Positions 1-61,991 of a stretch of DNA of 61,991 bases are shown here, piece by piece (position 1 is the first letter of the stretch; the number at the start of each line of letters is the position of its first letter). Origin of the DNA: an uncultured Bacteroidia bacterium (lineage in GTDB: Bacteria; Bacteroidota; Bacteroidia; J057; CALAJH01). The notes beneath the pieces are model-generated. The model had not been told where the DNA came from and did no database searches. It saw nothing but the letters and a program-made list of their open reading frames with translations. The translations under genes and the position numbers were made by a program. The stretch spans positions 1 through 61,991 of the forward strand of contig CALAJH010000008.1 in the NCBI GenBank assembly GCA_937922655.1, written 5' to 3'.

Positions 1-688
1 ACAGGTTCGCTCCCGATGGGACGGAAACCGAGCCGTTTACGTCCACGTACCAACCGCCAAAGTTAGGGTCAATGGTTATGGGTCCCGTTCCTTGCAGGAC
101 AAGGTTGCCGTCGAAATAAACTTGGTGCAAAAATCCGCCCCCAGTGGCGACGTCCATGATTTGAGCGCCGCCGTTAAGCGTAACGTTTCCCAAGACGAAA
201 AGGACACAACCAACCAAGTCAAGCTCGTCGCGCAAGTTAATGGTACCGGAATGGGTAAGCGTACCGTTCACCACGAGTTGGGATGACAAGGTATCGACAG
301 TGTCGGCAGTGATTTGAACGGTGGCTCCTGCGGCAATCGTGGCGTTGCCGTGTACGGTTAATTGGCCGAAATCGGAGTCGTCGGGTTTGCCTATATCCAG
401 CGTGGCGCCCGATTGAACGGTGAGGTTCAATACGTCGGCGGTACCGTAAAGAATGGGAAAGTTGGGCGCCCCCGTTGGAATGATAGCACTGGTAGAGACG
501 TTGGGGACGCCCATGGTCCAGTTGCCGGAGTTGTGCCAATCGCTGTCCATCGCGCCGCCGGTCCATGTCGTGGATTGCGCCCACGCGCTTGCCGCCCACC
601 ACAACGTCAAGCCCAAGGCCCACGAAAACGGCCTGAGGCTCCATCTTAAAATTTTTTTATCATTCATCATAGGTAAAAATTTTTTCAT
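1..688 (-). CDS. Secreted T9SS-style cell-surface protein, 5' part only
   Basis: This gene reads off the left edge, so only the first ~229 codons are present. The ATG at 688 gives a Lys-rich start and a hydrophobic signal segment ending in ASAWAQ, a good signal peptidase I site. Nearer in-frame ATGs lie at 670 and 667. The mature part opens with a WTGG...DWHNSGNW motif and then a run of short beta-strand-like repeats with conserved Gly, Asn and Val (for example LTVHGNATIAAGATVQI). This is typical of beta-helix surface proteins exported by T9SS in Bacteroidota. The C-terminus is not in the window, so the sorting domain cannot be confirmed. No enzymatic motif is visible in the part present. Confidence 0.75.
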   Translation of the reverse strand, partial: MKKFLPMMNDKKILRWSLRPFSWALGLTLWWAASAWAQSTTWTGGAMDSDWHNSGNWTMGVPNVSTSAIIPTGAPNFPILYGTADVLNLTVQSGATLDIGKPDDSDFGQLTVHGNATIAAGATVQITADTVDTLSSQLVVNGTLTHSGTINLRDELDLVGCVLFVLGNVTLNGGAQIMDVATGGGFLHQVYFDGNLVLQGTGPITIDPNFGGWYVDVNGSVSVPSGANL

Positions 689-942
689 TGTTGCTACCTA
701 ATTTTACTTGATTCATCGGGAACGGCTGCTTGCCCAATAATGAAGCGCCCGATGCAATGCAATATTCAAAAATTTGGGGTTGCAATCCAAATTATTTTCG
801 CTCAATGGTGCAATATTGTCGCCAAACACAACGAAATGGCGGCTTAGGCATAAAATCGGAACGAAACGTCGTCGTTCTCGGTCGGGACGTGATTGTCCGA
901 CGTAGGCGGTTGGCGTTTTTCGGTTGTTTTTTGAAAATTTGT

Positions 943-949
943 TATTTTG
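943..949 (+). promoter_or_regulatory. Weak -7-like box before the phosphodiester glycosidase-like gene
   Basis: TATTTTG is one base short of TAnnTTTG, with a TTG at 924-926 sixteen bases upstream as a possible -33. It ends 9 nt before the ATG at 959 and overlaps the alternative TTG start at 947. The off-consensus spacing makes this tentative. Confidence 0.3.
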
Positions 950-958
950 CGAAAAAAA

Positions 959-1657
959 ATGACGGTACTTGCCATCGTTGTAACGACGGTTTTCAGTTTG
1001 CGGGCGACGGCGCAGGAATTGCGCATAGAATCGCGAAGTTTTGAAACGCGAACGTACACGGTCTTTCGTCCGTATGGGGAAACGGAGCCGGCGCTGACGC
1101 TGAAACGACCGGATCCGGCGGCGACGGAGGTGGTGTTGAGCGTGGCGGGCGCCGGCACCGACCCGCGCGGCGGCGTTCAAGGCGTGGTTGTGGTCGAAGG
1201 AAAAATCGTTCAAACCGGGGTCATGCAATGGGACGGCGCCGTAGTGATGCTCAACCACCGCATGCAAATCTTGGATGCGAACAAAGGATATCTTTTCACC
1301 GACGATTTTGTCAAAACCCGTGCAAAATCCGGGGCAACGATGTTTCAGGCGCCACTCTTGGTCTATCAAAACAAGCCAAGAAAGGTGTTGGCGGGAGCGG
1401 TCATCCAACGGCGGGCGTTGGTGATGCTTCACGACGACACGCCCGCCGTCGTCGAAAGCCACCAACCGATGACACTCGACGTTTTCGCCGCCGACCTCGT
1501 GCAAATCGGGGTCAAACACGCGGTGGAATTGGACATGGCCGGACGTTCCGAGGGCTGGTACCGCGACCCTTTGCACAAAAACCCTGTGGTCATCGGCGAA
1601 AACAAAAGCCGCACCGCCACCCAAACCAATTGGCTGATTTTTCGCAAAAAGTCTTGA
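959..1657 (+). CDS. Secreted phosphodiester glycosidase-like protein (NAGPA/DUF2233 type)
   Basis: About 233 residues with an N-terminal hydrophobic signal segment ending ATAQ, so probably exported. The C-terminal half matches the logic of the NAGPA fold: an RRALVMLHDD strand, then DVFAADLVQIGVKHAVELDMAGRSEGWYRD, shown here in pieces as the segment around 1470-1565. It corresponds to the family's tl-x-Fa-x-x-l-x-x-lG-x-x-Al-x-LDgG-x-S signature, but the usual LDGG is LDMAG. The ATG at 959 is chosen because a promoter-like box covers the TTG at 947. The TTG start would add Arg-Lys-Lys, normal for a signal peptide, so it stays possible. The stop overlaps the TTG start of tsaE (TTGA), suggesting translational coupling. 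The family call is from memory of motifs and moderate. Confidence 0.6.
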   Translation: MTVLAIVVTTVFSLRATAQELRIESRSFETRTYTVFRPYGETEPALTLKRPDPAATEVVLSVAGAGTDPRGGVQGVVVVEGKIVQTGVMQWDGAVVMLNHRMQILDANKGYLFTDDFVKTRAKSGATMFQAPLLVYQNKPRKVLAGAVIQRRALVMLHDDTPAVVESHQPMTLDVFAADLVQIGVKHAVELDMAGRSEGWYRDPLHKNPVVIGENKSRTATQTNWLIFRKKS

Positions 1658-2061
1658 AAATCGAATTTACGCTCTCGGAGCTCGACGAGGTGGCGGCGCG
1701 GTTGTGGGAACGGTTCCCCGACGCCCGGGTTTTTGCCTTTTACGGGGATTTGGGCGTGGGCAAAAGCACGTTGATACGCGAAATGTTGCGGCAAAAGGGC
1801 GTGGACGAAGCCGTTCCCAGCCCGACTTTCGCCCTCGTGCAAACGTATCGGGAACGATTTCATCATTTCGACCTCTATCGAATAAAAGATTACGACGAAT
1901 TTTGTAGGGCGGCGTTGGACGAATTGTTGTATTCGGGGACGAGTTTTGTGGAATGGCCGGAAATATTGGAGGATTGGGTGGACATGGTGAAAATAAAATT
2001 GGAATACGGCGTCGAAAATGACGCACGGGTTTTGTATCTTTGCGACGACAATCAACGCTAG
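1654..2061 (+). CDS. tsaE: TsaE, ATPase of tRNA threonylcarbamoyladenosine (t6A) synthesis
   Basis: TsaE is the small P-loop ATPase that works with TsaB and TsaD to make t6A37 in tRNAs reading ANN codons. At 135 residues it is near the usual 140-155. Visible motifs are the Walker A GDLGVGKST (residues ~31-39), the family-specific SPTFALVQTY, HHFDLYRI, and the terminal SFVEWPE. No ATG fits. The TTG at 1654 overlaps the upstream stop, and a TTG at 1630 is the alternative. The gene ends 1 nt before the ATG of alanine dehydrogenase, whose likely promoter lies inside the 3' end of tsaE. Confidence 0.9.
   Translation: MKIEFTLSELDEVAARLWERFPDARVFAFYGDLGVGKSTLIREMLRQKGVDEAVPSPTFALVQTYRERFHHFDLYRIKDYDEFCRAALDELLYSGTSFVEWPEILEDWVDMVKIKLEYGVENDARVLYLCDDNQR
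2035..2042 (+). promoter_or_regulatory. -7 promoter box for alanine dehydrogenase
   Basis: TATCTTTG, a perfect match to the Bacteroidota -7 box TAnnTTTG, followed by C. It lies inside the last codons of tsaE, 20 nt before the ald ATG. No TTG is seen at the usual -33 distance. Confidence 0.55.
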
Positions 2062-2062
2062 C

Positions 2063-3280
2063 ATGGATTACGGGCGAAAACTTGGGGCGCCGGCCATAGG
2101 ATTAGAGACTTTGGAACGCGCGGTGAAGACGCTCCCCGGCGCCTGCTCGCTGAAAATCGGCGTTCCCCGCGAAACCCACCTGCAAGAAAAGCGCGTCGCC
2201 CTAACGCCGGGCTCCGTCGGCGTACTGACCGCCCGAGGGCATCAAGTGGTCGTCGAACACGAAGCGGGCCGACACGCCCAATTCGCCGACAACCTCTACC
2301 GCGAGGCCGGCGCCGTCATCGCTTCTTGCGCCAAAGAAGTTTACGACCAAACCGACATCATTTGCAAAATCACCCCGCCCGACGAGGAAAACCTTCAACT
2401 TTTGCGTCCGCGGCAAACGTTGGTATCGGCCGTGCATTTGGGCGCGGTAAAAAGCGAATATCTCCAAGCCCTGCTTGCCAAACAAATTACCGCTCTCGGC
2501 TTCGAGTTCATTGAATCGGCCGACGGCACCATTCCCTTCATGCAGTCGATGAGCGAAATTGCGGGCATCAGTTCGATTCACATTGCGGGCGAACTGCTTA
2601 CGGGCGAAAAAGGGGGGCCGGGGTTGCTTTTAGGGGGCATTACGGGCGTTCCGCCGGCAACGGTAACCATCATCGGCGCGGGCAACGTGGGTTATCACGC
2701 GGCGGCCACGGCCATCGCCCTCGGCGCGACGGTCAAAGTCATTGACGAAGAGGTGCACCGGCTTCGACGGCTCGAAGAGCTTTTAGGCCGCAAAATTTAC
2801 ACCTGCGTGGCCCAACACGACTTTGTCGCCCATGCCGTAGCCCATGCCGACGTCGTCATCGGTGCGGCCTACAAAAAATCCGGCCGCCCGCCCATGGTCG
2901 TTACCGAAGAAATGGTCATGAGCATGAAAGACGGTTCGGTCATCGTCGACGTTTCCATCGACCAAGGGGGGTGCATTGAAACCAGTCGCACCACCACCCA
3001 CGACCATCCAACGTACGAAGTTCACGGCGTAACCCATTATTGCGTGCCCAATATTCCCTCGCGTGTGCCGCGCACCGCCTCCACGGCCATTAGCAACATT
3101 TTGTCCCCGATATTGGTGCGCATCGGCGAGGCCGGCGGCATACCCAACCTTTTCGCCACCGACGTGTCCATTCGCACGGGCATATACACTTTTCAAAACC
3201 ACGTTACCCAAAAGCCTTTGGCCCAAATGTTCAAGCTCGACCATATGGACCTCTCCCTTTTATATGCCGCCCAAATGTAG
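2063..3280 (+). CDS. ald: Alanine dehydrogenase
   Basis: Interconverts L-alanine and pyruvate plus ammonia with NAD. The 405-residue product shows KIGVPRETHLQEKRVALTP near the N-terminus (substrate-binding Arg and Lys of the AlaDH/PNT family), ESADGTIPFMQSMSEIAG, the Rossmann loop TIIGAGNVGY at ~residue 205, and a late IPSRVPRTAS...SNILSPIL segment. The family is usually ~370 residues; an extra N-terminal stretch of about 30 residues is also seen in other Bacteroidota alanine dehydrogenases. ATG 2063 is preferred because it sits just after the tsaE stop and downstream of a clear -7 box. The enzyme probably serves nitrogen or alanine metabolism; the tsaE neighbour looks incidental. Confidence 0.92.
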   Translation: MDYGRKLGAPAIGLETLERAVKTLPGACSLKIGVPRETHLQEKRVALTPGSVGVLTARGHQVVVEHEAGRHAQFADNLYREAGAVIASCAKEVYDQTDIICKITPPDEENLQLLRPRQTLVSAVHLGAVKSEYLQALLAKQITALGFEFIESADGTIPFMQSMSEIAGISSIHIAGELLTGEKGGPGLLLGGITGVPPATVTIIGAGNVGYHAAATAIALGATVKVIDEEVHRLRRLEELLGRKIYTCVAQHDFVAHAVAHADVVIGAAYKKSGRPPMVVTEEMVMSMKDGSVIVDVSIDQGGCIETSRTTTHDHPTYEVHGVTHYCVPNIPSRVPRTASTAISNILSPILVRIGEAGGIPNLFATDVSIRTGIYTFQNHVTQKPLAQMFKLDHMDLSLLYAAQM

Positions 3281-3411
3281 ACGGTGTTAAACCGATAACG
3301 ACGGAGACCGTTCTTTGGCGCCTTTATTATTGAATCGGCGATAAATGATTAACGTCTTTTATCCGTACGGATTTTTCGTCGTTAGCCGGGCTACACCGCC
3401 TTTACGACGGC

Positions 3412-4485
3412 TTATTGCACGCGCCGTCCTTTCCATCGATATTTGGGGGCGATGAGCGCCGCCGTGCCGAAAACCGCCACGTACATCGGGTAAACGAGTT
3501 GAATTACGGGATAAAGCGGCAAAAGCTTTGTGTGTTTGAGTAACAGGGACGCCGGCAAAAGGGGTAAAAATTCCAACGCCGATTTTATTGTCCACGCCCA
3601 CAACGCCGTCGTCGTTTGACCCGCCAAAAACGCCGTAATCAAGAGCAGGACGTAAGCGAGTGCGGAAAGTTGGACCGCCGCGAGGGTCGGGCTTTGGTAA
3701 CGCCTGTTTTTTCCCGCCCAACGCAAGCGCTGTCGCCAAAATTCCGTCCATGAAGTGCAGGCGTGGGTAAAAACGACGGCGTTTTCGTCCCAAGCGTATT
3801 TTCCTTGTCCGATTTTGCGCAGTTTTTCGACCAAAAACATGTCGTCGCCGGAAGCGAAAGCGTCGTCGCCGTAACCGCCGACGGCCTCGAAAGCCGATTT
3901 TCTAAACGCGAGATTGGCGCCGTTGGACAAATGTGGAAACCCCAGTGCAAAACCGCCCCCCGCCAAGCCCATCAATCCCGTAAACTCCAAGGCCTGCAAA
4001 CGTCCAAACCACGCACCGCCCGATTCCATACGCACCGGGCCCGCAACAAAAGTCGTTTTCTCGTCGAAACGCCCCAGAACCGCCCGCGTCCATTCGGGAC
4101 CCGTAAAACAATCGGCGTCGGTGCACAAAACGATTTCGCCCTTGGCGGCGGCAATGCCCGTAGTCAAAGCCGCTTTTTTACCCTTGCCTCGGGCCCGCAA
4201 AACCCGAACGCCGCAACTTTCCGCCGCCGCCCGCGTCCCGTCTTCCGAATCGTCGTCGACGACGACGATTTCCACGGCCACGCTCTGGGCTTGCAAACTT
4301 TTGACGCAGCGGACGATGTTTTTTTCTTCGTTGCGTGCGGGAACGACGACGCTTGCCGTCGGCAAGGGGCCGTCGGCAAGACGCCGACCTTGTCTTCGCC
4401 GAAGTTCCAATTGCAACGCTCCCAATGCCATAAAAAAAAGGTAAAAGGCGTAAACGGCGCCGGCGCCGGCCAAAGCCACGGTCAT
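3412..4485 (-). CDS. Family 2 glycosyltransferase, membrane-anchored
   Basis: A 357-residue GT2 enzyme with an N-terminal membrane segment (residues ~8-25), a GT-A domain and about three C-terminal hydrophobic segments. Motifs are VVVPARNEE (~47), VVVDDDSEDG (nucleotide binding, ~75-83), the CTDADC metal site (~121-126), ASGDDMFL (catalytic region, ~211) and RQRLRW (~251-256, the Q/RxxRW acceptor motif). This resembles processive or polyprenyl-linked GT2s that build exopolysaccharide or transfer sugars to lipid carriers. The start overlaps the stop of the acyltransferase by 4 nt (ATGA), so the two are coupled. The donor and acceptor sugars cannot be told from the sequence. Confidence 0.85.
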   Translation of the reverse strand: MTVALAGAGAVYAFYLFFMALGALQLELRRRQGRRLADGPLPTASVVVPARNEEKNIVRCVKSLQAQSVAVEIVVVDDDSEDGTRAAAESCGVRVLRARGKGKKAALTTGIAAAKGEIVLCTDADCFTGPEWTRAVLGRFDEKTTFVAGPVRMESGGAWFGRLQALEFTGLMGLAGGGFALGFPHLSNGANLAFRKSAFEAVGGYGDDAFASGDDMFLVEKLRKIGQGKYAWDENAVVFTHACTSWTEFWRQRLRWAGKNRRYQSPTLAAVQLSALAYVLLLITAFLAGQTTTALWAWTIKSALEFLPLLPASLLLKHTKLLPLYPVIQLVYPMYVAVFGTAALIAPKYRWKGRRVQ

Positions 4486-5102
4486 GACCCTGTTTTTTCG
4501 CCCTCGCCCACGTCTTTGGCGACGACGGCGCCGGGCAAAACAACGGCGTTTTTACCGATATTGACGTCGGGAAATATTACCGCCCCCGCGCCAATAAACG
4601 CCGCCTCCCCCACAACGGCGCCGCGCCCGATTTTTGCCCCCCAACCGATATTGACAAACCCCAAAATCCGTACATTGGGTTCTATCAACGCCCCGGCGCC
4701 GACGATGTTTAACGGTCCGAGTTCGGCGTTCGGACCAACCACCGCCCCGGTATACACCGCGTTGCCCGATTCGATTTTGGCGTACGGCGAAACCGTCGCC
4801 CCGGGGGAAACCACCGTTTGCGGCAAGCGTCCCGTCAGCTCGAAAAGAACTTTCAACAACGCCTTGCGCATGGCCGGAGCCTCGGACGCTATCGCATAAT
4901 CGGTTTTTTCGTTTTTGAGCGTCGAATGGTAGGTTTTGTCTTCGAGCGTACCGAGTACGGGAACGTCGTTCCAATCCGACTCGGTTTTGCGCTTGTCGGG
5001 AACAAGAAATCCGTAGACGAGAATGTCGGATTGGGCAAGGGTTTCGGCCACCAGCCGGGCTTCGGAACCGGCGCCGACGACGATAACGGGTTTGCTGTTC
5101 AT
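4482..5102 (-). CDS. NeuD-like sugar O-acyltransferase (left-handed beta-helix)
   Basis: A 206-residue protein with an N-terminal NAD-like fold (PVIVVGAGSEARLVAETLAQ), as in NeuD/PglD-type acyltransferases, and a C-terminal hexapeptide-repeat region. The repeats (GATVSPYAKIESGNAVYTGA, then VGPNAELGPLNIVGAGA, IGWGAKIGRGAVVGEAAFIGAGAVI) form the left-handed beta-helix used to bind acyl-CoA. The likely role is transfer of an acetyl group to an amino- or hydroxyl-sugar of a surface glycan. It is joined by 4-nt overlaps to the channel upstream and the glycosyltransferase downstream. Pairing with the GT2 fits glycan assembly; the channel partner is unexplained. Confidence 0.8.
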   Translation of the reverse strand: MNSKPVIVVGAGSEARLVAETLAQSDILVYGFLVPDKRKTESDWNDVPVLGTLEDKTYHSTLKNEKTDYAIASEAPAMRKALLKVLFELTGRLPQTVVSPGATVSPYAKIESGNAVYTGAVVGPNAELGPLNIVGAGALIEPNVRILGFVNIGWGAKIGRGAVVGEAAFIGAGAVIFPDVNIGKNAVVLPGAVVAKDVGEGEKTGS

Positions 5103-6223
5103 TCGTTTTCGGTTAAATAATGTTTGACGGCGGCGATTTCTGCGCTGTTGCCCAAAAGAATCAATCTGACGTGGGGAAAAACGGCGAAATCGGAAGAGGG
5201 ATTGACGAAAAAGTCGCCTTGGCCGACTTTGGCTGCGATGACCGTCGGCCCGAAACGATTGCGTAAATCGAGTTCTCGTAAACTTGCCCCCTCGTATTCG
5301 GGTTTGAGCAGGGTTAAGTCCACCTCGTCAAAATAAAATTCGGTATGGCTGACGTTGGTCAAAAAGCGGATGAAGGAAACGACGGTGGGATGGGTGACGA
5401 ACGAGGCCATGGCCGTTCCGCCGATGCGTTCGGGCATGACGACGTAATCCGCCCCCGCGCGACGAAGTTTGTTTTCGCAACCTTCGGTCGTCGCCCTGCC
5501 GACGATGGTCAGTTTCGGGTTGAGTTCCCGCCCCGTCAAAACGACGTAAAGGTTGTCGGCGTCGCGCGGAAGGGTGGTGAAAAGTGTCGCGGCCCGTTCC
5601 ACTCCCGCTTTCTTTAACGTTTCGTCGTCGGTGGCGTCGCCTTTGACGTACAAAAATTTGATTTCGTCGTGCAACAAGGCAATGAGTTTGTCGTCGTTTT
5701 CGACAACGACGAAAGGAATATGGCTCAAAAAAAGTTCGGTGCACACCTGACGGCCGTTGCGCCCAAAACCGCAAACAATGGCGTGGTTGTGCAAGGCGGA
5801 TATTGCGGTGTCCATTTTAAAGTTTTTAAAGAATTCTTGGGCCTCGCCACCCAAAAAAAAACTCGTTATTGTCGAAAGTCCAAAGGCGAAAACGCTCAAA
5901 CTGCTCAATATCAGCAAACTCGTAAAAATTCTGCCGCTTTGGTCGAGCGGCTTGACCTCGCCGTAACCTACGGTGGAAACGGTGATAACCGTCATGTAAA
6001 CGGCGTCCACCCATTCGTACTCTTCGAAATAATGAAATCCGAATATCCCCGAAAATATCACCGCCAAAAACAATCCCAAAGACAATCCGATTTTTCTGAG
6101 CAGCACCTTCAACAACCCTCGGGGTTTGAGAAACAAACTGAGCAGGAGGCTGTCGCCCAAACCGGCGAAATGCCGTGCGGCCATTCGCTTGAGCTCGGGA
6201 TGACTTCGAGGCGGTACGTACAT
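5099..6223 (-). CDS. Potassium channel with RCK/TrkA-N domain
   Basis: A 374-residue two-TM potassium channel: TM1 at ~48-64, the selectivity filter TVGYGE at 84-89, TM2 at ~100-122, then a cytoplasmic RCK domain with the Rossmann loop VCGFGRNGRQ at ~150-159, acidic VVENDDK at the end of beta-2, and a C-terminal TrkA-C-like half. This is the MthK/Kch arrangement, a ligand- or NAD-gated K+ channel. The ATG at 6223 is preferred. A TTG at 6292 would extend it by 23 residues of unconvincing sequence. The stop overlaps the next gene's ATG by 4 nt. Confidence 0.88.
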   Translation of the reverse strand: MYVPPRSHPELKRMAARHFAGLGDSLLLSLFLKPRGLLKVLLRKIGLSLGLFLAVIFSGIFGFHYFEEYEWVDAVYMTVITVSTVGYGEVKPLDQSGRIFTSLLILSSLSVFAFGLSTITSFFLGGEAQEFFKNFKMDTAISALHNHAIVCGFGRNGRQVCTELFLSHIPFVVVENDDKLIALLHDEIKFLYVKGDATDDETLKKAGVERAATLFTTLPRDADNLYVVLTGRELNPKLTIVGRATTEGCENKLRRAGADYVVMPERIGGTAMASFVTHPTVVSFIRFLTNVSHTEFYFDEVDLTLLKPEYEGASLRELDLRNRFGPTVIAAKVGQGDFFVNPSSDFAVFPHVRLILLGNSAEIAAVKHYLTENE

Positions 6224-6700
6224 CTTGACGGAACTTGCCGATACTTCGATTTTGAGTCGTTGTGCGATTTTTCGCCGTGGGTTTCCGCCCAAAAACGACG
6301 GCGGCGTCCGCTGCGGCGGTTAATCGGGCTACTATCGATGCGCACGGATGCGGTAAATCGACGGCACACGCAAAATTACACAAAGTTGCGACAAGAATAA
6401 GGGCTTCGCCGGCCTTTAAAACCGAAGTTAGCGCCGATATGAGAGAAAAAAATTCGTAGCGGGAAAATATAGCTCTTAACATAGAAGTCAACGAGTCGTC
6501 GCTTCATACTCAAAACCAAATGCATAAAACACTCGCCTGCCCGTACAACAATTACTTATTCGGTCGACCATTGCAACATTGGGATGTTTTTTACGACTCT
6601 AAAGATTAATGCTCGGACAACAACGTTCATGTACACGACGAAAAGATTATGTGTTCATGAAGGAATATTTTTAGTTTCACGGCGAAAATGATGAATTTCT
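6224..6700. other. Intergenic stretch without a recognisable gene
   Basis: About 480 bases between the channel gene and the methyltransferase gene. I see one -7-like box facing the channel gene (6371-6378) and no convincing coding frame. Base composition shifts clearly to AT-rich from about 6460 onward. Confidence 0.5.
6371..6378 (-). promoter_or_regulatory. -7 box upstream of the potassium channel operon
   Basis: TAATTTTG on the minus strand, followed by C, a perfect TAnnTTTG match. It would give a leader of ~140 nt to the ATG at 6223. No TTG at the expected -33 spacing. Confidence 0.4.
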
Positions 6701-7612
6701 TTATTTTTTGTTATAGGGATTCCGAGGAAGCGCTATATAATCGTAACCCGATGCCTTTAATGCCGTTATCAATTCGTTTTTTGGGGTAGATTTGAAAACG
6801 ACGGCGCAAAGCAAATTGAATGGGCGAATACCCATCTTGGAACGTCCGTCCAATTTTCGCAATTTTTTTAACATTTGTTTGTAAAGCGGAGCGTTGGGTT
6901 TCCAGATTTCTTTCTCCATTCCGGGAATATGAATCATATTTATACCGGCGAATGCCACGGCCGGAAGGTCGATTCCCATTGCCGCTTTAATCAACTCGCG
7001 TCTGGAAATAGAATATAAATAATTGCCTACCTCCTCATAAAATCCGAATTCATAATATATTGGACGCCCAATCATTCTTTTTATGCTGTTTTTCATGCCT
7101 TGCCACATCCAATAAAAACCGGAATAAAGTGTTAAAACGTCGGGGGTAAAAATTTCCGAATCACATGGTTCTATAATTACAACCGCATGCTTACTAACCC
7201 TTAATAATTCGTAAAACGCCAGCATTGGACGGGGAAAATGATGGTAAGATTCTTTACACAAGGCAAAATCAAAAGTATTATCGCCGAAATTGAGCTTTTC
7301 GGCATTTTGAGAAGAACATTCGTCTATAAATCCATCGTTTACCGCTTGACGAAGATGAACGTCGTTTAAATCGCTCGCATGAGCACGAACCCCTTGTAAT
7401 TTCAAAGCGTGCGCATCGGTTCCGCCGCGTCCATCCCCTACCGTCAACCAATATGAACCGGGGGCGTTTTGCGTGAGCGGAATAATTAAATCGTAAATTT
7501 TATTGTGGACATAAGCGTCCGTTGTATCTTGTCTTCGCCATATTGCAAGTTTTTCTTGACTTTGTTTATCAATATGCCGGACGTGAAGATCATAACTTGT
7601 TTCGCTAAACAT
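6701..7612 (-). CDS. Class I SAM-dependent methyltransferase
   Basis: A ~303-residue methyltransferase of the Methyltransf_11 type. The SAM-binding loop is degenerate (WLTVGDGRGGTDAHAL), followed by ASDLNDVHL at the acidic end of beta-2, then GDNTFDFALCKESYHHFPRP and FYELLRVSKHAVVIIEP, the usual motif order. The first ATG is at 7612; a TTG at 7639 would add nine residues. The substrate cannot be told, but the C-terminal half (NYLYSISRRELIKA...) resembles methyltransferases of surface-polysaccharide or lipid clusters. Codon use is markedly AT-rich compared with both neighbours, suggesting horizontal transfer, and it stands alone with no mobile-element genes beside it. Confidence 0.82.
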   Translation of the reverse strand: MFSETSYDLHVRHIDKQSQEKLAIWRRQDTTDAYVHNKIYDLIIPLTQNAPGSYWLTVGDGRGGTDAHALKLQGVRAHASDLNDVHLRQAVNDGFIDECSSQNAEKLNFGDNTFDFALCKESYHHFPRPMLAFYELLRVSKHAVVIIEPCDSEIFTPDVLTLYSGFYWMWQGMKNSIKRMIGRPIYYEFGFYEEVGNYLYSISRRELIKAAMGIDLPAVAFAGINMIHIPGMEKEIWKPNAPLYKQMLKKLRKLDGRSKMGIRPFNLLCAVVFKSTPKNELITALKASGYDYIALPRNPYNKK

Positions 7613-7829
7613 TTTATAGGTATAATTTGTTTGACGCAAATCTAATAAATTAAACGCTCAATTGCTGAAAAATACCGTACGCCCAACTAAAAACGGTGAA
7701 AAAAGCATGTTTTTTAATTTTAAATAAGAGTAATCGTTTTTCATTAACAATATGATTTGATAGGTTCAAGGAATAATTTCTACCGGATTATGTGAGAATA
7801 CCGAAAAAATGTATTGAAATGCCTCTTGG

Positions 7830-10787
7830 CTAAAAACGATAGCCAATCGTGAAGTTCGCGTTGAGGCCGAGTTTGGTGTTGCGGATGAATTGGTCGCGTT
7901 TGGGGTCGTAGGGGTCGACGGCGGGATTGGCCGAGTAGATGTGCACCCATCGAACGGGGTCGTTGAGGACGTCGGAAACGGCCAAACGGACGGTCAAACG
8001 GTCGAAAAACGTTCTCGAAAGTTGCAAATCCAAGACGTTGCGCGGCATTTCGTAGATGGACGGAAATATGGTGTCTCCCACGCCGACGAGCGCGATGCGC
8101 CGGCTGACGCGGTTGAAAAAAACGGCCAAAGAAATTTTGGTTTGGGGTTCGGTGAAAATAACGCCAAAATTCAAGACGGCGTCGGCCTGTCCCTGCATCG
8201 ATCGCCCGGGCTTGAAAAGGCTTTGGCCGTTGACGCGCGAACGCATAAGCGTGGCGTTGCCGTAAACGACGAAATTTTCAAGGTAGGTCGAATTTGCGAT
8301 TCTTCCCAAATTTTGCCGGGCTTCTAGTTCGATTCCCAAGACGTCGGCACGGTCGCTGTTGTTCGATTCGTACGTGATTTGCCCGCCCTCTTTGAACGAA
8401 CCCGCCGTGACCCACTGCTCCATCGGCGTTATCAGCCGTTTGTAAAACAAAGACGCGGAAACGATTTCCGTTCCCGAAGGGAACCATTCGTAGCGCAAGT
8501 CGTAATTAAAACAAAGGGTGCGCTTCGTGTCGGGATTGCCGACGGTGTACACGCCGTAAAACAAATTCAGGAAGGGCAAAGGCGCCAAGTCGCGGTCGTT
8601 GGGGCGGACGACGGTTTGGGAAAAGGCGGCACGAAGGTTGGTTTTGTCGTTGGGCGAATAAATCAGGGTGGCCGACGGCAAAAGGTCGGTTTGCGAGCGG
8701 TCAAGGTATCGAAACGCCGCCGCACCCGAAGTGGGAAAAAGGTCTATCGTTTGCCGAAAATACTCCAATCGCGCGCCTGCGGCCAAACGGAAGCGGTAAG
8801 GAAACCGAAATTCCAAACCGGCGTAACCGGCGGGATTGACGGCGCGGGCGTCGTAATTGTGAAAGTCGGTGGTGGAATCGGAGGCGGTGAAGGCGCCGGG
8901 ACCAAAGTTTTCGTCGGATAAAACGTTGCGGATGTTGGGGAGCGCGACGGTTTCATAAGACAAGTTTTCGTCCATGGCGGTGTCGGTCGAATCCAGAACG
9001 ACGTTGTGTTGGGTGAGTCTGGAGCGGAAATCGCGGTTGCGAACGTTAAGATAGGCGCCGGTACGTATTTTTCCACGTACTTTTCCGAAACGCATCGGGG
9101 TTTCGAGGTCGGCAAAACCGCCGTAAACGACCGCCTTTTGTCTGCCCGAAAACATATTGAGCCAGTTGGCGGCGTAGTATTCGTAGACGTACCCTCGGCC
9201 GTCCTTGTAATCGGCGTAATTGGCCGTGCGATAAAAAGGAGTTTCGTTGGCGTTGAGGGTGTAATTCGCCCCCCATTTCAAGTGCGGGCCCATGTCGGGC
9301 TTTTGGGATTTGAATTTCCAACCGCCGTCCAGCTGGCCGCTGTACGTGCGCGAAACCGTGAAGCGCATGGGATTGACGTAATAGTCGGTGAAGACAAACG
9401 TGGTATCGTACTGCGAGACGTAAGAGCCGTAAGTGTCGCAGGCTATGTTTTCGTAAAAAAAGGAAAAAAAGTTTTTGAAGGCCAAACGGCCGCGTTGCCC
9501 GAGACGAATGCCTCCGTTGAGCATGCCGGTCAGGGCGGTGTAATGACGAAAAATATGGGAAGACAAGGTGTCGAAAGGAAGGCAGCGTCCGAGTTCGGTA
9601 TCGAAGGTTTCGAGGATGTTGGAGCGTAGGCGTTCGCCCGTGTGGTTGTTGAGGTAGTTGGCGAAAAAAGTAAAGCCCGCCTCTTGTCCCCAAAGGGTTC
9701 CACGGCGTTGAAGGGTAAGATTGAGATTTTGCCCGACGGGGGCCATGGCGGTGTCGGTGTGAATGGAACGGGGCAGCGCACGGGCGAAATTCAATCTTTC
9801 CTCGCTTGTTTCGGCGGCGGCATTAACAACGTCCGGCGGGGGCAGGTCGCGCGGAAAAGGGTGTGGGGCCGGAAAAATTCCCGCGATTCTACGGTTGGTC
9901 GGCGCAAAATAAGTGTTCCGAAAACTTGCTTTCGAATTGTACAGTCCTTGAACGGCGATGCGAAACAGATTTTGTTCGGGCATGTCGACGGTGTTGAGCT
10001 GGACGACCCCGCCGGAAAATTCGGCAATCATGTCGGGCGAGGCGGATTTCAACAAACGCACGCCCGAAAGCAAATTCGAGGGGATAACGGAAAAATCAAA
10101 GGCCGAACGTTCGACGTCGGTAACGGGCAAAAGGGCGCCGTTGAGCGTGGTGAGGTTGTAGCGTTCGGGCAGGCCGCGCATGACGATGAGCCGGTCGTCC
10201 AAGAGCGCCATGCCGGGCATGCGTCGCAAAACGGTGGAAACTTGAAAATCGGGCGTTTGATTGAGAATCATGTCGCCGGAAAAGCCGTCGGAAACATGAA
10301 TTTCGTTGCGTTGAAGTTGAACGAGGGCGGCGTCGGAGGCGGCGCGCATCGTCGCGCGAATCTCGACCGCCTCCAATTTTACGCCTTCGGGCATGAGCGG
10401 GGTTTGAATTTTGGTCTCTTTGCCGCCGTCCAAACGCACTTTTTCCACCACGTACGGCTGATAGGAAATGTAATTGAAAGCGACGTCGTAAAAGCCGGCG
10501 GAAAGATTTTGGATGTTGAAGCGTCCGTTTTCGTCGGTGGTGGTACCGAAACGGGTGCCGGCCAAACGCACTTCAACGCCGACGAGGGTTTCGCCCGTTT
10601 CGCCGTCGACGACCACGCCCGTCAACACCGAAGGCTTAAGCGCGTCGGCCTTCGGCTGCCGTTCCGGAGCCTGATTTTGGGTTTTCTTTGCGGCGTCACG
10701 CTCTCCCCCCTTTCGGCGAACGTTTTGGCCGAAAACATAAGAAACACAAAATATGGCTACGACGACAAAAACGTAAAAGCTTCGCAT
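7830..10787 (-). CDS. TonB-dependent outer membrane receptor with carboxypeptidase-like N-domain
   Basis: A 985-residue receptor: signal peptide 1-20 (ending FGQ), a carboxypeptidase-regulatory-like domain at ~55-130 (GVVVDGETGETLVGVEVRLA, then GTTTDENGRFNIQNL), a plug at ~165-275 (TVLRRMPGMALLDDRLIVMRG), and a long beta-barrel ending in an aromatic residue (NFTIGYRF). This layout is standard for Bacteroidota TonB receptors, which import large or scarce ligands using TonB-ExbBD energy. No SusD-like partner lies next to it, so it is not a classic SusCD pair. The ligand is unknown. It is divergent from citrate synthase and carries its own promoter. Confidence 0.9.
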   Translation of the reverse strand: MRSFYVFVVVAIFCVSYVFGQNVRRKGGERDAAKKTQNQAPERQPKADALKPSVLTGVVVDGETGETLVGVEVRLAGTRFGTTTDENGRFNIQNLSAGFYDVAFNYISYQPYVVEKVRLDGGKETKIQTPLMPEGVKLEAVEIRATMRAASDAALVQLQRNEIHVSDGFSGDMILNQTPDFQVSTVLRRMPGMALLDDRLIVMRGLPERYNLTTLNGALLPVTDVERSAFDFSVIPSNLLSGVRLLKSASPDMIAEFSGGVVQLNTVDMPEQNLFRIAVQGLYNSKASFRNTYFAPTNRRIAGIFPAPHPFPRDLPPPDVVNAAAETSEERLNFARALPRSIHTDTAMAPVGQNLNLTLQRRGTLWGQEAGFTFFANYLNNHTGERLRSNILETFDTELGRCLPFDTLSSHIFRHYTALTGMLNGGIRLGQRGRLAFKNFFSFFYENIACDTYGSYVSQYDTTFVFTDYYVNPMRFTVSRTYSGQLDGGWKFKSQKPDMGPHLKWGANYTLNANETPFYRTANYADYKDGRGYVYEYYAANWLNMFSGRQKAVVYGGFADLETPMRFGKVRGKIRTGAYLNVRNRDFRSRLTQHNVVLDSTDTAMDENLSYETVALPNIRNVLSDENFGPGAFTASDSTTDFHNYDARAVNPAGYAGLEFRFPYRFRLAAGARLEYFRQTIDLFPTSGAAAFRYLDRSQTDLLPSATLIYSPNDKTNLRAAFSQTVVRPNDRDLAPLPFLNLFYGVYTVGNPDTKRTLCFNYDLRYEWFPSGTEIVSASLFYKRLITPMEQWVTAGSFKEGGQITYESNNSDRADVLGIELEARQNLGRIANSTYLENFVVYGNATLMRSRVNGQSLFKPGRSMQGQADAVLNFGVIFTEPQTKISLAVFFNRVSRRIALVGVGDTIFPSIYEMPRNVLDLQLSRTFFDRLTVRLAVSDVLNDPVRWVHIYSANPAVDPYDPKRDQFIRNTKLGLNANFTIGYRF

Positions 10788-10809
10788 AGGCGGTCTGTGA
10801 TTATTGGGA

Positions 10810-10817
10810 CAAAATTA
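10810..10817 (-). promoter_or_regulatory. -7 promoter box for the TonB receptor
   Basis: TAATTTTG on the minus strand, 22 nt upstream of the ATG at 10787, with TTG (complement of 10834-10836) 16 nt further upstream as a -33. A 12-13 nt A/T run separates the two boxes. Confidence 0.55.
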
Positions 10818-10989
10818 AAAAAAAAAAAACGACCAATCGCTTGCCCGGGCGCCCAAGTTTTTTGCGTAATCGTTTGTAATTTCGTTTCCAGACGGAAATG
10901 CGCGGGATTTATTTTGTGTTTGTGAATAAAAGCCCTAATTTGGCGCTTAAAACCATAGACAAGCAAATCCTTTCAGTAAACAGTCATTT

Positions 10990-12279
<1,290 letters not shown>

Positions 12280-12284
12280 ATCGC

Positions 12285-12308
12285 GCCCCCGAATTTTCGG
12301 GGGCTTTT
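12285..12308 (+). terminator. Rho-independent terminator after gltA
   Basis: Perfect inverted repeat GCCCCCGAA / TTCGGGGGC with a tiny loop, then TTTTGG. It begins 6 nt after the gltA stop and also lies just beyond the 3' end of the convergent recombinase gene. Confidence 0.85.
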
Positions 12309-12317
12309 GGTTTGAAT

Positions 12318-13232
12318 TTATTTTCGCGGGTGATGGGCGGCAAGCTCCTCTTTGAGGTACGACCGGTCGAGGTGAAGGTAGATTTCGGTCGTGGCGATGG
12401 AGGCGTGTCCCAACATTTCTTGTACCGCGCGAAGGTCGGCGCCGCCTTCGATGAGGTGGGTGGCAAAACTGTGGCGAAGCGTGTGCGGCCCAACCTCTTT
12501 ATTCAACCCCGCCTTGTGCGCGTACTCTCTGACGACGGCCCACAGTCTTTCGCGGTCGAGAGCTTTGCCCCGACGGCTAAGAAAGAGTACGTCGCCCGAT
12601 TCGGGACGGTAAAACTCGACGCGGGCCGTATCCAAATACAAGCGAACAAAGCGTGTCGCCGTCGGACCCACGGGTACGAAACGCTGTTTGTTGCCTTTGC
12701 CCACAACGTTGACAAACCCGTCTTCGAAGTGAAAACACGGCACGGTCAGCGAAACGAGTTCGGAGGCGCGAAGGCCGCCGCCGTATAAAGTTTCGAGCAT
12801 GGCCCGGTCTCGTACGCCCAAACTTGTGTTCATGTCGCAGGCGTTGCAGAGCGCGTCCACCTCCTCGACGCTAAGGCAATCGGGAATTTTTCGCCGCAGT
12901 TTGGGAAAATCCCATTCACGGGCGGGGTCGTCTTTGAGCGTACCGTCGTAGACCCAAAAACGGTGCAGGGCCCGAACGGCGCTCAATATCCGCGCACGGG
13001 TGTAGTCGCCGTATTCCCCCGCCTCCGACAGCCCCGAAACAAATGCGAAACCGTCTTCCCGAGCGATTTTCGACGGCGATTCCACCTTGCGAGACTGCAA
13101 AAAAAGCAGATAGCGTCGTGCGTCCAAAAGGTAGGCCGAAACGGTGTTGTCGCTAAAGCCGCGCTCGGCCTTTAAATAATACTCGTATTCGCGAAGATAG
13201 GATTCGTAGCGATTGCTCAGCTTCTCAGCCAC
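12318..13232 (-). CDS. xerD: Tyrosine recombinase XerC/XerD family
   Basis: Resolves chromosome dimers at dif during division. The 304-residue product has an N-terminal SAM-like core-binding domain (residues ~10-95) and a C-terminal catalytic domain with the full active site: R155 (GGGLRASE), K179 (VVGKGNKQR), H250 and R253 (PHTLRHSFATHL), H276 (LGHASIATT) and nucleophile Y285. No phage or island genes flank it, so a housekeeping Xer is far more likely than a mobile integrase. Whether it is XerC or XerD cannot be settled by eye. The apparent start is GTG at 13232, overlapping the small upstream gene by 16 nt. Confidence 0.9.
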   Translation of the reverse strand: MAEKLSNRYESYLREYEYYLKAERGFSDNTVSAYLLDARRYLLFLQSRKVESPSKIAREDGFAFVSGLSEAGEYGDYTRARILSAVRALHRFWVYDGTLKDDPAREWDFPKLRRKIPDCLSVEEVDALCNACDMNTSLGVRDRAMLETLYGGGLRASELVSLTVPCFHFEDGFVNVVGKGNKQRFVPVGPTATRFVRLYLDTARVEFYRPESGDVLFLSRRGKALDRERLWAVVREYAHKAGLNKEVGPHTLRHSFATHLIEGGADLRAVQEMLGHASIATTEIYLHLDRSYLKEELAAHHPRK

Positions 13233-13357
13233 TCCACCAGTTTGTAGATAATTCCACCCAAAAACATCGTTATCGCCAAAATGTTCGTTCTGCGCATGAA
13301 GCGTATGTTGAACCGCGACGACGGCGAGAGTTCGGGTTTTTCTTCCCGGTTTTTCAT
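13217..13357 (-). CDS. Small single-span membrane protein
   Basis: A 46-residue ORF starting at ATG 13357. A charged N-terminus (KNREEKPEL) is followed by one hydrophobic segment (ILAITMFLGGIIYKL) and a short Trp-containing tail. The 3' end overlaps the start of the recombinase gene by 16 nt, so the two are probably co-transcribed. I do not recognise the family. The clean start, hydrophobic helix and overlap argue for a real gene, but such short ORFs can be spurious. Confidence 0.5.
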   Translation of the reverse strand: MKNREEKPELSPSSRFNIRFMRRTNILAITMFLGGIIYKLVEWLRS

Positions 13358-13516
13358 GTTGTTATTTTTAACAAAACCCCGAAACCGTTTTTCCCGTTCG
13401 ATTCCGTGCAAGGGCGACTTGGCGACCCAAACCAAGGGCTAAGGCAAAGATAGCGCTCCCGTTGCGAACGACCAAACGGCCGGCTGTATTTTTTCGCGTA
13501 TTTCACGCCGACGCTT

Positions 13517-17318
<3,802 letters not shown>

Positions 17319-17893
17319 ATGCCGTTTTTTGAGAAAATACAAGTTAATTTTTTGGCCGACAACCCGGAACGTCCCTCCATCCCCGCCAATATTCCAATCC
17401 AACGGCGGTCGAATTGAAAAAAGCCGCGAAGACACGTTAGACGCCGAATATTTTTCAAATAAAAAACAAGGCCCGGACGGCGCGGGTCCGTTAAAATTTT
17501 TCTTGACCCCAATGGCAACGACGATAAAAACAAGAATAAAAATCATCGATAGAGCTTGTGTTGTTTTTGATTTTACATGCCGTTTATTGAAAGTTTGTCA
17601 TACCAACAACCCAAGCGTTGAACTTTTTCAAAATTTTTTCCAAACCGGCCCGCCGAAGTTAAAATTCGGCAACATGTTCGCAACCCCGTTCACGGGTAAA
17701 TACTTACCATTCACCGAATTTTAATTGCGTGGTTTCACGCTTTTTTTTTATATTTGCGCGAAAGCATTTTAAATTATGCTTCTTGAATTTATTGATTCAA
17801 TCTTATTGTTTAACCTTAAAAACAGCTTTTAAGGGCGGCAAAAAGTTTATGCTTGCGAAAAATTTGATTTACAATACCCTTACATATAAAAAT
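17319..17893. other. Intergenic region between divergent secreted-protein genes
   Basis: About 575 AT-rich bases separating the phosphatase (-) from the large glycine-rich protein (+). The right part holds a clear promoter for the rightward gene (17725-17756), giving a leader of ~130 nt. I see no credible gene, tRNA or strong hairpin in the rest. Confidence 0.5.
17725..17756 (+). promoter_or_regulatory. Promoter of the 1907-residue glycine-rich protein
   Basis: -33 TTG at 17725-17727, 21-nt spacer, then TATATTTG at 17749-17756 followed by C. A full match to the Bacteroidota consensus TTG-N17-23-TAnnTTTG. Confidence 0.7.
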
Positions 17894-20800
17894 ATGAAAC
17901 AGATTTACGTAGCGATGATGCTTGCTTTGATGGCAAGCGGAGCCTCGGGCCAGACGGTGTATTGGGTGGAGTCCTTCGACGTCGGTTACACCCATCCGAA
18001 CCATTACACGGGCGGCTGGGTACTAAGCAATCCGGCGTACGTCGGCGGAACGTACAACATGGGCCACCCTTCGAACCCGACGCCCGGCAGTACCGTCGGC
18101 CCACCCTCTTCACCTACGACGGTGGGCTCGCCCATTACGGGCCTGACCTACAACGCCCCGGCAGAAGGCGTGGGCAACAAGCGTTGCAACAACTATTGGG
18201 TCATCAACGACGCCAACACGGCGAACGCGTCGATGCAAGCCGTTCGGTACGGCACTCCGCCCGCGTCCCCCTGTACTCCCGACATCACCCCCAACACCTA
18301 TTTCCCCTACGGCGGCACGCAAAACCGAAGCCTGCACATCACCGCCGGAACCTGCAACTGTCTCGATACTTACCCGGGAAGTTTTGAGTTCGTGCACGGC
18401 CAAGTTCCGGGTTACGGCGACGCCTACCAATGGAACGACGACCCGTGGGACCCTCTGGTGGATAATTTCAACTGCCTCGCCACCTCCGACCAATGGGCCT
18501 ACATGAACTCGGGCATCGACAACACGGGCAAGTGTAAATCCCGCATCCGCTTCGACGCCTTCCTCGGCGGCGCCAACAACGGCTGGACCCAACGCTCGGT
18601 GTTGTATTCCATCGACGGCGGTGTTACGTGGAAGGTGTTGGTCGCCAACATCACCTCGCCGTTTTCGCCTTTTTTCAATCCCTGCGGCTTTTGGCAAACT
18701 TACACTTACAACCTTCCCGCCGAATGCGACAACGTAGCCGACTTGCGTTTTGCTTTTCGATGGCGCAACTTCAACGGTTGGCCCCAAACCACCGCCGACG
18801 GTTCTAACGCCGCGGGTATGAACATCGACAACATCCGGCTTATTTCCCCCCAACTTCCCGACGCCGTCTTCACCGTCAATCCGGTATCCGCATGTCGCGG
18901 ACAACAGTTTTCGTTTACCAACTCTTCGGTCGATTTTGGAATCACGCCCGTGACCTATACATGGGTCATTCCGACCACCGACATGACGCTCCACAATGCC
19001 GCCGCTTTCGACGCCGTAAACGTCGTCGGCCCCAACACACATTGTATAACGACAAGCAAAACCGTCACCCCTCAAATATCTTATTCGACCATCGGTTCGC
19101 GTATCATTACCTTGAACGCCGTCAATTGCAACGGCGACGCCGACCCTACGCCCATGTCCGTAACCATCAACGTGGCCTTGTGCGGCCCCGTTCCCGACTT
19201 TACGGGAACGCCTTTAACCGTCTGCGACTTTGACGCGCCCATATCCAATCCCTCCAGCCCCGTCGTCGTCCAACTCAACGCTACCGACGAAAACACAATC
19301 ATTCCCTGCACGGGGGGATGCGTCAAATGGACGTGGATCTTTACGGGCCCGGGCGCGGTAACTTACGAGGTCGGCGATCCGAATTCCCAAAATCCCCAAG
19401 TCAAGTTCAACACGCCCGGACTGTATACCGTCACGTTGGTTGTACGCAACAACGACGACCTTGTCGGCGTAACCAAAACCCGCACGAACTACATCAACGT
19501 TATTAATTGTGAATGCGGCGTAACCACGCCGCCGCCGCCGGCCGCATGTGTGGATTTCAATACTACCGGCAACACTTCAATCAACACCGACGAATGGCCC
19601 GGCGGATATGTAACGTACAACAATTTCACCATCAATGCGGGCCATACCGTATCGATAATAGGTTCGAATCCTTTCCGTCTGGACGTTCAAGGCAACGTAA
19701 TCATAAACGGTACACTGTTGGCGGCGGGTGAAGATGCGGCCGGGCCGACCGGCGCGACGGGATACGCCGGAGGTCAAACCGGCGGCAACAGCCCGGGAAC
19801 GCCGACGGCCGGTACCGGCGGCGCGGGACTTGGCGGCGGTACGGGAGGTACGGTTTGTACGCTTATGTTAGGCGTCAACGGCAACGGCGGCGGGGGCGGC
19901 GGCTATGGCGACAACGGCGGTTCGGGGGCGGTATCTTCAAACGGCAGCGGCGTGCCGTGCGCGGCCCAACCCCCCGGCGGCGGGGCCTACGGCAACGCTC
20001 CCATAACCACCTTACATCCCGGTTCGGGCGGCGGCGGCGGCGGTGGATGTTCGGGCGGGCCGGGCGGCGGCGGCGGGGCCGGCGGTGGAGCCGTTCGCAT
20101 TCTTGCCAACAACATCACCATTGGCGCTACGGGAATGATTAACGTCAGTGGCGGCAAAGGAGGACCGGGACCGGGTGATATTACCGGCGCCGGCGCCGGC
20201 GGCGGCGGCGCCGGCGGCTCCATTCAACTCATCGCCAATACCGTCGTTAACAACGGTACGCTTCGTGCTCGTGGAGGAAACGGCGGCGACGGCGTTGGTA
20301 CCCTCGGCTCGGGTTATGGCGGCGGCGGCGGCGCCGGCGGACGAATCAATATCAAATACGTTACTTCGGCAACGGCAGGTACCATGCAGGTCAACGGTGG
20401 CAACGGCGGCGCCGGCGCCGGCCTTTGTACCCCGTGTACCGCTACCAACGGCAATAATGGCACCACCCTGGTGGAAAGCATTGCATCTTTACCTGCAAAA
20501 GCCGTATGTATAGCTCCGCCCGGCAGCGGCGGCGGATGCGGCGGCCCCAATCCCGCATGCGATTGCGAAAGCGAAAATACCGACGGCGCCCTTAACGTAA
20601 CCTCCGGCACCACCACCATCAACACTACACTTGACGCCGACGGCGTCTACCATTATACTTCGGTGAATATTGCGGCGGGAGCCACGCTTCGCGTCATAGG
20701 CAACAAACCTTACGTTATGAAATCGACGGGGCCGGTGATTATAAACGGTTTAATCGATTTGAGGGGGACAAACGGGGCCAACGGCCCGGCGGCCGGCACG

Positions 20801-23617
20801 TGTTCTGGCGCCACCGGCGGAACGCCCGGTGCGGGCGGTGGCGCGGGCGGCGCCGGTGCACCCTGTTGCAGCGCTAGCAACGGTTGTGGCTGTTCCGCGA
20901 ATGCGGGAGGGGCAGGCGACGTTGCGGGTGCCGGAGGCATAGGCTCAAGAAATGGAAAACCCGGATCACCTTGCGGCAACTGCAGTCCGGGCGGCGGCGG
21001 CGGCGGCGCCAACGGTGGCGGCGGCGGCACCGGCGGAACGGGAACGGGTTCGGGAACCAGTCCCGGAGGCGCCGGGGGAACCACCCTCCTCCCCAACGAC
21101 GTTAGCGAGGCCGGAGGTATACGAGGCGGTTCGGGCGGCGCAGGCGGCGTTTCGGGAGCTTGTCAATTCAGCTCCGGTGCCGGAGGAGGAGGAGGAGGAG
21201 CCATTAAAATTGTCGCCCCGTCGGTCACTATTGGAACGGCGGGACAAATCAACGCCAACGGCGGCAACGGCGGCAACATCGCGTCAATCACGGGCTTATC
21301 TTCGGGCGGCGGCGGCGGCGGCGCCGGCGGTACCATCTGGATTCAATCGCCTAATATTACCAACAACAACGCCTCGGGGCTAACCGCCAGAGGCGGGAAC
21401 GGAGGCAACTCCGGGAGCTATAGCTTCTTTTGGTTTACATACATGGGTGGCCGCGGCGGCGGCGGCGGCGGCGGGCGCATTTATATTCAAGGAAATTATA
21501 CGGGCCCCGTACTTTCTGCGGGAACCGTCTGCGCCGGAGGTGCAACCGGCGCATCGGGAGGCAATGCCGGCACCGCGGGTAGCGTCGGCACCCTACGTAT
21601 CGACGGTGTGTGTACTTTGTCGTCAAGCACAAAACAATGGGTCGGCGGGGGCACGCCCGACGTCAACGCTTGGAACCAAAACAACAATTGGAACCCGCCG
21701 GGCGTTCCGACCACCGGGGCCGACGTCGTTATTCCCGACGTGCCGCATCAGCCTATCATCACCACCGTAACGCCCGTGTTGGGTTCGCTTACCGTCAACA
21801 ACAAAGCCCTTGTGCGCATCCACACCGGCGGCGTGCTCAACGTCAATGGGATAATCAACGGCGGCGCCATTCGCATGGACGGTGGATTCGTAAACGCCGT
21901 AAACGTCTGCAACAACGAACTCATCGAAGTCAACAATCCATCCAATTACATGACCGTTACGGGGTATTTGAAAAACAATGGTTACATCCAAACCAACAAC
22001 CTCGACCCCGGTCCCGACGTACGCATGATGGATTCCGACCCCGCTTCCGCCAACAACAGCCGTTACGAAGGGACGGGAACGAACATCGGCGTCGATTATT
22101 ACATCATCAATACGCCCGCCGTGAATATCCAAACGGTTTTGGAAGCCAACCTTTCGTGCCGTTCATTGATTGTCCAAGGCAACTTGGTGGCCTCCGACCG
22201 TACGGTAACCCTCAAAAAAGACTACAACGTGCAATCGGGAACGGTAACGTACACGAACAGCACCTTCGTTTTGGACGGCGACGGCACCAACACCGTTACA
22301 CACGGCGGCAATCCGCAAACTTTGAGCGCAGCGGCAATTCAAACTTTCCACAATCTTTTCGTCCAAAAACCGAACGGTCACGCGCTCTTGAACAACACGT
22401 TTAGGGTATCGAACACGTTAAGGTTCGCCTGCCAAAACGCGGCCTACGTCGACGCCAACGGTCACGTATTGCACCTGACCAACAATGCATCCGGGTCGTT
22501 GGAACGCATACCGAGTTTTGCCGACCCGTTGGCGGGCCACGTCGTCGGCAAATTCCGTAGGGGCTTGACGTCCACGGGCGTGTTCGAATTTCCGCTGGGT
22601 ATAAACAATTCGGTTGCCGCCACATCAAGGTACGAGCGCGCGCAAATGGACGTGAAGGCCGTCATGCCCGGATTCATGTCCAACGTTACGGGCGAGTTTT
22701 TGGCCGTCGGTCATCCGACCGCAAGCATCCTTTTCAACGAAAGTTCCGCTTTGCCCATATCCGGCACGGACAATCCTATTCCTTACCAAGAATTCATTCC
22801 CGGCCCCGGCTATTGGAACTTAACGCCCAACAACGACCCGACAAGCATCGACTACGAGCTAAGCATTTGGCCCAACGGTTTTGCTGGTCCGGCAAGCCCA
22901 TATTGGACGTTCTCCAAACGCCGAACGACGGCTCCGACGTATCCGTGGGGCCTGCGCGGAACGAAAACGGCGACGTCGTGGCCATGGGTAAAGCGTACGG
23001 GGGTAACGACGTTTTCGGACGCGGCGCCCGTGCAGTCGCTCGACCCCTTGCCCGTCGAAGCGACGCCGCTCATGGCCCAAGCCCTTTCCAACGAAATCCG
23101 CCTGACGTGGCAAACGCTTTCCGAACGTTCCAACAAAGGCTTTGAAATCGAGCGCGGCACGGACGGCGAAAACTTTGCCAAAATCGGCTTCGTCGAGGGT
23201 GCCGGCACTACAATCGAAACGAAAAATTATAGCTTCGACGACCGCGACGTCCAACGCGGAACCGTATACTATTACCGCTACAAACAACTCGATTTCGACG
23301 GCCGGCACACGTATTCGAACGTGGCACAGGCGATATTGCCGACGCTAAAAGACGACCGGGCGCTCGGTGCGCTCACCGTTTATCCCAATCCGTTCAAAAA
23401 CACGGTAACGTTCAATTACGCTCTGAATAAACCGGCGCGCCTAACGTTGGAAATCTACGACCTCAACGGCAAACTCGTAACCACGCCGTTCAAAAACCTC
23501 GAAGCCAAAACGTCGGGCGAAAAATCGGTGGATTTGTCGTCGTTGAGTCCGGGGGTCTACGTGTATCGGTTGAAGGCCGGAGCGGAAGCGTTCACGGGCA
23601 AACTCGTTCGCGAATAA
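17894..23617 (+). CDS. Giant secreted glycine-rich protein with PKD-like domains and T9SS tail
   Basis: A 1907-residue surface protein. ATG 17894 opens a clean signal peptide (MKQIYVAMMLALMASGASGQ). In order: an N-terminal domain to ~310 with several Cys residues; two PKD-like domains (~320-430 and ~433-535); a first glycine-rich module (~615-855); a linker; a second glycine-rich module (~955-1235); a beta-rich region to ~1700; a fibronectin-like domain (~1718-1813, LTWQTLSERSNKGFEIERG); and a type A T9SS sorting domain (~1825-1907, LTVYPNPFKNTVTFNY... GKLVRE). Each glycine-rich module opens with a similar beta-strand lead-in (TINAGHTVSIIG, NIAAGATLRVIG) and alternates poly-Gly runs with short I-x-I strands. 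Probably an adhesin or matrix protein; no catalytic motif seen. Confidence 0.88.
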   Translation: MKQIYVAMMLALMASGASGQTVYWVESFDVGYTHPNHYTGGWVLSNPAYVGGTYNMGHPSNPTPGSTVGPPSSPTTVGSPITGLTYNAPAEGVGNKRCNNYWVINDANTANASMQAVRYGTPPASPCTPDITPNTYFPYGGTQNRSLHITAGTCNCLDTYPGSFEFVHGQVPGYGDAYQWNDDPWDPLVDNFNCLATSDQWAYMNSGIDNTGKCKSRIRFDAFLGGANNGWTQRSVLYSIDGGVTWKVLVANITSPFSPFFNPCGFWQTYTYNLPAECDNVADLRFAFRWRNFNGWPQTTADGSNAAGMNIDNIRLISPQLPDAVFTVNPVSACRGQQFSFTNSSVDFGITPVTYTWVIPTTDMTLHNAAAFDAVNVVGPNTHCITTSKTVTPQISYSTIGSRIITLNAVNCNGDADPTPMSVTINVALCGPVPDFTGTPLTVCDFDAPISNPSSPVVVQLNATDENTIIPCTGGCVKWTWIFTGPGAVTYEVGDPNSQNPQVKFNTPGLYTVTLVVRNNDDLVGVTKTRTNYINVINCECGVTTPPPPAACVDFNTTGNTSINTDEWPGGYVTYNNFTINAGHTVSIIGSNPFRLDVQGNVIINGTLLAAGEDAAGPTGATGYAGGQTGGNSPGTPTAGTGGAGLGGGTGGTVCTLMLGVNGNGGGGGGYGDNGGSGAVSSNGSGVPCAAQPPGGGAYGNAPITTLHPGSGGGGGGGCSGGPGGGGGAGGGAVRILANNITIGATGMINVSGGKGGPGPGDITGAGAGGGGAGGSIQLIANTVVNNGTLRARGGNGGDGVGTLGSGYGGGGGAGGRINIKYVTSATAGTMQVNGGNGGAGAGLCTPCTATNGNNGTTLVESIASLPAKAVCIAPPGSGGGCGGPNPACDCESENTDGALNVTSGTTTINTTLDADGVYHYTSVNIAAGATLRVIGNKPYVMKSTGPVIINGLIDLRGTNGANGPAAGTCSGATGGTPGAGGGAGGAGAPCCSASNGCGCSANAGGAGDVAGAGGIGSRNGKPGSPCGNCSPGGGGGGANGGGGGTGGTGTGSGTSPGGAGGTTLLPNDVSEAGGIRGGSGGAGGVSGACQFSSGAGGGGGGAIKIVAPSVTIGTAGQINANGGNGGNIASITGLSSGGGGGGAGGTIWIQSPNITNNNASGLTARGGNGGNSGSYSFFWFTYMGGRGGGGGGGRIYIQGNYTGPVLSAGTVCAGGATGASGGNAGTAGSVGTLRIDGVCTLSSSTKQWVGGGTPDVNAWNQNNNWNPPGVPTTGADVVIPDVPHQPIITTVTPVLGSLTVNNKALVRIHTGGVLNVNGIINGGAIRMDGGFVNAVNVCNNELIEVNNPSNYMTVTGYLKNNGYIQTNNLDPGPDVRMMDSDPASANNSRYEGTGTNIGVDYYIINTPAVNIQTVLEANLSCRSLIVQGNLVASDRTVTLKKDYNVQSGTVTYTNSTFVLDGDGTNTVTHGGNPQTLSAAAIQTFHNLFVQKPNGHALLNNTFRVSNTLRFACQNAAYVDANGHVLHLTNNASGSLERIPSFADPLAGHVVGKFRRGLTSTGVFEFPLGINNSVAATSRYERAQMDVKAVMPGFMSNVTGEFLAVGHPTASILFNESSALPISGTDNPIPYQEFIPGPGYWNLTPNNDPTSIDYELSIWPNGFAGPASPYWTFSKRRTTAPTYPWGLRGTKTATSWPWVKRTGVTTFSDAAPVQSLDPLPVEATPLMAQALSNEIRLTWQTLSERSNKGFEIERGTDGENFAKIGFVEGAGTTIETKNYSFDDRDVQRGTVYYYRYKQLDFDGRHTYSNVAQAILPTLKDDRALGALTVYPNPFKNTVTFNYALNKPARLTLEIYDLNGKLVTTPFKNLEAKTSGEKSVDLSSLSPGVYVYRLKAGAEAFTGKLVRE
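19735..21600 (+). repeat. Six glycine-rich coding repeats in two blocks
   Basis: Within the large gene, GGC/GGT-rich tracts encode about six units, each a Gly-run (GGGGGGAGG-like), an amphipathic G-x-I-x-I strand, a turn with Asn or Thr, then A-x-GGNGG. Examples of strands are GAVRILANNITIG, GSIQLIANTVVNN, GRINIKYVTSA, GAIKIVAPSVTIG, GTIWIQSPNITNN and GRIYIQGNYTGP. The units diverge in sequence between the strands but keep spacing, so this is a protein-level repeat rather than recent DNA duplication. Confidence 0.75.
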
Positions 23618-23630
23618 CCGCCCGCCCATG

Positions 23631-23673
23631 AAAAAATCCCCCTTTCGTTTTTTTCGGAAGGGGGATTTTTTTT
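23631..23673. terminator. Bidirectional terminator between the glycine-rich gene and lysS
   Basis: Inverted repeat AAAAATCCCCCTT / AAGGGGGATTTTT with a short loop. It has an A-run on the left and a T-run on the right, so it can terminate both the rightward gene and leftward lysS. Confidence 0.88.
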
Positions 23674-23689
23674 ACGAAAACGTTGAAAG

Positions 23690-25204
23690 TTAGGAAAAGT
23701 TTTCGGGCCTCATGTGCGGGAAAAACAGCACTTCCTGAATGGAATTGGCGCGGGTAAGAATCATGGCCAAACGGTCGATGCCGACGCCCAATCCTGCGGT
23801 GGGCGGCATGCCGAATTCGAGGGCTCGCAAAAAGTCTTCGTCGAGGGGCATGGTTTCGTCGTTGCCCGCGCTTCGGGCGGCGGCTTGCTCGGCGAACCTT
23901 GCCCGTTGGTCTATGGGGTCGTTGAGTTCGGAATAGGCGTTGCAAATTTCTTTGCCGTTGCACACGACCTCGAAACGTTCGGTGAGGGCGGGATTTTCGG
24001 GTTTGCGTTTGGCCAAAGGACTCATTTCGACGGGGTAGTCCATGATAATGGTGGGATTGACGAGCCGGGGTTCGACGGCCGAGGAGAATATTTCGTCCCA
24101 GAGTTGGGCGCGGTCGGGCCGGCGGTCGAAACGGGCGCCGAGCCGTTGGGCCAGTTCGATAAGTTCGTCGTCGGAGGCGGTTTGAGCGTCGACGGCCGTA
24201 TATTCGAGTATGGCGCCGAAAAAAGTGAAACGTTTCCACGGCCGGGCGAATGAAATCGGTGTATCGGGTACTTCGGGCGTACCGTTTACGGCGACGGCGA
24301 CGCGTTCGAGCATTTCTTCGACGAAGTTCATCATCCAAAGGTAGTCTTTATAAGCGGCGTAGAACTCCATCTGGGTGAACTCGGGATTGTGGAAGCGGCT
24401 CATGCCCTCGTTGCGAAAGTCTTTGGCAAATTCGAACACCCGCTCGAAACCGCCGACAATCAGCCGTTTGAGGTAAAGTTCGTTGGCGATGCGGAGGTAC
24501 AGGGGCATGTCGAGGGCGTTGTGGTGGGTAACGAAAGGTTTGGCCAACGCGCCGCCGTAGACGGGTTGAAGGATGGGGGTTTCGACCTCGTGACAGCCGT
24601 GCGACAACATAAACTCGCGCATGGTCCTCACCAACGCCCCCCGTTTGAGGAAACGCTCCTTGACTTCGGGATTGAGAACGAGGTCGACGTAGCGCATACG
24701 ATGGCGAAGCTCGGGGTCGGAGAACTTGTCGTAGACCACGCCGTCCTTTTCACGCGGTACGGGCCACGGCCGCAAGGACTTGGCCAAAAACACGTAGTCG
24801 CGGGCTTCGACGGTTACGTGTCCGGTTTTGGTTACAAAGACCCGCCCCCGAATGCCGACGACGTCGCCGATGGCCGTCAATTTTTCAAACACCTCTTTAT
24901 AGAGGGTTTCGTCGGGGCCGGGGCAAAGGATGTCGCGTTTGAGGTAAATCTGAATGCGTCCCGATTCGTCGAGCAAATCCATGAAACCGGCTTTGCCTTG
25001 GGTACGGCGATTCATCACGCGCCCGGCAACGGCGACGTTCGTCCATTGGTCCGCGTTTTCGGGTTTGAAGTCCCGAAGGATGTCGGCGGCATGGTGGGTT
25101 ACGGGAAATTCCCTTGCGGGGTAGGGGTCGATGCCCAGTTCGCGCAGGCGTTGAAGCTCGGCCCGCCTGACGACCTCTTCGCCCGTCCATTCGCGTTCGT
25201 TCAT
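23690..25204 (-). CDS. lysS: Lysyl-tRNA synthetase, class II
   Basis: Charges tRNA-Lys. 504 residues, the normal bacterial length. An N-terminal OB-fold anticodon-binding domain (VAVAGRVMNRRTQGKAGFMDLLD at ~58-80) is followed by the class II catalytic core: motif 1 near FMLSHGCHEVETPIL, motif 2 FRNEGMSRFHNPEFTQMEFY, and motif 3 GLGVGIDRLAMILT near the C-terminus. All are intact. The ATG at 25204 sits only 5 nt after a perfect -7 box, so the mRNA is probably nearly leaderless. It shares a terminator with the convergent glycine-rich gene. Confidence 0.96.
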   Translation of the reverse strand: MNEREWTGEEVVRRAELQRLRELGIDPYPAREFPVTHHAADILRDFKPENADQWTNVAVAGRVMNRRTQGKAGFMDLLDESGRIQIYLKRDILCPGPDETLYKEVFEKLTAIGDVVGIRGRVFVTKTGHVTVEARDYVFLAKSLRPWPVPREKDGVVYDKFSDPELRHRMRYVDLVLNPEVKERFLKRGALVRTMREFMLSHGCHEVETPILQPVYGGALAKPFVTHHNALDMPLYLRIANELYLKRLIVGGFERVFEFAKDFRNEGMSRFHNPEFTQMEFYAAYKDYLWMMNFVEEMLERVAVAVNGTPEVPDTPISFARPWKRFTFFGAILEYTAVDAQTASDDELIELAQRLGARFDRRPDRAQLWDEIFSSAVEPRLVNPTIIMDYPVEMSPLAKRKPENPALTERFEVVCNGKEICNAYSELNDPIDQRARFAEQAAARSAGNDETMPLDEDFLRALEFGMPPTAGLGVGIDRLAMILTRANSIQEVLFFPHMRPENFS

Positions 25205-25209
25205 GGACG

Positions 25210-25217
25210 CAAAATTA
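25210..25217 (-). promoter_or_regulatory. -7 box abutting the lysS start
   Basis: TAATTTTG on the minus strand, 5 nt (CGTCC) before the ATG. If transcription begins about 4-7 nt downstream of the box, the mRNA has essentially no leader. Confidence 0.6.
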
Positions 25218-25365
25218 TCAAAAATAGACGACGAAAGTGCGACGTAGGCGCGAGTGAATCGCGGGTTGTTGAGACCGTCGTGGTTTTTTGACCGTTAAAA
25301 CGATATTCCGTACGAGGAGCGTGCCCAAAAATCAAATTTAGACGGCGCGACCGACGGCCGCGGTT

Positions 25366-26112
25366 TTACCTTCGGTAATCGTAGCCCATGATTTTGAAAC
25401 CGGGGGGAATGGCGAATTGGGCTTTTTCGAGTTTGCGGGGAATAACTTGGGTGGCCGTAACGGTGATGGTGCGTTGTTTGTTGGTACGGATGGTTTTGAG
25501 GGGGATGCACCCGTTGAGTCCGCGGGTAAGGAACGAGGCCGTGGCGCGAGTGGATTCAAGGGGATAGAACGCCAAATTGGCCCGAATTTTCGGTGAAATG
25601 TAATAAACGATGGTCTCGTTCTTTTTTTCGACCTTGTAACCGTAACACATATAACCGCAAATTTTGAGCGAATCGCCGATGGGCTTGGCCTCGGGGATTT
25701 CTCCGACGGGCGGCTCGTAAATTTCACGTTTAAAGACGCGTTCGTTTTTGACGTCGACGGTGTACATTTGGTTGGAGTCGGCGAGAAAGAGCCGGGTAGT
25801 GGGAAAGATTTGGGGTTTGCGAATACCGCCGTCGGGAAGAAAAAAATCTTCGTCGATTTGGGTGTGGCGGGGTTCGGAACGTTGATCGGGACCGTACAGG
25901 TGCACCAAAAAATTGCCGTCCTTGATGGAAAAGGACATGAATTCGATGGCGTTTTGTTCTTTGATGTACTCGGCCCACGAACCGTCGACGCTGAACTTGT
26001 AGTTGAGCGTGCCTTCGAAGTAGCCTTTGGCCCGAAGGACGTCGTCGGGCTGAGCCCACAATTTGGGCGCCGCCGCAAACACCAGCGCCGCCCACACCGC
26101 AATGCTTTTCAT
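25366..26112 (-). CDS. Secreted hypothetical protein, possible GLPGLI/DUF4412-like
   Basis: A ~248-residue exported protein with a signal peptide from ATG 26112 (MKSIAVWAALVFAAAPKLWAQ). The mature part is beta-strand-like: YFEGTLNYKFSVDGSW, IEFMSFSIKDGNFLVHLYG, MYTVDVKNERVFK, and a late KICGYMCYGYKVEKKNETIVYYISPKI segment carrying two Cys. This resembles Bacteroidota periplasmic lipid-binding-like families (DUF4412/GLPGLI), but I cannot assign it firmly. The upstream sequence holds two further in-frame ATGs created by a 27-bp tandem duplication. These would yield a repeated MKVFDIFAT extension and are less likely starts. Confidence 0.65.
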   Translation of the reverse strand: MKSIAVWAALVFAAAPKLWAQPDDVLRAKGYFEGTLNYKFSVDGSWAEYIKEQNAIEFMSFSIKDGNFLVHLYGPDQRSEPRHTQIDEDFFLPDGGIRKPQIFPTTRLFLADSNQMYTVDVKNERVFKREIYEPPVGEIPEAKPIGDSLKICGYMCYGYKVEKKNETIVYYISPKIRANLAFYPLESTRATASFLTRGLNGCIPLKTIRTNKQRTITVTATQVIPRKLEKAQFAIPPGFKIMGYDYRR

Positions 26113-26117
26113 CGTCG

Positions 26118-26125
26118 CAAATATA
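26118..26125 (-). promoter_or_regulatory. Proximal -7 box of the secreted hypothetical gene
   Basis: TATATTTG on the minus strand, 5 nt before ATG 26112. It is the gene-proximal copy in the tandem duplication. Confidence 0.55.
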
Positions 26126-26144
26126 TCGAAAACTTTCATCGTCG

Positions 26145-26152
26145 CAAATATA
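26145..26152 (-). promoter_or_regulatory. Distal duplicated -7 box
   Basis: Second identical TATATTTG, 27 bp upstream of the first and 5 nt before its own in-frame ATG at 26139. Either box may be used, or both. Confidence 0.5.
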
Positions 26153-26350
26153 TCGAAAACGAGGCAAATACCATGCCGTAGGACCAAATTGCCCGCAAAT
26201 CGGGCGGGGGCGAAAGCCATTTCAAACAAGACGACAATGCGATCGGGGCTTCGAAACCCGCATGCCGCTATTATTACAAAAATCGACTTTTGGATATGGA
26301 AAAATTGCCGTCGGTCGGCAAAAATTGCCAATCGTTTTGTAATTTGCGGC

Positions 26351-28936
26351 ATGATGAGGAGCGTAATCATAGCAACGTTGGCGGGGGCGTTGGCCGCATG
26401 TTCGGCAAGCCGGCAGAGCCAAAACCAAGATTGGAAGGCGGGCGAAGTCGTTGCCGCCCCCAACAACGGCAACGTCGGGCTTGAATTTCCCATGCCCGAA
26501 ATCGAAACGTACAAAAAAGTCGGTCCCTATCGGGAAAGCTATCCTCGTATCAACGATTTAATGCACACGCTTTTGCGCGTGCGTTTCGATTGGGAAAAAA
26601 AACAACTTCACGGCGAGGCCCGGCTGACTTTGCGACCGTATTTTCACCCCACCGATTCCGTCGTCCTCGACGCCAAATTTATGCTCATCCACAAGGTCGA
26701 ACGAATGATGGGAGAAAAAAAAATCGCCGACCTCAAATACACCTACGACGACCAAAAACTGCGCATCAAGTTGGACACAAGCTTTACGCGCTTTCAAACC
26801 TACGAGCTGCGCATTGACTATACCGCGCGGCCCGAAGAGGGAGAAAAAGGCGGGTCGGCGGTTATTTCGTCGGACAAAGGCTTATATTTCATCAACGCCG
26901 ACGGCGCCGACCCCGACAAACCGCGTCAAATATGGACGCAAGGCGAAACCGAAGCCTCGTCGCGCTGGTTCCCCACCATAGACGCTCCCAACGAACGCAC
27001 CTCCCAAGAAATTTACATCACCGTGGACAACCAATACACCACCCTTTCCAACGGCATTCTCGTTTCCCAAACACGCAACGACGACGGCACCCGCACCGAC
27101 TACTGGAAACTCGACGCGCCCCACGCCCCGTACCTGTTTATGATGGCCGTCGGCAATTTCGTCATCGTCCGCGACCGTTGGCGCGGCATCGACGTCGATT
27201 ATTACGTCGAACCCGAATACGAAAATTACGCAACAATGATTTTCGGCAACACCCCGGCGATGTTGGAGTATTTTTCCAAACGTTTGGGCGTGCCGTATCC
27301 GTGGCCGAAATACGCGCAAGTCGTGGTGCGAGACTTCGTTTCCGGCGCCATGGAAAACACCTCGGCCACCATACACATGGAAGCCCTACAACACGACGCC
27401 CGCGAACACCTCGACGAAACCCACGAGGACTACATTTCCCACGAACTCTTCCACCAATGGTTCGGCGACTTGGTAACGTGTGAAAGTTGGTCGAACTTGC
27501 CGCTCAACGAGGCCTTCGCCACTTACGGCGAAATCCTTTGGCGCGAACACCAATACGGCGCCTTCGACGCCGACCACCACCGCTTCGACGACTACATGAA
27601 CTATATGAACGAGGCGGCGGGCAAACGCGTGCCGCCCGTTCGCTATTACTACAACGACAAAGAAGACATGTTCGACAGCCACTCCTACGCCAAAGGCGGA
27701 TTGATTTTACACGCGCTTCGAAGGTATTTGGGCGACGAGGCCTTTTTTGAGGGCTTACAACATTATCTGCGCAAACACGCCTATTCCGACGTCGAACTCG
27801 CAGAACTGCGTCTTGCCTTGGAAGAAGTTTGCGGACTCGACCTCAACTGGTTTTTCGACCAATGGTTTTTGAGTCCGGGACACGCCGAACTTGAATTAAA
27901 CTACGATTACGACAGCGCCGCCCGCCAAGCTTCCGTCGCCGTCAAGCAAACCCAAACCACGCCCGCCAACCTCGAAGTCTATCGCTTGGACACCGAAATC
28001 GCCGTCTATTATCCCGACGGACAAAAACAAACCGTTCCCGTCCGGCTCAACACACGCGACACCGTATTTTACGTTTCGACGACACAAACGCCGCTCTTCG
28101 TTGATTTCGACCCCGAAAAAGTACAAATCGCCGTTTTTCAAGAAACAAAACCCGAAGCTTATTGGCGCATGCAGGCCGAAAAAGGGGAATATTTTTTACA
28201 AAAATACTATGCTTACGTACAATTGGCCGCCGCCGATGCCAACCTTGCCAACCTCGCAATATTGAAAAACGGCTTGAACGAGCCGTATTGGGGCCTGAGA
28301 AAAACGGCCGTCGAAGCCCTTTCGGGAAATAATTCGCCGCATATTTTCGACACGCTCATCCGCGTGGCGATGCGCGACCCTTCGGCCAAAGTCCGTGCCG
28401 CCGCCCTTGCATGGTTCACTTCGCTGGAAAACCGTCCGCCCACCGACGCCTACAAACTCATGTTGGAAAGCGCCGTCGCCGACAGCAGTTATCGGGTTGC
28501 CTCTTTGGGCTTGCAACTTTTGGCCGAGGCCGACCCCGAACGCGCCATCGAAGTCGCAAGAGAGCTTGCCCCGCTCAAAAACGACGACGTACGTTTCGTT
28601 GTCGCCTCGATTTTTCTCGGCTCCGCCACGCCCGAAGCTCCCGCTTTCGTCGAAAACGCCATAAACCGTTCCAAAAATCTTTACAACAAACTGTTTTTGA
28701 TTTATCAATACGGCGAATACCTCAAAAAACAACCCAACGACCTCAAACGACGAGGAATCGCGTTTTTGCAGTCTCAAACGGCTTCGGGCAAACCGTCTTA
28801 CGTTCGGCTTTTCGCCGTCCGCGCCCTTTTGGCCTTCAAGGAAATGCCCGACGTCGAAGCGTTTTTGCGGCGGCTCAAAGCGGACGAACCCCCCGGCACG
28901 GACAAAACTTATTTTGAACAGCTGATTACCGAATAA
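26351..28936 (+). CDS. M1-family zinc aminopeptidase, lipoprotein
   Basis: An ~861-residue metallopeptidase that removes N-terminal amino acids from peptides. ATG 26351 gives a lipoprotein signal (TLAGALAAC), so it is anchored in the envelope. M1 signatures are the exopeptidase motif GAMEN (~331-335), the zinc site HELFHQWFGDL (~363-373) and the third ligand Glu in NLPLNEAFATYGE 19 residues on. The N-terminal beta-saddle domain (residues ~60-260) is normal. The C-terminal ~250 residues are helical and HEAT-like (LRKTAVEALSG, VRAAALAWFTSL). Related enzymes degrade peptides in the periplasm. An off-consensus box TAATTTG ends 4 nt before the start. Confidence 0.92.
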   Translation: MMRSVIIATLAGALAACSASRQSQNQDWKAGEVVAAPNNGNVGLEFPMPEIETYKKVGPYRESYPRINDLMHTLLRVRFDWEKKQLHGEARLTLRPYFHPTDSVVLDAKFMLIHKVERMMGEKKIADLKYTYDDQKLRIKLDTSFTRFQTYELRIDYTARPEEGEKGGSAVISSDKGLYFINADGADPDKPRQIWTQGETEASSRWFPTIDAPNERTSQEIYITVDNQYTTLSNGILVSQTRNDDGTRTDYWKLDAPHAPYLFMMAVGNFVIVRDRWRGIDVDYYVEPEYENYATMIFGNTPAMLEYFSKRLGVPYPWPKYAQVVVRDFVSGAMENTSATIHMEALQHDAREHLDETHEDYISHELFHQWFGDLVTCESWSNLPLNEAFATYGEILWREHQYGAFDADHHRFDDYMNYMNEAAGKRVPPVRYYYNDKEDMFDSHSYAKGGLILHALRRYLGDEAFFEGLQHYLRKHAYSDVELAELRLALEEVCGLDLNWFFDQWFLSPGHAELELNYDYDSAARQASVAVKQTQTTPANLEVYRLDTEIAVYYPDGQKQTVPVRLNTRDTVFYVSTTQTPLFVDFDPEKVQIAVFQETKPEAYWRMQAEKGEYFLQKYYAYVQLAAADANLANLAILKNGLNEPYWGLRKTAVEALSGNNSPHIFDTLIRVAMRDPSAKVRAAALAWFTSLENRPPTDAYKLMLESAVADSSYRVASLGLQLLAEADPERAIEVARELAPLKNDDVRFVVASIFLGSATPEAPAFVENAINRSKNLYNKLFLIYQYGEYLKKQPNDLKRRGIAFLQSQTASGKPSYVRLFAVRALLAFKEMPDVEAFLRRLKADEPPGTDKTYFEQLITE

Positions 28937-28958
28937 AAAACGTTAAATTGCACGCGCA

Positions 28959-30197
28959 ATGAGCGGTACAACATTATTAATATTGACGACGCTCGTTTGG
29001 GCGTTGGGCGCGACGGCGGCACACGCCGGAGGTTTTCAGGTGCCGTTGCAAGGCCAGAAACAAACGGGCATGGCGCACGCGGGAACGGCCATCGCACTCG
29101 GACCGACGACCGTGTTTTTCAACCCCGGCGCCATGGGCTTCGGAAAAGGACGAGGCGGCGCCTATCTGGGCGTTCAGCCCCTTTACGCCGCCGGCGCCTT
29201 TCGCGCCGGCGACTATGCCGTAAACAACCAATCCCCGTGGAACTTCCCCTTCAACGTTTACGCTTCCACCGCCTTTAAAGACAGTTCGAAAATCGGCATC
29301 GGCGTCGGCGTTTACACCCCTTTCGGTTTGAGTTTTCGTTGGCCCGACGACTGGAAAGGACGGTTTATTATCAAGAACGTCAGTTTGATTTCGGTGTTCG
29401 TACAGCCGACGCTATCCTACCGCATCAACGACAAAATCGGCGTGGGATTGGGTCCGGTCATGGCCGTGGGCTTGGTCAACCTCGAACGCGCCCTGCCCGT
29501 CGCCGACGAAACGGGGCGTGAAGGCAAAACCAAACTCGCCGGCTCCGCCGTTTCCGTCGGCGTGAACATCGGCGTGTATTACCGGCCCGTCAAATGGTTT
29601 TCTTTGGGCGCGACGTGGCGTTCGCCCGTCGCTTTTCGGGTGCGCGACGGCGCCGCAACTTTTTCCGTCCCCTCGTCGCTTTCGAGTCAATTTCCCGCCC
29701 AAACCAAGTTCCAAACCTCGCTTACCCTCCCGATGATTGCCTCTTTGGGCTTGGCCGTTTATCCCGTCGAGAATTTGGCCGTTTCCGCCGAAGTCAATTT
29801 CACCGGCTGGAGCGTATTTAAAGAATTAAAATTCGATTTTGCCGACAACACCTCCACCCTTACCGACCAAAACTCCCCCCGCAATTACCGCAACACCTTT
29901 ACCTTCCGCTTGGGCGCACAGTACCGAATCAACGACTTTTTGACCGTCCGAGCCGGCGGACTCTACGACATAACCCCTGTTCCCGACGACTACCTTACCC
30001 CCGAATTACCCGACGGCGACCTGCGTTGCGGCACGGCGGGCCTGACCCTTACCCCCGTTCCCCGTTTCGACATCGATTTGTCGTTCGTCTTCGTCAATAC
30101 CCAACGTCGCACAACGACCCTTAAAGAAGCAAACTTCACCGGCACTTATCAAGCGTTTTTGTACATCCCGGGCGTTGGATTCGAATACCGCTTTTAA
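28959..30197 (+). CDS. Outer membrane channel, FadL/OmpP1/TodX family
   Basis: A 412-residue beta-barrel for hydrophobic compounds such as long-chain fatty acids. The signal peptide ends ATAAHA; the mature start GGFQVPLQGQKQTGMAHAGTA followed by PTTVFFNPGAMGF is the hallmark of the family (Ala-Gly-x-A, then NPA/G-M). It ends in an aromatic residue (GVGFEYRF), as barrels do. It lies 22 nt after the aminopeptidase stop and just before the glycosyltransferase, in one direction, so the three may be co-transcribed. A fatty-acid role fits the desaturase and hydroxyacyl-CoA dehydrogenase elsewhere in the window, but that link is inferred. Confidence 0.88.
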   Translation: MSGTTLLILTTLVWALGATAAHAGGFQVPLQGQKQTGMAHAGTAIALGPTTVFFNPGAMGFGKGRGGAYLGVQPLYAAGAFRAGDYAVNNQSPWNFPFNVYASTAFKDSSKIGIGVGVYTPFGLSFRWPDDWKGRFIIKNVSLISVFVQPTLSYRINDKIGVGLGPVMAVGLVNLERALPVADETGREGKTKLAGSAVSVGVNIGVYYRPVKWFSLGATWRSPVAFRVRDGAATFSVPSSLSSQFPAQTKFQTSLTLPMIASLGLAVYPVENLAVSAEVNFTGWSVFKELKFDFADNTSTLTDQNSPRNYRNTFTFRLGAQYRINDFLTVRAGGLYDITPVPDDYLTPELPDGDLRCGTAGLTLTPVPRFDIDLSFVFVNTQRRTTTLKEANFTGTYQAFLYIPGVGFEYRF

Positions 30198-30207
30198 GCG
30201 CCGGGGA

Positions 30208-31551
30208 ATGGCGACGCTGTTTCTTGCGGCGGCGTTGTATTTTCCCTATTTTTTGCATTTGGACGCTTTGCCCCTTCGGTTGTGGGACGAATCTCGTTTG
30301 GCGTGCAACGCACTCGACCAATACCAAAACGGCTTTGGGGTCGTCGTTCGTTTTGAGGGCGAGGTCGACCTATGGAACACCAAACCCCCGCTGATGATAT
30401 GGCTTCAAGCGGCGTGCATGAAAATTTTCGGTCCCGGCGAGCTTGCGGTGAGGCTGCCGGCGGCATTGGCGGGTTGGGCTACGAGTTTGCTTTTGTTTTT
30501 TAAGCTTAAAACACCGGCGGGAGCGACGGCGGCGTTGATTTTGGCGACCATGCCGGGCTGGGTCGGTTATCACGGCGCCCGCACCGGCGACTACGACGCG
30601 CTTTTGGTTTTTTGTTGCACGGGATTTTTGTTGTTTTTTTTCGATTATTTGCGTCGAGAAAAAGCGCGGGCGTTATGGACGGCGGCGGGTTTTGCCGCAA
30701 CGGGGTTGCTTGTCAAAGGCGTGGCGATGGTTATGTGTGTGCCGGGAGCGGTCTTGGCCGCATCGTGGATTCGTCCCGGCGTTTTTCGTCGTCCGGAGCC
30801 GTATTTTGCCGCCCTTGCCGCACTCCTTCCCCTGTTGTCGTTTTATCTTTTGCGCGAAAACGCCGAACCCGGTTATCTCAAGGCCGTTTGGAACAACGAA
30901 ATCGGCGGACGTTATTTTTCCACTCTCGAAGGGCATCGTTATCCGTGGTATTATTACATTGCCGGGATGTTAAATGGACGCTGGGGATATTGGGCGTTCG
31001 TCGTTGGTTTTGCGGTTTGGGCCGTGGTTTCATCACATTATCGTTTGGATTTGGCGAAGTATTTGTGGACAACGTCGTTGTCGTACTTAATTATCGTCAG
31101 CGGTTCGCAAACGAAATTGGAATGGTACGATTTGCCGGTATATCCGTTGTTTGCCGCGCTGACGGCGTTGGGATGGCGAATGCTGTTCTCAAAGCCTATA
31201 TGGATTTTGACCACGGCATTGGTTGCGCCGTCGTATGTTTACGTCGTGAGTAAGGCGTATCATCCCAAAGAACGGCCATGGGACGAGCGATTGTACGCCT
31301 TGCCGCGCTTATTGAAACGCGAAGCCCCTCCGTCGGACTTTATCGCCGTCGGCGAATTTCGACAACTCATCGCCTTTTACGCTCGAAAAGGTCGTTTTCC
31401 CCACCGAACGTTGGACGACGATTTTAGGCCCGGCGAAAAAATTTTGGTTTCCGAAGACCGTGCATGGGAACGGTTGAACCAACGCTACGACGTTCGGCTT
31501 TTGAAAGACGAAAACGGCGTAAGATACGCCGAAATTTTGGCGGGGCGCTAA
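30208..31551 (+). CDS. ArnT/PMT-like membrane glycosyltransferase (GT-C fold)
   Basis: A ~447-residue integral membrane protein with about ten hydrophobic segments. Its first periplasmic loop carries LWDESRLACNALDQ, the Asp-Glu pair expected of GT-C enzymes, followed by DLWNTKPPLMIWLQAACMKIFG, the classic N-x-K-P-P-L motif of ArnT-like transferases. GYHGARTGDYDALLVF and the TKLEWY segment further on also fit. These enzymes move a sugar from a polyprenyl-phosphate to a lipid or protein acceptor in the periplasm. ATG 30208 starts 11 nt after the porin stop. A TTG at 30175 would overlap the porin and add Lys-Arg-Arg. Donor and acceptor are unknown. Confidence 0.82.
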   Translation: MATLFLAAALYFPYFLHLDALPLRLWDESRLACNALDQYQNGFGVVVRFEGEVDLWNTKPPLMIWLQAACMKIFGPGELAVRLPAALAGWATSLLLFFKLKTPAGATAALILATMPGWVGYHGARTGDYDALLVFCCTGFLLFFFDYLRREKARALWTAAGFAATGLLVKGVAMVMCVPGAVLAASWIRPGVFRRPEPYFAALAALLPLLSFYLLRENAEPGYLKAVWNNEIGGRYFSTLEGHRYPWYYYIAGMLNGRWGYWAFVVGFAVWAVVSSHYRLDLAKYLWTTSLSYLIIVSGSQTKLEWYDLPVYPLFAALTALGWRMLFSKPIWILTTALVAPSYVYVVSKAYHPKERPWDERLYALPRLLKREAPPSDFIAVGEFRQLIAFYARKGRFPHRTLDDDFRPGEKILVSEDRAWERLNQRYDVRLLKDENGVRYAEILAGR

Positions 31552-31565
31552 CGCGCTTTCGGGTT

Positions 31566-32402
31566 TTATCCGCCAAACTGTTTGCGGATGAGCGAATCGC
31601 GCAGTTTGTCGGGAAGATTGGCCACAAGTTTGATGAACAGGGACTTTTTGGCGACGAGGTAACGACTTTTGGGTTCGGGAGCGGTGAGGGCGTGCCATAT
31701 CGCTTCGGCTACGGGTTCGACGGGCAAAGCGTCTTTTTCCACGTGTTTGACCGATTTTTTGACGGCTTCGATGAGTTTGCCGTAGAGTTTTCGGCCTTCT
31801 TCGGGCAATTTTTCTTCGTTGGCTTCGGCACGCTGCATGGATTTTTGCCAAATGGGGGTAATGATTCGCCCGGGTTGGATGAGCGCCACCTTGACGCCGT
31901 GGGGCGCGAGTTCTTGGCGAAGGGCGTCGCTAATGGCTTCGACGGCGTATTTTGAGGCACAATACGGGCCCATGAGCGGCGTGGTCAAGATGCCCGAAAT
32001 CGAGCCGACGTTCACAATGCGCCCTTTGGCATGTCTGAGCGCGGGCAAAAACGCTTGGGTAACGGCCGTCAATCCGACGACGTTTACCTCGAGTTGATCG
32101 CGCAGTTCTTCGAGGGGGACGAACTCCATTGGGGCGGCAACGGCCACGCCCGCGTTATTGACCAATCCGTCCAGACGCCCGTGGGTTTCGGAAAGAATTT
32201 TGTCGGCGGCGGAAGCGATGTGTTCGGTATTAACGACGTCGAGAACGACGGGGACGAGGCCGTTTTTTTCGGCGTTTTGGGCGGCTTGGTCGTTGCGCAC
32301 GCCCGCGTAAACCCGCCATCCCCGCCCGTGCAAAAGCCGCGCCGCCGCCTCGCCAATGCCCGTGGACGCGCCCGTAACCAGCGCCGTTTTTTTCGTTGCC
32401 AT
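31566..32402 (-). CDS. Short-chain dehydrogenase/reductase
   Basis: A 278-residue NAD(P)-dependent SDR. The N-terminal cofactor loop TGASTGIG (10-17), NNAGVAV, VNVGSISG (catalytic Ser) and YCASKYA (Tyr-x-x-x-Lys) are all intact. The C-terminal extension with a long charged helix (MQRAEANEEKLPEEGRKL) and a basic end resembles retinol-dehydrogenase-like or 17-beta-hydroxysteroid-type SDRs. Substrate unknown. The gene is convergent with the glycosyltransferase (14-bp gap, no terminator seen). Its promoter is at 32428-32435. Confidence 0.88.
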   Translation of the reverse strand: MATKKTALVTGASTGIGEAAARLLHGRGWRVYAGVRNDQAAQNAEKNGLVPVVLDVVNTEHIASAADKILSETHGRLDGLVNNAGVAVAAPMEFVPLEELRDQLEVNVVGLTAVTQAFLPALRHAKGRIVNVGSISGILTTPLMGPYCASKYAVEAISDALRQELAPHGVKVALIQPGRIITPIWQKSMQRAEANEEKLPEEGRKLYGKLIEAVKKSVKHVEKDALPVEPVAEAIWHALTAPEPKSRYLVAKKSLFIKLVANLPDKLRDSLIRKQFGG

Positions 32403-32427
32403 GACTTTTCGGGTTTGTTTGCGACGA

Positions 32428-32435
32428 CAAAGATA
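32428..32435 (-). promoter_or_regulatory. -7 box for the SDR gene
   Basis: TATCTTTG on the minus strand, 25 nt upstream of the ATG at 32402. No TTG at a standard -33 distance. Confidence 0.5.
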
Positions 32436-32521
32436 CGAAAAAAGACCGAAATTTTAGGCTTTCCATCTTTTTTGGGGCTTCAAAGAAAGGAAAACGACCC
32501 GGCCGGAGCGGGATAATTTTG

Positions 32522-32529
32522 TAACTTTG
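32522..32529 (+). promoter_or_regulatory. -7 box for the candidate structured RNA
   Basis: TAACTTTG followed by C, identical to the -7 boxes before both tRNA transcription units in this window. It ends 4 nt before the first paired base of the RNA. Confidence 0.55.
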
Positions 32530-32532
32530 CCC

Positions 32533-32690
32533 CGCAGCCGAGAGGTAGGTTAATCATAAAGTTTTAAATTTTCTCCTTCCCGCCGAACCCCGTTTTCGTT
32601 CCCATAGGGAATGGGTCTTGACAAAGAGAGGTTTTGCACCGAATAGGGGCGAAACCGGCTAGGCGGGAGGGGCCTCTTCGCTGTGTTTTT
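32533..32690 (+). ncRNA. Candidate structured noncoding RNA, ~158 nt
   Basis: No plausible protein fits this stretch, but it folds well by eye. The two ends pair: 32533-32545 with 32673-32685, 12 of 13 positions, closing the molecule immediately after the promoter. A second stem of 11 pairs joins 32574-32584 to 32662-32672 and stacks directly on the first, leaving a one-sided, AU-rich bulge of 28 nt (32546-32573). Inside are a TTCCC-ATA-GGGAA hairpin (32599-32611) and a seven-pair GGTTTTG / CGAAACC hairpin (about 32630-32656). A run of five T follows the closing stem (32686-32690). The closed ends and large internal bulge recall 6S RNA, but I cannot match it to any family. Confidence 0.5.
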
Positions 32691-32776
32691 CCACAAAAAC
32701 ATTCCGAGCTTTTACAAACAACATTAAAAAGTTGTAATTTTCCCCTTTCCACGCCGGGGAAAAAAGAAAAATGCGG

Positions 32777-32784
32777 TAAATTTG
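32777..32784 (+). promoter_or_regulatory. -7 box for the 20-codon ORF and secreted hypothetical
   Basis: TAAATTTG followed by C, 64 nt upstream of the small ORF's ATG at 32849. It is separate from the RNA promoter 255 nt upstream. Confidence 0.5.
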
Positions 32785-32848
32785 CGTATATTGCCAACTG
32801 TTTTCGGCTTTGCGTAAGAAAACCGTCAAGACGAACCTTATAGAAAAT

Positions 32849-32911
32849 ATGTACCCGCACCCGGAGTACGAAAAACTTTTCGCCTCCATCGACGACAAAA
32901 AGCCGGCATGA
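32849..32911 (+). CDS. 20-codon ORF translationally coupled to the next gene
   Basis: ATG 32849 to TGA 32911 encodes MYPHPEYEKLFASIDDKKPA, charged and without a hydrophobic stretch. Its stop overlaps the next gene's start as ATGA, an arrangement often used for translational coupling. It is either a small protein or a leader peptide setting initiation of the secreted hypothetical. No attenuator hairpin is visible, and the codons are not biased to one amino acid. Confidence 0.4.
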   Translation: MYPHPEYEKLFASIDDKKPA

Positions 32912-33609
32912 GACGTTGTTGGGGAGTAGTAATGCTAACGTTGGCGCTTGGAGCGGCAAGCGTCCCGCAAGAGCTTGTGGCGCAAAGCGCCAACGCCTTG
33001 CAGGGCAAGCGTGTCGGCGTTTACGTTTCCAAAAAAAACTTTCGTTTTACTTACGACTTCAACCAAACGTTCGCGGGCATGTTGCAAATCGAGGACAGCC
33101 TCGGTTTGTCGGAAGAGGTCTTGCAAACGGGCATGACCATTTGGCTGGGCAACCACCTGACGCGTACGCTCGTCGAACACGTCGGTTGTCGCGACGCGTA
33201 TTTTATCAACGCTCGCCCGGAATTGGCGCAAGCGATGGTCAAGGCGTTGGAGAATCCGGATTTTCAGTTTTCGGCGTTGAAACCGCTTTTGCCCGCCGGC
33301 ACCGATTATGTGTTGTTGTTGGACGCCGCGCGTTTTCGCAAGGATTCCAAACGCACCTACCTAACTTACAGCAACAATTTATACACCTTGCCGCGCAAGA
33401 CGTCGATGGCAAGTGCGGCTATGCGATTGTATTCGGCCCAAACGGGGACGAAGGCTGCACAATGCGAAACGAGCTTCGATTCGGACGTGCCGGCGCCCCC
33501 GCGTCGGTTTATTCCCTTAACGGCCGACCACAACCCGGGTTTGACCCTTTGGAACCGGCTCTTGGACGACGGACTCTATAAATTAACCAGAAACCTCAAC
33601 AATGAATAA
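32908..33609 (+). CDS. Secreted hypothetical protein
   Basis: A 233-residue protein with a signal peptide (ending ELVAQ). I do not recognise a family. The mature part reads like a compact alpha/beta domain: GKRVGVYVSKKNFRFTYDFN, a helical middle (LSEEVLQTGMTIWLGNHLTRTLVEHVG), DYVLLLDAARFRKDSKRTYLTYS, then MASAAMRLYSAQTGTKAAQ. The pattern of a named quantity built from system data and printed values resembles some envelope-stress or lipoprotein-assembly proteins, but no catalytic residues stand out. The 3' end overlaps the next SDR by 8 nt, so they form an operon. Confidence 0.65.
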   Translation: MRRCWGVVMLTLALGAASVPQELVAQSANALQGKRVGVYVSKKNFRFTYDFNQTFAGMLQIEDSLGLSEEVLQTGMTIWLGNHLTRTLVEHVGCRDAYFINARPELAQAMVKALENPDFQFSALKPLLPAGTDYVLLLDAARFRKDSKRTYLTYSNNLYTLPRKTSMASAAMRLYSAQTGTKAAQCETSFDSDVPAPPRRFIPLTADHNPGLTLWNRLLDDGLYKLTRNLNNE

Positions 33610-34450
33610 AGAAAAAGTTTGGCTCGTTACCGGCGCGTCGTCGGGATTGGGCAAGGCGTTCGTCGAACGCGCCTTGGAAGCCGGTTACCGCGTCTGTGGC
33701 ACGGCCCGCAAACCCGCGGACTTGCAAACGTTCGTCGAACGCTTCCCCAACACCTTTTTTCCCCTCGAACTTGAAGTAACGGACTTTGATTCCATCAAAC
33801 CCAAGGTCGATTCGGTCGCCGAACGTTTCGGACGTTTGGACGTCGTGGTCAACAACGCGGGCTACGGCCTCGAAGGCACGATAGAAGAGCTCGAACTTGA
33901 ACAAATCAAGCGGCAAATGGACGTTAATTTTTTGGGATTGGTGGAGGTTTGTCGTGCGTCGCTGCCGTGGTTGCGTCAAAACCCCGGAAGTACGATATTC
34001 AACGTGGCCTCGATAGCGGGCTTGCGGAGTTCGCCCGCGATGGGCGCCTACAATGCCTCAAAGTTTGCGGTCGTCGGCGTGTCGGAGGCCATGTCGTTGG
34101 AACTCAAAGACTTGGGCGTGCGCGTATGCATCGTCGAACCGGGGCCGTACAGGTCGGATTGGGCGGGGCGTTCGTTGCACCACTCGAAAGCCATTGCCAC
34201 GCGCGACCCTCAAAGCCCTTATCGCGCCGTCAACGAGTTCATCGTTTCGATGATTGACGCCAACAGCGGCAAACAGCCCGGCGACCCCACCCAAATCGCG
34301 GACGTTCTCATTTCCGCCGCCGAGCATCCCAATCCACCCTTGCACATGATTTTCGGCGACGAGGCTATCAAAATGTGGGAAACCAAATACGCCAAACTCG
34401 CCAGCGCCGCCCACGTCGGTCTTTTCCCGCACAGTCGAAGAAAAATTTAA
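33602..34450 (+). CDS. Short-chain dehydrogenase/reductase
   Basis: A 282-residue classical SDR with TGASSGLG (10-17), NNAGYGLEGT, FNVASIAGL (Ser) and YNASKFAVVG (Tyr-x3-Lys). After the core comes IVEPGPYRSDWAGRSL, close to the sequence in many oxidoreductases of the same subfamily as YbbO or carbonyl-reductase-like SDRs. Substrate unknown. It overlaps the hypothetical gene by 8 nt and is followed 2 nt later by the membrane protein gene, so a three-gene unit is likely, ending at the terminator at 35025. Confidence 0.9.
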   Translation: MNKEKVWLVTGASSGLGKAFVERALEAGYRVCGTARKPADLQTFVERFPNTFFPLELEVTDFDSIKPKVDSVAERFGRLDVVVNNAGYGLEGTIEELELEQIKRQMDVNFLGLVEVCRASLPWLRQNPGSTIFNVASIAGLRSSPAMGAYNASKFAVVGVSEAMSLELKDLGVRVCIVEPGPYRSDWAGRSLHHSKAIATRDPQSPYRAVNEFIVSMIDANSGKQPGDPTQIADVLISAAEHPNPPLHMIFGDEAIKMWETKYAKLASAAHVGLFPHSRRKI

Positions 34451-34452
34451 CA

Positions 34453-35007
34453 ATGAACACGGGCCTACACGCCAAAACCATTTTTCTTTTCGGCGCAATC
34501 ATCGGCGCGGCCAACATCGCCGTTTTTGCAGCGTTTTATTTCGGTGAAAAGGTAGTCCCGTTGGAATGGGCCGTGTTGGCACAAATGGTTTCGGCCATCT
34601 TTATCAATTTCGTCGGGCTTTTGGCCGCATTGTACTTTCTGAAAAGAAACGTGGGCAAAGTCGGATTTTTGGCCTTCGTTTCCCACGCCGTACTCATCAA
34701 TCTCGTCGCCGCAATGATTCACGGCGCCTTCGACTATACTTTTCATTCACGCATCGAACCCGACTACGAAATCCGAATGCTCGAAAGCCAACATCGGCGC
34801 ATGCTCGAAAACGCTCAAAAAATCGACAGCCTGCAACAAAAATCCATGTATATGGAACAGGCGCTCGTCGCGGAAAAAATCCTCAACGAGCGCAAAAACC
34901 GCCCCCCGGACTACGTGGCCAACTTTAAAAACGTCGTTTACATGTACTTGTTTATCGCCCTGCTTTTCGGTTCGATTTTGGGATTGCTTTTTCGGAACCT
35001 AAACTGA
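34453..35007 (+). CDS. DUF4199-like membrane protein
   Basis: A 184-residue protein with three N-terminal hydrophobic segments (starting IFLFGAIIGAANIAVFAAFYF), a charged, probably coiled region (IRMLESQHRRMLENAQKIDSLQQ) and a fourth membrane segment at the end (VVYMYLFIALLFGSILGLLF). This layout matches the uncharacterised Bacteroidota family DUF4199. ATG 34453 begins 2 nt after the SDR stop. Function unknown. Confidence 0.65.
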   Translation: MNTGLHAKTIFLFGAIIGAANIAVFAAFYFGEKVVPLEWAVLAQMVSAIFINFVGLLAALYFLKRNVGKVGFLAFVSHAVLINLVAAMIHGAFDYTFHSRIEPDYEIRMLESQHRRMLENAQKIDSLQQKSMYMEQALVAEKILNERKNRPPDYVANFKNVVYMYLFIALLFGSILGLLFRNLN

Positions 35008-35024
35008 AAATCTTAACGAAAAAC

Positions 35025-35056
35025 AAAAGAGACGGAGCGTATCCCGTCTCTTTTCT
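35025..35056 (+). terminator. Terminator after the DUF4199-like gene
   Basis: Perfect 11-bp inverted repeat AAAAGAGACGG / CCGTCTCTTTT around an 8-nt loop. The T-run is part of the stem, giving bidirectional potential; the convergent tRNA-Ser lies on the other side. Confidence 0.8.
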
Positions 35057-35104
35057 ATACAAACGAAAGTCGCCGAACTACTCCGTGAATTCATCAACGA
35101 CCGG

Positions 35105-35189
35105 CGGAAAAGGAGGGATTCGAACCCCCGGTACCCGTAGGCACACCTGATTTCGAGTCAGGCCCATTCGACCACTCTGGCACTTTTCC
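35105..35189 (-). tRNA. tRNA-Ser (anticodon CGA)
   Basis: 85 nt with a seven-pair acceptor stem (GGAAAAG / CTTTTCC), D-arm, anticodon stem CCTGA/TCAGG around CTCGAAA (anticodon CGA at 35153-35155), a long class II variable arm, GTTCGAATC in the T-arm and discriminator G, as expected for serine tRNA. The 3' CCA is not encoded. Confidence 0.95.
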
Positions 35190-35200
35190 CTAAGGCGGGG

Positions 35201-35231
35201 CAAAGTTACGGCAACGTTTTCGATTTTCCAA
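35201..35231 (-). promoter_or_regulatory. Promoter of tRNA-Ser
   Basis: TAACTTTG on the minus strand (35201-35208) with TTG (complement of 35229-35231) 20 nt upstream. A good consensus promoter 11 nt from the tRNA 5' end. Confidence 0.65.
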
Positions 35232-35255
35232 AACGAATTTTTTCGAAAAATTTTG

Positions 35256-35263
35256 TAATTTTG
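35256..35263 (+). promoter_or_regulatory. -7 box for the second glycine-rich gene
   Basis: TAATTTTG followed by C, 44 nt upstream of the GTG at 35308. No -33 TTG at standard spacing. Confidence 0.5.
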
Positions 35264-35307
35264 CCTGCGTAGAAGGCTCAAACAAACTTTTGGATTCAGG
35301 CGACGGC

Positions 35308-36777
35308 GTGGCAATCTTACGGGCAAAAAAATTTTATGCGAGTTTGGCGGCGGTGATTGCAACGACGATATTCACAACACTGCACGCACAAATGGGCGTG
35401 GGAATTCTCAACCCCGATTCATCGGCCGTTTTGCATTTGGAGTCCGTGCAACCGCCGCGCGGCTTTTTGCCCCCGCGTTTGACCCAAGCCCAACGCGACG
35501 CCATCGTCCATCCCGCCGTCGGTCTGACCGTTTACAACACCGACCTCAACACCCTTCAATACTTCAATGGCGAGTGTTGGATAAGTGTTTTTCAACAAAA
35601 CTGTACCGACTGTTACTTTTCCATGACCCTTTCCGACTCGTCGGGAACGATAGACCGCACGCAAACGGACTCGTTGGCGGTGGAAGCGTTCATTACCCAA
35701 ACGGCGGGAACGCCCCAAGCCGTAGGCGTAAACGTTTTCGGCGTTTTGCCGACGGGCGTGAACGTTACGGTTTCGGGCAACCCGGTGGCATCCGTCGGCA
35801 CGGCACGCATCGTTTTTCGGGTAACGCCGTTCACGCCCTCGGGAACGTTCGTCATCCCAATACAAGCGGTGTGCGGACCGTCGATGCGAACGATTCTTTT
35901 CACCCTCACGCTCGAACCCTGCTTCACGGTAACGGTATCGAACGCGACGACGAACTTTGATTTGGCCGCACGCGTGTGGCTCGAACATTTTAACGGCGTT
36001 CCTCAGGATACGCCCGTATGCGTAGTAGGGGTCGTGGCGCCGGGGGTGGAGGTAAGTTCGACCGACGCCGCCCAGCCCGCCTTCACCACCGGAAACCTGC
36101 CCGCCGGCTCTATGGTCGGTATCGTCAATAAAGGACTGATTATCGGCAAAGGGGGACGTGGCGGAGACGCTTGGGCGCCCTTCGCCAATCCGCCCCTTGA
36201 CGGCGCCGGGCAAAACGGCGGACACGGTCTTTTCCTCACCGAACGCACCGTCCTGCTCAACGAAGGCCACCTCTATGGCGGCGGCGGCGGCGGAAACGCT
36301 ATGGCCTTTCGCTTCGACCTGCCCTCGATTCCCGTCATCGGCGTGATTTCCTTGGGCATCGGCGCAGGCGGTGGCGGCGGCGCAGGCAACGGCCCGGGCG
36401 GCGACGCCGGAACCGTCATCCAATACTATTCCCCCGGCGCCCCCGGAACCGGCGGACAATTCGGCGCCCCCGGACAAGGCGGAACCCTTATCACCCCCAT
36501 TCCCATTTCCTTCGTTACCGTCAGCCCCAACATCTACGGCGGAAACGGCGGCCATTACGGCTTTGCCGGCACGCAAGGAACGTTCACCGTCGATGTAACG
36601 GCCGTGATTCCCCCCTTCGGCATCCCCCTCAACATCGGAACCTTCGGCGTTCCCGTAACCCCGCCGCCCGCCGGAAACGCCGGCTTCGCCGTCAAGCGCA
36701 ACGGAAATCCACTCGACGGCCTGCCCGACGCCCCCAATTATCAAACCAACTTCATCAAAGGACCCGTAGGCAACTGA
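35308..36777 (+). CDS. Secreted protein with glycine-rich C-terminal half
   Basis: About 489 residues, with a Lys-rich signal peptide ending LHAQ when begun at GTG 35308 (a TTG at 35290 would add six residues). The start of the mature part (MGVGILNPDSSAVLHLESVQPPRGFLPPRLT, then GLTVYNTDLNTLQYFNGECW) is a common Bacteroidota motif that also resembles phage tail-fibre-like proteins. The C-terminal half (residues ~260-460) carries glycine-rich runs (GGRGGDAW, GGGGGGNAM, GAGGGGGAGNGPGG) like those of the 1907-residue protein. I see no T9SS sorting domain at the end. The next gene begins 1 nt after the stop, an odd pairing with a cytoplasmic enzyme. Confidence 0.72.
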   Translation: MAILRAKKFYASLAAVIATTIFTTLHAQMGVGILNPDSSAVLHLESVQPPRGFLPPRLTQAQRDAIVHPAVGLTVYNTDLNTLQYFNGECWISVFQQNCTDCYFSMTLSDSSGTIDRTQTDSLAVEAFITQTAGTPQAVGVNVFGVLPTGVNVTVSGNPVASVGTARIVFRVTPFTPSGTFVIPIQAVCGPSMRTILFTLTLEPCFTVTVSNATTNFDLAARVWLEHFNGVPQDTPVCVVGVVAPGVEVSSTDAAQPAFTTGNLPAGSMVGIVNKGLIIGKGGRGGDAWAPFANPPLDGAGQNGGHGLFLTERTVLLNEGHLYGGGGGGNAMAFRFDLPSIPVIGVISLGIGAGGGGGAGNGPGGDAGTVIQYYSPGAPGTGGQFGAPGQGGTLITPIPISFVTVSPNIYGGNGGHYGFAGTQGTFTVDVTAVIPPFGIPLNIGTFGVPVTPPPAGNAGFAVKRNGNPLDGLPDAPNYQTNFIKGPVGN

Positions 36778-36778
36778 A

Positions 36779-37642
36779 ATGACGACCGACATCCAACGCG
36801 TAGGCATCGCCGGCGCCGGAACCATGGGCCGAGGGATGGCCCAAATCTTCGCCCAAGCCGGCTTTTCCGTCCTGATTTTCGACCCGTCGAACCCCGCACT
36901 CGAAAAAGCACGCGCCGAAATCGAAAAATCCACCCGCACCGCCGTCGAAAAAGGAAAACTTTCCGAAAACGACCGCACCACCGTACTCGAACGCATCGCC
37001 TACGTCTCGACGATTGAGGCGCTCGTCGCGGATATGATTATCGAAGCCGTACCCGAAAACCTCAATCTAAAAAAAGAACTCTTTCAAACGCTCGAAAAAC
37101 ACAACGGCCCCGAAACCCTCTGGGCAACCAACACCTCGTCGCTTTCGGTAACGGCCTTGGCGGCGGCGCTCCAACGACCCGAACGTTGTTTCGGTTTTCA
37201 CTTTTTTAACCCCGTGCCCGTCATGAAATTGGTCGAAGTGGTCGCAGCCGAACAAACCCACCCCAAAATCGTCGAAAAAGCCGTCGAATTGGCAAAAAAA
37301 CTGGGCAAAACCCCCGTCGTCGTCAAGGATTCGCCCGGTTTTATCGTCAATCGCGTCGCCCGGCCCTATTATCTCGAATCCCTGCGTCTGCTCGAAGAAG
37401 GCGCCGCCGACATCGAAACCATCGACGCCGTCATGAAGTCCGCCGGCTTCCGCATGGGCCCCTTCGAACTCATGGACCTCATCGGCGTCGACGTCAATCA
37501 ATCGGTTACCGAGTCGGTTTACGAAGGATTTTTCCACGAACCGCGTTTTCGTCCGTCGCGTTTGCAAAAAGCGAAAGTCGAAGCCGGCAGACACGGACGA
37601 AAATCCGGCAAAGGATTCTACGACTATTCGGACAAACAATAA
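36779..37642 (+). CDS. 3-hydroxybutyryl-CoA dehydrogenase
   Basis: A 287-residue NAD-dependent enzyme oxidising or reducing 3-hydroxyacyl-CoA, in fatty-acid oxidation or butyrate/PHB-type routes. It has the Rossmann loop GIAGAGTMGRGMAQIFA (10-26), the signature TNTSSLSVTALA, FHFFNPVPVMKLVEVV (catalytic His-x-FNP) and the C-terminal domain DSPGFIVNRV...GFRMGPFELMDLIGVDV. The single-domain size fits FadB2/Hbd. It follows the glycine-rich protein by 1 nt, so it is likely co-transcribed. Confidence 0.93.
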   Translation: MTTDIQRVGIAGAGTMGRGMAQIFAQAGFSVLIFDPSNPALEKARAEIEKSTRTAVEKGKLSENDRTTVLERIAYVSTIEALVADMIIEAVPENLNLKKELFQTLEKHNGPETLWATNTSSLSVTALAAALQRPERCFGFHFFNPVPVMKLVEVVAAEQTHPKIVEKAVELAKKLGKTPVVVKDSPGFIVNRVARPYYLESLRLLEEGAADIETIDAVMKSAGFRMGPFELMDLIGVDVNQSVTESVYEGFFHEPRFRPSRLQKAKVEAGRHGRKSGKGFYDYSDKQ

Positions 37643-37857
37643 AATTGACCTTTGACGTTGTCGAAGATGTCGGCGGGGACGACGAACGTTTTTTAAAAGT
37701 TTGGGACGAAAAAAAGTCCTAAAACCCGCAAAATTTGGCCCCGTTTTTGATAGCGTTTGGTTTTATTATCGACGATGCGGGTGCAATCGAAGGCGTGGAA
37801 AAAGTCTTTGGCGACCTTATTTTTGAGTTCCTCTTCTCGGACGTTGGGATAACGCAT
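37643..37857 (-). pseudogene. Possible 5' remnant of a type IIG restriction-modification enzyme
   Basis: From ATG 37857 the frame reads MRYPNVREEELKNKVAKDFF then HAFDCTRIVDN, close to the start of Eco57I-type restriction/methyltransferase proteins I know from Bacteroidota, before losing similarity and stopping at 37693 (54 codons). A short fragment in another frame downstream (FVVPADIFDNVKGQFY, around 37643-37685) may be a second scrap. A complete gene would be ~1000 codons, so this is best read as a decayed or truncated gene. It still has a perfect promoter (37864-37897). The family match is from memory; a small real gene is the alternative. Confidence 0.4.
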
Positions 37858-37863
37858 GGCGTT

Positions 37864-37897
37864 CAAATTTAACGAAAAACCACGGCCGGATTGCACA
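37864..37897 (-). promoter_or_regulatory. Promoter of the R-M-like fragment
   Basis: TAAATTTG on the minus strand (37864-37871), 6 nt before the ATG at 37857, with TTG (complement of 37895-37897) 23 nt upstream. Confidence 0.5.
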
Positions 37898-37902
37898 AGA
37901 AC

Positions 37903-37942
37903 GTAAAAAAACGTGCGCCGCCCTGATTAAAGGCGGCGCACG
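37903..37942 (-). terminator. Terminator of the 2186-residue adhesin gene
   Basis: Perfect 11-bp stem CGTGCGCCGCC / GGCGGCGCACG with a 9-nt loop. On the minus strand it is followed by a run of seven T (37905-37911), a strong intrinsic terminator 22 nt after the gene's stop. Confidence 0.9.
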
Positions 37943-37963
37943 GGATTTGTATTCGTCGTTAAA

Positions 37964-40900
37964 CTATTGTTTGACCAACTTTTGCTCGTAAACCGTACCG
38001 GCGACGGTCAATCGCAAAAGATACAAGCCCGAAGGCGCATCGGAAACATCGAGCGTGCGTTGGGATTCGCCGACAAGCCTACCCGCCAAAACGAGTTTGC
38101 CCGTCATATCGAAAATTTGGTAGCCTCCCGTTGCGGGGCGGCTCAACGTCAATTCGTACACGCCGTTGCCGGGATTGGGATAAACGCCGACGCTCAAATC
38201 GTTTTCGCGCGACGCACGGCCTACCGTCAGGCTCAACCATGTTTCGCCGACGCACCCCGTTTCAACGTTGCGCACCCGCACCATGTATTCACCGGCCCGC
38301 ACTTTTTCAAACACGTTGCTGAAAAAGTATTCGTTGTTTTGAATCGAATAGACGTACGACGACGGGGCGCCCGTCGGAAGGATGCGTATCACGCCGTCGG
38401 CACAGGTGTCGCACGACGGTTGCGTGTAGTCGATGGTAAATTGCGGTTTGTAATACAAGCCGATGAACACCTCGTACGAACGCGAGGGTTGGCAGCTGCC
38501 GTCCGATACCGCCACTTCCACCGAATAGTTGCCGGGCTGGCGCACCACGTAACGATGTCCCGTGGCGCCAACCAAAGGAACGCCGTTGCGGTACCATTGA
38601 TACGAATAATTGGAACGCAATTGCGTGAATATCGGCAGTTCGCCGTCTTCGCAAACAAAAGGCGAACGGTTGCCCTCGATGGAGATATCGGGCAAAGGCA
38701 GGTTCGGCGACAAAGAAACGCTTACCAAAACGTTGGCCGTAGCCGAACATCCGTTTTCATTGACGACGGTAACGGTATAGATGGTGGTGGACGTAGGCGA
38801 TGCAAGGGTCGTGGCCGCGAAGGGGTCTTGCAATCCGAAAGCCGGCTCCCAGCGCACGGTTCCCGTTTGCGGGCCGACGCTCAACGCTATCGTGCCTCCG
38901 ATACACATACTGCGGTTGCCGCCCGTTTGCAAAACGGGACCGGGGTTCACGCGAACCGTAACGGCGTTTGACGTTGCCGAAGGACAACCGGGCGTGGCTA
39001 CCACGCACGTATAAACCCCCGAATTTTCGGCCAAATAAGAAGGATTGACTTCACCCGGAATATTTTGGCCGTCGCGCCGCCATTGATACGTATATCCGGG
39101 GCCGCCGGCCGCCACCAACAGCACGCTTTCGCCTTGACAAAACTCCGTTGCGCCCGCCGCACTAATCAACGCCGTCGGCGGCTGATTGACGGTAACGAAA
39201 ACGATATCGCTGTCGGTACAGCCTTGCGCGGTAATGACGGTGAGGGTATAAACGGTGGTGCCGGCGGGAGAGGCGACGGGATTTTGCGCAAAGGGGTTGT
39301 CCAAAGAACCGGCCGGTTCCCAGCGATAACTTCCGCCGGGGCCCGCGCCCGAACCGTTCAACGTCGTACTGGCCCCCGTGCAGATGGCTACGTCGGGGCC
39401 GGCGTTGGCCGTCGGCGCCGGCAAGCTAACGACGCTATACGGCAAAGTCCGCACCGAACAGCCCGCCGTCGTAAAGACTTCAACGAAATATTGCCCTGCG
39501 GCGGTGGCGGTGTAAGCCGCACCCATCGCCCCCGGAATCGGGTTGGTGTTCAAATACCATTGATAGGTAAAGCCCGCCTGCTCGGGAATACGCAACTGTA
39601 CGCTGCCCCCCACCGAACATATCGCGCCCGGTCCCACCGAGGTTATCGTCGGCGGTTCCTCGGTGATTATCGAAACGCGCACCGAATCCACGCCCACGCA
39701 ACCGTTCTGGCCCGTCGCCACCACGGTGTACGTCGTGCTCGTAACGGGGAAGGCCAAAGGATTGCGGACGTTGGGGTTGCTCAAGCCTGCGGAAGGAGTC
39801 CAGCTGTAAGCGATGCCGCCCGTCGCCGATAACGGCACCGTCGAACCCGGACACACAAACGTATCCCGACCCGCATCGATGTCGGGACGCGGAAAAACGG
39901 TAAAGAGAACGCTGTCGACGAGCGTACAGCCGTTTTCGGCGGTAATGACAACGGTATAGACGGTGGTTTCGAGGGGAGTGGCAATGGGGGCGGCCGCGTT
40001 GGGATTGTTCAAGGTCGCGGCGGGTTCCCAGACGTAAGACGCGCCGCCCGAGGCAAAAAGTTGCGTCGGAACGCCGCCGCACGCCGATACGTCCGGCCCT
40101 GCGTTGCCCGCAGGGTTTTGATTGACGGCCACTTGAACGGTGTGCGAACGGAAACATCCGTTGGGTCCAAAAACCTTGACGGTATAGTTGCGCGTGAGGT
40201 TGGGGGTCAGGGTTTGTTCGGGGCTGTTGGGGTCGGCGAAATATATCGTCGGCTCCCACAAATACGCCACGCCGCCTTCGGCCGTCAGCGTTACGCTTTG
40301 TCCCAAACATATCGTTTGGTTGGGCGTGGCGGTGGAATTCGGAATCGAGTCGGCGACGACGACGACCGTGGCGCCCGGGCCTTCGCATCCGTTGCCGTCG
40401 ATGGCGTAAACGGTGTAGACGGTGGTGAATTCGGGCGCGGCTTGCACCGTGCCTTCGGTCGTCGAGCTAAGCCCCGTTTCGGGAGTCCAACGGAAGGTTA
40501 CCCCGCCCGTCGCCGAAAGGGTTACGGGTTGCAATCCGCAAGTATACAGCGTGTCGTCCAAAACGCCCGTGGTCGGCAAAGGATAAACGGTAACCGTTAC
40601 GGTGCGACGCAATTCGCATCCGTCCACCATGCCAAAAGTTACGGTGAACGTTACCGTGCCGTCAAAGTTGGGCTGGGGCGTGAAAACGGGATTGGCAATG
40701 TTGGGATTGGAAAGCTGTTCGACGGGCGGATTCCAAACGTAATAGTCGGCACCCGAGGCATTGAACTGAAACGACGTACCCGCGCACATGGTAACGTTGG
40801 GCGAAAGTACGGGATTGGGCGCATTCGTATTGACGACGACCGTCGTATTGACGACCGTCGTACATCCCGCCGCCGATACCGTGGTTACGGTAAAGACGGT

Positions 40901-43900
40901 GGTTTGATTGGGAAAAAGACGGGGGTTGGGCAACGAGGGGTCGCTGACGAATTGGGCGGGTTGCCAATTGTAAGCGGCGCCGGTGGACGCGGCCAGCGTC
41001 AGGGTATCGCCCAAGCATATCGTCGTTTGTGTCGGCAGGCCGGGTTGGGGCAAGGGATTGACCCGTATCAAAACGTCGTCGGTGTTGATGCATCCGTTGG
41101 CGTCCGTAACGGTAACGGTGTAGGTCGTCGTCTGTTCGGGCAGCGCAATGGGATTGGGAATATTGACGGCGCTCAAACCTTCGGCGGGCGCCCAAAGGTA
41201 GGATACGCCGCCGGTAGCCTGCAATTCCACCGCTTCTCCTTGGCATATATCGCTGTTGGGACCAAGGTCGAAGGACGGGGGTTGATTGACGGTGACGTCG
41301 AAAAACGCTTGGCCGACGCACAGATTGTCGTAGGTTACGGTTACGGTGTAACTGACCGAAGAGACGGGCGAAAGGATGTAAACACCGTTCGAGATTTCAA
41401 GGACCCCCTGCAAGGGCTCCCAAAAATAAGACTGTCCTCCCGATTGGTCGACGATTTCTTGGTCGAAGCCGAAACAAAAAGTTATGGGTTGTCCGCCGCC
41501 GAAAGGTTGGGGGCCAAAGGGCAAAAACTCCAAGCGGACGGTATCTTCTTTGACGCATCCCGAGGGTGTCGTTACCTTGACCCGATATTCGTTGGCAAAG
41601 TTGCCGTCGATGATATTGACGACGGGGTTGCGGGCGAAGGGGTCGGAAAGTCCAAAGGGAGGCGTCCATTCGTAGGCGCCGTCCACTTGCCCCGAAAGTT
41701 GAAGGCTCGGTGTGGATTCACAATAATTTACGACGTTGGAAACGATAATCTCGCCGGGGTCGGGGGCGACAATCACCCTTGCAACATCGGTAAAGACGCA
41801 CCCGTAAGCATTGGTAACGGTCAAGGTGTATTGTGTGGTTTGCGCGGGCGAGGCGAAAGGCGTAGCCGAGTTGGGATTGTCGAGCCCCGTGGTCGGCGAC
41901 CAAGAATAGGTTACACCGCCCGAACCCTGCAAGGTTACGCCGCCGCTACCGCATAGGACTTGGTCGGGACCGGCGCTTACGTCTTGATTGCCCAGAACCG
42001 TTATCGTAACAATTTCGGAGGCGTAGCATCCCAATTCGTCCCGGACGACGACGGTGTAATTGGTCGTCGATTGCGGGGTCACGGTAATGACGGCATCGGT
42101 GGGAGTGGAAACGTTGGGCGACCATTGTATATTCAATGCGCCGAATTGTCCCGACGCCACGGCCTGCAGGCTTACCGACTCTCCCTGACAAACAACGTAT
42201 TTGGACGTTAGATTGGAAACGCTCACGCGCAGGTTACAGGGATTGTAGGCGGCAAGCGAACGACGGAATACGGCGTTTTCGATGAGTTCGTTGTCGAAAC
42301 CGAAGGTCGTTTGGACCAGACGCTCAAAGTTTCCGCCGATAAAGAGTCCGTCTTCGCCGGCGGCGATGCCGCGCACGGGGCCGTCAACGACAACCATAAA
42401 GTCGCAAAAACTCAATTCAACCACGCCGTTGATTTCGTCGAAGACAACGCAAGCCAAATTGCGTACGGGGCGCGGCGTGGGTTCGCCGTAAAGGATTAGT
42501 TCGTTGAAGTCGCCGCCGATTTGCAATTTATAAATATTTTCGAGCGAATGAAAGGCAAGGCTGTATACGGGGCCGTCGACTTGTGCGTCGAAACCCGGAA
42601 CGGGCGCAGGGTCGTTGACGTTGGTGCGCAAATACGTCAGATAACGAATCGGCAGATTGGACACTTGGGTAAATCGTCCGCCGACAAAGATTTTGCCTGT
42701 CGACGAAGGGGCGAGAACGTATACCTCGTCGTTCAATACGGGGTTCCAGTTGGTCAATTGGTTAAAATCGAAAGAATAAGACGCGGCGTAAGTGCGCGGC
42801 TGACCGTCGGCTTCGGTGAAACGTCCGCCGAAATAAAGGGTGTTGCCAATTTTAGTTAGGGCGAGGACGTCGCCGTCGAAAGCAACGGACGTGGCGTTGG
42901 CTTGATTGTTCAAGCCGTTGAAAGCGGCGAAACGCCGACGAGGCTGTCCGCCGGCGTTGGCGAACGCGCCGCCCGCAAAGATTTGGCCGTCCGCCACCAA
43001 AAGCGAATACACCGTGCCGTCGGGGTTGGGTTGCCAGTTGGCGACGGGGCCGTTGAGGTCGGCGGAAACGGCAAAAAGATTTTTACGCGTGGTGAAAGTG
43101 GTCGGCGAACCGCTTGCCGAAGTAATGGTGTCGAAACTTCCGCCGACAACGACGAAATTCTGGTACTTGGCCAAAGCGTACACCGAGCCGTAAACGACGG
43201 GGCGCCAATCGGGGTCGGGAATACCGGTTTGCACGTGCAACCGGGCCAAATTTTTGCGGGCTTGGCCGCCGATGCTCGAAAACAGACCGCCGACGAAAAG
43301 CTGTTGGGTATTGTCGCCGATAAGCACGCGCACCGACTCTCCGACGTTGGGATTCCACGGAAGCAGTCCGCCCGCCGGGGTAAAGGCCGCGGCCCGGTTG
43401 CGCGTTTGGGCGCCCGCCCCAACGCCGACCCGGGTAAAGTCGCCGCCCAAATAAAGGACTTCGACGGGGTTGTCGGTACGGCCGATGGCGTGAACGACGC
43501 CGTTGGGATTGGGATTCCAAGCGTCAAGCAAGGCGCCTTGCGCGGCGGCGACGGCCGCGGCGTAACGACGCTCCTGACCCTGTACCTGCGTGAACGCGCC
43601 GCCCATGTATACCTTTTCTTGCGATTGACCGATATTTAAAGCATAGACGGGAGCGTTGGGGTCGGGCGCCCAGGGAAAAACGGGGTTGTTGCCGACCAAA
43701 CCGACGGCGGCGGCATTGAAACGCGGCTGACCGCCAAATTGAGAAAATTCGCCACCGACAAACAACAAGGGCGTGCCTTGCGGGTCCTCACGCACCAAAA
43801 GCGCGTATACCATGCCGTCGTCGGGCGTGGTGTTGAAGGCCGTAACCTGCCCCAAACCGTTAACTTGGAGTTGTGCCAAGGAACGCCGGTTTTGGCCGGC

Positions 43901-44524
43901 GATTTGGGAAAAGTCGCCGCCAACGAAAACGGTGGGGTTGGGGTTTGTCCCGTAGGCGGCCAAGGCGTAAACGGGGCCGTCGGGATTGGGATTCCAAGGC
44001 TGCAACGTACCGTTGTCGAGGGTCAAAGCCGCCAAATTGTTGCGAAATTCTCCGCCGACTTCGGAAAAATCCCCGCCGACAATGAGAAAAACCCCGACAC
44101 GCGCCAAAGCCCGCACCGTGCCGTTGACCACGGGGGCAAAATCGAGGTCTACCGAACGGTCGGAACGGACGTGGACAATGTTGCTACGTTCGTAGACTTG
44201 GCCCATCCAGCGCACTTTGTCAAAGAGGCCGCCCAAATACCAGCCGCCTTGACCGTCGGAAACGGCGGCATAGACTTCGCCGTCAATGCGGGGAAAAGAA
44301 AAATCCACCCCGGCGCTTTGTTTGTCCGCCAACGTGGCGGCGCCCGTCGCCGGACCGACGTAGTCAAACTCCCCACCAATGTAGACGTGGTTGCCGTCGC
44401 GCATGACGGCGTTCACTTGGCCGTTGGCGACGAAGAACTCGTTTCGCGGAGTCTCAAGAAAATCTTGACCGTAAAGCCGGCCGAACGTCCCTAAGACGAA
44501 CAGCACGAATAGATTTTTTATCAT
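37964..44524 (-). CDS. Giant secreted adhesin: beta-propeller repeats, Ig/PKD-like repeats, T9SS tail
   Basis: A 2186-residue surface protein with a signal peptide ending GRLYGQ. Residues ~25-760 hold about 15 copies of a delta-60/DUF5122-like propeller unit, each with a VxIGGxF or LFVGGDF strand and a WNPNPDGPVYAL-type turn. Residues ~765-2000 hold about 13 Ig/PKD-like domains built on a repeated plan: C-x-G-x-x-x-x-L-x-A-x-GG-x-x-Y-x-W-x-P-x-x-GL, then tttYtvtvt-x-x-nGC. One to two cysteines per domain probably form disulphides. Residues ~2105-2186 are a type A T9SS sorting domain (VYPNPGNGVYELTL). Likely an adhesin or matrix scaffold; no catalytic motif. Confidence 0.9.
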   Translation of the reverse strand: MIKNLFVLFVLGTFGRLYGQDFLETPRNEFFVANGQVNAVMRDGNHVYIGGEFDYVGPATGAATLADKQSAGVDFSFPRIDGEVYAAVSDGQGGWYLGGLFDKVRWMGQVYERSNIVHVRSDRSVDLDFAPVVNGTVRALARVGVFLIVGGDFSEVGGEFRNNLAALTLDNGTLQPWNPNPDGPVYALAAYGTNPNPTVFVGGDFSQIAGQNRRSLAQLQVNGLGQVTAFNTTPDDGMVYALLVREDPQGTPLLFVGGEFSQFGGQPRFNAAAVGLVGNNPVFPWAPDPNAPVYALNIGQSQEKVYMGGAFTQVQGQERRYAAAVAAAQGALLDAWNPNPNGVVHAIGRTDNPVEVLYLGGDFTRVGVGAGAQTRNRAAAFTPAGGLLPWNPNVGESVRVLIGDNTQQLFVGGLFSSIGGQARKNLARLHVQTGIPDPDWRPVVYGSVYALAKYQNFVVVGGSFDTITSASGSPTTFTTRKNLFAVSADLNGPVANWQPNPDGTVYSLLVADGQIFAGGAFANAGGQPRRRFAAFNGLNNQANATSVAFDGDVLALTKIGNTLYFGGRFTEADGQPRTYAASYSFDFNQLTNWNPVLNDEVYVLAPSSTGKIFVGGRFTQVSNLPIRYLTYLRTNVNDPAPVPGFDAQVDGPVYSLAFHSLENIYKLQIGGDFNELILYGEPTPRPVRNLACVVFDEINGVVELSFCDFMVVVDGPVRGIAAGEDGLFIGGNFERLVQTTFGFDNELIENAVFRRSLAAYNPCNLRVSVSNLTSKYVVCQGESVSLQAVASGQFGALNIQWSPNVSTPTDAVITVTPQSTTNYTVVVRDELGCYASEIVTITVLGNQDVSAGPDQVLCGSGGVTLQGSGGVTYSWSPTTGLDNPNSATPFASPAQTTQYTLTVTNAYGCVFTDVARVIVAPDPGEIIVSNVVNYCESTPSLQLSGQVDGAYEWTPPFGLSDPFARNPVVNIIDGNFANEYRVKVTTPSGCVKEDTVRLEFLPFGPQPFGGGQPITFCFGFDQEIVDQSGGQSYFWEPLQGVLEISNGVYILSPVSSVSYTVTVTYDNLCVGQAFFDVTVNQPPSFDLGPNSDICQGEAVELQATGGVSYLWAPAEGLSAVNIPNPIALPEQTTTYTVTVTDANGCINTDDVLIRVNPLPQPGLPTQTTICLGDTLTLAASTGAAYNWQPAQFVSDPSLPNPRLFPNQTTVFTVTTVSAAGCTTVVNTTVVVNTNAPNPVLSPNVTMCAGTSFQFNASGADYYVWNPPVEQLSNPNIANPVFTPQPNFDGTVTFTVTFGMVDGCELRRTVTVTVYPLPTTGVLDDTLYTCGLQPVTLSATGGVTFRWTPETGLSSTTEGTVQAAPEFTTVYTVYAIDGNGCEGPGATVVVVADSIPNSTATPNQTICLGQSVTLTAEGGVAYLWEPTIYFADPNSPEQTLTPNLTRNYTVKVFGPNGCFRSHTVQVAVNQNPAGNAGPDVSACGGVPTQLFASGGASYVWEPAATLNNPNAAAPIATPLETTVYTVVITAENGCTLVDSVLFTVFPRPDIDAGRDTFVCPGSTVPLSATGGIAYSWTPSAGLSNPNVRNPLAFPVTSTTYTVVATGQNGCVGVDSVRVSIITEEPPTITSVGPGAICSVGGSVQLRIPEQAGFTYQWYLNTNPIPGAMGAAYTATAAGQYFVEVFTTAGCSVRTLPYSVVSLPAPTANAGPDVAICTGASTTLNGSGAGPGGSYRWEPAGSLDNPFAQNPVASPAGTTVYTLTVITAQGCTDSDIVFVTVNQPPTALISAAGATEFCQGESVLLVAAGGPGYTYQWRRDGQNIPGEVNPSYLAENSGVYTCVVATPGCPSATSNAVTVRVNPGPVLQTGGNRSMCIGGTIALSVGPQTGTVRWEPAFGLQDPFAATTLASPTSTTIYTVTVVNENGCSATANVLVSVSLSPNLPLPDISIEGNRSPFVCEDGELPIFTQLRSNYSYQWYRNGVPLVGATGHRYVVRQPGNYSVEVAVSDGSCQPSRSYEVFIGLYYKPQFTIDYTQPSCDTCADGVIRILPTGAPSSYVYSIQNNEYFFSNVFEKVRAGEYMVRVRNVETGCVGETWLSLTVGRASRENDLSVGVYPNPGNGVYELTLSRPATGGYQIFDMTGKLVLAGRLVGESQRTLDVSDAPSGLYLLRLTVAGTVYEQKLVKQ

Positions 44525-44552
44525 ATTTGTTCTACCTAATAGCCGACATCCT

Positions 44553-44583
44553 CAAAAATACATATTTCCAGGGTTTGCGGCAA
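44553..44583 (-). promoter_or_regulatory. Promoter of the 2186-residue adhesin
   Basis: TTG (complement of 44581-44583), 20-nt spacer, TATTTTTG (44553-44560) on the minus strand, with a leader of ~24 nt to the ATG. Confidence 0.7.
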
Positions 44584-44825
44584 TCGCGGAATTTAAGCCG
44601 GGGTAAAATTAGCGCTTTTTTGGCAAAGCAAAAAAAAAATCGGCCGTTTGCACGCCAAACAACGTCTTTTGTCGCGACGAAAAGTTCGTTCGAACTTATA
44701 TTATGCGTAATTTAACGTCGCCGATCGCCGACGTTACAAGCGTTTAAGCCCTTTATCATTAACGGCATTGACGCCTTAAAAAAAAGAACGAGACAAGTGG
44801 GACTTCAACTATCTTACGAACTTTT

Positions 44826-44856
44826 TTGCAATTTCACCGCCTGCGGCGTATATTTG
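44826..44856 (+). promoter_or_regulatory. Promoter of the M43 metalloprotease
   Basis: TTG at 44826-44828, 20-nt spacer, TATATTTG at 44849-44856 followed by C. Leader of ~24 nt to ATG 44884. Confidence 0.7.
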
Positions 44857-44883
44857 CATGCAAGATACAAAAAAACCGTTTTA

Positions 44884-47079
44884 ATGAAAAAACTTTTAGT
44901 TTTTGCGGTTTGTGTGGTCGTTTCGGGCAAAGCGTTTGCACAAAAGTGCGCCACGGACGAAATGATGCGCATCGAACGCGAAAACCATCCGGAAACCGAA
45001 TTGTTGAGAAAGCAAATCGAGGAGCATGTGACGCGTTTTGTCGAAAACGAAAAACGCCGCGCCGAAAAAACCACCGACGAGCTTCCGCGTTCGCGTTTCA
45101 TTATTCCTTGTGTAGTTCACGTCGTTCATCGCAACGTCGACAATCCCGTAGAAAAACTGTCCTTTGCCCGGGTGCAATCGCAGTTCGACGCGCTTTTCAA
45201 CGACTTTCGGCGCGTGCCCGGCACGCGCGGCTGGGGCGCGGGCGTCGATACCGAAATCGAATTTCAACTGGCGACCATCGACCCGTGGGGGCAGCCGACC
45301 AACGGCGTCGATTACGTGGTTTCCGACGCATGGGCCGACCTCGAACGCAATCTCGAAGACGAACCCATGAAACTCGCCAGCTACTGGGACAAAGACCGTT
45401 ATTTCAATATTTGGACGGTGCGTCAAATCGACGACGGTTCGATTCTTGGTTATGCGTTCAAACCCGAATCGGGTTACGACCGCGACGGCATCGTCGTCAA
45501 ATACAATTGTTTCGGGACTTTGTCCGCGGGCGGCCAGTTTCTGCCGGGCAACAACCTCGGACGAACGACGACGCACGAAATCGGCCATTGGCTGTCGCTC
45601 GACCACCCGTTTCACGACCATACCGGCGGCACGAATGGGTGCCATCAAGGTTTTTGCACCCAAACGGGCGACAAAATTTGCGACACGCCGCCCGCCGCCG
45701 CCCCGTCCTACGGCGTTTTTTCGGCCCGCAAAAATTCGTGTGTGTTCGACGTTCCCGACCTGCCCGACAACCCGCGATTGTACATGGACTACCTCAACGA
45801 CGCGGGCCTCAACCTTTTTTCGCCCCAACAAGCGGCACAAATGCGGGCCGTATTGCAAATGACCAATCTCGGTCGCCGTTACCAACTTTGGCAAAAATAC
45901 GTCCACGAAGAAACGGGGGTCGGTTCGTACAAAGCCCCCAAAGCCAATTTTTGGGCCTCCAACCTCCGTCCTTGTCCCGGTTCGCCGGTACAATTCTTGG
46001 ATTATTCGCAAAACCGGCCCACCGAATACCTTTGGCGTTTTCCCGGCGGCGTACCCGAAACGTCCACCGACGCCGCCCCCGTCGTTGCCTACCCCGCCCC
46101 GGGAAATTACAGCGTCGAACTGGTGGTACGCAATCTTTCGGGCGTAAGCGACAGCATTCGCAAATCGGGATTTATCCGCGTCATCGACACCGTACCCTTG
46201 CCCTTGAACCAAAATTTCAACGGCGCCTACGACCCCGTCTATTTTCCGACGGGTGGCTGGTACGTTTTCAATCCCGACTCGATAACCACCGAAATTTCAC
46301 GACGTTGGGACGGCGTGGGTCACGGACATTTAAGCCCCGGCGGCTGTGCCAGAATGCGTTTCCACACCTACTCCGACTACAACCAAGAAGACGGATTGGT
46401 GGCTCCGGGGGTGAGTTTGGCCGGCGCCGATTCGGGCGCGGTATTTAAATTTTCCTACGCTTACGCCCCTTATCAATCCCAGAGCCCCAACCTGCTTTTT
46501 ACCGATACGCTTTCGGTGCAAATGTCGTTGGATTGCGGGCATTCGTGGACGACGCTGTGGCGCCGGGGCGGCAACCAACTCATGACCGCCGCAGGCCCCA
46601 AAATGAGCGAATGGTTCGAACCGACGGCAAACGACTGGCGCCGCGACAGCGTTTCCATAGATTCGCTGACGCTCAAAGGTTCGCAAACCGTTCGTTTTCG
46701 GTTTTGGGCTAAAAACGGCTGGGGCAACAACCTTTTCATCGACGACGTTTTTTTCAACGCCTACCGCCGCAAGCCTTACGTTGCCGACACCCTTCCCGAC
46801 ACCACCCGTCGAACGCTTCTTTTGTCCGAGGCGCTTATCGATTTAAGCGTTTACCCCAATCCGTCCCGAAAACCAACGGTGCGCGTTGTAACGCGAAAAA
46901 CAACCGAGGCGACGCTCGAAGTTTACAACGCGACGGGCCGTCGGATATATTCCCGTGTCGTACCGTTGCGTTTCGGAGAAACGGATTTCGGCCTGCCCAC
47001 CGACGATTGGGCCTGCGGCGTTTACGCCGTGCGCCTCGCCGGAACGTCCCTTTCCACCCGTTGGGTCAAAAACGAATGA
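44884..47079 (+). CDS. Secreted M43 (pappalysin-like) zinc metalloprotease with PKD domain and T9SS tail
   Basis: A ~731-residue exported protease. ATG 44884 starts a signal peptide ending GKAFAQ. After a charged propeptide-like stretch comes the catalytic domain with HEIGHWLSLDHPF (residues ~230-240), the HExxHxxxxxH zinc site of M43 proteases such as cytophagalysin; the Met-turn region (RLYMDYLND) follows. Then a PKD domain (~360-440), a jelly-roll-like domain (~445-640, including LFTDTLSVQMSLDCG) and a type A T9SS sorting domain (VYPNPSRKPTVRVV). It probably digests extracellular proteins. It shares a divergent promoter region with the giant adhesin. Confidence 0.92.
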   Translation: MKKLLVFAVCVVVSGKAFAQKCATDEMMRIERENHPETELLRKQIEEHVTRFVENEKRRAEKTTDELPRSRFIIPCVVHVVHRNVDNPVEKLSFARVQSQFDALFNDFRRVPGTRGWGAGVDTEIEFQLATIDPWGQPTNGVDYVVSDAWADLERNLEDEPMKLASYWDKDRYFNIWTVRQIDDGSILGYAFKPESGYDRDGIVVKYNCFGTLSAGGQFLPGNNLGRTTTHEIGHWLSLDHPFHDHTGGTNGCHQGFCTQTGDKICDTPPAAAPSYGVFSARKNSCVFDVPDLPDNPRLYMDYLNDAGLNLFSPQQAAQMRAVLQMTNLGRRYQLWQKYVHEETGVGSYKAPKANFWASNLRPCPGSPVQFLDYSQNRPTEYLWRFPGGVPETSTDAAPVVAYPAPGNYSVELVVRNLSGVSDSIRKSGFIRVIDTVPLPLNQNFNGAYDPVYFPTGGWYVFNPDSITTEISRRWDGVGHGHLSPGGCARMRFHTYSDYNQEDGLVAPGVSLAGADSGAVFKFSYAYAPYQSQSPNLLFTDTLSVQMSLDCGHSWTTLWRRGGNQLMTAAGPKMSEWFEPTANDWRRDSVSIDSLTLKGSQTVRFRFWAKNGWGNNLFIDDVFFNAYRRKPYVADTLPDTTRRTLLLSEALIDLSVYPNPSRKPTVRVVTRKTTEATLEVYNATGRRIYSRVVPLRFGETDFGLPTDDWACGVYAVRLAGTSLSTRWVKNE

Positions 47080-47101
47080 CCTCCATCATTATTGTTGTGC
47101 T

Positions 47102-49171
47102 TTGACGCAAGAAAAAATAGAACATCGCGTTCGGAGCTTTTTTTCCGAACGTCCGTACAAATCGTACAATCCCGCGCAGGTGCGCAAACATTTGGGCGCC
47201 TACGGCAACGAAGCGTCCCGTTACGTCGACGCCGCCTTGTACAACTTGCTTGAGCGCGGATTTCTGGAACAAACCGACGATTTCCGTTATCGTAAACGCA
47301 TCGAACGCTCGTTTGCCGAGGGTAAATTGGAGCCGGTGCAAGGCGGGGGATGGAACGTTGTGCTCGACGACGGCACGTCGTTGGAACTCAACGGCGGCGA
47401 GGTCAAAGCCTTTGCCGGCGACCGCGTCAAGGTCGCACTCCAATCCAAAGGCCGTGCCGCGTTCGTGGAAACCGTGGCTTTTACCCGCCCGGAATTCATC
47501 GCCGTCGTCGTCAACGGGGGAGGACAAACGTATCTGGCCCCGCAAGACCCGCGTATCAAGACCGAATGCGTACCGTTGTGGGGCAAAGGCCCAAGGCCCC
47601 GAAAAGGCGACAAGGTACAGGCGCGCATCGTGCGTTGGAAAGGCGAAAAACCCGAGGCCGAAATCGTCAAAATCCTCGGAACCGCCGGCGACCACGAGGT
47701 CGAAATGCACGCCATCGTTTTGGAGTTCGGGCTGCCGACCGAATTTCCCGCCGAGGTACTGGCCGAAGCCGAAGCCATCCCCGCCGCCATTACGCCCGAA
47801 GAAATCGCCCGGCGCGCCGACTTTCGACGCATCCTTACCTTCACCATCGACCCCGAAGACGCCAAAGACTTCGACGACGCGCTTTCGTTTCAAATTTTGC
47901 CGACGGGCAACTTCGTCGTAGGCGTGCACATTGCCGACGTTTCCTATTACGTCAAGGAAGGCAGCGCCCTCGACGCCGAAGCCTACGAACGCGCCACCAG
48001 CGTTTACCTCGTCGACCGTACCCTGCCCATGCTCCCCGAACGCCTAAGCAACGACCTATGTTCGCTACGGCCCAACGAAGACCGGCTGTGTTTTTCGGCG
48101 GTGTTTGAATTGGACAAAAACGGCGAATTGGTCAGAGAATGGTTCGGACGCACGGTGATTCACAGCCGACGACGCTTTACCTACGAAGAAGCCCAAGAAA
48201 TCCTCGAAACCGGACGCGGCGACCACGCCCAAGTTCTGTCAACGCTCAACCGCCTCGCTTACAAACTTCGCGAACGCCGGTTTGCCGAAGGCTCCATCAA
48301 CTTTGAAACCGACGAAATCAAATTCAAGCTCGACGAAACGGGTCGTCCCATACACGCTTATAAAAAAACCCGCAAGGACGCCCACAAACTCATCGAGGAT
48401 TTTATGCTTTTGGCCAACCGACGCACGGCGTATTTTTTGTCTACGGGCGGCGCGAGCGTATACCGAATTCATCCCGCACCCGATATCGACAAACTCTGGG
48501 CCTTGCGCGGCTTCGTCAAAAACTTTGGTTACGAGCTCGACCTTAAAGACGCGCAAGCCACGGCTCGTTCGCTCAACCGCCTCTCCCGGGCCGTCGAAGG
48601 CAAACCCGAACAAAACATCGTCCATTCGGTGGCCATCCGTTCGATGTCCAAAGCCGTCTATTCCACCGAAAACGTGGGCCACTTCGCCCTCGGATTCGCC
48701 TATTACACCCACTTTACCAGCCCCATCCGCCGCTATCCCGACGTTTGGGTGCATCGGCTCATGGAGCGCAAACTCTTGGGGCGCCCCTTTCCCGGCGAAG
48801 AACGCCTCTTCGAAGAATGCAAGCACTGTTCGGAACGCGAAAAACGCGCCGCCGACGCCGAACGCGCATCCATCAAGTACAAACAAATCGAATTTTTGTC
48901 CTACCTCGAATCCGGCGTTTATGTCGGCGTGGTCAGCGGACTGACCGACTGGGGAATGTACGTCGAACTCTTGGAAAACCGATGCGAAGGCATGGTACCC
49001 CTACGCGACATGACCGACGACATGTACTATTTGGACGAAAACAAATACCAAATGACGGGCAAACGCACGAAAAAAACGTTTCGTTTGGGGGATATGGTCG
49101 AAGTGGAGGTCAAGAAGGTGAATTTGTTGCGTCGTCAGGCGGACTTTCGTTTGGTTCGGAAAATCGGTTAG
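47102..49171 (+). CDS. rnr: Ribonuclease R
   Basis: A ~690-residue 3'-5' exoribonuclease that degrades structured RNA and takes part in RNA quality control. Order: N-terminal winged-helix region (SYNPAQVRKHLGAYG...VDAALYNLLERGFLEQ), cold-shock domains, RNB catalytic domain with FTIDPEDAKDFDDALS (catalytic Asp cluster, ~250-262) and VDRTLPMLPERLSNDLCSL, HYTHFTSPIRRYPDVWVHRL-type sequence (here YYTHFTSPIRRYPD) and a C-terminal S1 domain (VYVGVVSGLTDWGMYVELLEN). No ATG fits the N-terminus; TTG 47102 is the best start, 22 nt after the protease stop. The 3' end overlaps a convergent gene by 62 nt. Confidence 0.93.
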   Translation: MTQEKIEHRVRSFFSERPYKSYNPAQVRKHLGAYGNEASRYVDAALYNLLERGFLEQTDDFRYRKRIERSFAEGKLEPVQGGGWNVVLDDGTSLELNGGEVKAFAGDRVKVALQSKGRAAFVETVAFTRPEFIAVVVNGGGQTYLAPQDPRIKTECVPLWGKGPRPRKGDKVQARIVRWKGEKPEAEIVKILGTAGDHEVEMHAIVLEFGLPTEFPAEVLAEAEAIPAAITPEEIARRADFRRILTFTIDPEDAKDFDDALSFQILPTGNFVVGVHIADVSYYVKEGSALDAEAYERATSVYLVDRTLPMLPERLSNDLCSLRPNEDRLCFSAVFELDKNGELVREWFGRTVIHSRRRFTYEEAQEILETGRGDHAQVLSTLNRLAYKLRERRFAEGSINFETDEIKFKLDETGRPIHAYKKTRKDAHKLIEDFMLLANRRTAYFLSTGGASVYRIHPAPDIDKLWALRGFVKNFGYELDLKDAQATARSLNRLSRAVEGKPEQNIVHSVAIRSMSKAVYSTENVGHFALGFAYYTHFTSPIRRYPDVWVHRLMERKLLGRPFPGEERLFEECKHCSEREKRAADAERASIKYKQIEFLSYLESGVYVGVVSGLTDWGMYVELLENRCEGMVPLRDMTDDMYYLDENKYQMTGKRTKKTFRLGDMVEVEVKKVNLLRRQADFRLVRKIG

Positions 49172-49436
49172 CCCGGGCGGCGGCGTATTTTTTACGCGTT
49201 TCGATTTTTTGGAGTTGTCGTTCGACGACGGCGCGGGCAAGACGTATTGCGGTTTCCGCGAGCGTGGGCGCCGCAAAAGCTTGGGCCGCAACGGATTCGG
49301 CGACGTCCACGCGATAAAGCGCCTGCATGAGACCCGCAAAATCGTTGCGCAACATGTTTTCGATGTTTTCGGCCAACTTCTGCTCGAACGCACGCCGCCC
49401 GTCGGGGTCGTCGACGGCAATAAGGTCAAAGGTCAT
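49110..49436 (-). CDS. Conserved-looking hypothetical protein
   Basis: A 108-residue, probably all-helical protein with no signal or membrane segment: FEQKLAENIENMLRNDFAGLMQALYRVDVAE, then AIRLARAVVERQLQKIETRKKY and a polar tail. I recall similar short Bacteroidota proteins with an LYRIDV-x-E...ERQ-x-KI-x-TR core but no function. It overlaps the SPOR gene by 4 nt (ATGA), so it is its operon partner. Its last 62 nt overlap RNase R on the opposite strand. Confidence 0.65.
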   Translation of the reverse strand: MTFDLIAVDDPDGRRAFEQKLAENIENMLRNDFAGLMQALYRVDVAESVAAQAFAAPTLAETAIRLARAVVERQLQKIETRKKYAAARANRFSEPNESPPDDATNSPS

Positions 49437-49897
49437 TCGGCGACTTTATCGGGAAGAATAAACGCGGGAGGAAAATCGGATTTGATTTTGTCGCAAAAGG
49501 CTTGCGCCTCGCTTTTGGACTTGAAATTGCCGACGCGGACTTTATAATACGGACGGTCGTAAAAAGAGTATACTTCGACGTCGGGATATTTGGCAAGGAA
49601 ATCGAAACGGGCGTTGTTGGCGCCGGCGCCGTTGCCGGAATAAATTTGTACGCGCCAACCTTGCCTGTCGGCGCCGACCGGAGTTTGGGAGCGTTGGCGA
49701 AAACGTTCGAGCTGTTGGCGAAGGGCGCTGTCGAGCTCGGTTTTTACGGTCAATCGTCTTCCTATGACGGACTTGGGCGTTTGGGGCGGCAAATCAATCG
49801 AGACCGATAAGCTTTCGCGAAAACGATAGGCGCTCAAGTCGGGTAGATTCTGGCCTAAAGCCCACGTACACGAAAACGCCATCCATAGCATAAGCAT
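49433..49897 (-). CDS. Exported SPOR-domain protein
   Basis: A 154-residue protein with a short signal sequence (WMAFSCTWALGQ) and a C-terminal SPOR domain (~80-150): GWRVQIYSGNGAGANNARFDF, YPDVEVYSFYDRPYYKVRVGNF and SKSEAQAFCDKIK. SPOR domains bind glycan strands lacking stem peptides, often at the division site, so a cell-wall or division role is likely. A full promoter abuts the start by 4 nt. The downstream hypothetical gene is coupled. Confidence 0.82.
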   Translation of the reverse strand: MLMLWMAFSCTWALGQNLPDLSAYRFRESLSVSIDLPPQTPKSVIGRRLTVKTELDSALRQQLERFRQRSQTPVGADRQGWRVQIYSGNGAGANNARFDFLAKYPDVEVYSFYDRPYYKVRVGNFKSKSEAQAFCDKIKSDFPPAFILPDKVAE

Positions 49898-49901
49898 ACC
49901 A

Positions 49902-49933
49902 CAAAGTTAGTAAAAATTACGCACCCACGCCAA
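49902..49933 (-). promoter_or_regulatory. Promoter abutting the SPOR gene
   Basis: TTG (complement of 49931-49933), 21-nt spacer, TAACTTTG (49902-49909) on the minus strand, then only TGGT before the ATG. A full -33/-7 match with essentially no leader. Confidence 0.7.
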
Positions 49934-49960
49934 TTGTGACAACGTAGAGGAGATCCGGCG

Positions 49961-50046
49961 TACCGAGGACGGGAATCGAACCCGTACTGTCCTTACGGAC
50001 AACAGGATTTTAAGTCCTGCGCGTCTACCTATTCCGCCACCTCGGC
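49961..50046 (-). tRNA. tRNA-Leu (anticodon TAA)
   Basis: 86 nt: acceptor GCCGAGG / CCTCGGT (one G-U pair), D-arm, anticodon loop CTTAAAA giving TAA, a class II variable arm (TGTCCGTAAGGACA), T-arm GGTTCGATTCC and discriminator A, as for leucine tRNAs. CCA is not encoded. It is downstream of tRNA-Gly in the same transcription direction. Confidence 0.95.
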
Positions 50047-50054
50047 CCAAAAGA

Positions 50055-50076
50055 AAAGGGGGGAAAATCCCCCCTT
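50055..50076 (-). terminator. GC-rich hairpin between tRNA-Gly and tRNA-Leu
   Basis: GGGGGG-ATTTT-CCCCCC on the minus strand followed by TTTTCTTTT. It has the form of an intrinsic terminator between two tRNA genes. It may instead be a processing spacer, since tRNA-Leu has no promoter of its own. Confidence 0.6.
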
Positions 50077-50086
50077 GTTTCGTTCG

Positions 50087-50159
50087 AGCGGGAGACGAGA
50101 CTCGAACCCGCGACCCTAACCTTGGCAAGGTTATGCTCTACCAACTGAGCTACTCCCGC
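50087..50159 (-). tRNA. tRNA-Gly (anticodon GCC)
   Basis: 73 nt with acceptor GCGGGAG / CTCCCGC, D-arm AGCTCAGTTGGTAGAGC, anticodon loop TTGCCAA (GCC), T-arm GGGTTCGAGTC and discriminator T, as for glycine. CCA is not encoded. Confidence 0.96.
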
Positions 50160-50174
50160 GTCTAAATTGCGATG

Positions 50175-50206
50175 CAAAGTTAGCGCCTTTGCACAATACC
50201 GCGCAA
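50175..50206 (-). promoter_or_regulatory. Promoter of the tRNA-Gly/tRNA-Leu unit
   Basis: TTG (complement of 50204-50206), 21-nt spacer, TAACTTTG (50175-50182) on the minus strand, 15 nt from the tRNA-Gly 5' end. Confidence 0.65.
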
Positions 50207-50275
50207 TAGCTTGCCGCAATTTTTTTTATTTTTTTGAATCCCAAAATTAAACTCCCTAAATATTGGCAAGCGGCA

Positions 50276-51364
50276 TTACTGCACTTGCACAAATTTTTCG
50301 GGGCGTCCCAAAATGTAAAGCTGGCGTACATGCGCCCGCAACGCCGACCGAAACGACGGAAACTCGTTGTATTTGACCTTGAACTCTTCGCAGGTTTCGC
50401 GCAAAATCTTGTTGATTTTGGGATAGTGGACGTGGCAAACATTGGGAAAAAGGTGATGTTCGACCTGAAAGTTCAAACCGCCGATGCACCAACTCAGAAT
50501 ACGATTTTTTACGCCGAAGTTGGCCGTCGTCGCCAACTGATGTTTGGCCCATTCGTTGTCGATTTTGAGGGTTTCGGGATTGGGTTCGGGATACTCGGTG
50601 TTTTCGTAAACGTGCGCCAACTGAAAAACCACCGAAATCACAAAGCCGATGACCAAGTGAATGAAAAGGTAGCACAACAACACGCCCCACCACGGATGGA
50701 AAAAGCTCGGTATGACGAGCGCGTAAATAAAAACGAAAAGCTTAAAACCGAAAAGGATAAATAAATCTTTGCGGCTGAGTTTGGGCAGTTCGTAATTCTC
50801 AATTTTGCCGGTAAGCAGTTTGCGGTAATCGGCGTAGTGAATCCAAACGATGGAAAGGAGCGAATACAAAAAGAAGGCGTAGATGTATTGATAACGGTGG
50901 ATTTTATAGTAAGGTTGTTGAGGGGCGAGGCGGATGAGGTCGTCTTGGGCGATGTCCCCGTCCCACTCCGGGATGTTGGTGTAGGTATGGTGGATGACGT
51001 TGTGCTTGGTTTTCCACAAAGCGACGCTGGCGCCGATAAGGTCGAGCGAATGCGCCAATACCGCGTTCACCCAACCTTTTTTGCTGTAACTGCGGTGGGC
51101 GGCGTCGTGCATGATGTTGAAGCCGATGCCCGCCACCGTAAACGCCATCGCCAAGCAAAGCAGGAGCGTAATGTAAATAGGCCATTGGAAAAACACCAAC
51201 GCCACGTAGATACCGACAAAACTCAGCCCAATTATCGCCGTTTTGACCTTCATTTCCGTGTTGGCCGTCGGCTTGATGTTGTTTTGCGCAAAATAGTCGC
51301 TGACCCGCTTTTTAAGCTCTTGATAAAAGCGGGCGTTTTTGTTGTCAAAAGTGACTTTTTTCAA
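50276..51364 (-). CDS. Fatty acid desaturase (acyl-lipid/acyl-CoA type)
   Basis: A 362-residue membrane di-iron enzyme that introduces a double bond into fatty acyl chains. The three histidine boxes are present: HDAAH (86-90), HNVIHH (121-126) and QVEHH (300-304), in front-end desaturase style. About four hydrophobic segments surround them. The start is a TTG at 51364. The first in-frame ATG (residue 38) would remove conserved N-terminal sequence. Likely role: membrane fluidity or modified lipid synthesis. Regiochemistry cannot be told. Confidence 0.9.
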   Translation of the reverse strand: MKKVTFDNKNARFYQELKKRVSDYFAQNNIKPTANTEMKVKTAIIGLSFVGIYVALVFFQWPIYITLLLCLAMAFTVAGIGFNIMHDAAHRSYSKKGWVNAVLAHSLDLIGASVALWKTKHNVIHHTYTNIPEWDGDIAQDDLIRLAPQQPYYKIHRYQYIYAFFLYSLLSIVWIHYADYRKLLTGKIENYELPKLSRKDLFILFGFKLFVFIYALVIPSFFHPWWGVLLCYLFIHLVIGFVISVVFQLAHVYENTEYPEPNPETLKIDNEWAKHQLATTANFGVKNRILSWCIGGLNFQVEHHLFPNVCHVHYPKINKILRETCEEFKVKYNEFPSFRSALRAHVRQLYILGRPEKFVQVQ

Positions 51365-51595
51365 CTTAAAAAAATTTAATTATGCAATTTAGGCCAATTA
51401 TGTTTAGCAAACATTAAGCGCGGGTAAATATTTGCTATATTTACTATGCTCCGTTCTTACACGGCCGGCGCAGCTTCGCGTACATATGTTTTTGTAGGTT
51501 GATTTCATCCGCGGCTTACGAATTTTGGCAAGCGCGGACGTAAGCGCTCCGCCACGCCACCCGGAAAAAAGTGTCCAATCGTCCGAAAACGCCAC

Positions 51596-52024
51596 TTAAA
51601 ACGGCAGGTCGTCGCTTTCTTCGAGTTCGTCGACTTTGGACGGCGAGTAAGACGAAGTGTCCGACTTTTTTTCTTGGGCATACGCTTTGTCCACATCCCG
51701 AGCCTCGAAACGGGTTTTGGCCGACAACGTTTCCCGTACCTCGTCGCTCGCATACACTTCATAGACGCTCAAGGTGTTGAAATATAAAGTTTCGCCCTTG
51801 GGATTGGTCCACTCGCGACCGCGCAAATTAAATCTAACCGTTACCGTGTCGCCAACGTTGAAGCGATCGAGCAGTTCGCATTTGTCGTTCATCGTTTCAA
51901 ATTTGACCAATTGGGGAAATTGACCGTCTTGGATTTCCAAAACAAACTCGCGCTTGGTGAGTTTATCGTTAATTCTTTGAGCGTCGAAAAGTTTATAAAT
52001 TTTGCCCGTTGCGTTGTAAATCAT
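51596..52024 (-). CDS. DUF3127 protein with SSB-like C-terminal tip
   Basis: A 142-residue protein with a DUF3127 core (GKIYKLFDAQRINDKLTKREFVLEIQDG...GDTVTVRFNLRGREWTNPKGETLYFNTLS), a predicted OB-fold-like, Bacteroidota-typical domain. A polar linker ends in the acidic tip ELEESDDLPF, close to the DDDIPF tail by which single-stranded DNA-binding protein recruits partners. This suggests a nucleic-acid-binding accessory, but function is unproven. ATG 52024 is preferred over TTG 52039. The start lies inside the 3' end of the upstream YihY gene (32-nt overlap). Confidence 0.82.
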   Translation of the reverse strand: MIYNATGKIYKLFDAQRINDKLTKREFVLEIQDGQFPQLVKFETMNDKCELLDRFNVGDTVTVRFNLRGREWTNPKGETLYFNTLSVYEVYASDEVRETLSAKTRFEARDVDKAYAQEKKSDTSSYSPSKVDELEESDDLPF

Positions 52025-53003
52025 TGCGTCGATGTTCAATTTTTGCCCGAACGATGTTCACGTCCAGATAATATCCTATAATAATTACCCAAGAAATGTA
52101 ATAAAACCACAGCATGAGGGCGATAACCGCGCCTAACGTGCCGTAAATTTGATTATAATTCGTAAAATTAACAAAATAATAGGTCAAAACGATTTGCGCC
52201 GCCAACATTAATATTGAAGCAACGAACGAGCCCGGCGAACTAAAACGCCAAAGGTTCTTTTGGGCCGGCGCCGCCTTGTATAAAAATGAAATCGAGACGT
52301 ACAACAACAACCATTCCAATCCCCAACGTCCCAATCCGACAAGATAGTAATCGAAACCGAACGCCTTGATTTCCGCAACGGCAATTTTTTTTGCAATGTT
52401 TGCCAACCACAACTCGCCCGTTACAATGACCGCCAGCCCCGTCAAAGCAATCAAAAGCAACATTAACAACAGGGCGAGGGCTTTAAGATTTTTTTTCAAC
52501 AGGTTTTGACGGATTCGCGGGCGAAAATCCACCGCGTCGCATACGTTCATGAGCGTAATCACCCCGCGCGAGGCCGTGAACAGCACCGAAGCCACCGTCA
52601 AGGACATCGCGCCCCAGCCCGCGCCGTCGAACAAATCCTCCACCGTCCGGGACAATATCGCATACCCTTGAGGCGGAAAGACCTGCGACAACAGCTCCAG
52701 CGTCCGTTCCTCCAACCTCTCGACGGGTACGAACGGTATCAATTGGAAAGCGAAAATCAGTGCCGGAAACACCGACAAAAAAAAGTTGAACGCCATCGCC
52801 TGCGCCGATAAATTGAGCGTCGGCCGGCTCAATCCGCGAAAAAAATATCGGGAGATGTCGTAGAGCGACTCTCCTTTGAAGCCGGGCAGACGCAAACGCC
52901 TGCTCCAATAACGCACCCAACTCGCAATTCGAACAAGGCGGCGCAAAAAACGATGGCGGTTTCCCTGTTTTCGAGACAAATTTTTTGCGCAAATATCGCA
53001 CAA
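51993..53003 (-). CDS. YihY/BrkB-family inner membrane protein
   Basis: A ~336-residue integral membrane protein with about six hydrophobic segments. Family features are the early FNFFLSVFPALIFAFQLIPFVP, ASVLFTASRGVITLMNVCDAV, and the late YGTLGAVIALMLWFYYISWVIIIG. Older annotations call this family ribonuclease BN in error; the true function is unknown. The 5' end is uncertain: TTG 53003 gives a Cys-containing stretch, and a start ~30 codons further in would match family length better. It overlaps DUF3127. Confidence 0.82.
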   Translation of the reverse strand: MCDICAKNLSRKQGNRHRFLRRLVRIASWVRYWSRRLRLPGFKGESLYDISRYFFRGLSRPTLNLSAQAMAFNFFLSVFPALIFAFQLIPFVPVERLEERTLELLSQVFPPQGYAILSRTVEDLFDGAGWGAMSLTVASVLFTASRGVITLMNVCDAVDFRPRIRQNLLKKNLKALALLLMLLLIALTGLAVIVTGELWLANIAKKIAVAEIKAFGFDYYLVGLGRWGLEWLLLYVSISFLYKAAPAQKNLWRFSSPGSFVASILMLAAQIVLTYYFVNFTNYNQIYGTLGAVIALMLWFYYISWVIIIGYYLDVNIVRAKIEHRRNDLQRNGQNL

Positions 53004-53194
53004 AAAAACGCTTCAACGCCAAAACGACACGAACGCGCGCAACACAAAACAAACCATGAAGATGAAAAAATATCCACGGCATTAATTGGTGTTAAACGGC
53101 AAATATATGTTTGCGGGGCAAGGGATGTTTTTTTTCGTCGTTACCCGTGGCGCACTACCAATCGACGATGCATCGCTAACTACCGAATATTTCC

Positions 53195-53202
53195 TATATT
53201 TG
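53195..53202 (+). promoter_or_regulatory. -7 box for the AAA ATPase
   Basis: TATATTTG, 65 nt upstream of the ATG at 53268. No -33 TTG at standard spacing. Confidence 0.45.
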
Positions 53203-53267
53203 AGTCCTCATTTGAAAAACCACCTACGAAGGCTGAAAGCCAAAGTTTTCGGCGTCGATTCTATTGA

Positions 53268-54314
53268 ATGAAACCTGAATACTACCACCAAGTCGCGGCC
53301 CGAAGCTTTCCTACGTCGCAAATGTTTTTGGAAATTTTCGGTCAAATGCCCCACATTTGCGACGTTTATTATCTGGACAAGGAAAAAGTCGAGGCCACGC
53401 TCGAATTTTTGGAGACAACGGAGATACGCGAATTTTTTTACGTCGGCGACGACGGAACCCCTCTCGCGCGCAACCGGCTTTACATCGGCAAACGGGGCAT
53501 CGTCGAACTGGATTTGGACGGCGTGCGGGCCGACGTCTCGTATTTTTTTCCCGAATCGGAGAAAGAGCATTTGGCCGAGCGGGTCAAGGCATGGCGCGCC
53601 TTGCGCATCACCGAACGCGAACCCCGGGTTTATTTGCTCGGCTTTTCCGACGGCGACTTTCACTTGACCCCTTTTGAAATCAAAGCGCCGGAGGTAGACA
53701 TCGCCCTGACCTACGGCGAGGATTTTTTGCCCGTCAACGAACGCATTCTTTCACGCCTATCGCAAAAGAAAAGCAAGGGCTTGGTCATCCTTTACGGGCC
53801 GCCCGGCACCGGAAAGACCACCTACCTCCGTTATCTTATCGGGCGTTTGGCCGAAGAAACCAAGAAAATCGTCTATCTGCCGCCCGACGTCGCCAAAGAA
53901 CTGGCTTCGCCAAGCTTTTTGCCTTTTCTTACCCACCATCCCGACTCGATTCTCATCATCGAGGATGCGGAAAACATCGTACGCGAACGTTCGGGACAAA
54001 GCCACCAAGCCGTCGCCAACCTGCTCAATCTCTCCGACGGCATTCTCAGCGACTGTCTAAGCATTCAAGTCGTTTGCAGTTTCAACAGCGACCTGACCCG
54101 CGTAGACCCGGCGCTGATGCGAAAAGGACGGTTAATCGCCAAACATTATTTCGATAAAATCCCCGTCGAAAGGGCGAAAAAAATCGTCGAAAAAGAAGGA
54201 CTCGGTTTCGAGGTTACCGAACCCATGACCCTCGCCGAAATTTATTACTACCACGACGGGTTGAACGACCACAAAGCCAAAACCATGCCGATAGGTTTCC
54301 TAAAAAAACGCTGA
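53268..54314 (+). CDS. AAA-family ATPase of unknown role
   Basis: A 348-residue cytoplasmic protein. The N-terminal ~170 residues are a domain I do not recognise (MPHICDVYYLDKEKVEATLEFLE; DGTPLARNRLYIGKRGIVELDL). A AAA domain follows: Walker A LYGPPGTGKTTYLRYL at ~176-191, Walker B SILIIEDAEN at ~226-235, a sensor-like VVCSFNSDL and an Arg-finger-like RVDPALMRKGRL. All key residues look present, so ATP hydrolysis is likely. No neighbour indicates the substrate. Similar Bacteroidota proteins are annotated only as AAA ATPases. Confidence 0.8.
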   Translation: MKPEYYHQVAARSFPTSQMFLEIFGQMPHICDVYYLDKEKVEATLEFLETTEIREFFYVGDDGTPLARNRLYIGKRGIVELDLDGVRADVSYFFPESEKEHLAERVKAWRALRITEREPRVYLLGFSDGDFHLTPFEIKAPEVDIALTYGEDFLPVNERILSRLSQKKSKGLVILYGPPGTGKTTYLRYLIGRLAEETKKIVYLPPDVAKELASPSFLPFLTHHPDSILIIEDAENIVRERSGQSHQAVANLLNLSDGILSDCLSIQVVCSFNSDLTRVDPALMRKGRLIAKHYFDKIPVERAKKIVEKEGLGFEVTEPMTLAEIYYYHDGLNDHKAKTMPIGFLKKR

Positions 54315-54483
54315 CGGCGACGTTGTCCATCGCTTTGGCGGCCCGCTGTCGAGCGGACGGGAACTTGCGGCCGAATGGCTTGTCGGGCACCGGGGAATCG
54401 ACGCCGTCGAGGCCGAAGGATTGGCGGGGGTCGAACGAGCCCCGCCGTATTCGAAGGAACGAGCAAACGGCAATAAAACACAA

Positions 54484-54514
54484 ACGGCTTCGGCGTAGTT
54501 TCGCCGAAGCCGTA
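54484..54514 (-). terminator. Terminator after the DUF1573 gene
   Basis: Perfect inverted repeat ACGGCTTCGGCG / CGCCGAAGCCGT with a 6-nt loop; on the minus strand it is followed by TTTGTGTTTTATT. It can also end transcription from the AAA ATPase. Confidence 0.85.
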
Positions 54515-54565
54515 TCGAACAAAATTTTTCTTAACCGTTTCGCGCCAACAATCGTCGAGCGCGTT

Positions 54566-55060
54566 TCATTTTTTCTCTTTGGGAGCAACTTCGGCGGTAA
54601 AAGTAAGCTTGGTGGCGGGGGGGTCGGTGTTGGCGAAAACGGTAACGTCCTTGTTGGCTTTGCCCGCCCGTCCGTTGGAATCGAATTTAACGCGGATGAA
54701 TCCTTTTTCCCCGGGCGCGACGGCCTCTTTGGTATAGGAGGGGGTGGTACATCCGCAAGCGGGCTTGACCTTCGATATTTTCAGCGGATTCGTTCCCGTG
54801 TTGGTGAAAACGAAATCATAGACGGCGCTGTCCCCTTCGACAATGTTGCCAAAGTCGTGTTTGGTTTTGTCGAATTTAATGGTGGTTTTGGGGAGGGTGG
54901 TATCGGCGGCGGCGGCCCCGGAATCGGGGGCGACAATCGTGGCTTTGGCGGTGGTGTCGGCGGCGGTTTTGTTTTCCTCGCCCGATTTGTTTTCGCCGGC
55001 GCAGGCGGCAAGCGACGCCGCCACGAACAGCGTCCACAGGCATTGACGGATTTTGCTCAT
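54566..55060 (-). CDS. DUF1573 lipoprotein
   Basis: A 164-residue protein with a lipoprotein signal (FVAASLAAC), an Ala/Thr/Asp-rich linker (residues ~25-60) and a DUF1573 Ig-like domain (~62-155) containing HDFGNIVEGDSAVYDFVFTN, the CGCTTP motif (KPACGCTTPSY) and GFIRVKFDSNGRAG. DUF1573 is an uncharacterised, often outer-membrane or periplasmic domain common in Bacteroidota. The mature protein probably sits on an envelope face. It is followed by a strong terminator. Confidence 0.85.
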   Translation of the reverse strand: MSKIRQCLWTLFVAASLAACAGENKSGEENKTAADTTAKATIVAPDSGAAAADTTLPKTTIKFDKTKHDFGNIVEGDSAVYDFVFTNTGTNPLKISKVKPACGCTTPSYTKEAVAPGEKGFIRVKFDSNGRAGKANKDVTVFANTDPPATKLTFTAEVAPKEKK

Positions 55061-55088
55061 ATTTTTTATGTATGCAAATTTTTATGGT

Positions 55089-55370
55089 TTATGCACCTTT
55101 ACTTTTGACGTCTTCGAGCAAGTTTTCGACTTCGCGCAGCAACTCTTCGGCCTTGCGGTAGTCTTGGTTTTGGGAATCGGAGCGTTGGACGGTAGCCGGA
55201 GGGTTTTTCATTGCACCCGCCAACATCATTTTCAGCTGTTCGATTTGTTTTTCGATTTGAAAGCTGAGCTTTCCGCGGGTGTTCTTGCCGGAGTCCGGGG
55301 CCAAAAGGATGCCCACCACCGCGCCGACCGCTACCCCGCCCAGAAATATCATCAAATTGCGATTGTTCAT
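55089..55370 (-). CDS. YtxH-domain small protein
   Basis: A 93-residue protein with one N-terminal hydrophobic segment carrying glycines (LMIFLGGVAVGAVVGILLAPDSG), the YtxH hallmark, and a charged coiled-coil tail (IEKQIEQLKMMLA; YRKAEELLREVENLLEDVK). Such proteins are stress- or envelope-associated with unclear function. ATG 55370 follows a -7 box at 55389-55396. Confidence 0.85.
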   Translation of the reverse strand: MNNRNLMIFLGGVAVGAVVGILLAPDSGKNTRGKLSFQIEKQIEQLKMMLAGAMKNPPATVQRSDSQNQDYRKAEELLREVENLLEDVKSKGA

Positions 55371-55388
55371 TTTTCCCGCGTTTGGACG

Positions 55389-55396
55389 CAAAATTA
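55389..55396 (-). promoter_or_regulatory. -7 box for the YtxH gene
   Basis: TAATTTTG on the minus strand, 18 nt before the ATG at 55370, with GCGGGAAAA near the start. Confidence 0.5.
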
Positions 55397-55547
55397 CGGC
55401 TTTTACCGCGTCAAAAAAAATAATCCCCCGTTGCCGACGTTTTTTTACACCGTTATTCCACCGCGACGGTTGAAAGCCCTCCGCTTTACGACGGCCCAAG
55501 TCTACCGCGCCGGCGGCCGACAAAACCATACCGAGGATAAAAAACCT

Positions 55548-55555
55548 TAACTTTG
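55548..55555 (+). promoter_or_regulatory. -7 box for the NuoL-like gene
   Basis: TAACTTTG followed by C, 11 nt upstream of the ATG at 55567; divergent from the YtxH promoter. Confidence 0.55.
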
Positions 55556-55566
55556 CACGTCTAACG

Positions 55567-57666
55567 ATGAACGAAGCGACACACGCGATTTTGCCGACGG
55601 TGGCGATAGGCATTCCGGCGTTGGGCGCGGCAACGATGCTGTTGCGTTGGCGCGAACGCACGGCGGCGGGAGTGGCTTTCGCGTTTATGACCTTGGCTTT
55701 GGCGGCGGCGTGGACGCTGTTCGTCGGCTTTTGGGTTGCCGGCTCGCCGCCCGTTTACCGCTCGCTCAACTGGCTCAATTTTCCGGGCGGGATTGCGATT
55801 ATCCTTTCGGTGTGGATGGACGTACATTCGACGATGATGGGCGCTCTGGTTTCGTTGATTGCATGGTTGGTGTTTATGTTCAGCGCCGGCGGCCGGTTCA
55901 AACGAAGGTATTGGGGATTTTTGCTGTTGTTTGTGGGCGCAATGCAAATGTTGGTATTCGCGGGCGACGTATGGACGTTTTTTGTGGCGTGGGAACTCAT
56001 AGGCTTGTGTTCGTTCGCGCTCATTGCCTACGACGACGAAAAACAAACGGCGGTGCGAGGGGCGCGCAAGGCGTTTTTGGTCAATCGTTTGGGGGATTTT
56101 GCGTTGTGGGCGGGGCTGCTGACCTTGTGGGCGATGTGCGGCGCATCGGATTTTCCGACGCTTTTCAACGACGTTCACGAGCTGACTTTGCGCGAGGTGG
56201 AGATACAAATACTGGGGGAGGCTACGGAAGGGGCGCCAACGTGGTTGAATTGGGCGTTGTTCGGGGTGTTTTTGGGGGCGGCGACAAAAGCGGCGCAGGC
56301 TCCGCTTTCGGTGTGGCTCCCCGACGCCATGGCCGGACCCACGCCCGTAAGCGCCCTTTTACACTCTTCGACAATGGTGGCCGCCGGCGTATGGGCGCTC
56401 ATTCGTTTTTTCCCCGTGCTGACACCGGAAATATTGACGCTTGCGGCTTTCGTCGGCGGTTTTAGCGCCTTGTTGGCCGCCGCCGCCGCCCTCGCCCAAC
56501 GCAACGTCAAAAAAATATTGGCGTACTCGACCGTTTCCCAACTGGGTCTGATGTTTTTGGCCGTCGGCGTCCAATTTCCCGAAATCGCCGGATTTCACCT
56601 CGTTACCCACGCTTTTTACAAATCGGCGCTGTTTCTTTGCGTGGCCCGCATCGCACACGAACTCGAAACGATGCGCAAAGACCTCCCCCCTTCCGACGAC
56701 CCTTACGACGTTTACGGCATGGGAGGACTGCGCAAACGCCTGCCCGTTACCTTTGTCGTGTTTTTGTTGGCGGCGGCGGCGTTGATCGGCATTCCGGGGA
56801 CGGCGGGCTTCGTCTCCAAGGACGGAATATTTGTTTCGGCAGTAGGTTGGGCGTTGGTCAACGGGGTTTTTTCCGACAACTACGGGCTGATAGCCCCCGC
56901 CATTGCGGCCATATTGTCGGTAGGTTTTACGGCTTTTTACATGGTTCGCACGACTCTTTTGATATTCGGGGGCAAAACACGATTGGGTTCAACGGCAACG
57001 CCCCCGACGCGCACGATTTTGACGACCGTACCGTTGGCGTTAACGGCGTTGTTTTTTCTTTGGCCGATGTTTGGGTGGGAGGCGTTCCATGACGCGCAAC
57101 GGAGCTTTTTGGTCGAAAAGCTCCATTTTGCGGCGCCGGCGTCTTTGGTGCGCACAACGACCGAGTTGGCGTTATGGGCGGGCGAACGCTACCACGGATG
57201 GATAGCGTTGGGAGCGGGTTTGTTGGCGGCGTTGGGAGCGACGTTGGCCGTGCCGATTTATTTGCCCTTGTCTCGACGCTTGTCGCGGGCATTGCCGCCG
57301 CGTCGTCCGCCGCTTTTCAAACGTTGGGGCGCGTCGTTTTTCGGTTTGAACCCCGTTTGGGAACGGGGATTGCGGCCGTTGCTGAACGCGGCGGCGGCGG
57401 CGGCGGCTTTTATCGAACGCCGGATGATAGACCGTCTTCTCGAATGGGCGGCGGCACGCGTCGCGGGCGACGCAAACGCGTTGCCCAACATCGCCGCAGG
57501 CGTGGAAAAACGCCTCGTCGACGCCGTCGTTCACGCCGTCGCGCAAATCGTACACGCGGCAGGCGGAACGCTCCGCCACCTGCAACAAGGAAAGTTGGGT
57601 ACCCGGCTTTTTCTTGCCTTCCTACTTTTTGCCCTCGTTTTGGCGTGGGCTTATTCCCAAAGATAG
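55567..57666 (+). CDS. nuoL: NuoL-like proton-translocating membrane subunit
   Basis: A 699-residue, ~15-TM protein of the complex I antiporter-like family. Family motifs are WMDVHSTMMGALVSLIAWLVF, FVAWELIGLCSFALIAYDDEK, KAAQAPLSVWLPDAMAGPTPVSALLHSSTMVAAGVWAL (with the conserved Lys) and NVKKILAYSTVSQLGLMFLAVG. The C-terminal lateral helix region is present. It stands alone: no other complex I gene lies on either side. It may be complex I NuoL split from its cluster, or a paralogue used by another ion-pumping complex such as an inorganic-carbon (DabB-type) system. Confidence 0.85.
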   Translation: MNEATHAILPTVAIGIPALGAATMLLRWRERTAAGVAFAFMTLALAAAWTLFVGFWVAGSPPVYRSLNWLNFPGGIAIILSVWMDVHSTMMGALVSLIAWLVFMFSAGGRFKRRYWGFLLLFVGAMQMLVFAGDVWTFFVAWELIGLCSFALIAYDDEKQTAVRGARKAFLVNRLGDFALWAGLLTLWAMCGASDFPTLFNDVHELTLREVEIQILGEATEGAPTWLNWALFGVFLGAATKAAQAPLSVWLPDAMAGPTPVSALLHSSTMVAAGVWALIRFFPVLTPEILTLAAFVGGFSALLAAAAALAQRNVKKILAYSTVSQLGLMFLAVGVQFPEIAGFHLVTHAFYKSALFLCVARIAHELETMRKDLPPSDDPYDVYGMGGLRKRLPVTFVVFLLAAAALIGIPGTAGFVSKDGIFVSAVGWALVNGVFSDNYGLIAPAIAAILSVGFTAFYMVRTTLLIFGGKTRLGSTATPPTRTILTTVPLALTALFFLWPMFGWEAFHDAQRSFLVEKLHFAAPASLVRTTTELALWAGERYHGWIALGAGLLAALGATLAVPIYLPLSRRLSRALPPRRPPLFKRWGASFFGLNPVWERGLRPLLNAAAAAAAFIERRMIDRLLEWAAARVAGDANALPNIAAGVEKRLVDAVVHAVAQIVHAAGGTLRHLQQGKLGTRLFLAFLLFALVLAWAYSQR

Positions 57667-57840
57667 CGTATGCCCAAAACGTCCCCGACTCGACAACGAC
57701 GTCAATCGGTGTTTAAAGTCGGAATGTCCAAGTTGTCTCCAAAAGGTTCGTTGCGAATTGAAAAAACCGTCGTTCGCAAGTTCGGGCCGCAACGTAAGTT
57801 TTCGGCAAAATTTAACCCCGGTCTTTTTCGTTGAAGGTTG

Positions 57841-60800
57841 TTAAAACGTTCGGCTGAAGGTAAAGGCAAATTGCATTTTTTGTACCCGTCCGTCTTCGAC
57901 GGGCAAAGCGAGGTCCATACGCATGGGAATATTGAAAAGATACATTTGAAATCCGATTCCCGCACCCATGATGAACGGGGTTTTGAGACTCTGGACGACG
58001 ACGTTGAACGGCGGGACGTCGATACGTTTGGCGTCGATGGGGTTTCGTGTGGAGAAGGGGTTGCCGGTAGTCCAAGCGGTGCCGACGTCGTAGTACAAAC
58101 AGAGTAAGGTGCGGTACATAGGCTGAACGGGCAAAACCGTTTTAGAGCGCAATCCAAAGACGGGGATGCGGGCTTCGATGTTAAGCATCCCCGCTTGGGC
58201 GCCGTTACGGGCGTTGTATCCAAAACCCCGAAAGGGCAAAGCGAACGCCATACCCGCAAACCGCGATAAGTTGCCCCCGTAAGGCACTTCCTGCGGATTT
58301 TGAAAGTCCCGAAAGAGCCAATGCGGGTAACCTCCCAAAAATATCGGCGGCGACTCCGGCCCCGGATGCATGGCCGCAAAAAATCTTTGGGCCAGAACGA
58401 TTTTACCAAACAGACGCGTGTATCGACGCACGTCCACCCCGATTTGGGTAAACGGCACGGCTTTTTGCGAAAAGGCGTAATGCCCCTGCACCCACGCCCC
58501 GGCCAACCAACCGTTTACGGGCATTCGGTCGACCGTCTGCAGGCGTTTCCAACGATATTCGACCCGCAAACGCGAAAGCGTCTCGTTTCCATCCCGATTG
58601 ACGTTGTCGTAAAGCAGCAGGTCGTAACGTTTTAAGAACGCCGTCCCGAGGGTAAGGATAAGGTCGTGATGTCGGTGAAACGGGTAGCTTATCCCCGCGT
58701 AGGCGTCAAGCGTTCGGAAGCGGTAGTTTTGGAGGAACTGTTCGGTATTGCCGACGCGGGCGGAGTCGGCGCGAAAATAGTGGTTGAAATAATCGGTTCC
58801 GGCAAAAAATTTGGTTCCGGCGCCGACGAACTCGTATCGGGCGCCGCCGTCGGCGGAGCGCAGGTTCCAATACGTCCGAAAGCGAAGCGTGAGCCGGTGG
58901 CGCTCGAAGGGGTCTTCGAGTCTAGCCCGCAAGTGGGCCCCAAAGTTAAGTATGGGGTCAAATTCCAGCGCCAAATCAAAACCTCGGTGGATGAGCATAC
59001 CTTTGGCTTTACCCGTTTCGGCAACCCGCACCTTGTTGATGTCAAAGCTCGGCTTGGCCGCAATGGTTACCGCCGCCTCTTTGGAACGCCGACGGACGGT
59101 TTGACGTTGCTTGCGTGCGTCGTCGTCGCCTTCGTCGAAAACATAGTAGCGTCGGGACTTGGCGGGTGTGGAGTCTTCAAGGGCCGTATCCGCAGGCTCG
59201 AGTCGCAGCATCTCCCGCAACTTTATCGCCTGTTCCTGTTTGGGGTCGAGGTATTTTTTTTGCGCCGCCGCCTTGCGCTCGCGAGCCAACGAATGATAAG
59301 CGGGCGTCGTGGGACCCGAATACGTTTTGGGTTTGTACAAATAATATTGGAGTTCGCCCCGGTCGTAGCCCGAAAGCATTTGCCCACCTTTGGACGACTG
59401 CATTCCCTCCAATCCGCCCGTAAAACCCGTAACGAACACGCCCGAACTGTCCTCGGCGTTGAAATACGCGGTGTAAATGCGACGGACATTGGGCAAGCCC
59501 ACCGCATCGGTAAAAAAATGCACGGCGCTGTCCTGATAAAAAGGGCGGGTTTCGTTGGCGTAGGGGGTGTTGGTATACCGAACGATGGGCCGGTTTTTTT
59601 TCGCCAGTTCGATGCCGTAGAGGTCGAAATTCCTTTTAAGTAAAAAGTTGAAGTCGGCGGTTTGGGGTTTTTGGAGGACGGAGTCGCGATTGGAAACGAA
59701 AAAAAGCTGTTTGCCGTCTTCGGAATAGGCGGGATGGCGGTCGTCGAAAGGGTCGTTGGTCAGGGCGGTGAAGTCGGCTTTCATGGCCGGGGTGATGTAA
59801 AGGTCGGTATAGCCGTTTTTTTGTGCGGCGGCGACGAGCGAGCGTCCGTCGGGCGACCAGGCAAGGTCGTGAATGGCGTCGAAACGCTCGCTCAAAGGGT
59901 ATTCGTCCGTTTTCCTGCCTTTGAGAGTCAGATAAACAAGTTTGAGTTCGGTTCCTTTTACGGAAACGAAGGCAACGGCGGCTCCCGTGGGCGACCACGC
60001 AATCGGCAAACGCAACTCGTCCCACGCCGAATGTCCGTTCTTGGAACCAAAGACGGCGAGGGTACGGGTTTCGCCGCCGGCGTTTTTGGCGCCATAAGTC
60101 TTGACCCTGAAAGCGCCGTCTTTTTCGACGATAAAAACGGCGCCCAAACGACGCGGATGTATCGCCGCGCCCGCAATCCGCCCGGGCGCAACGCTTATCG
60201 CGTTCCAACCTTCGACCGACGGCGCGTTGCGATAGTTGTTGCGGATAAATTCCAGCCATTTTTCCGTCATAGTCTTGACCCCGTAACCCAAAACGGCGTT
60301 GAAACTGTAGTCTATCGAACGGGCCATGCGCGAAAAATAGACGATTTCCGCAACTTTTTTCATGCCGTAGGTTCGCTCGATGTAGCGCCATATAGATTTT
60401 CGCACACTTGTCGCTTGGGCCGAGCGCTCGTCGCCGGCAGCCAAACGTTCGATTTCGACGTCGGAAAGCGTCGAAAGAATCATTTCGTCGGTGGGGGTCC
60501 AGCCTTCGCCCACAAATCGCGACAACCCCTCGCGATACCAAACGTGTTGATAAAGCAAAAGTCGGTTTTGAAGCGCCGAACGCTTCATGCCGCCGTAAAT
60601 CATTTCGTCCAAGAGCGCCCGCACCAAGGCCGTGCGCAACATTGAACCGTATTCGGCATAACTACCCGGAAAATACACCGAAAAAATATTGACCTGATGG
60701 TCGGCGTGCAAACGCGGGTATGCGGGATCGGCCGCAGACGAAAACGCCGCCGCCGAGGCGTAGACATGAACCCGGTAACGGTTGGAGGGGCGATAATCGA

Positions 60801-61053
60801 AAAACTCGGTAAGTTCGTTGTAATGAGCGGAAAGAAGACGGACGGTGTTGACGGCCAAATTTTGATTGGCGCCGGTATAGTAAACGTCAAATTTACCCGA
60901 GGAAATCCACGACCACTTACCCGTACCGCGACTCCGTAAAGGCTCGGCGTCGAAAGACCGGGCAAAATTGTCCCGGTATTCGTCGAACTGTCCGAACACT
61001 ATCGTCGCCGGCGACCACGTCAGCCATGCCGCCACCATTATCGCTTTGCCCAT
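57841..61053 (-). CDS. TolB-like propeller fused to outer membrane beta-barrel
   Basis: A ~1070-residue exported protein. ATG 61053 (an upstream one at 61071 adds six residues) begins a signal peptide ending VFGQ. Order: an N-terminal peptidase-MA-like domain (~35-280; KFDVYYTGANQNLAVNTVRLLSAHYNE) that lacks HExxH (MIYGG occupies the site); a WD40-like/PD40 propeller (~285-540; SPDGRSLVAAAQKNGYTDLYI, YSEDGKQLFFVSNRDSV); a charged linker (~640-720); and a C-terminal surface-antigen-like 16-strand-type barrel ending FTFSRTF. Probably an outer membrane scaffold or assembly factor; a catalytic role looks unlikely. An off-consensus TATTTTG box lies 7 nt upstream. Confidence 0.8.
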   Translation of the reverse strand: MGKAIMVAAWLTWSPATIVFGQFDEYRDNFARSFDAEPLRSRGTGKWSWISSGKFDVYYTGANQNLAVNTVRLLSAHYNELTEFFDYRPSNRYRVHVYASAAAFSSAADPAYPRLHADHQVNIFSVYFPGSYAEYGSMLRTALVRALLDEMIYGGMKRSALQNRLLLYQHVWYREGLSRFVGEGWTPTDEMILSTLSDVEIERLAAGDERSAQATSVRKSIWRYIERTYGMKKVAEIVYFSRMARSIDYSFNAVLGYGVKTMTEKWLEFIRNNYRNAPSVEGWNAISVAPGRIAGAAIHPRRLGAVFIVEKDGAFRVKTYGAKNAGGETRTLAVFGSKNGHSAWDELRLPIAWSPTGAAVAFVSVKGTELKLVYLTLKGRKTDEYPLSERFDAIHDLAWSPDGRSLVAAAQKNGYTDLYITPAMKADFTALTNDPFDDRHPAYSEDGKQLFFVSNRDSVLQKPQTADFNFLLKRNFDLYGIELAKKNRPIVRYTNTPYANETRPFYQDSAVHFFTDAVGLPNVRRIYTAYFNAEDSSGVFVTGFTGGLEGMQSSKGGQMLSGYDRGELQYYLYKPKTYSGPTTPAYHSLARERKAAAQKKYLDPKQEQAIKLREMLRLEPADTALEDSTPAKSRRYYVFDEGDDDARKQRQTVRRRSKEAAVTIAAKPSFDINKVRVAETGKAKGMLIHRGFDLALEFDPILNFGAHLRARLEDPFERHRLTLRFRTYWNLRSADGGARYEFVGAGTKFFAGTDYFNHYFRADSARVGNTEQFLQNYRFRTLDAYAGISYPFHRHHDLILTLGTAFLKRYDLLLYDNVNRDGNETLSRLRVEYRWKRLQTVDRMPVNGWLAGAWVQGHYAFSQKAVPFTQIGVDVRRYTRLFGKIVLAQRFFAAMHPGPESPPIFLGGYPHWLFRDFQNPQEVPYGGNLSRFAGMAFALPFRGFGYNARNGAQAGMLNIEARIPVFGLRSKTVLPVQPMYRTLLCLYYDVGTAWTTGNPFSTRNPIDAKRIDVPPFNVVVQSLKTPFIMGAGIGFQMYLFNIPMRMDLALPVEDGRVQKMQFAFTFSRTF

Positions 61054-61071
61054 CGGTCCGCAAAATAACAA

Positions 61072-61374
61072 TAAATATCGTGCCGGCGGTTCTTAAATCC
61101 GCATGCCAACGACAAAAGAAGATATATTTACAAATTTTTTGGAGCATGTATTTTTACCTTGAATTTGCGCCGCCGCGAGTAACGTTAAACCGATAACGTT
61201 GTTATAGTTGGTAACGTAAGTCGAAAAGCAGGACGAAAGCGTAGGTTATTGTAAAGCTTGGGATAAGCATGAAAACCGGATATTTAATTTGTATTCGGAA
61301 TGCGAAAAAGGTACGACCCGCGTTTATTGACGACGGCGCTTTATTTTTTACGGGCGACGAGCTATCTTTGCACG
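61072..61374. other. Intergenic region upstream of the small lipoprotein
   Basis: About 300 bases. Apart from the promoter box at 61363-61370 I see no gene or strong hairpin. Confidence 0.5.
61363..61370 (+). promoter_or_regulatory. -7 box abutting the small lipoprotein gene
   Basis: TATCTTTG followed by CACG and then the ATG at 61375, so the start codon lies 4 nt from the box. Confidence 0.6.
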
Positions 61375-61764
61375 ATGACAAGAAAATTAACGTTGGCGGC
61401 GCTGGCGGGGTTGTTGTGGGCTTGCGACCGGAGACCGGCCGAAGAACGTTTGGCGGACCGATTGTGCGATTGCGCCAAAACCCAAAAAGCGGCGTTGCAA
61501 GAAGTAAAAAAAGCGCTCGAAGCGCCCGACTTTTCCGAAGAACGTTTTATTGGCGTTTACGAGGCCTCGGTCGCCGCCAACGATTCCTGCGTCAAAGCCG
61601 TGGAATCCGCCCCTGAATTTGTCCCCGTCGCCGCCGACGAAAAACGCTTGGCCGCTTACCGCAACCGCGCCCAAAAATTATGTGTCGCCAAAATTCGCGA
61701 AGAATCCGAAGCCTTGTTCAAAAAATTTAAGGCGAAACACACCCAAAGACGACAACAAAAATAA
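61375..61764 (+). CDS. Small lipoprotein of unknown function
   Basis: A 129-residue protein with a lipoprotein signal (AALAGLLWAC). The mature part is helical and charged, with Cys-rich pieces: RLADRLCDCAKTQKAALQEVKKALE, VYEASVAANDSCVKAVE and NRAQKLCVAKIREESEALFKKFKAKH. The four cysteines after the lipobox may pair. The early CDCA motif resembles small Bacteroidota periplasmic proteins. ATG 61375 is firm because a -7 box ends 4 nt before it. Confidence 0.7.
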   Translation: MTRKLTLAALAGLLWACDRRPAEERLADRLCDCAKTQKAALQEVKKALEAPDFSEERFIGVYEASVAANDSCVKAVESAPEFVPVAADEKRLAAYRNRAQKLCVAKIREESEALFKKFKAKHTQRRQQK

Positions 61765-61873
61765 ACGGCGCCAAACGGCAACAAATTTAATTCGATAAAT
61801 TTTACCCGATAATACGCAATTTTCGTTACATTCGCGTACGCTATCTTATTCAAAAGTACAAAAACAATCCCCC

Positions 61874-61991
61874 TTACCGCGCGGCAAGCTCCTCTTTGAT
61901 AACCTTGTTTTCCATACGAACCTCGTAAACCGCCTCCGACAACGCCCGAAGTTCGGTTTCCATGCGATCCTGACGTTTTTCCATCTCCTCG
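61874..61991 (-). CDS. 3' end of a coiled-coil protein
   Basis: The last ~39 codons of a gene continuing beyond the right edge. The frame reads EEMEKRQDRMETELRALSEA then VYEVRMENKVIKEELAAR before the TAA at 61874. Heptad-like Leu/Met/Val spacing and strong charge indicate a coiled coil. No function can be named from this fragment. Confidence 0.55.
   Translation of the reverse strand, partial: EEMEKRQDRMETELRALSEAVYEVRMENKVIKEELAAR

Follow-up and report, generated by a model that had tools for sequence, protein, structure and literature searches.

The window analyzed here is the whole 61,991-nt stretch of DNA, and the candidate lies in an intergenic region of it. Upstream, a divergent SDR gene has its own box, TATCTTTG, on the minus strand (32428-32435). 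Downstream, a gene on the plus strand (32908-33609) has its own box, TAAATTTG (32777-32784, plus strand). Since both neighbors possess boxes that mark unit boundaries, the candidate is placed in a unit of its own. It is preceded by TAACTTTG (32522-32529, plus strand), a perfect Bacteroidota −7 promoter box. The 15-mer around this box, GTAACTTTGCCCCGC, is also found 5′ of the tRNA-Ser gene, in line with the preliminary description, in which the box was said to be the same as in the tRNA units. Unlike the candidate, the tRNA-Ser promoter has a TTTG −33 element; no TTTG is present 17-22 nt upstream of the candidate's −7 box. The promoter of the SRP gene in the same genome consists of TTTG, 18 nt, and then TAATTTTG, located 2 nt before the SRP RNA. 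The candidate stretch contains no coding frame; this earlier claim holds, as does the claim that the next gene has a promoter of its own.

The predicted product is a small RNA of ~155-160 nt (32531-32690, plus strand, as are all of its parts), with a 5′ end near 32531-32534 and a 3′ end in a T-run. Its ends form a closing helix of 13 pairs with one mismatch, in two segments of six (32533-32538/32680-32685) and seven pairs (32540-32546/32672-32678). The 5′ arm of this helix (32533-32546) has pair probabilities of 0.84-1.0, and the 3′ arm (32672-32685), together with the T-run, would serve as an intrinsic terminator. The T-run TTTTT (32686-32690) comes right after the closing stem; it has five T only and lies partly within a TGTTTTT-CCAC-AAAAACA inverted repeat. 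Next to the closing helix, the fold has a one-sided AU-rich bulge (32547-32574), with 28 nt on the 5′ side and 0 nt on the 3′ side; 23 of the 28 nt (82%) are A/T. The bulge can partly fold into a weak hairpin of six pairs (unpaired probability, 0.4-0.95). An inner 10-pair helix (5′ arm, 32575-32584; 3′ arm, 32662-32671; P 0.99-1.0) stacks directly within the closing helix, and two inner hairpins are located at 32596-32614 (P 0.7-0.89) and 32630-32656 (P 0.65-1.0). The preliminary description had already given paired ends (12 of 13), a 28-nt bulge on the 5′ side only, and two inner hairpins with a T-run after the closing stem, all of which were recovered here. It had also counted 11 pairs in the inner stem; the stacking of this stem stands, whereas the count is corrected to 10 pairs, extended by two weaker ones (P 0.57).

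The proximity of the downstream gene raises another reading, in which the candidate is a structured 5′ leader of this gene (32908-33609), joined to it by readthrough of the weak T-run. The two lie on the same strand, ~220 nt apart, and the T-run is indeed short. Yet the downstream gene is preceded by a TAAATTTG box of its own (32777), and inspection of the 14 genomes of the order with a homologue of this gene revealed no comparable RNA or leader upstream of it. We therefore consider a leader improbable. The closing helix is kept in most 3′ extensions of the transcript and is displaced when the transcript ends at 32900. The product of the downstream gene, an unnamed protein of 233 aa, matches no Pfam family; it occurs in 14 further genomes of the order and is absent from all genomes sampled outside the order. 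A 20-codon ORF (MYPHPEYEKLFASIDDKKPA, 32849-32911) is located 3′ of the TAAATTTG box, and its stop codon and the start codon of the 233-aa gene overlap in the sequence ATGA; it is possibly a small coupled upstream ORF of that gene.

The minimum free energy of the candidate is −66.2 kcal/mol (z −3.1), a value equaled in 1 of 200 shuffles, and the plus strand folds better than the minus strand (−66.2 versus −50.9). For comparison, 6,184 segments of 158 nt were taken over the 62 kb, 1,959 of them matched for GC content. None of the matched segments is as stable as the candidate, and after regression on G+C its residual falls within the most extreme 0.05% of segments. The motif scans covered ~2.4 Mb of the candidate's own genome (67%, window included), and the covariance-model searches covered all of it. 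In these 2.4 Mb, there are 127 intergenic TAnnTTTG boxes with a T4 run 80-260 nt downstream, and in 15 of them the ends form 10 or more pairs; closed ends alone are therefore weak evidence. This proportion accords with the view that the locus is not a gene, that is, that a stable fold has arisen by chance in a GC-rich intergenic region beside a chance box. In addition, the start of a coding sequence at L191:7696 closes even better by chance, and conservation was not found in the order, the class, plasmids, or phages. Against this view stand the top rank of the candidate in stability among the 1,959 GC-matched segments, the perfect and tRNA-like −7 box, and the lack of any intergenic box-anchored rival with the same energy density. 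We regard a chance fold as rather unlikely. The energy per base is −0.42 for the candidate and −0.354 for the best other member of the 127-box set, a tRNA; the filter used for this set masked the candidate itself, probably via a spurious ORF, so that these values are a comparison with the candidate and not a rank. Two further intergenic, box-anchored elements with paired ends and z values of about −3 are present in the same genome (L237:1993-2174 and L295:16451-16581), the former containing two terminator-like hairpins.

Own-genome searches found the candidate as a single copy. A single-sequence covariance model, which detects only fairly close homologues, was run against 21 genomes of the order and 395 of the class and picked up no second member; in this set, the candidate's genome is the sole representative of its family. 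(The names used for the order, the families [f1-f8], and the genomes follow the search tool, G000 being the candidate's own genome.) No relative of the candidate was found in plasmids or phages. A scan of a contig collection with the downstream protein gave no relative, and one with a 3-hydroxyacyl-CoA dehydrogenase gave no close relative, the best match showing 54% identity. Short matches between the candidate's DNA and that of relatives were attributed to chance: the two best (L002 and L003) lack such an element, and the L003 match falls inside an open reading frame. A resemblance to a CRISPR repeat (E 2.3) was likewise due to chance, with no further copy in the genome. Because a second member was not found, a new family cannot be claimed.

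At gathering thresholds, the only Rfam hits in the window were three tRNAs, and permissive scanning of the locus gave chance matches only. The Rfam models for 6S, SRP, and Bacteroidales-1 RNAs, suggested earlier as a check, did not match the locus; the earlier option of a known Bacteroidota RNA is thus rejected as far as Rfam goes. Bacterial SRP RNA (RF00169) resembles the candidate in its −7 box right before the RNA, its closed ends, and its T-run, whereas the candidate has no RF00169 match and no domain IV motif. Its assignment as SRP RNA was rejected, and the SRP RNA of this genome is located at G000:C5:14-110.

Comparison with 6S RNA (SsrS) rests on a survey of the order and its neighbors. 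Among 60 relatives, RF00013 gave no match and RF01685 (6S-Flavo) gave weak matches, with good ones in other orders. In four of these matches (L031-L034), the closing stem is followed by a T-run and the fold is that of a 6S RNA, and three of them (L031-L033) showed cmscan similarity to 6S-Flavo or Bacteroidales-1 below the cut-off. Within family f3, which belongs to the same order as the candidate, a 6S model built from three of the four (R2) detected 6S in eight genomes, and a 12-sequence model (R3) did so in 12 of the 13 genomes of this sister family. In the R3 alignment, 91.9% of the cells are paired versus 40-49% when slid, a contrast that is partly built in since the structure was derived from the same sequences; changes on both sides occur in 20 of 41 pairs. 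With RF01693 (Bacteroidales-1) and unfiltered R3, a 6S RNA was detected in the two genomes of family f2 (L185 and L186) as well. These models found no 6S in families f4-f8. In the candidate's own genome, rated 100% complete, RF00013, RF01685, RF01693, R2, and R3 likewise found no 6S RNA, which may reflect either loss or strong divergence.

Like 6S RNA, the candidate belongs to this size class and has an apical arm, ends that pair in a closing stem, and an unpaired AU-rich stretch between two helices. In the 6S genes of the order, as in the candidate, the T-run directly follows the closing helix, and the −7 box lies a few nucleotides before the RNA, a spacing seen in the 6S gene of G001 and also in the candidate genome's own SRP gene. 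These likenesses, and the failure of five models to find any other 6S in this complete genome, are what would be expected of a 6S-like decoy for RNA polymerase, in which the closing helix, the AU bulge, and the inner helix mimic an open promoter; such an RNA would be an extremely diverged 6S or a replacement of a lost one. However, none of RF00013, RF01685, RF01693, R2, and R3 matched the locus. R3 gave at most 2.6 bits in the candidate region, whereas it gave 22-31 bits for the diverged 6S RNAs of family f2. The conserved 6S core (GGCGGGC...GATTAC, CATGTC, GGGGTTT) is absent. Whereas the bubble of 6S RNA is open on both strands, the candidate's bulge is on one strand only, and the missing 3′ strand of the central bubble is the site of the −10-like contact in RNA polymerase binding by E. 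coli 6S (PMC8876501). The match of AAACTTTA on the bulge's template side to the −7 box is at the level expected by chance (P 0.21), and this mimic was discarded as a promoter-like signal. Because of the lack of a model match, the missing 3′ bubble strand, and the chance-level template-side motif, we do not class the candidate as 6S. In the tests of this analysis, it is not a recognizable 6S RNA: the earlier option of a divergent 6S is unsupported, and the earlier remark that a one-sided bulge is not a typical 6S bubble proved sound. A 6S-like decoy is accordingly judged unlikely. Still less probable is that, in a lineage without detectable 6S, the role of 6S passed to a non-homologous closed RNA whose bulge, promoter-like and one-sided, would act through one bubble strand, a scenario for which we found no positive support. 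A closed element of 188 nt that follows a box (L191:7696-7883) seemed to be the missing 6S, but it proved to be the beginning of a coding sequence, and none of the 6S models matched it.

We tentatively favor an independent, single-copy, lineage-specific small-RNA gene, whose transcription and ends we infer from sequence and folding. The promoter box, the fold, the bounding T-run, and the position between divergent units all support the autonomous structured RNA proposed in the preliminary description, while the lack of a homologue, the absence of a −33 element, and the short T-run in an inverted repeat count against it. In this small-RNA gene, transcription would start just 3′ of the −7 box (32522-32529) and end in the T-run (32686-32690), with the closing helix of the RNA itself as the terminator stem. 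The product would be a closed rod of ~155 nt with a pair of apical hairpins and a single exposed loop, AU-rich and 28 nt long. Such an RNA would most likely act as a stable trans-acting regulator, its loop offering a contact surface for base pairing with mRNA or for protein binding. Action through the exposed loop, probably by base pairing, is a weaker proposal than transcription, because an antisense search of 67% of the genome found complementarity to the bulge only as 14-mers at three sites, all A/T-rich and unconvincing. Lineage-specific intergenic small RNAs of Bacteroides thetaiotaomicron (PMC7366714) are similarly intergenic, have their own promoter, and lack wide conservation; the candidate is likened to them by layout and not by sequence relation. 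If transcribed, it would add an orphan small-RNA gene to a Bacteroidota lineage whose RNAs are hardly annotated, and the loop of the candidate would provide a concrete hypothesis to test.

The 6S survey, a by-product of this analysis, may outweigh the candidate itself, as its covariation-supported model recognizes 6S RNAs of the order and its neighbors that the Rfam models miss. With this model, the apparent absence of 6S from this genome and several sister families becomes a testable question. The 6S RNAs missed or scored below the cut-off by the Rfam 6S, 6S-Flavo, and Bacteroidales-1 models are L058-L066 and L075-L078 in family f3, L185 and L186 in family f2, and L031-L034 and L063 in other orders. 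They share a common core, GGGCGGGCC...GGATTACCGA...CATGTCTTTT.GGGGTTT, and in several of them the 5′ strand of the bubble carries a short hairpin, with a further one in the 3′ strand.
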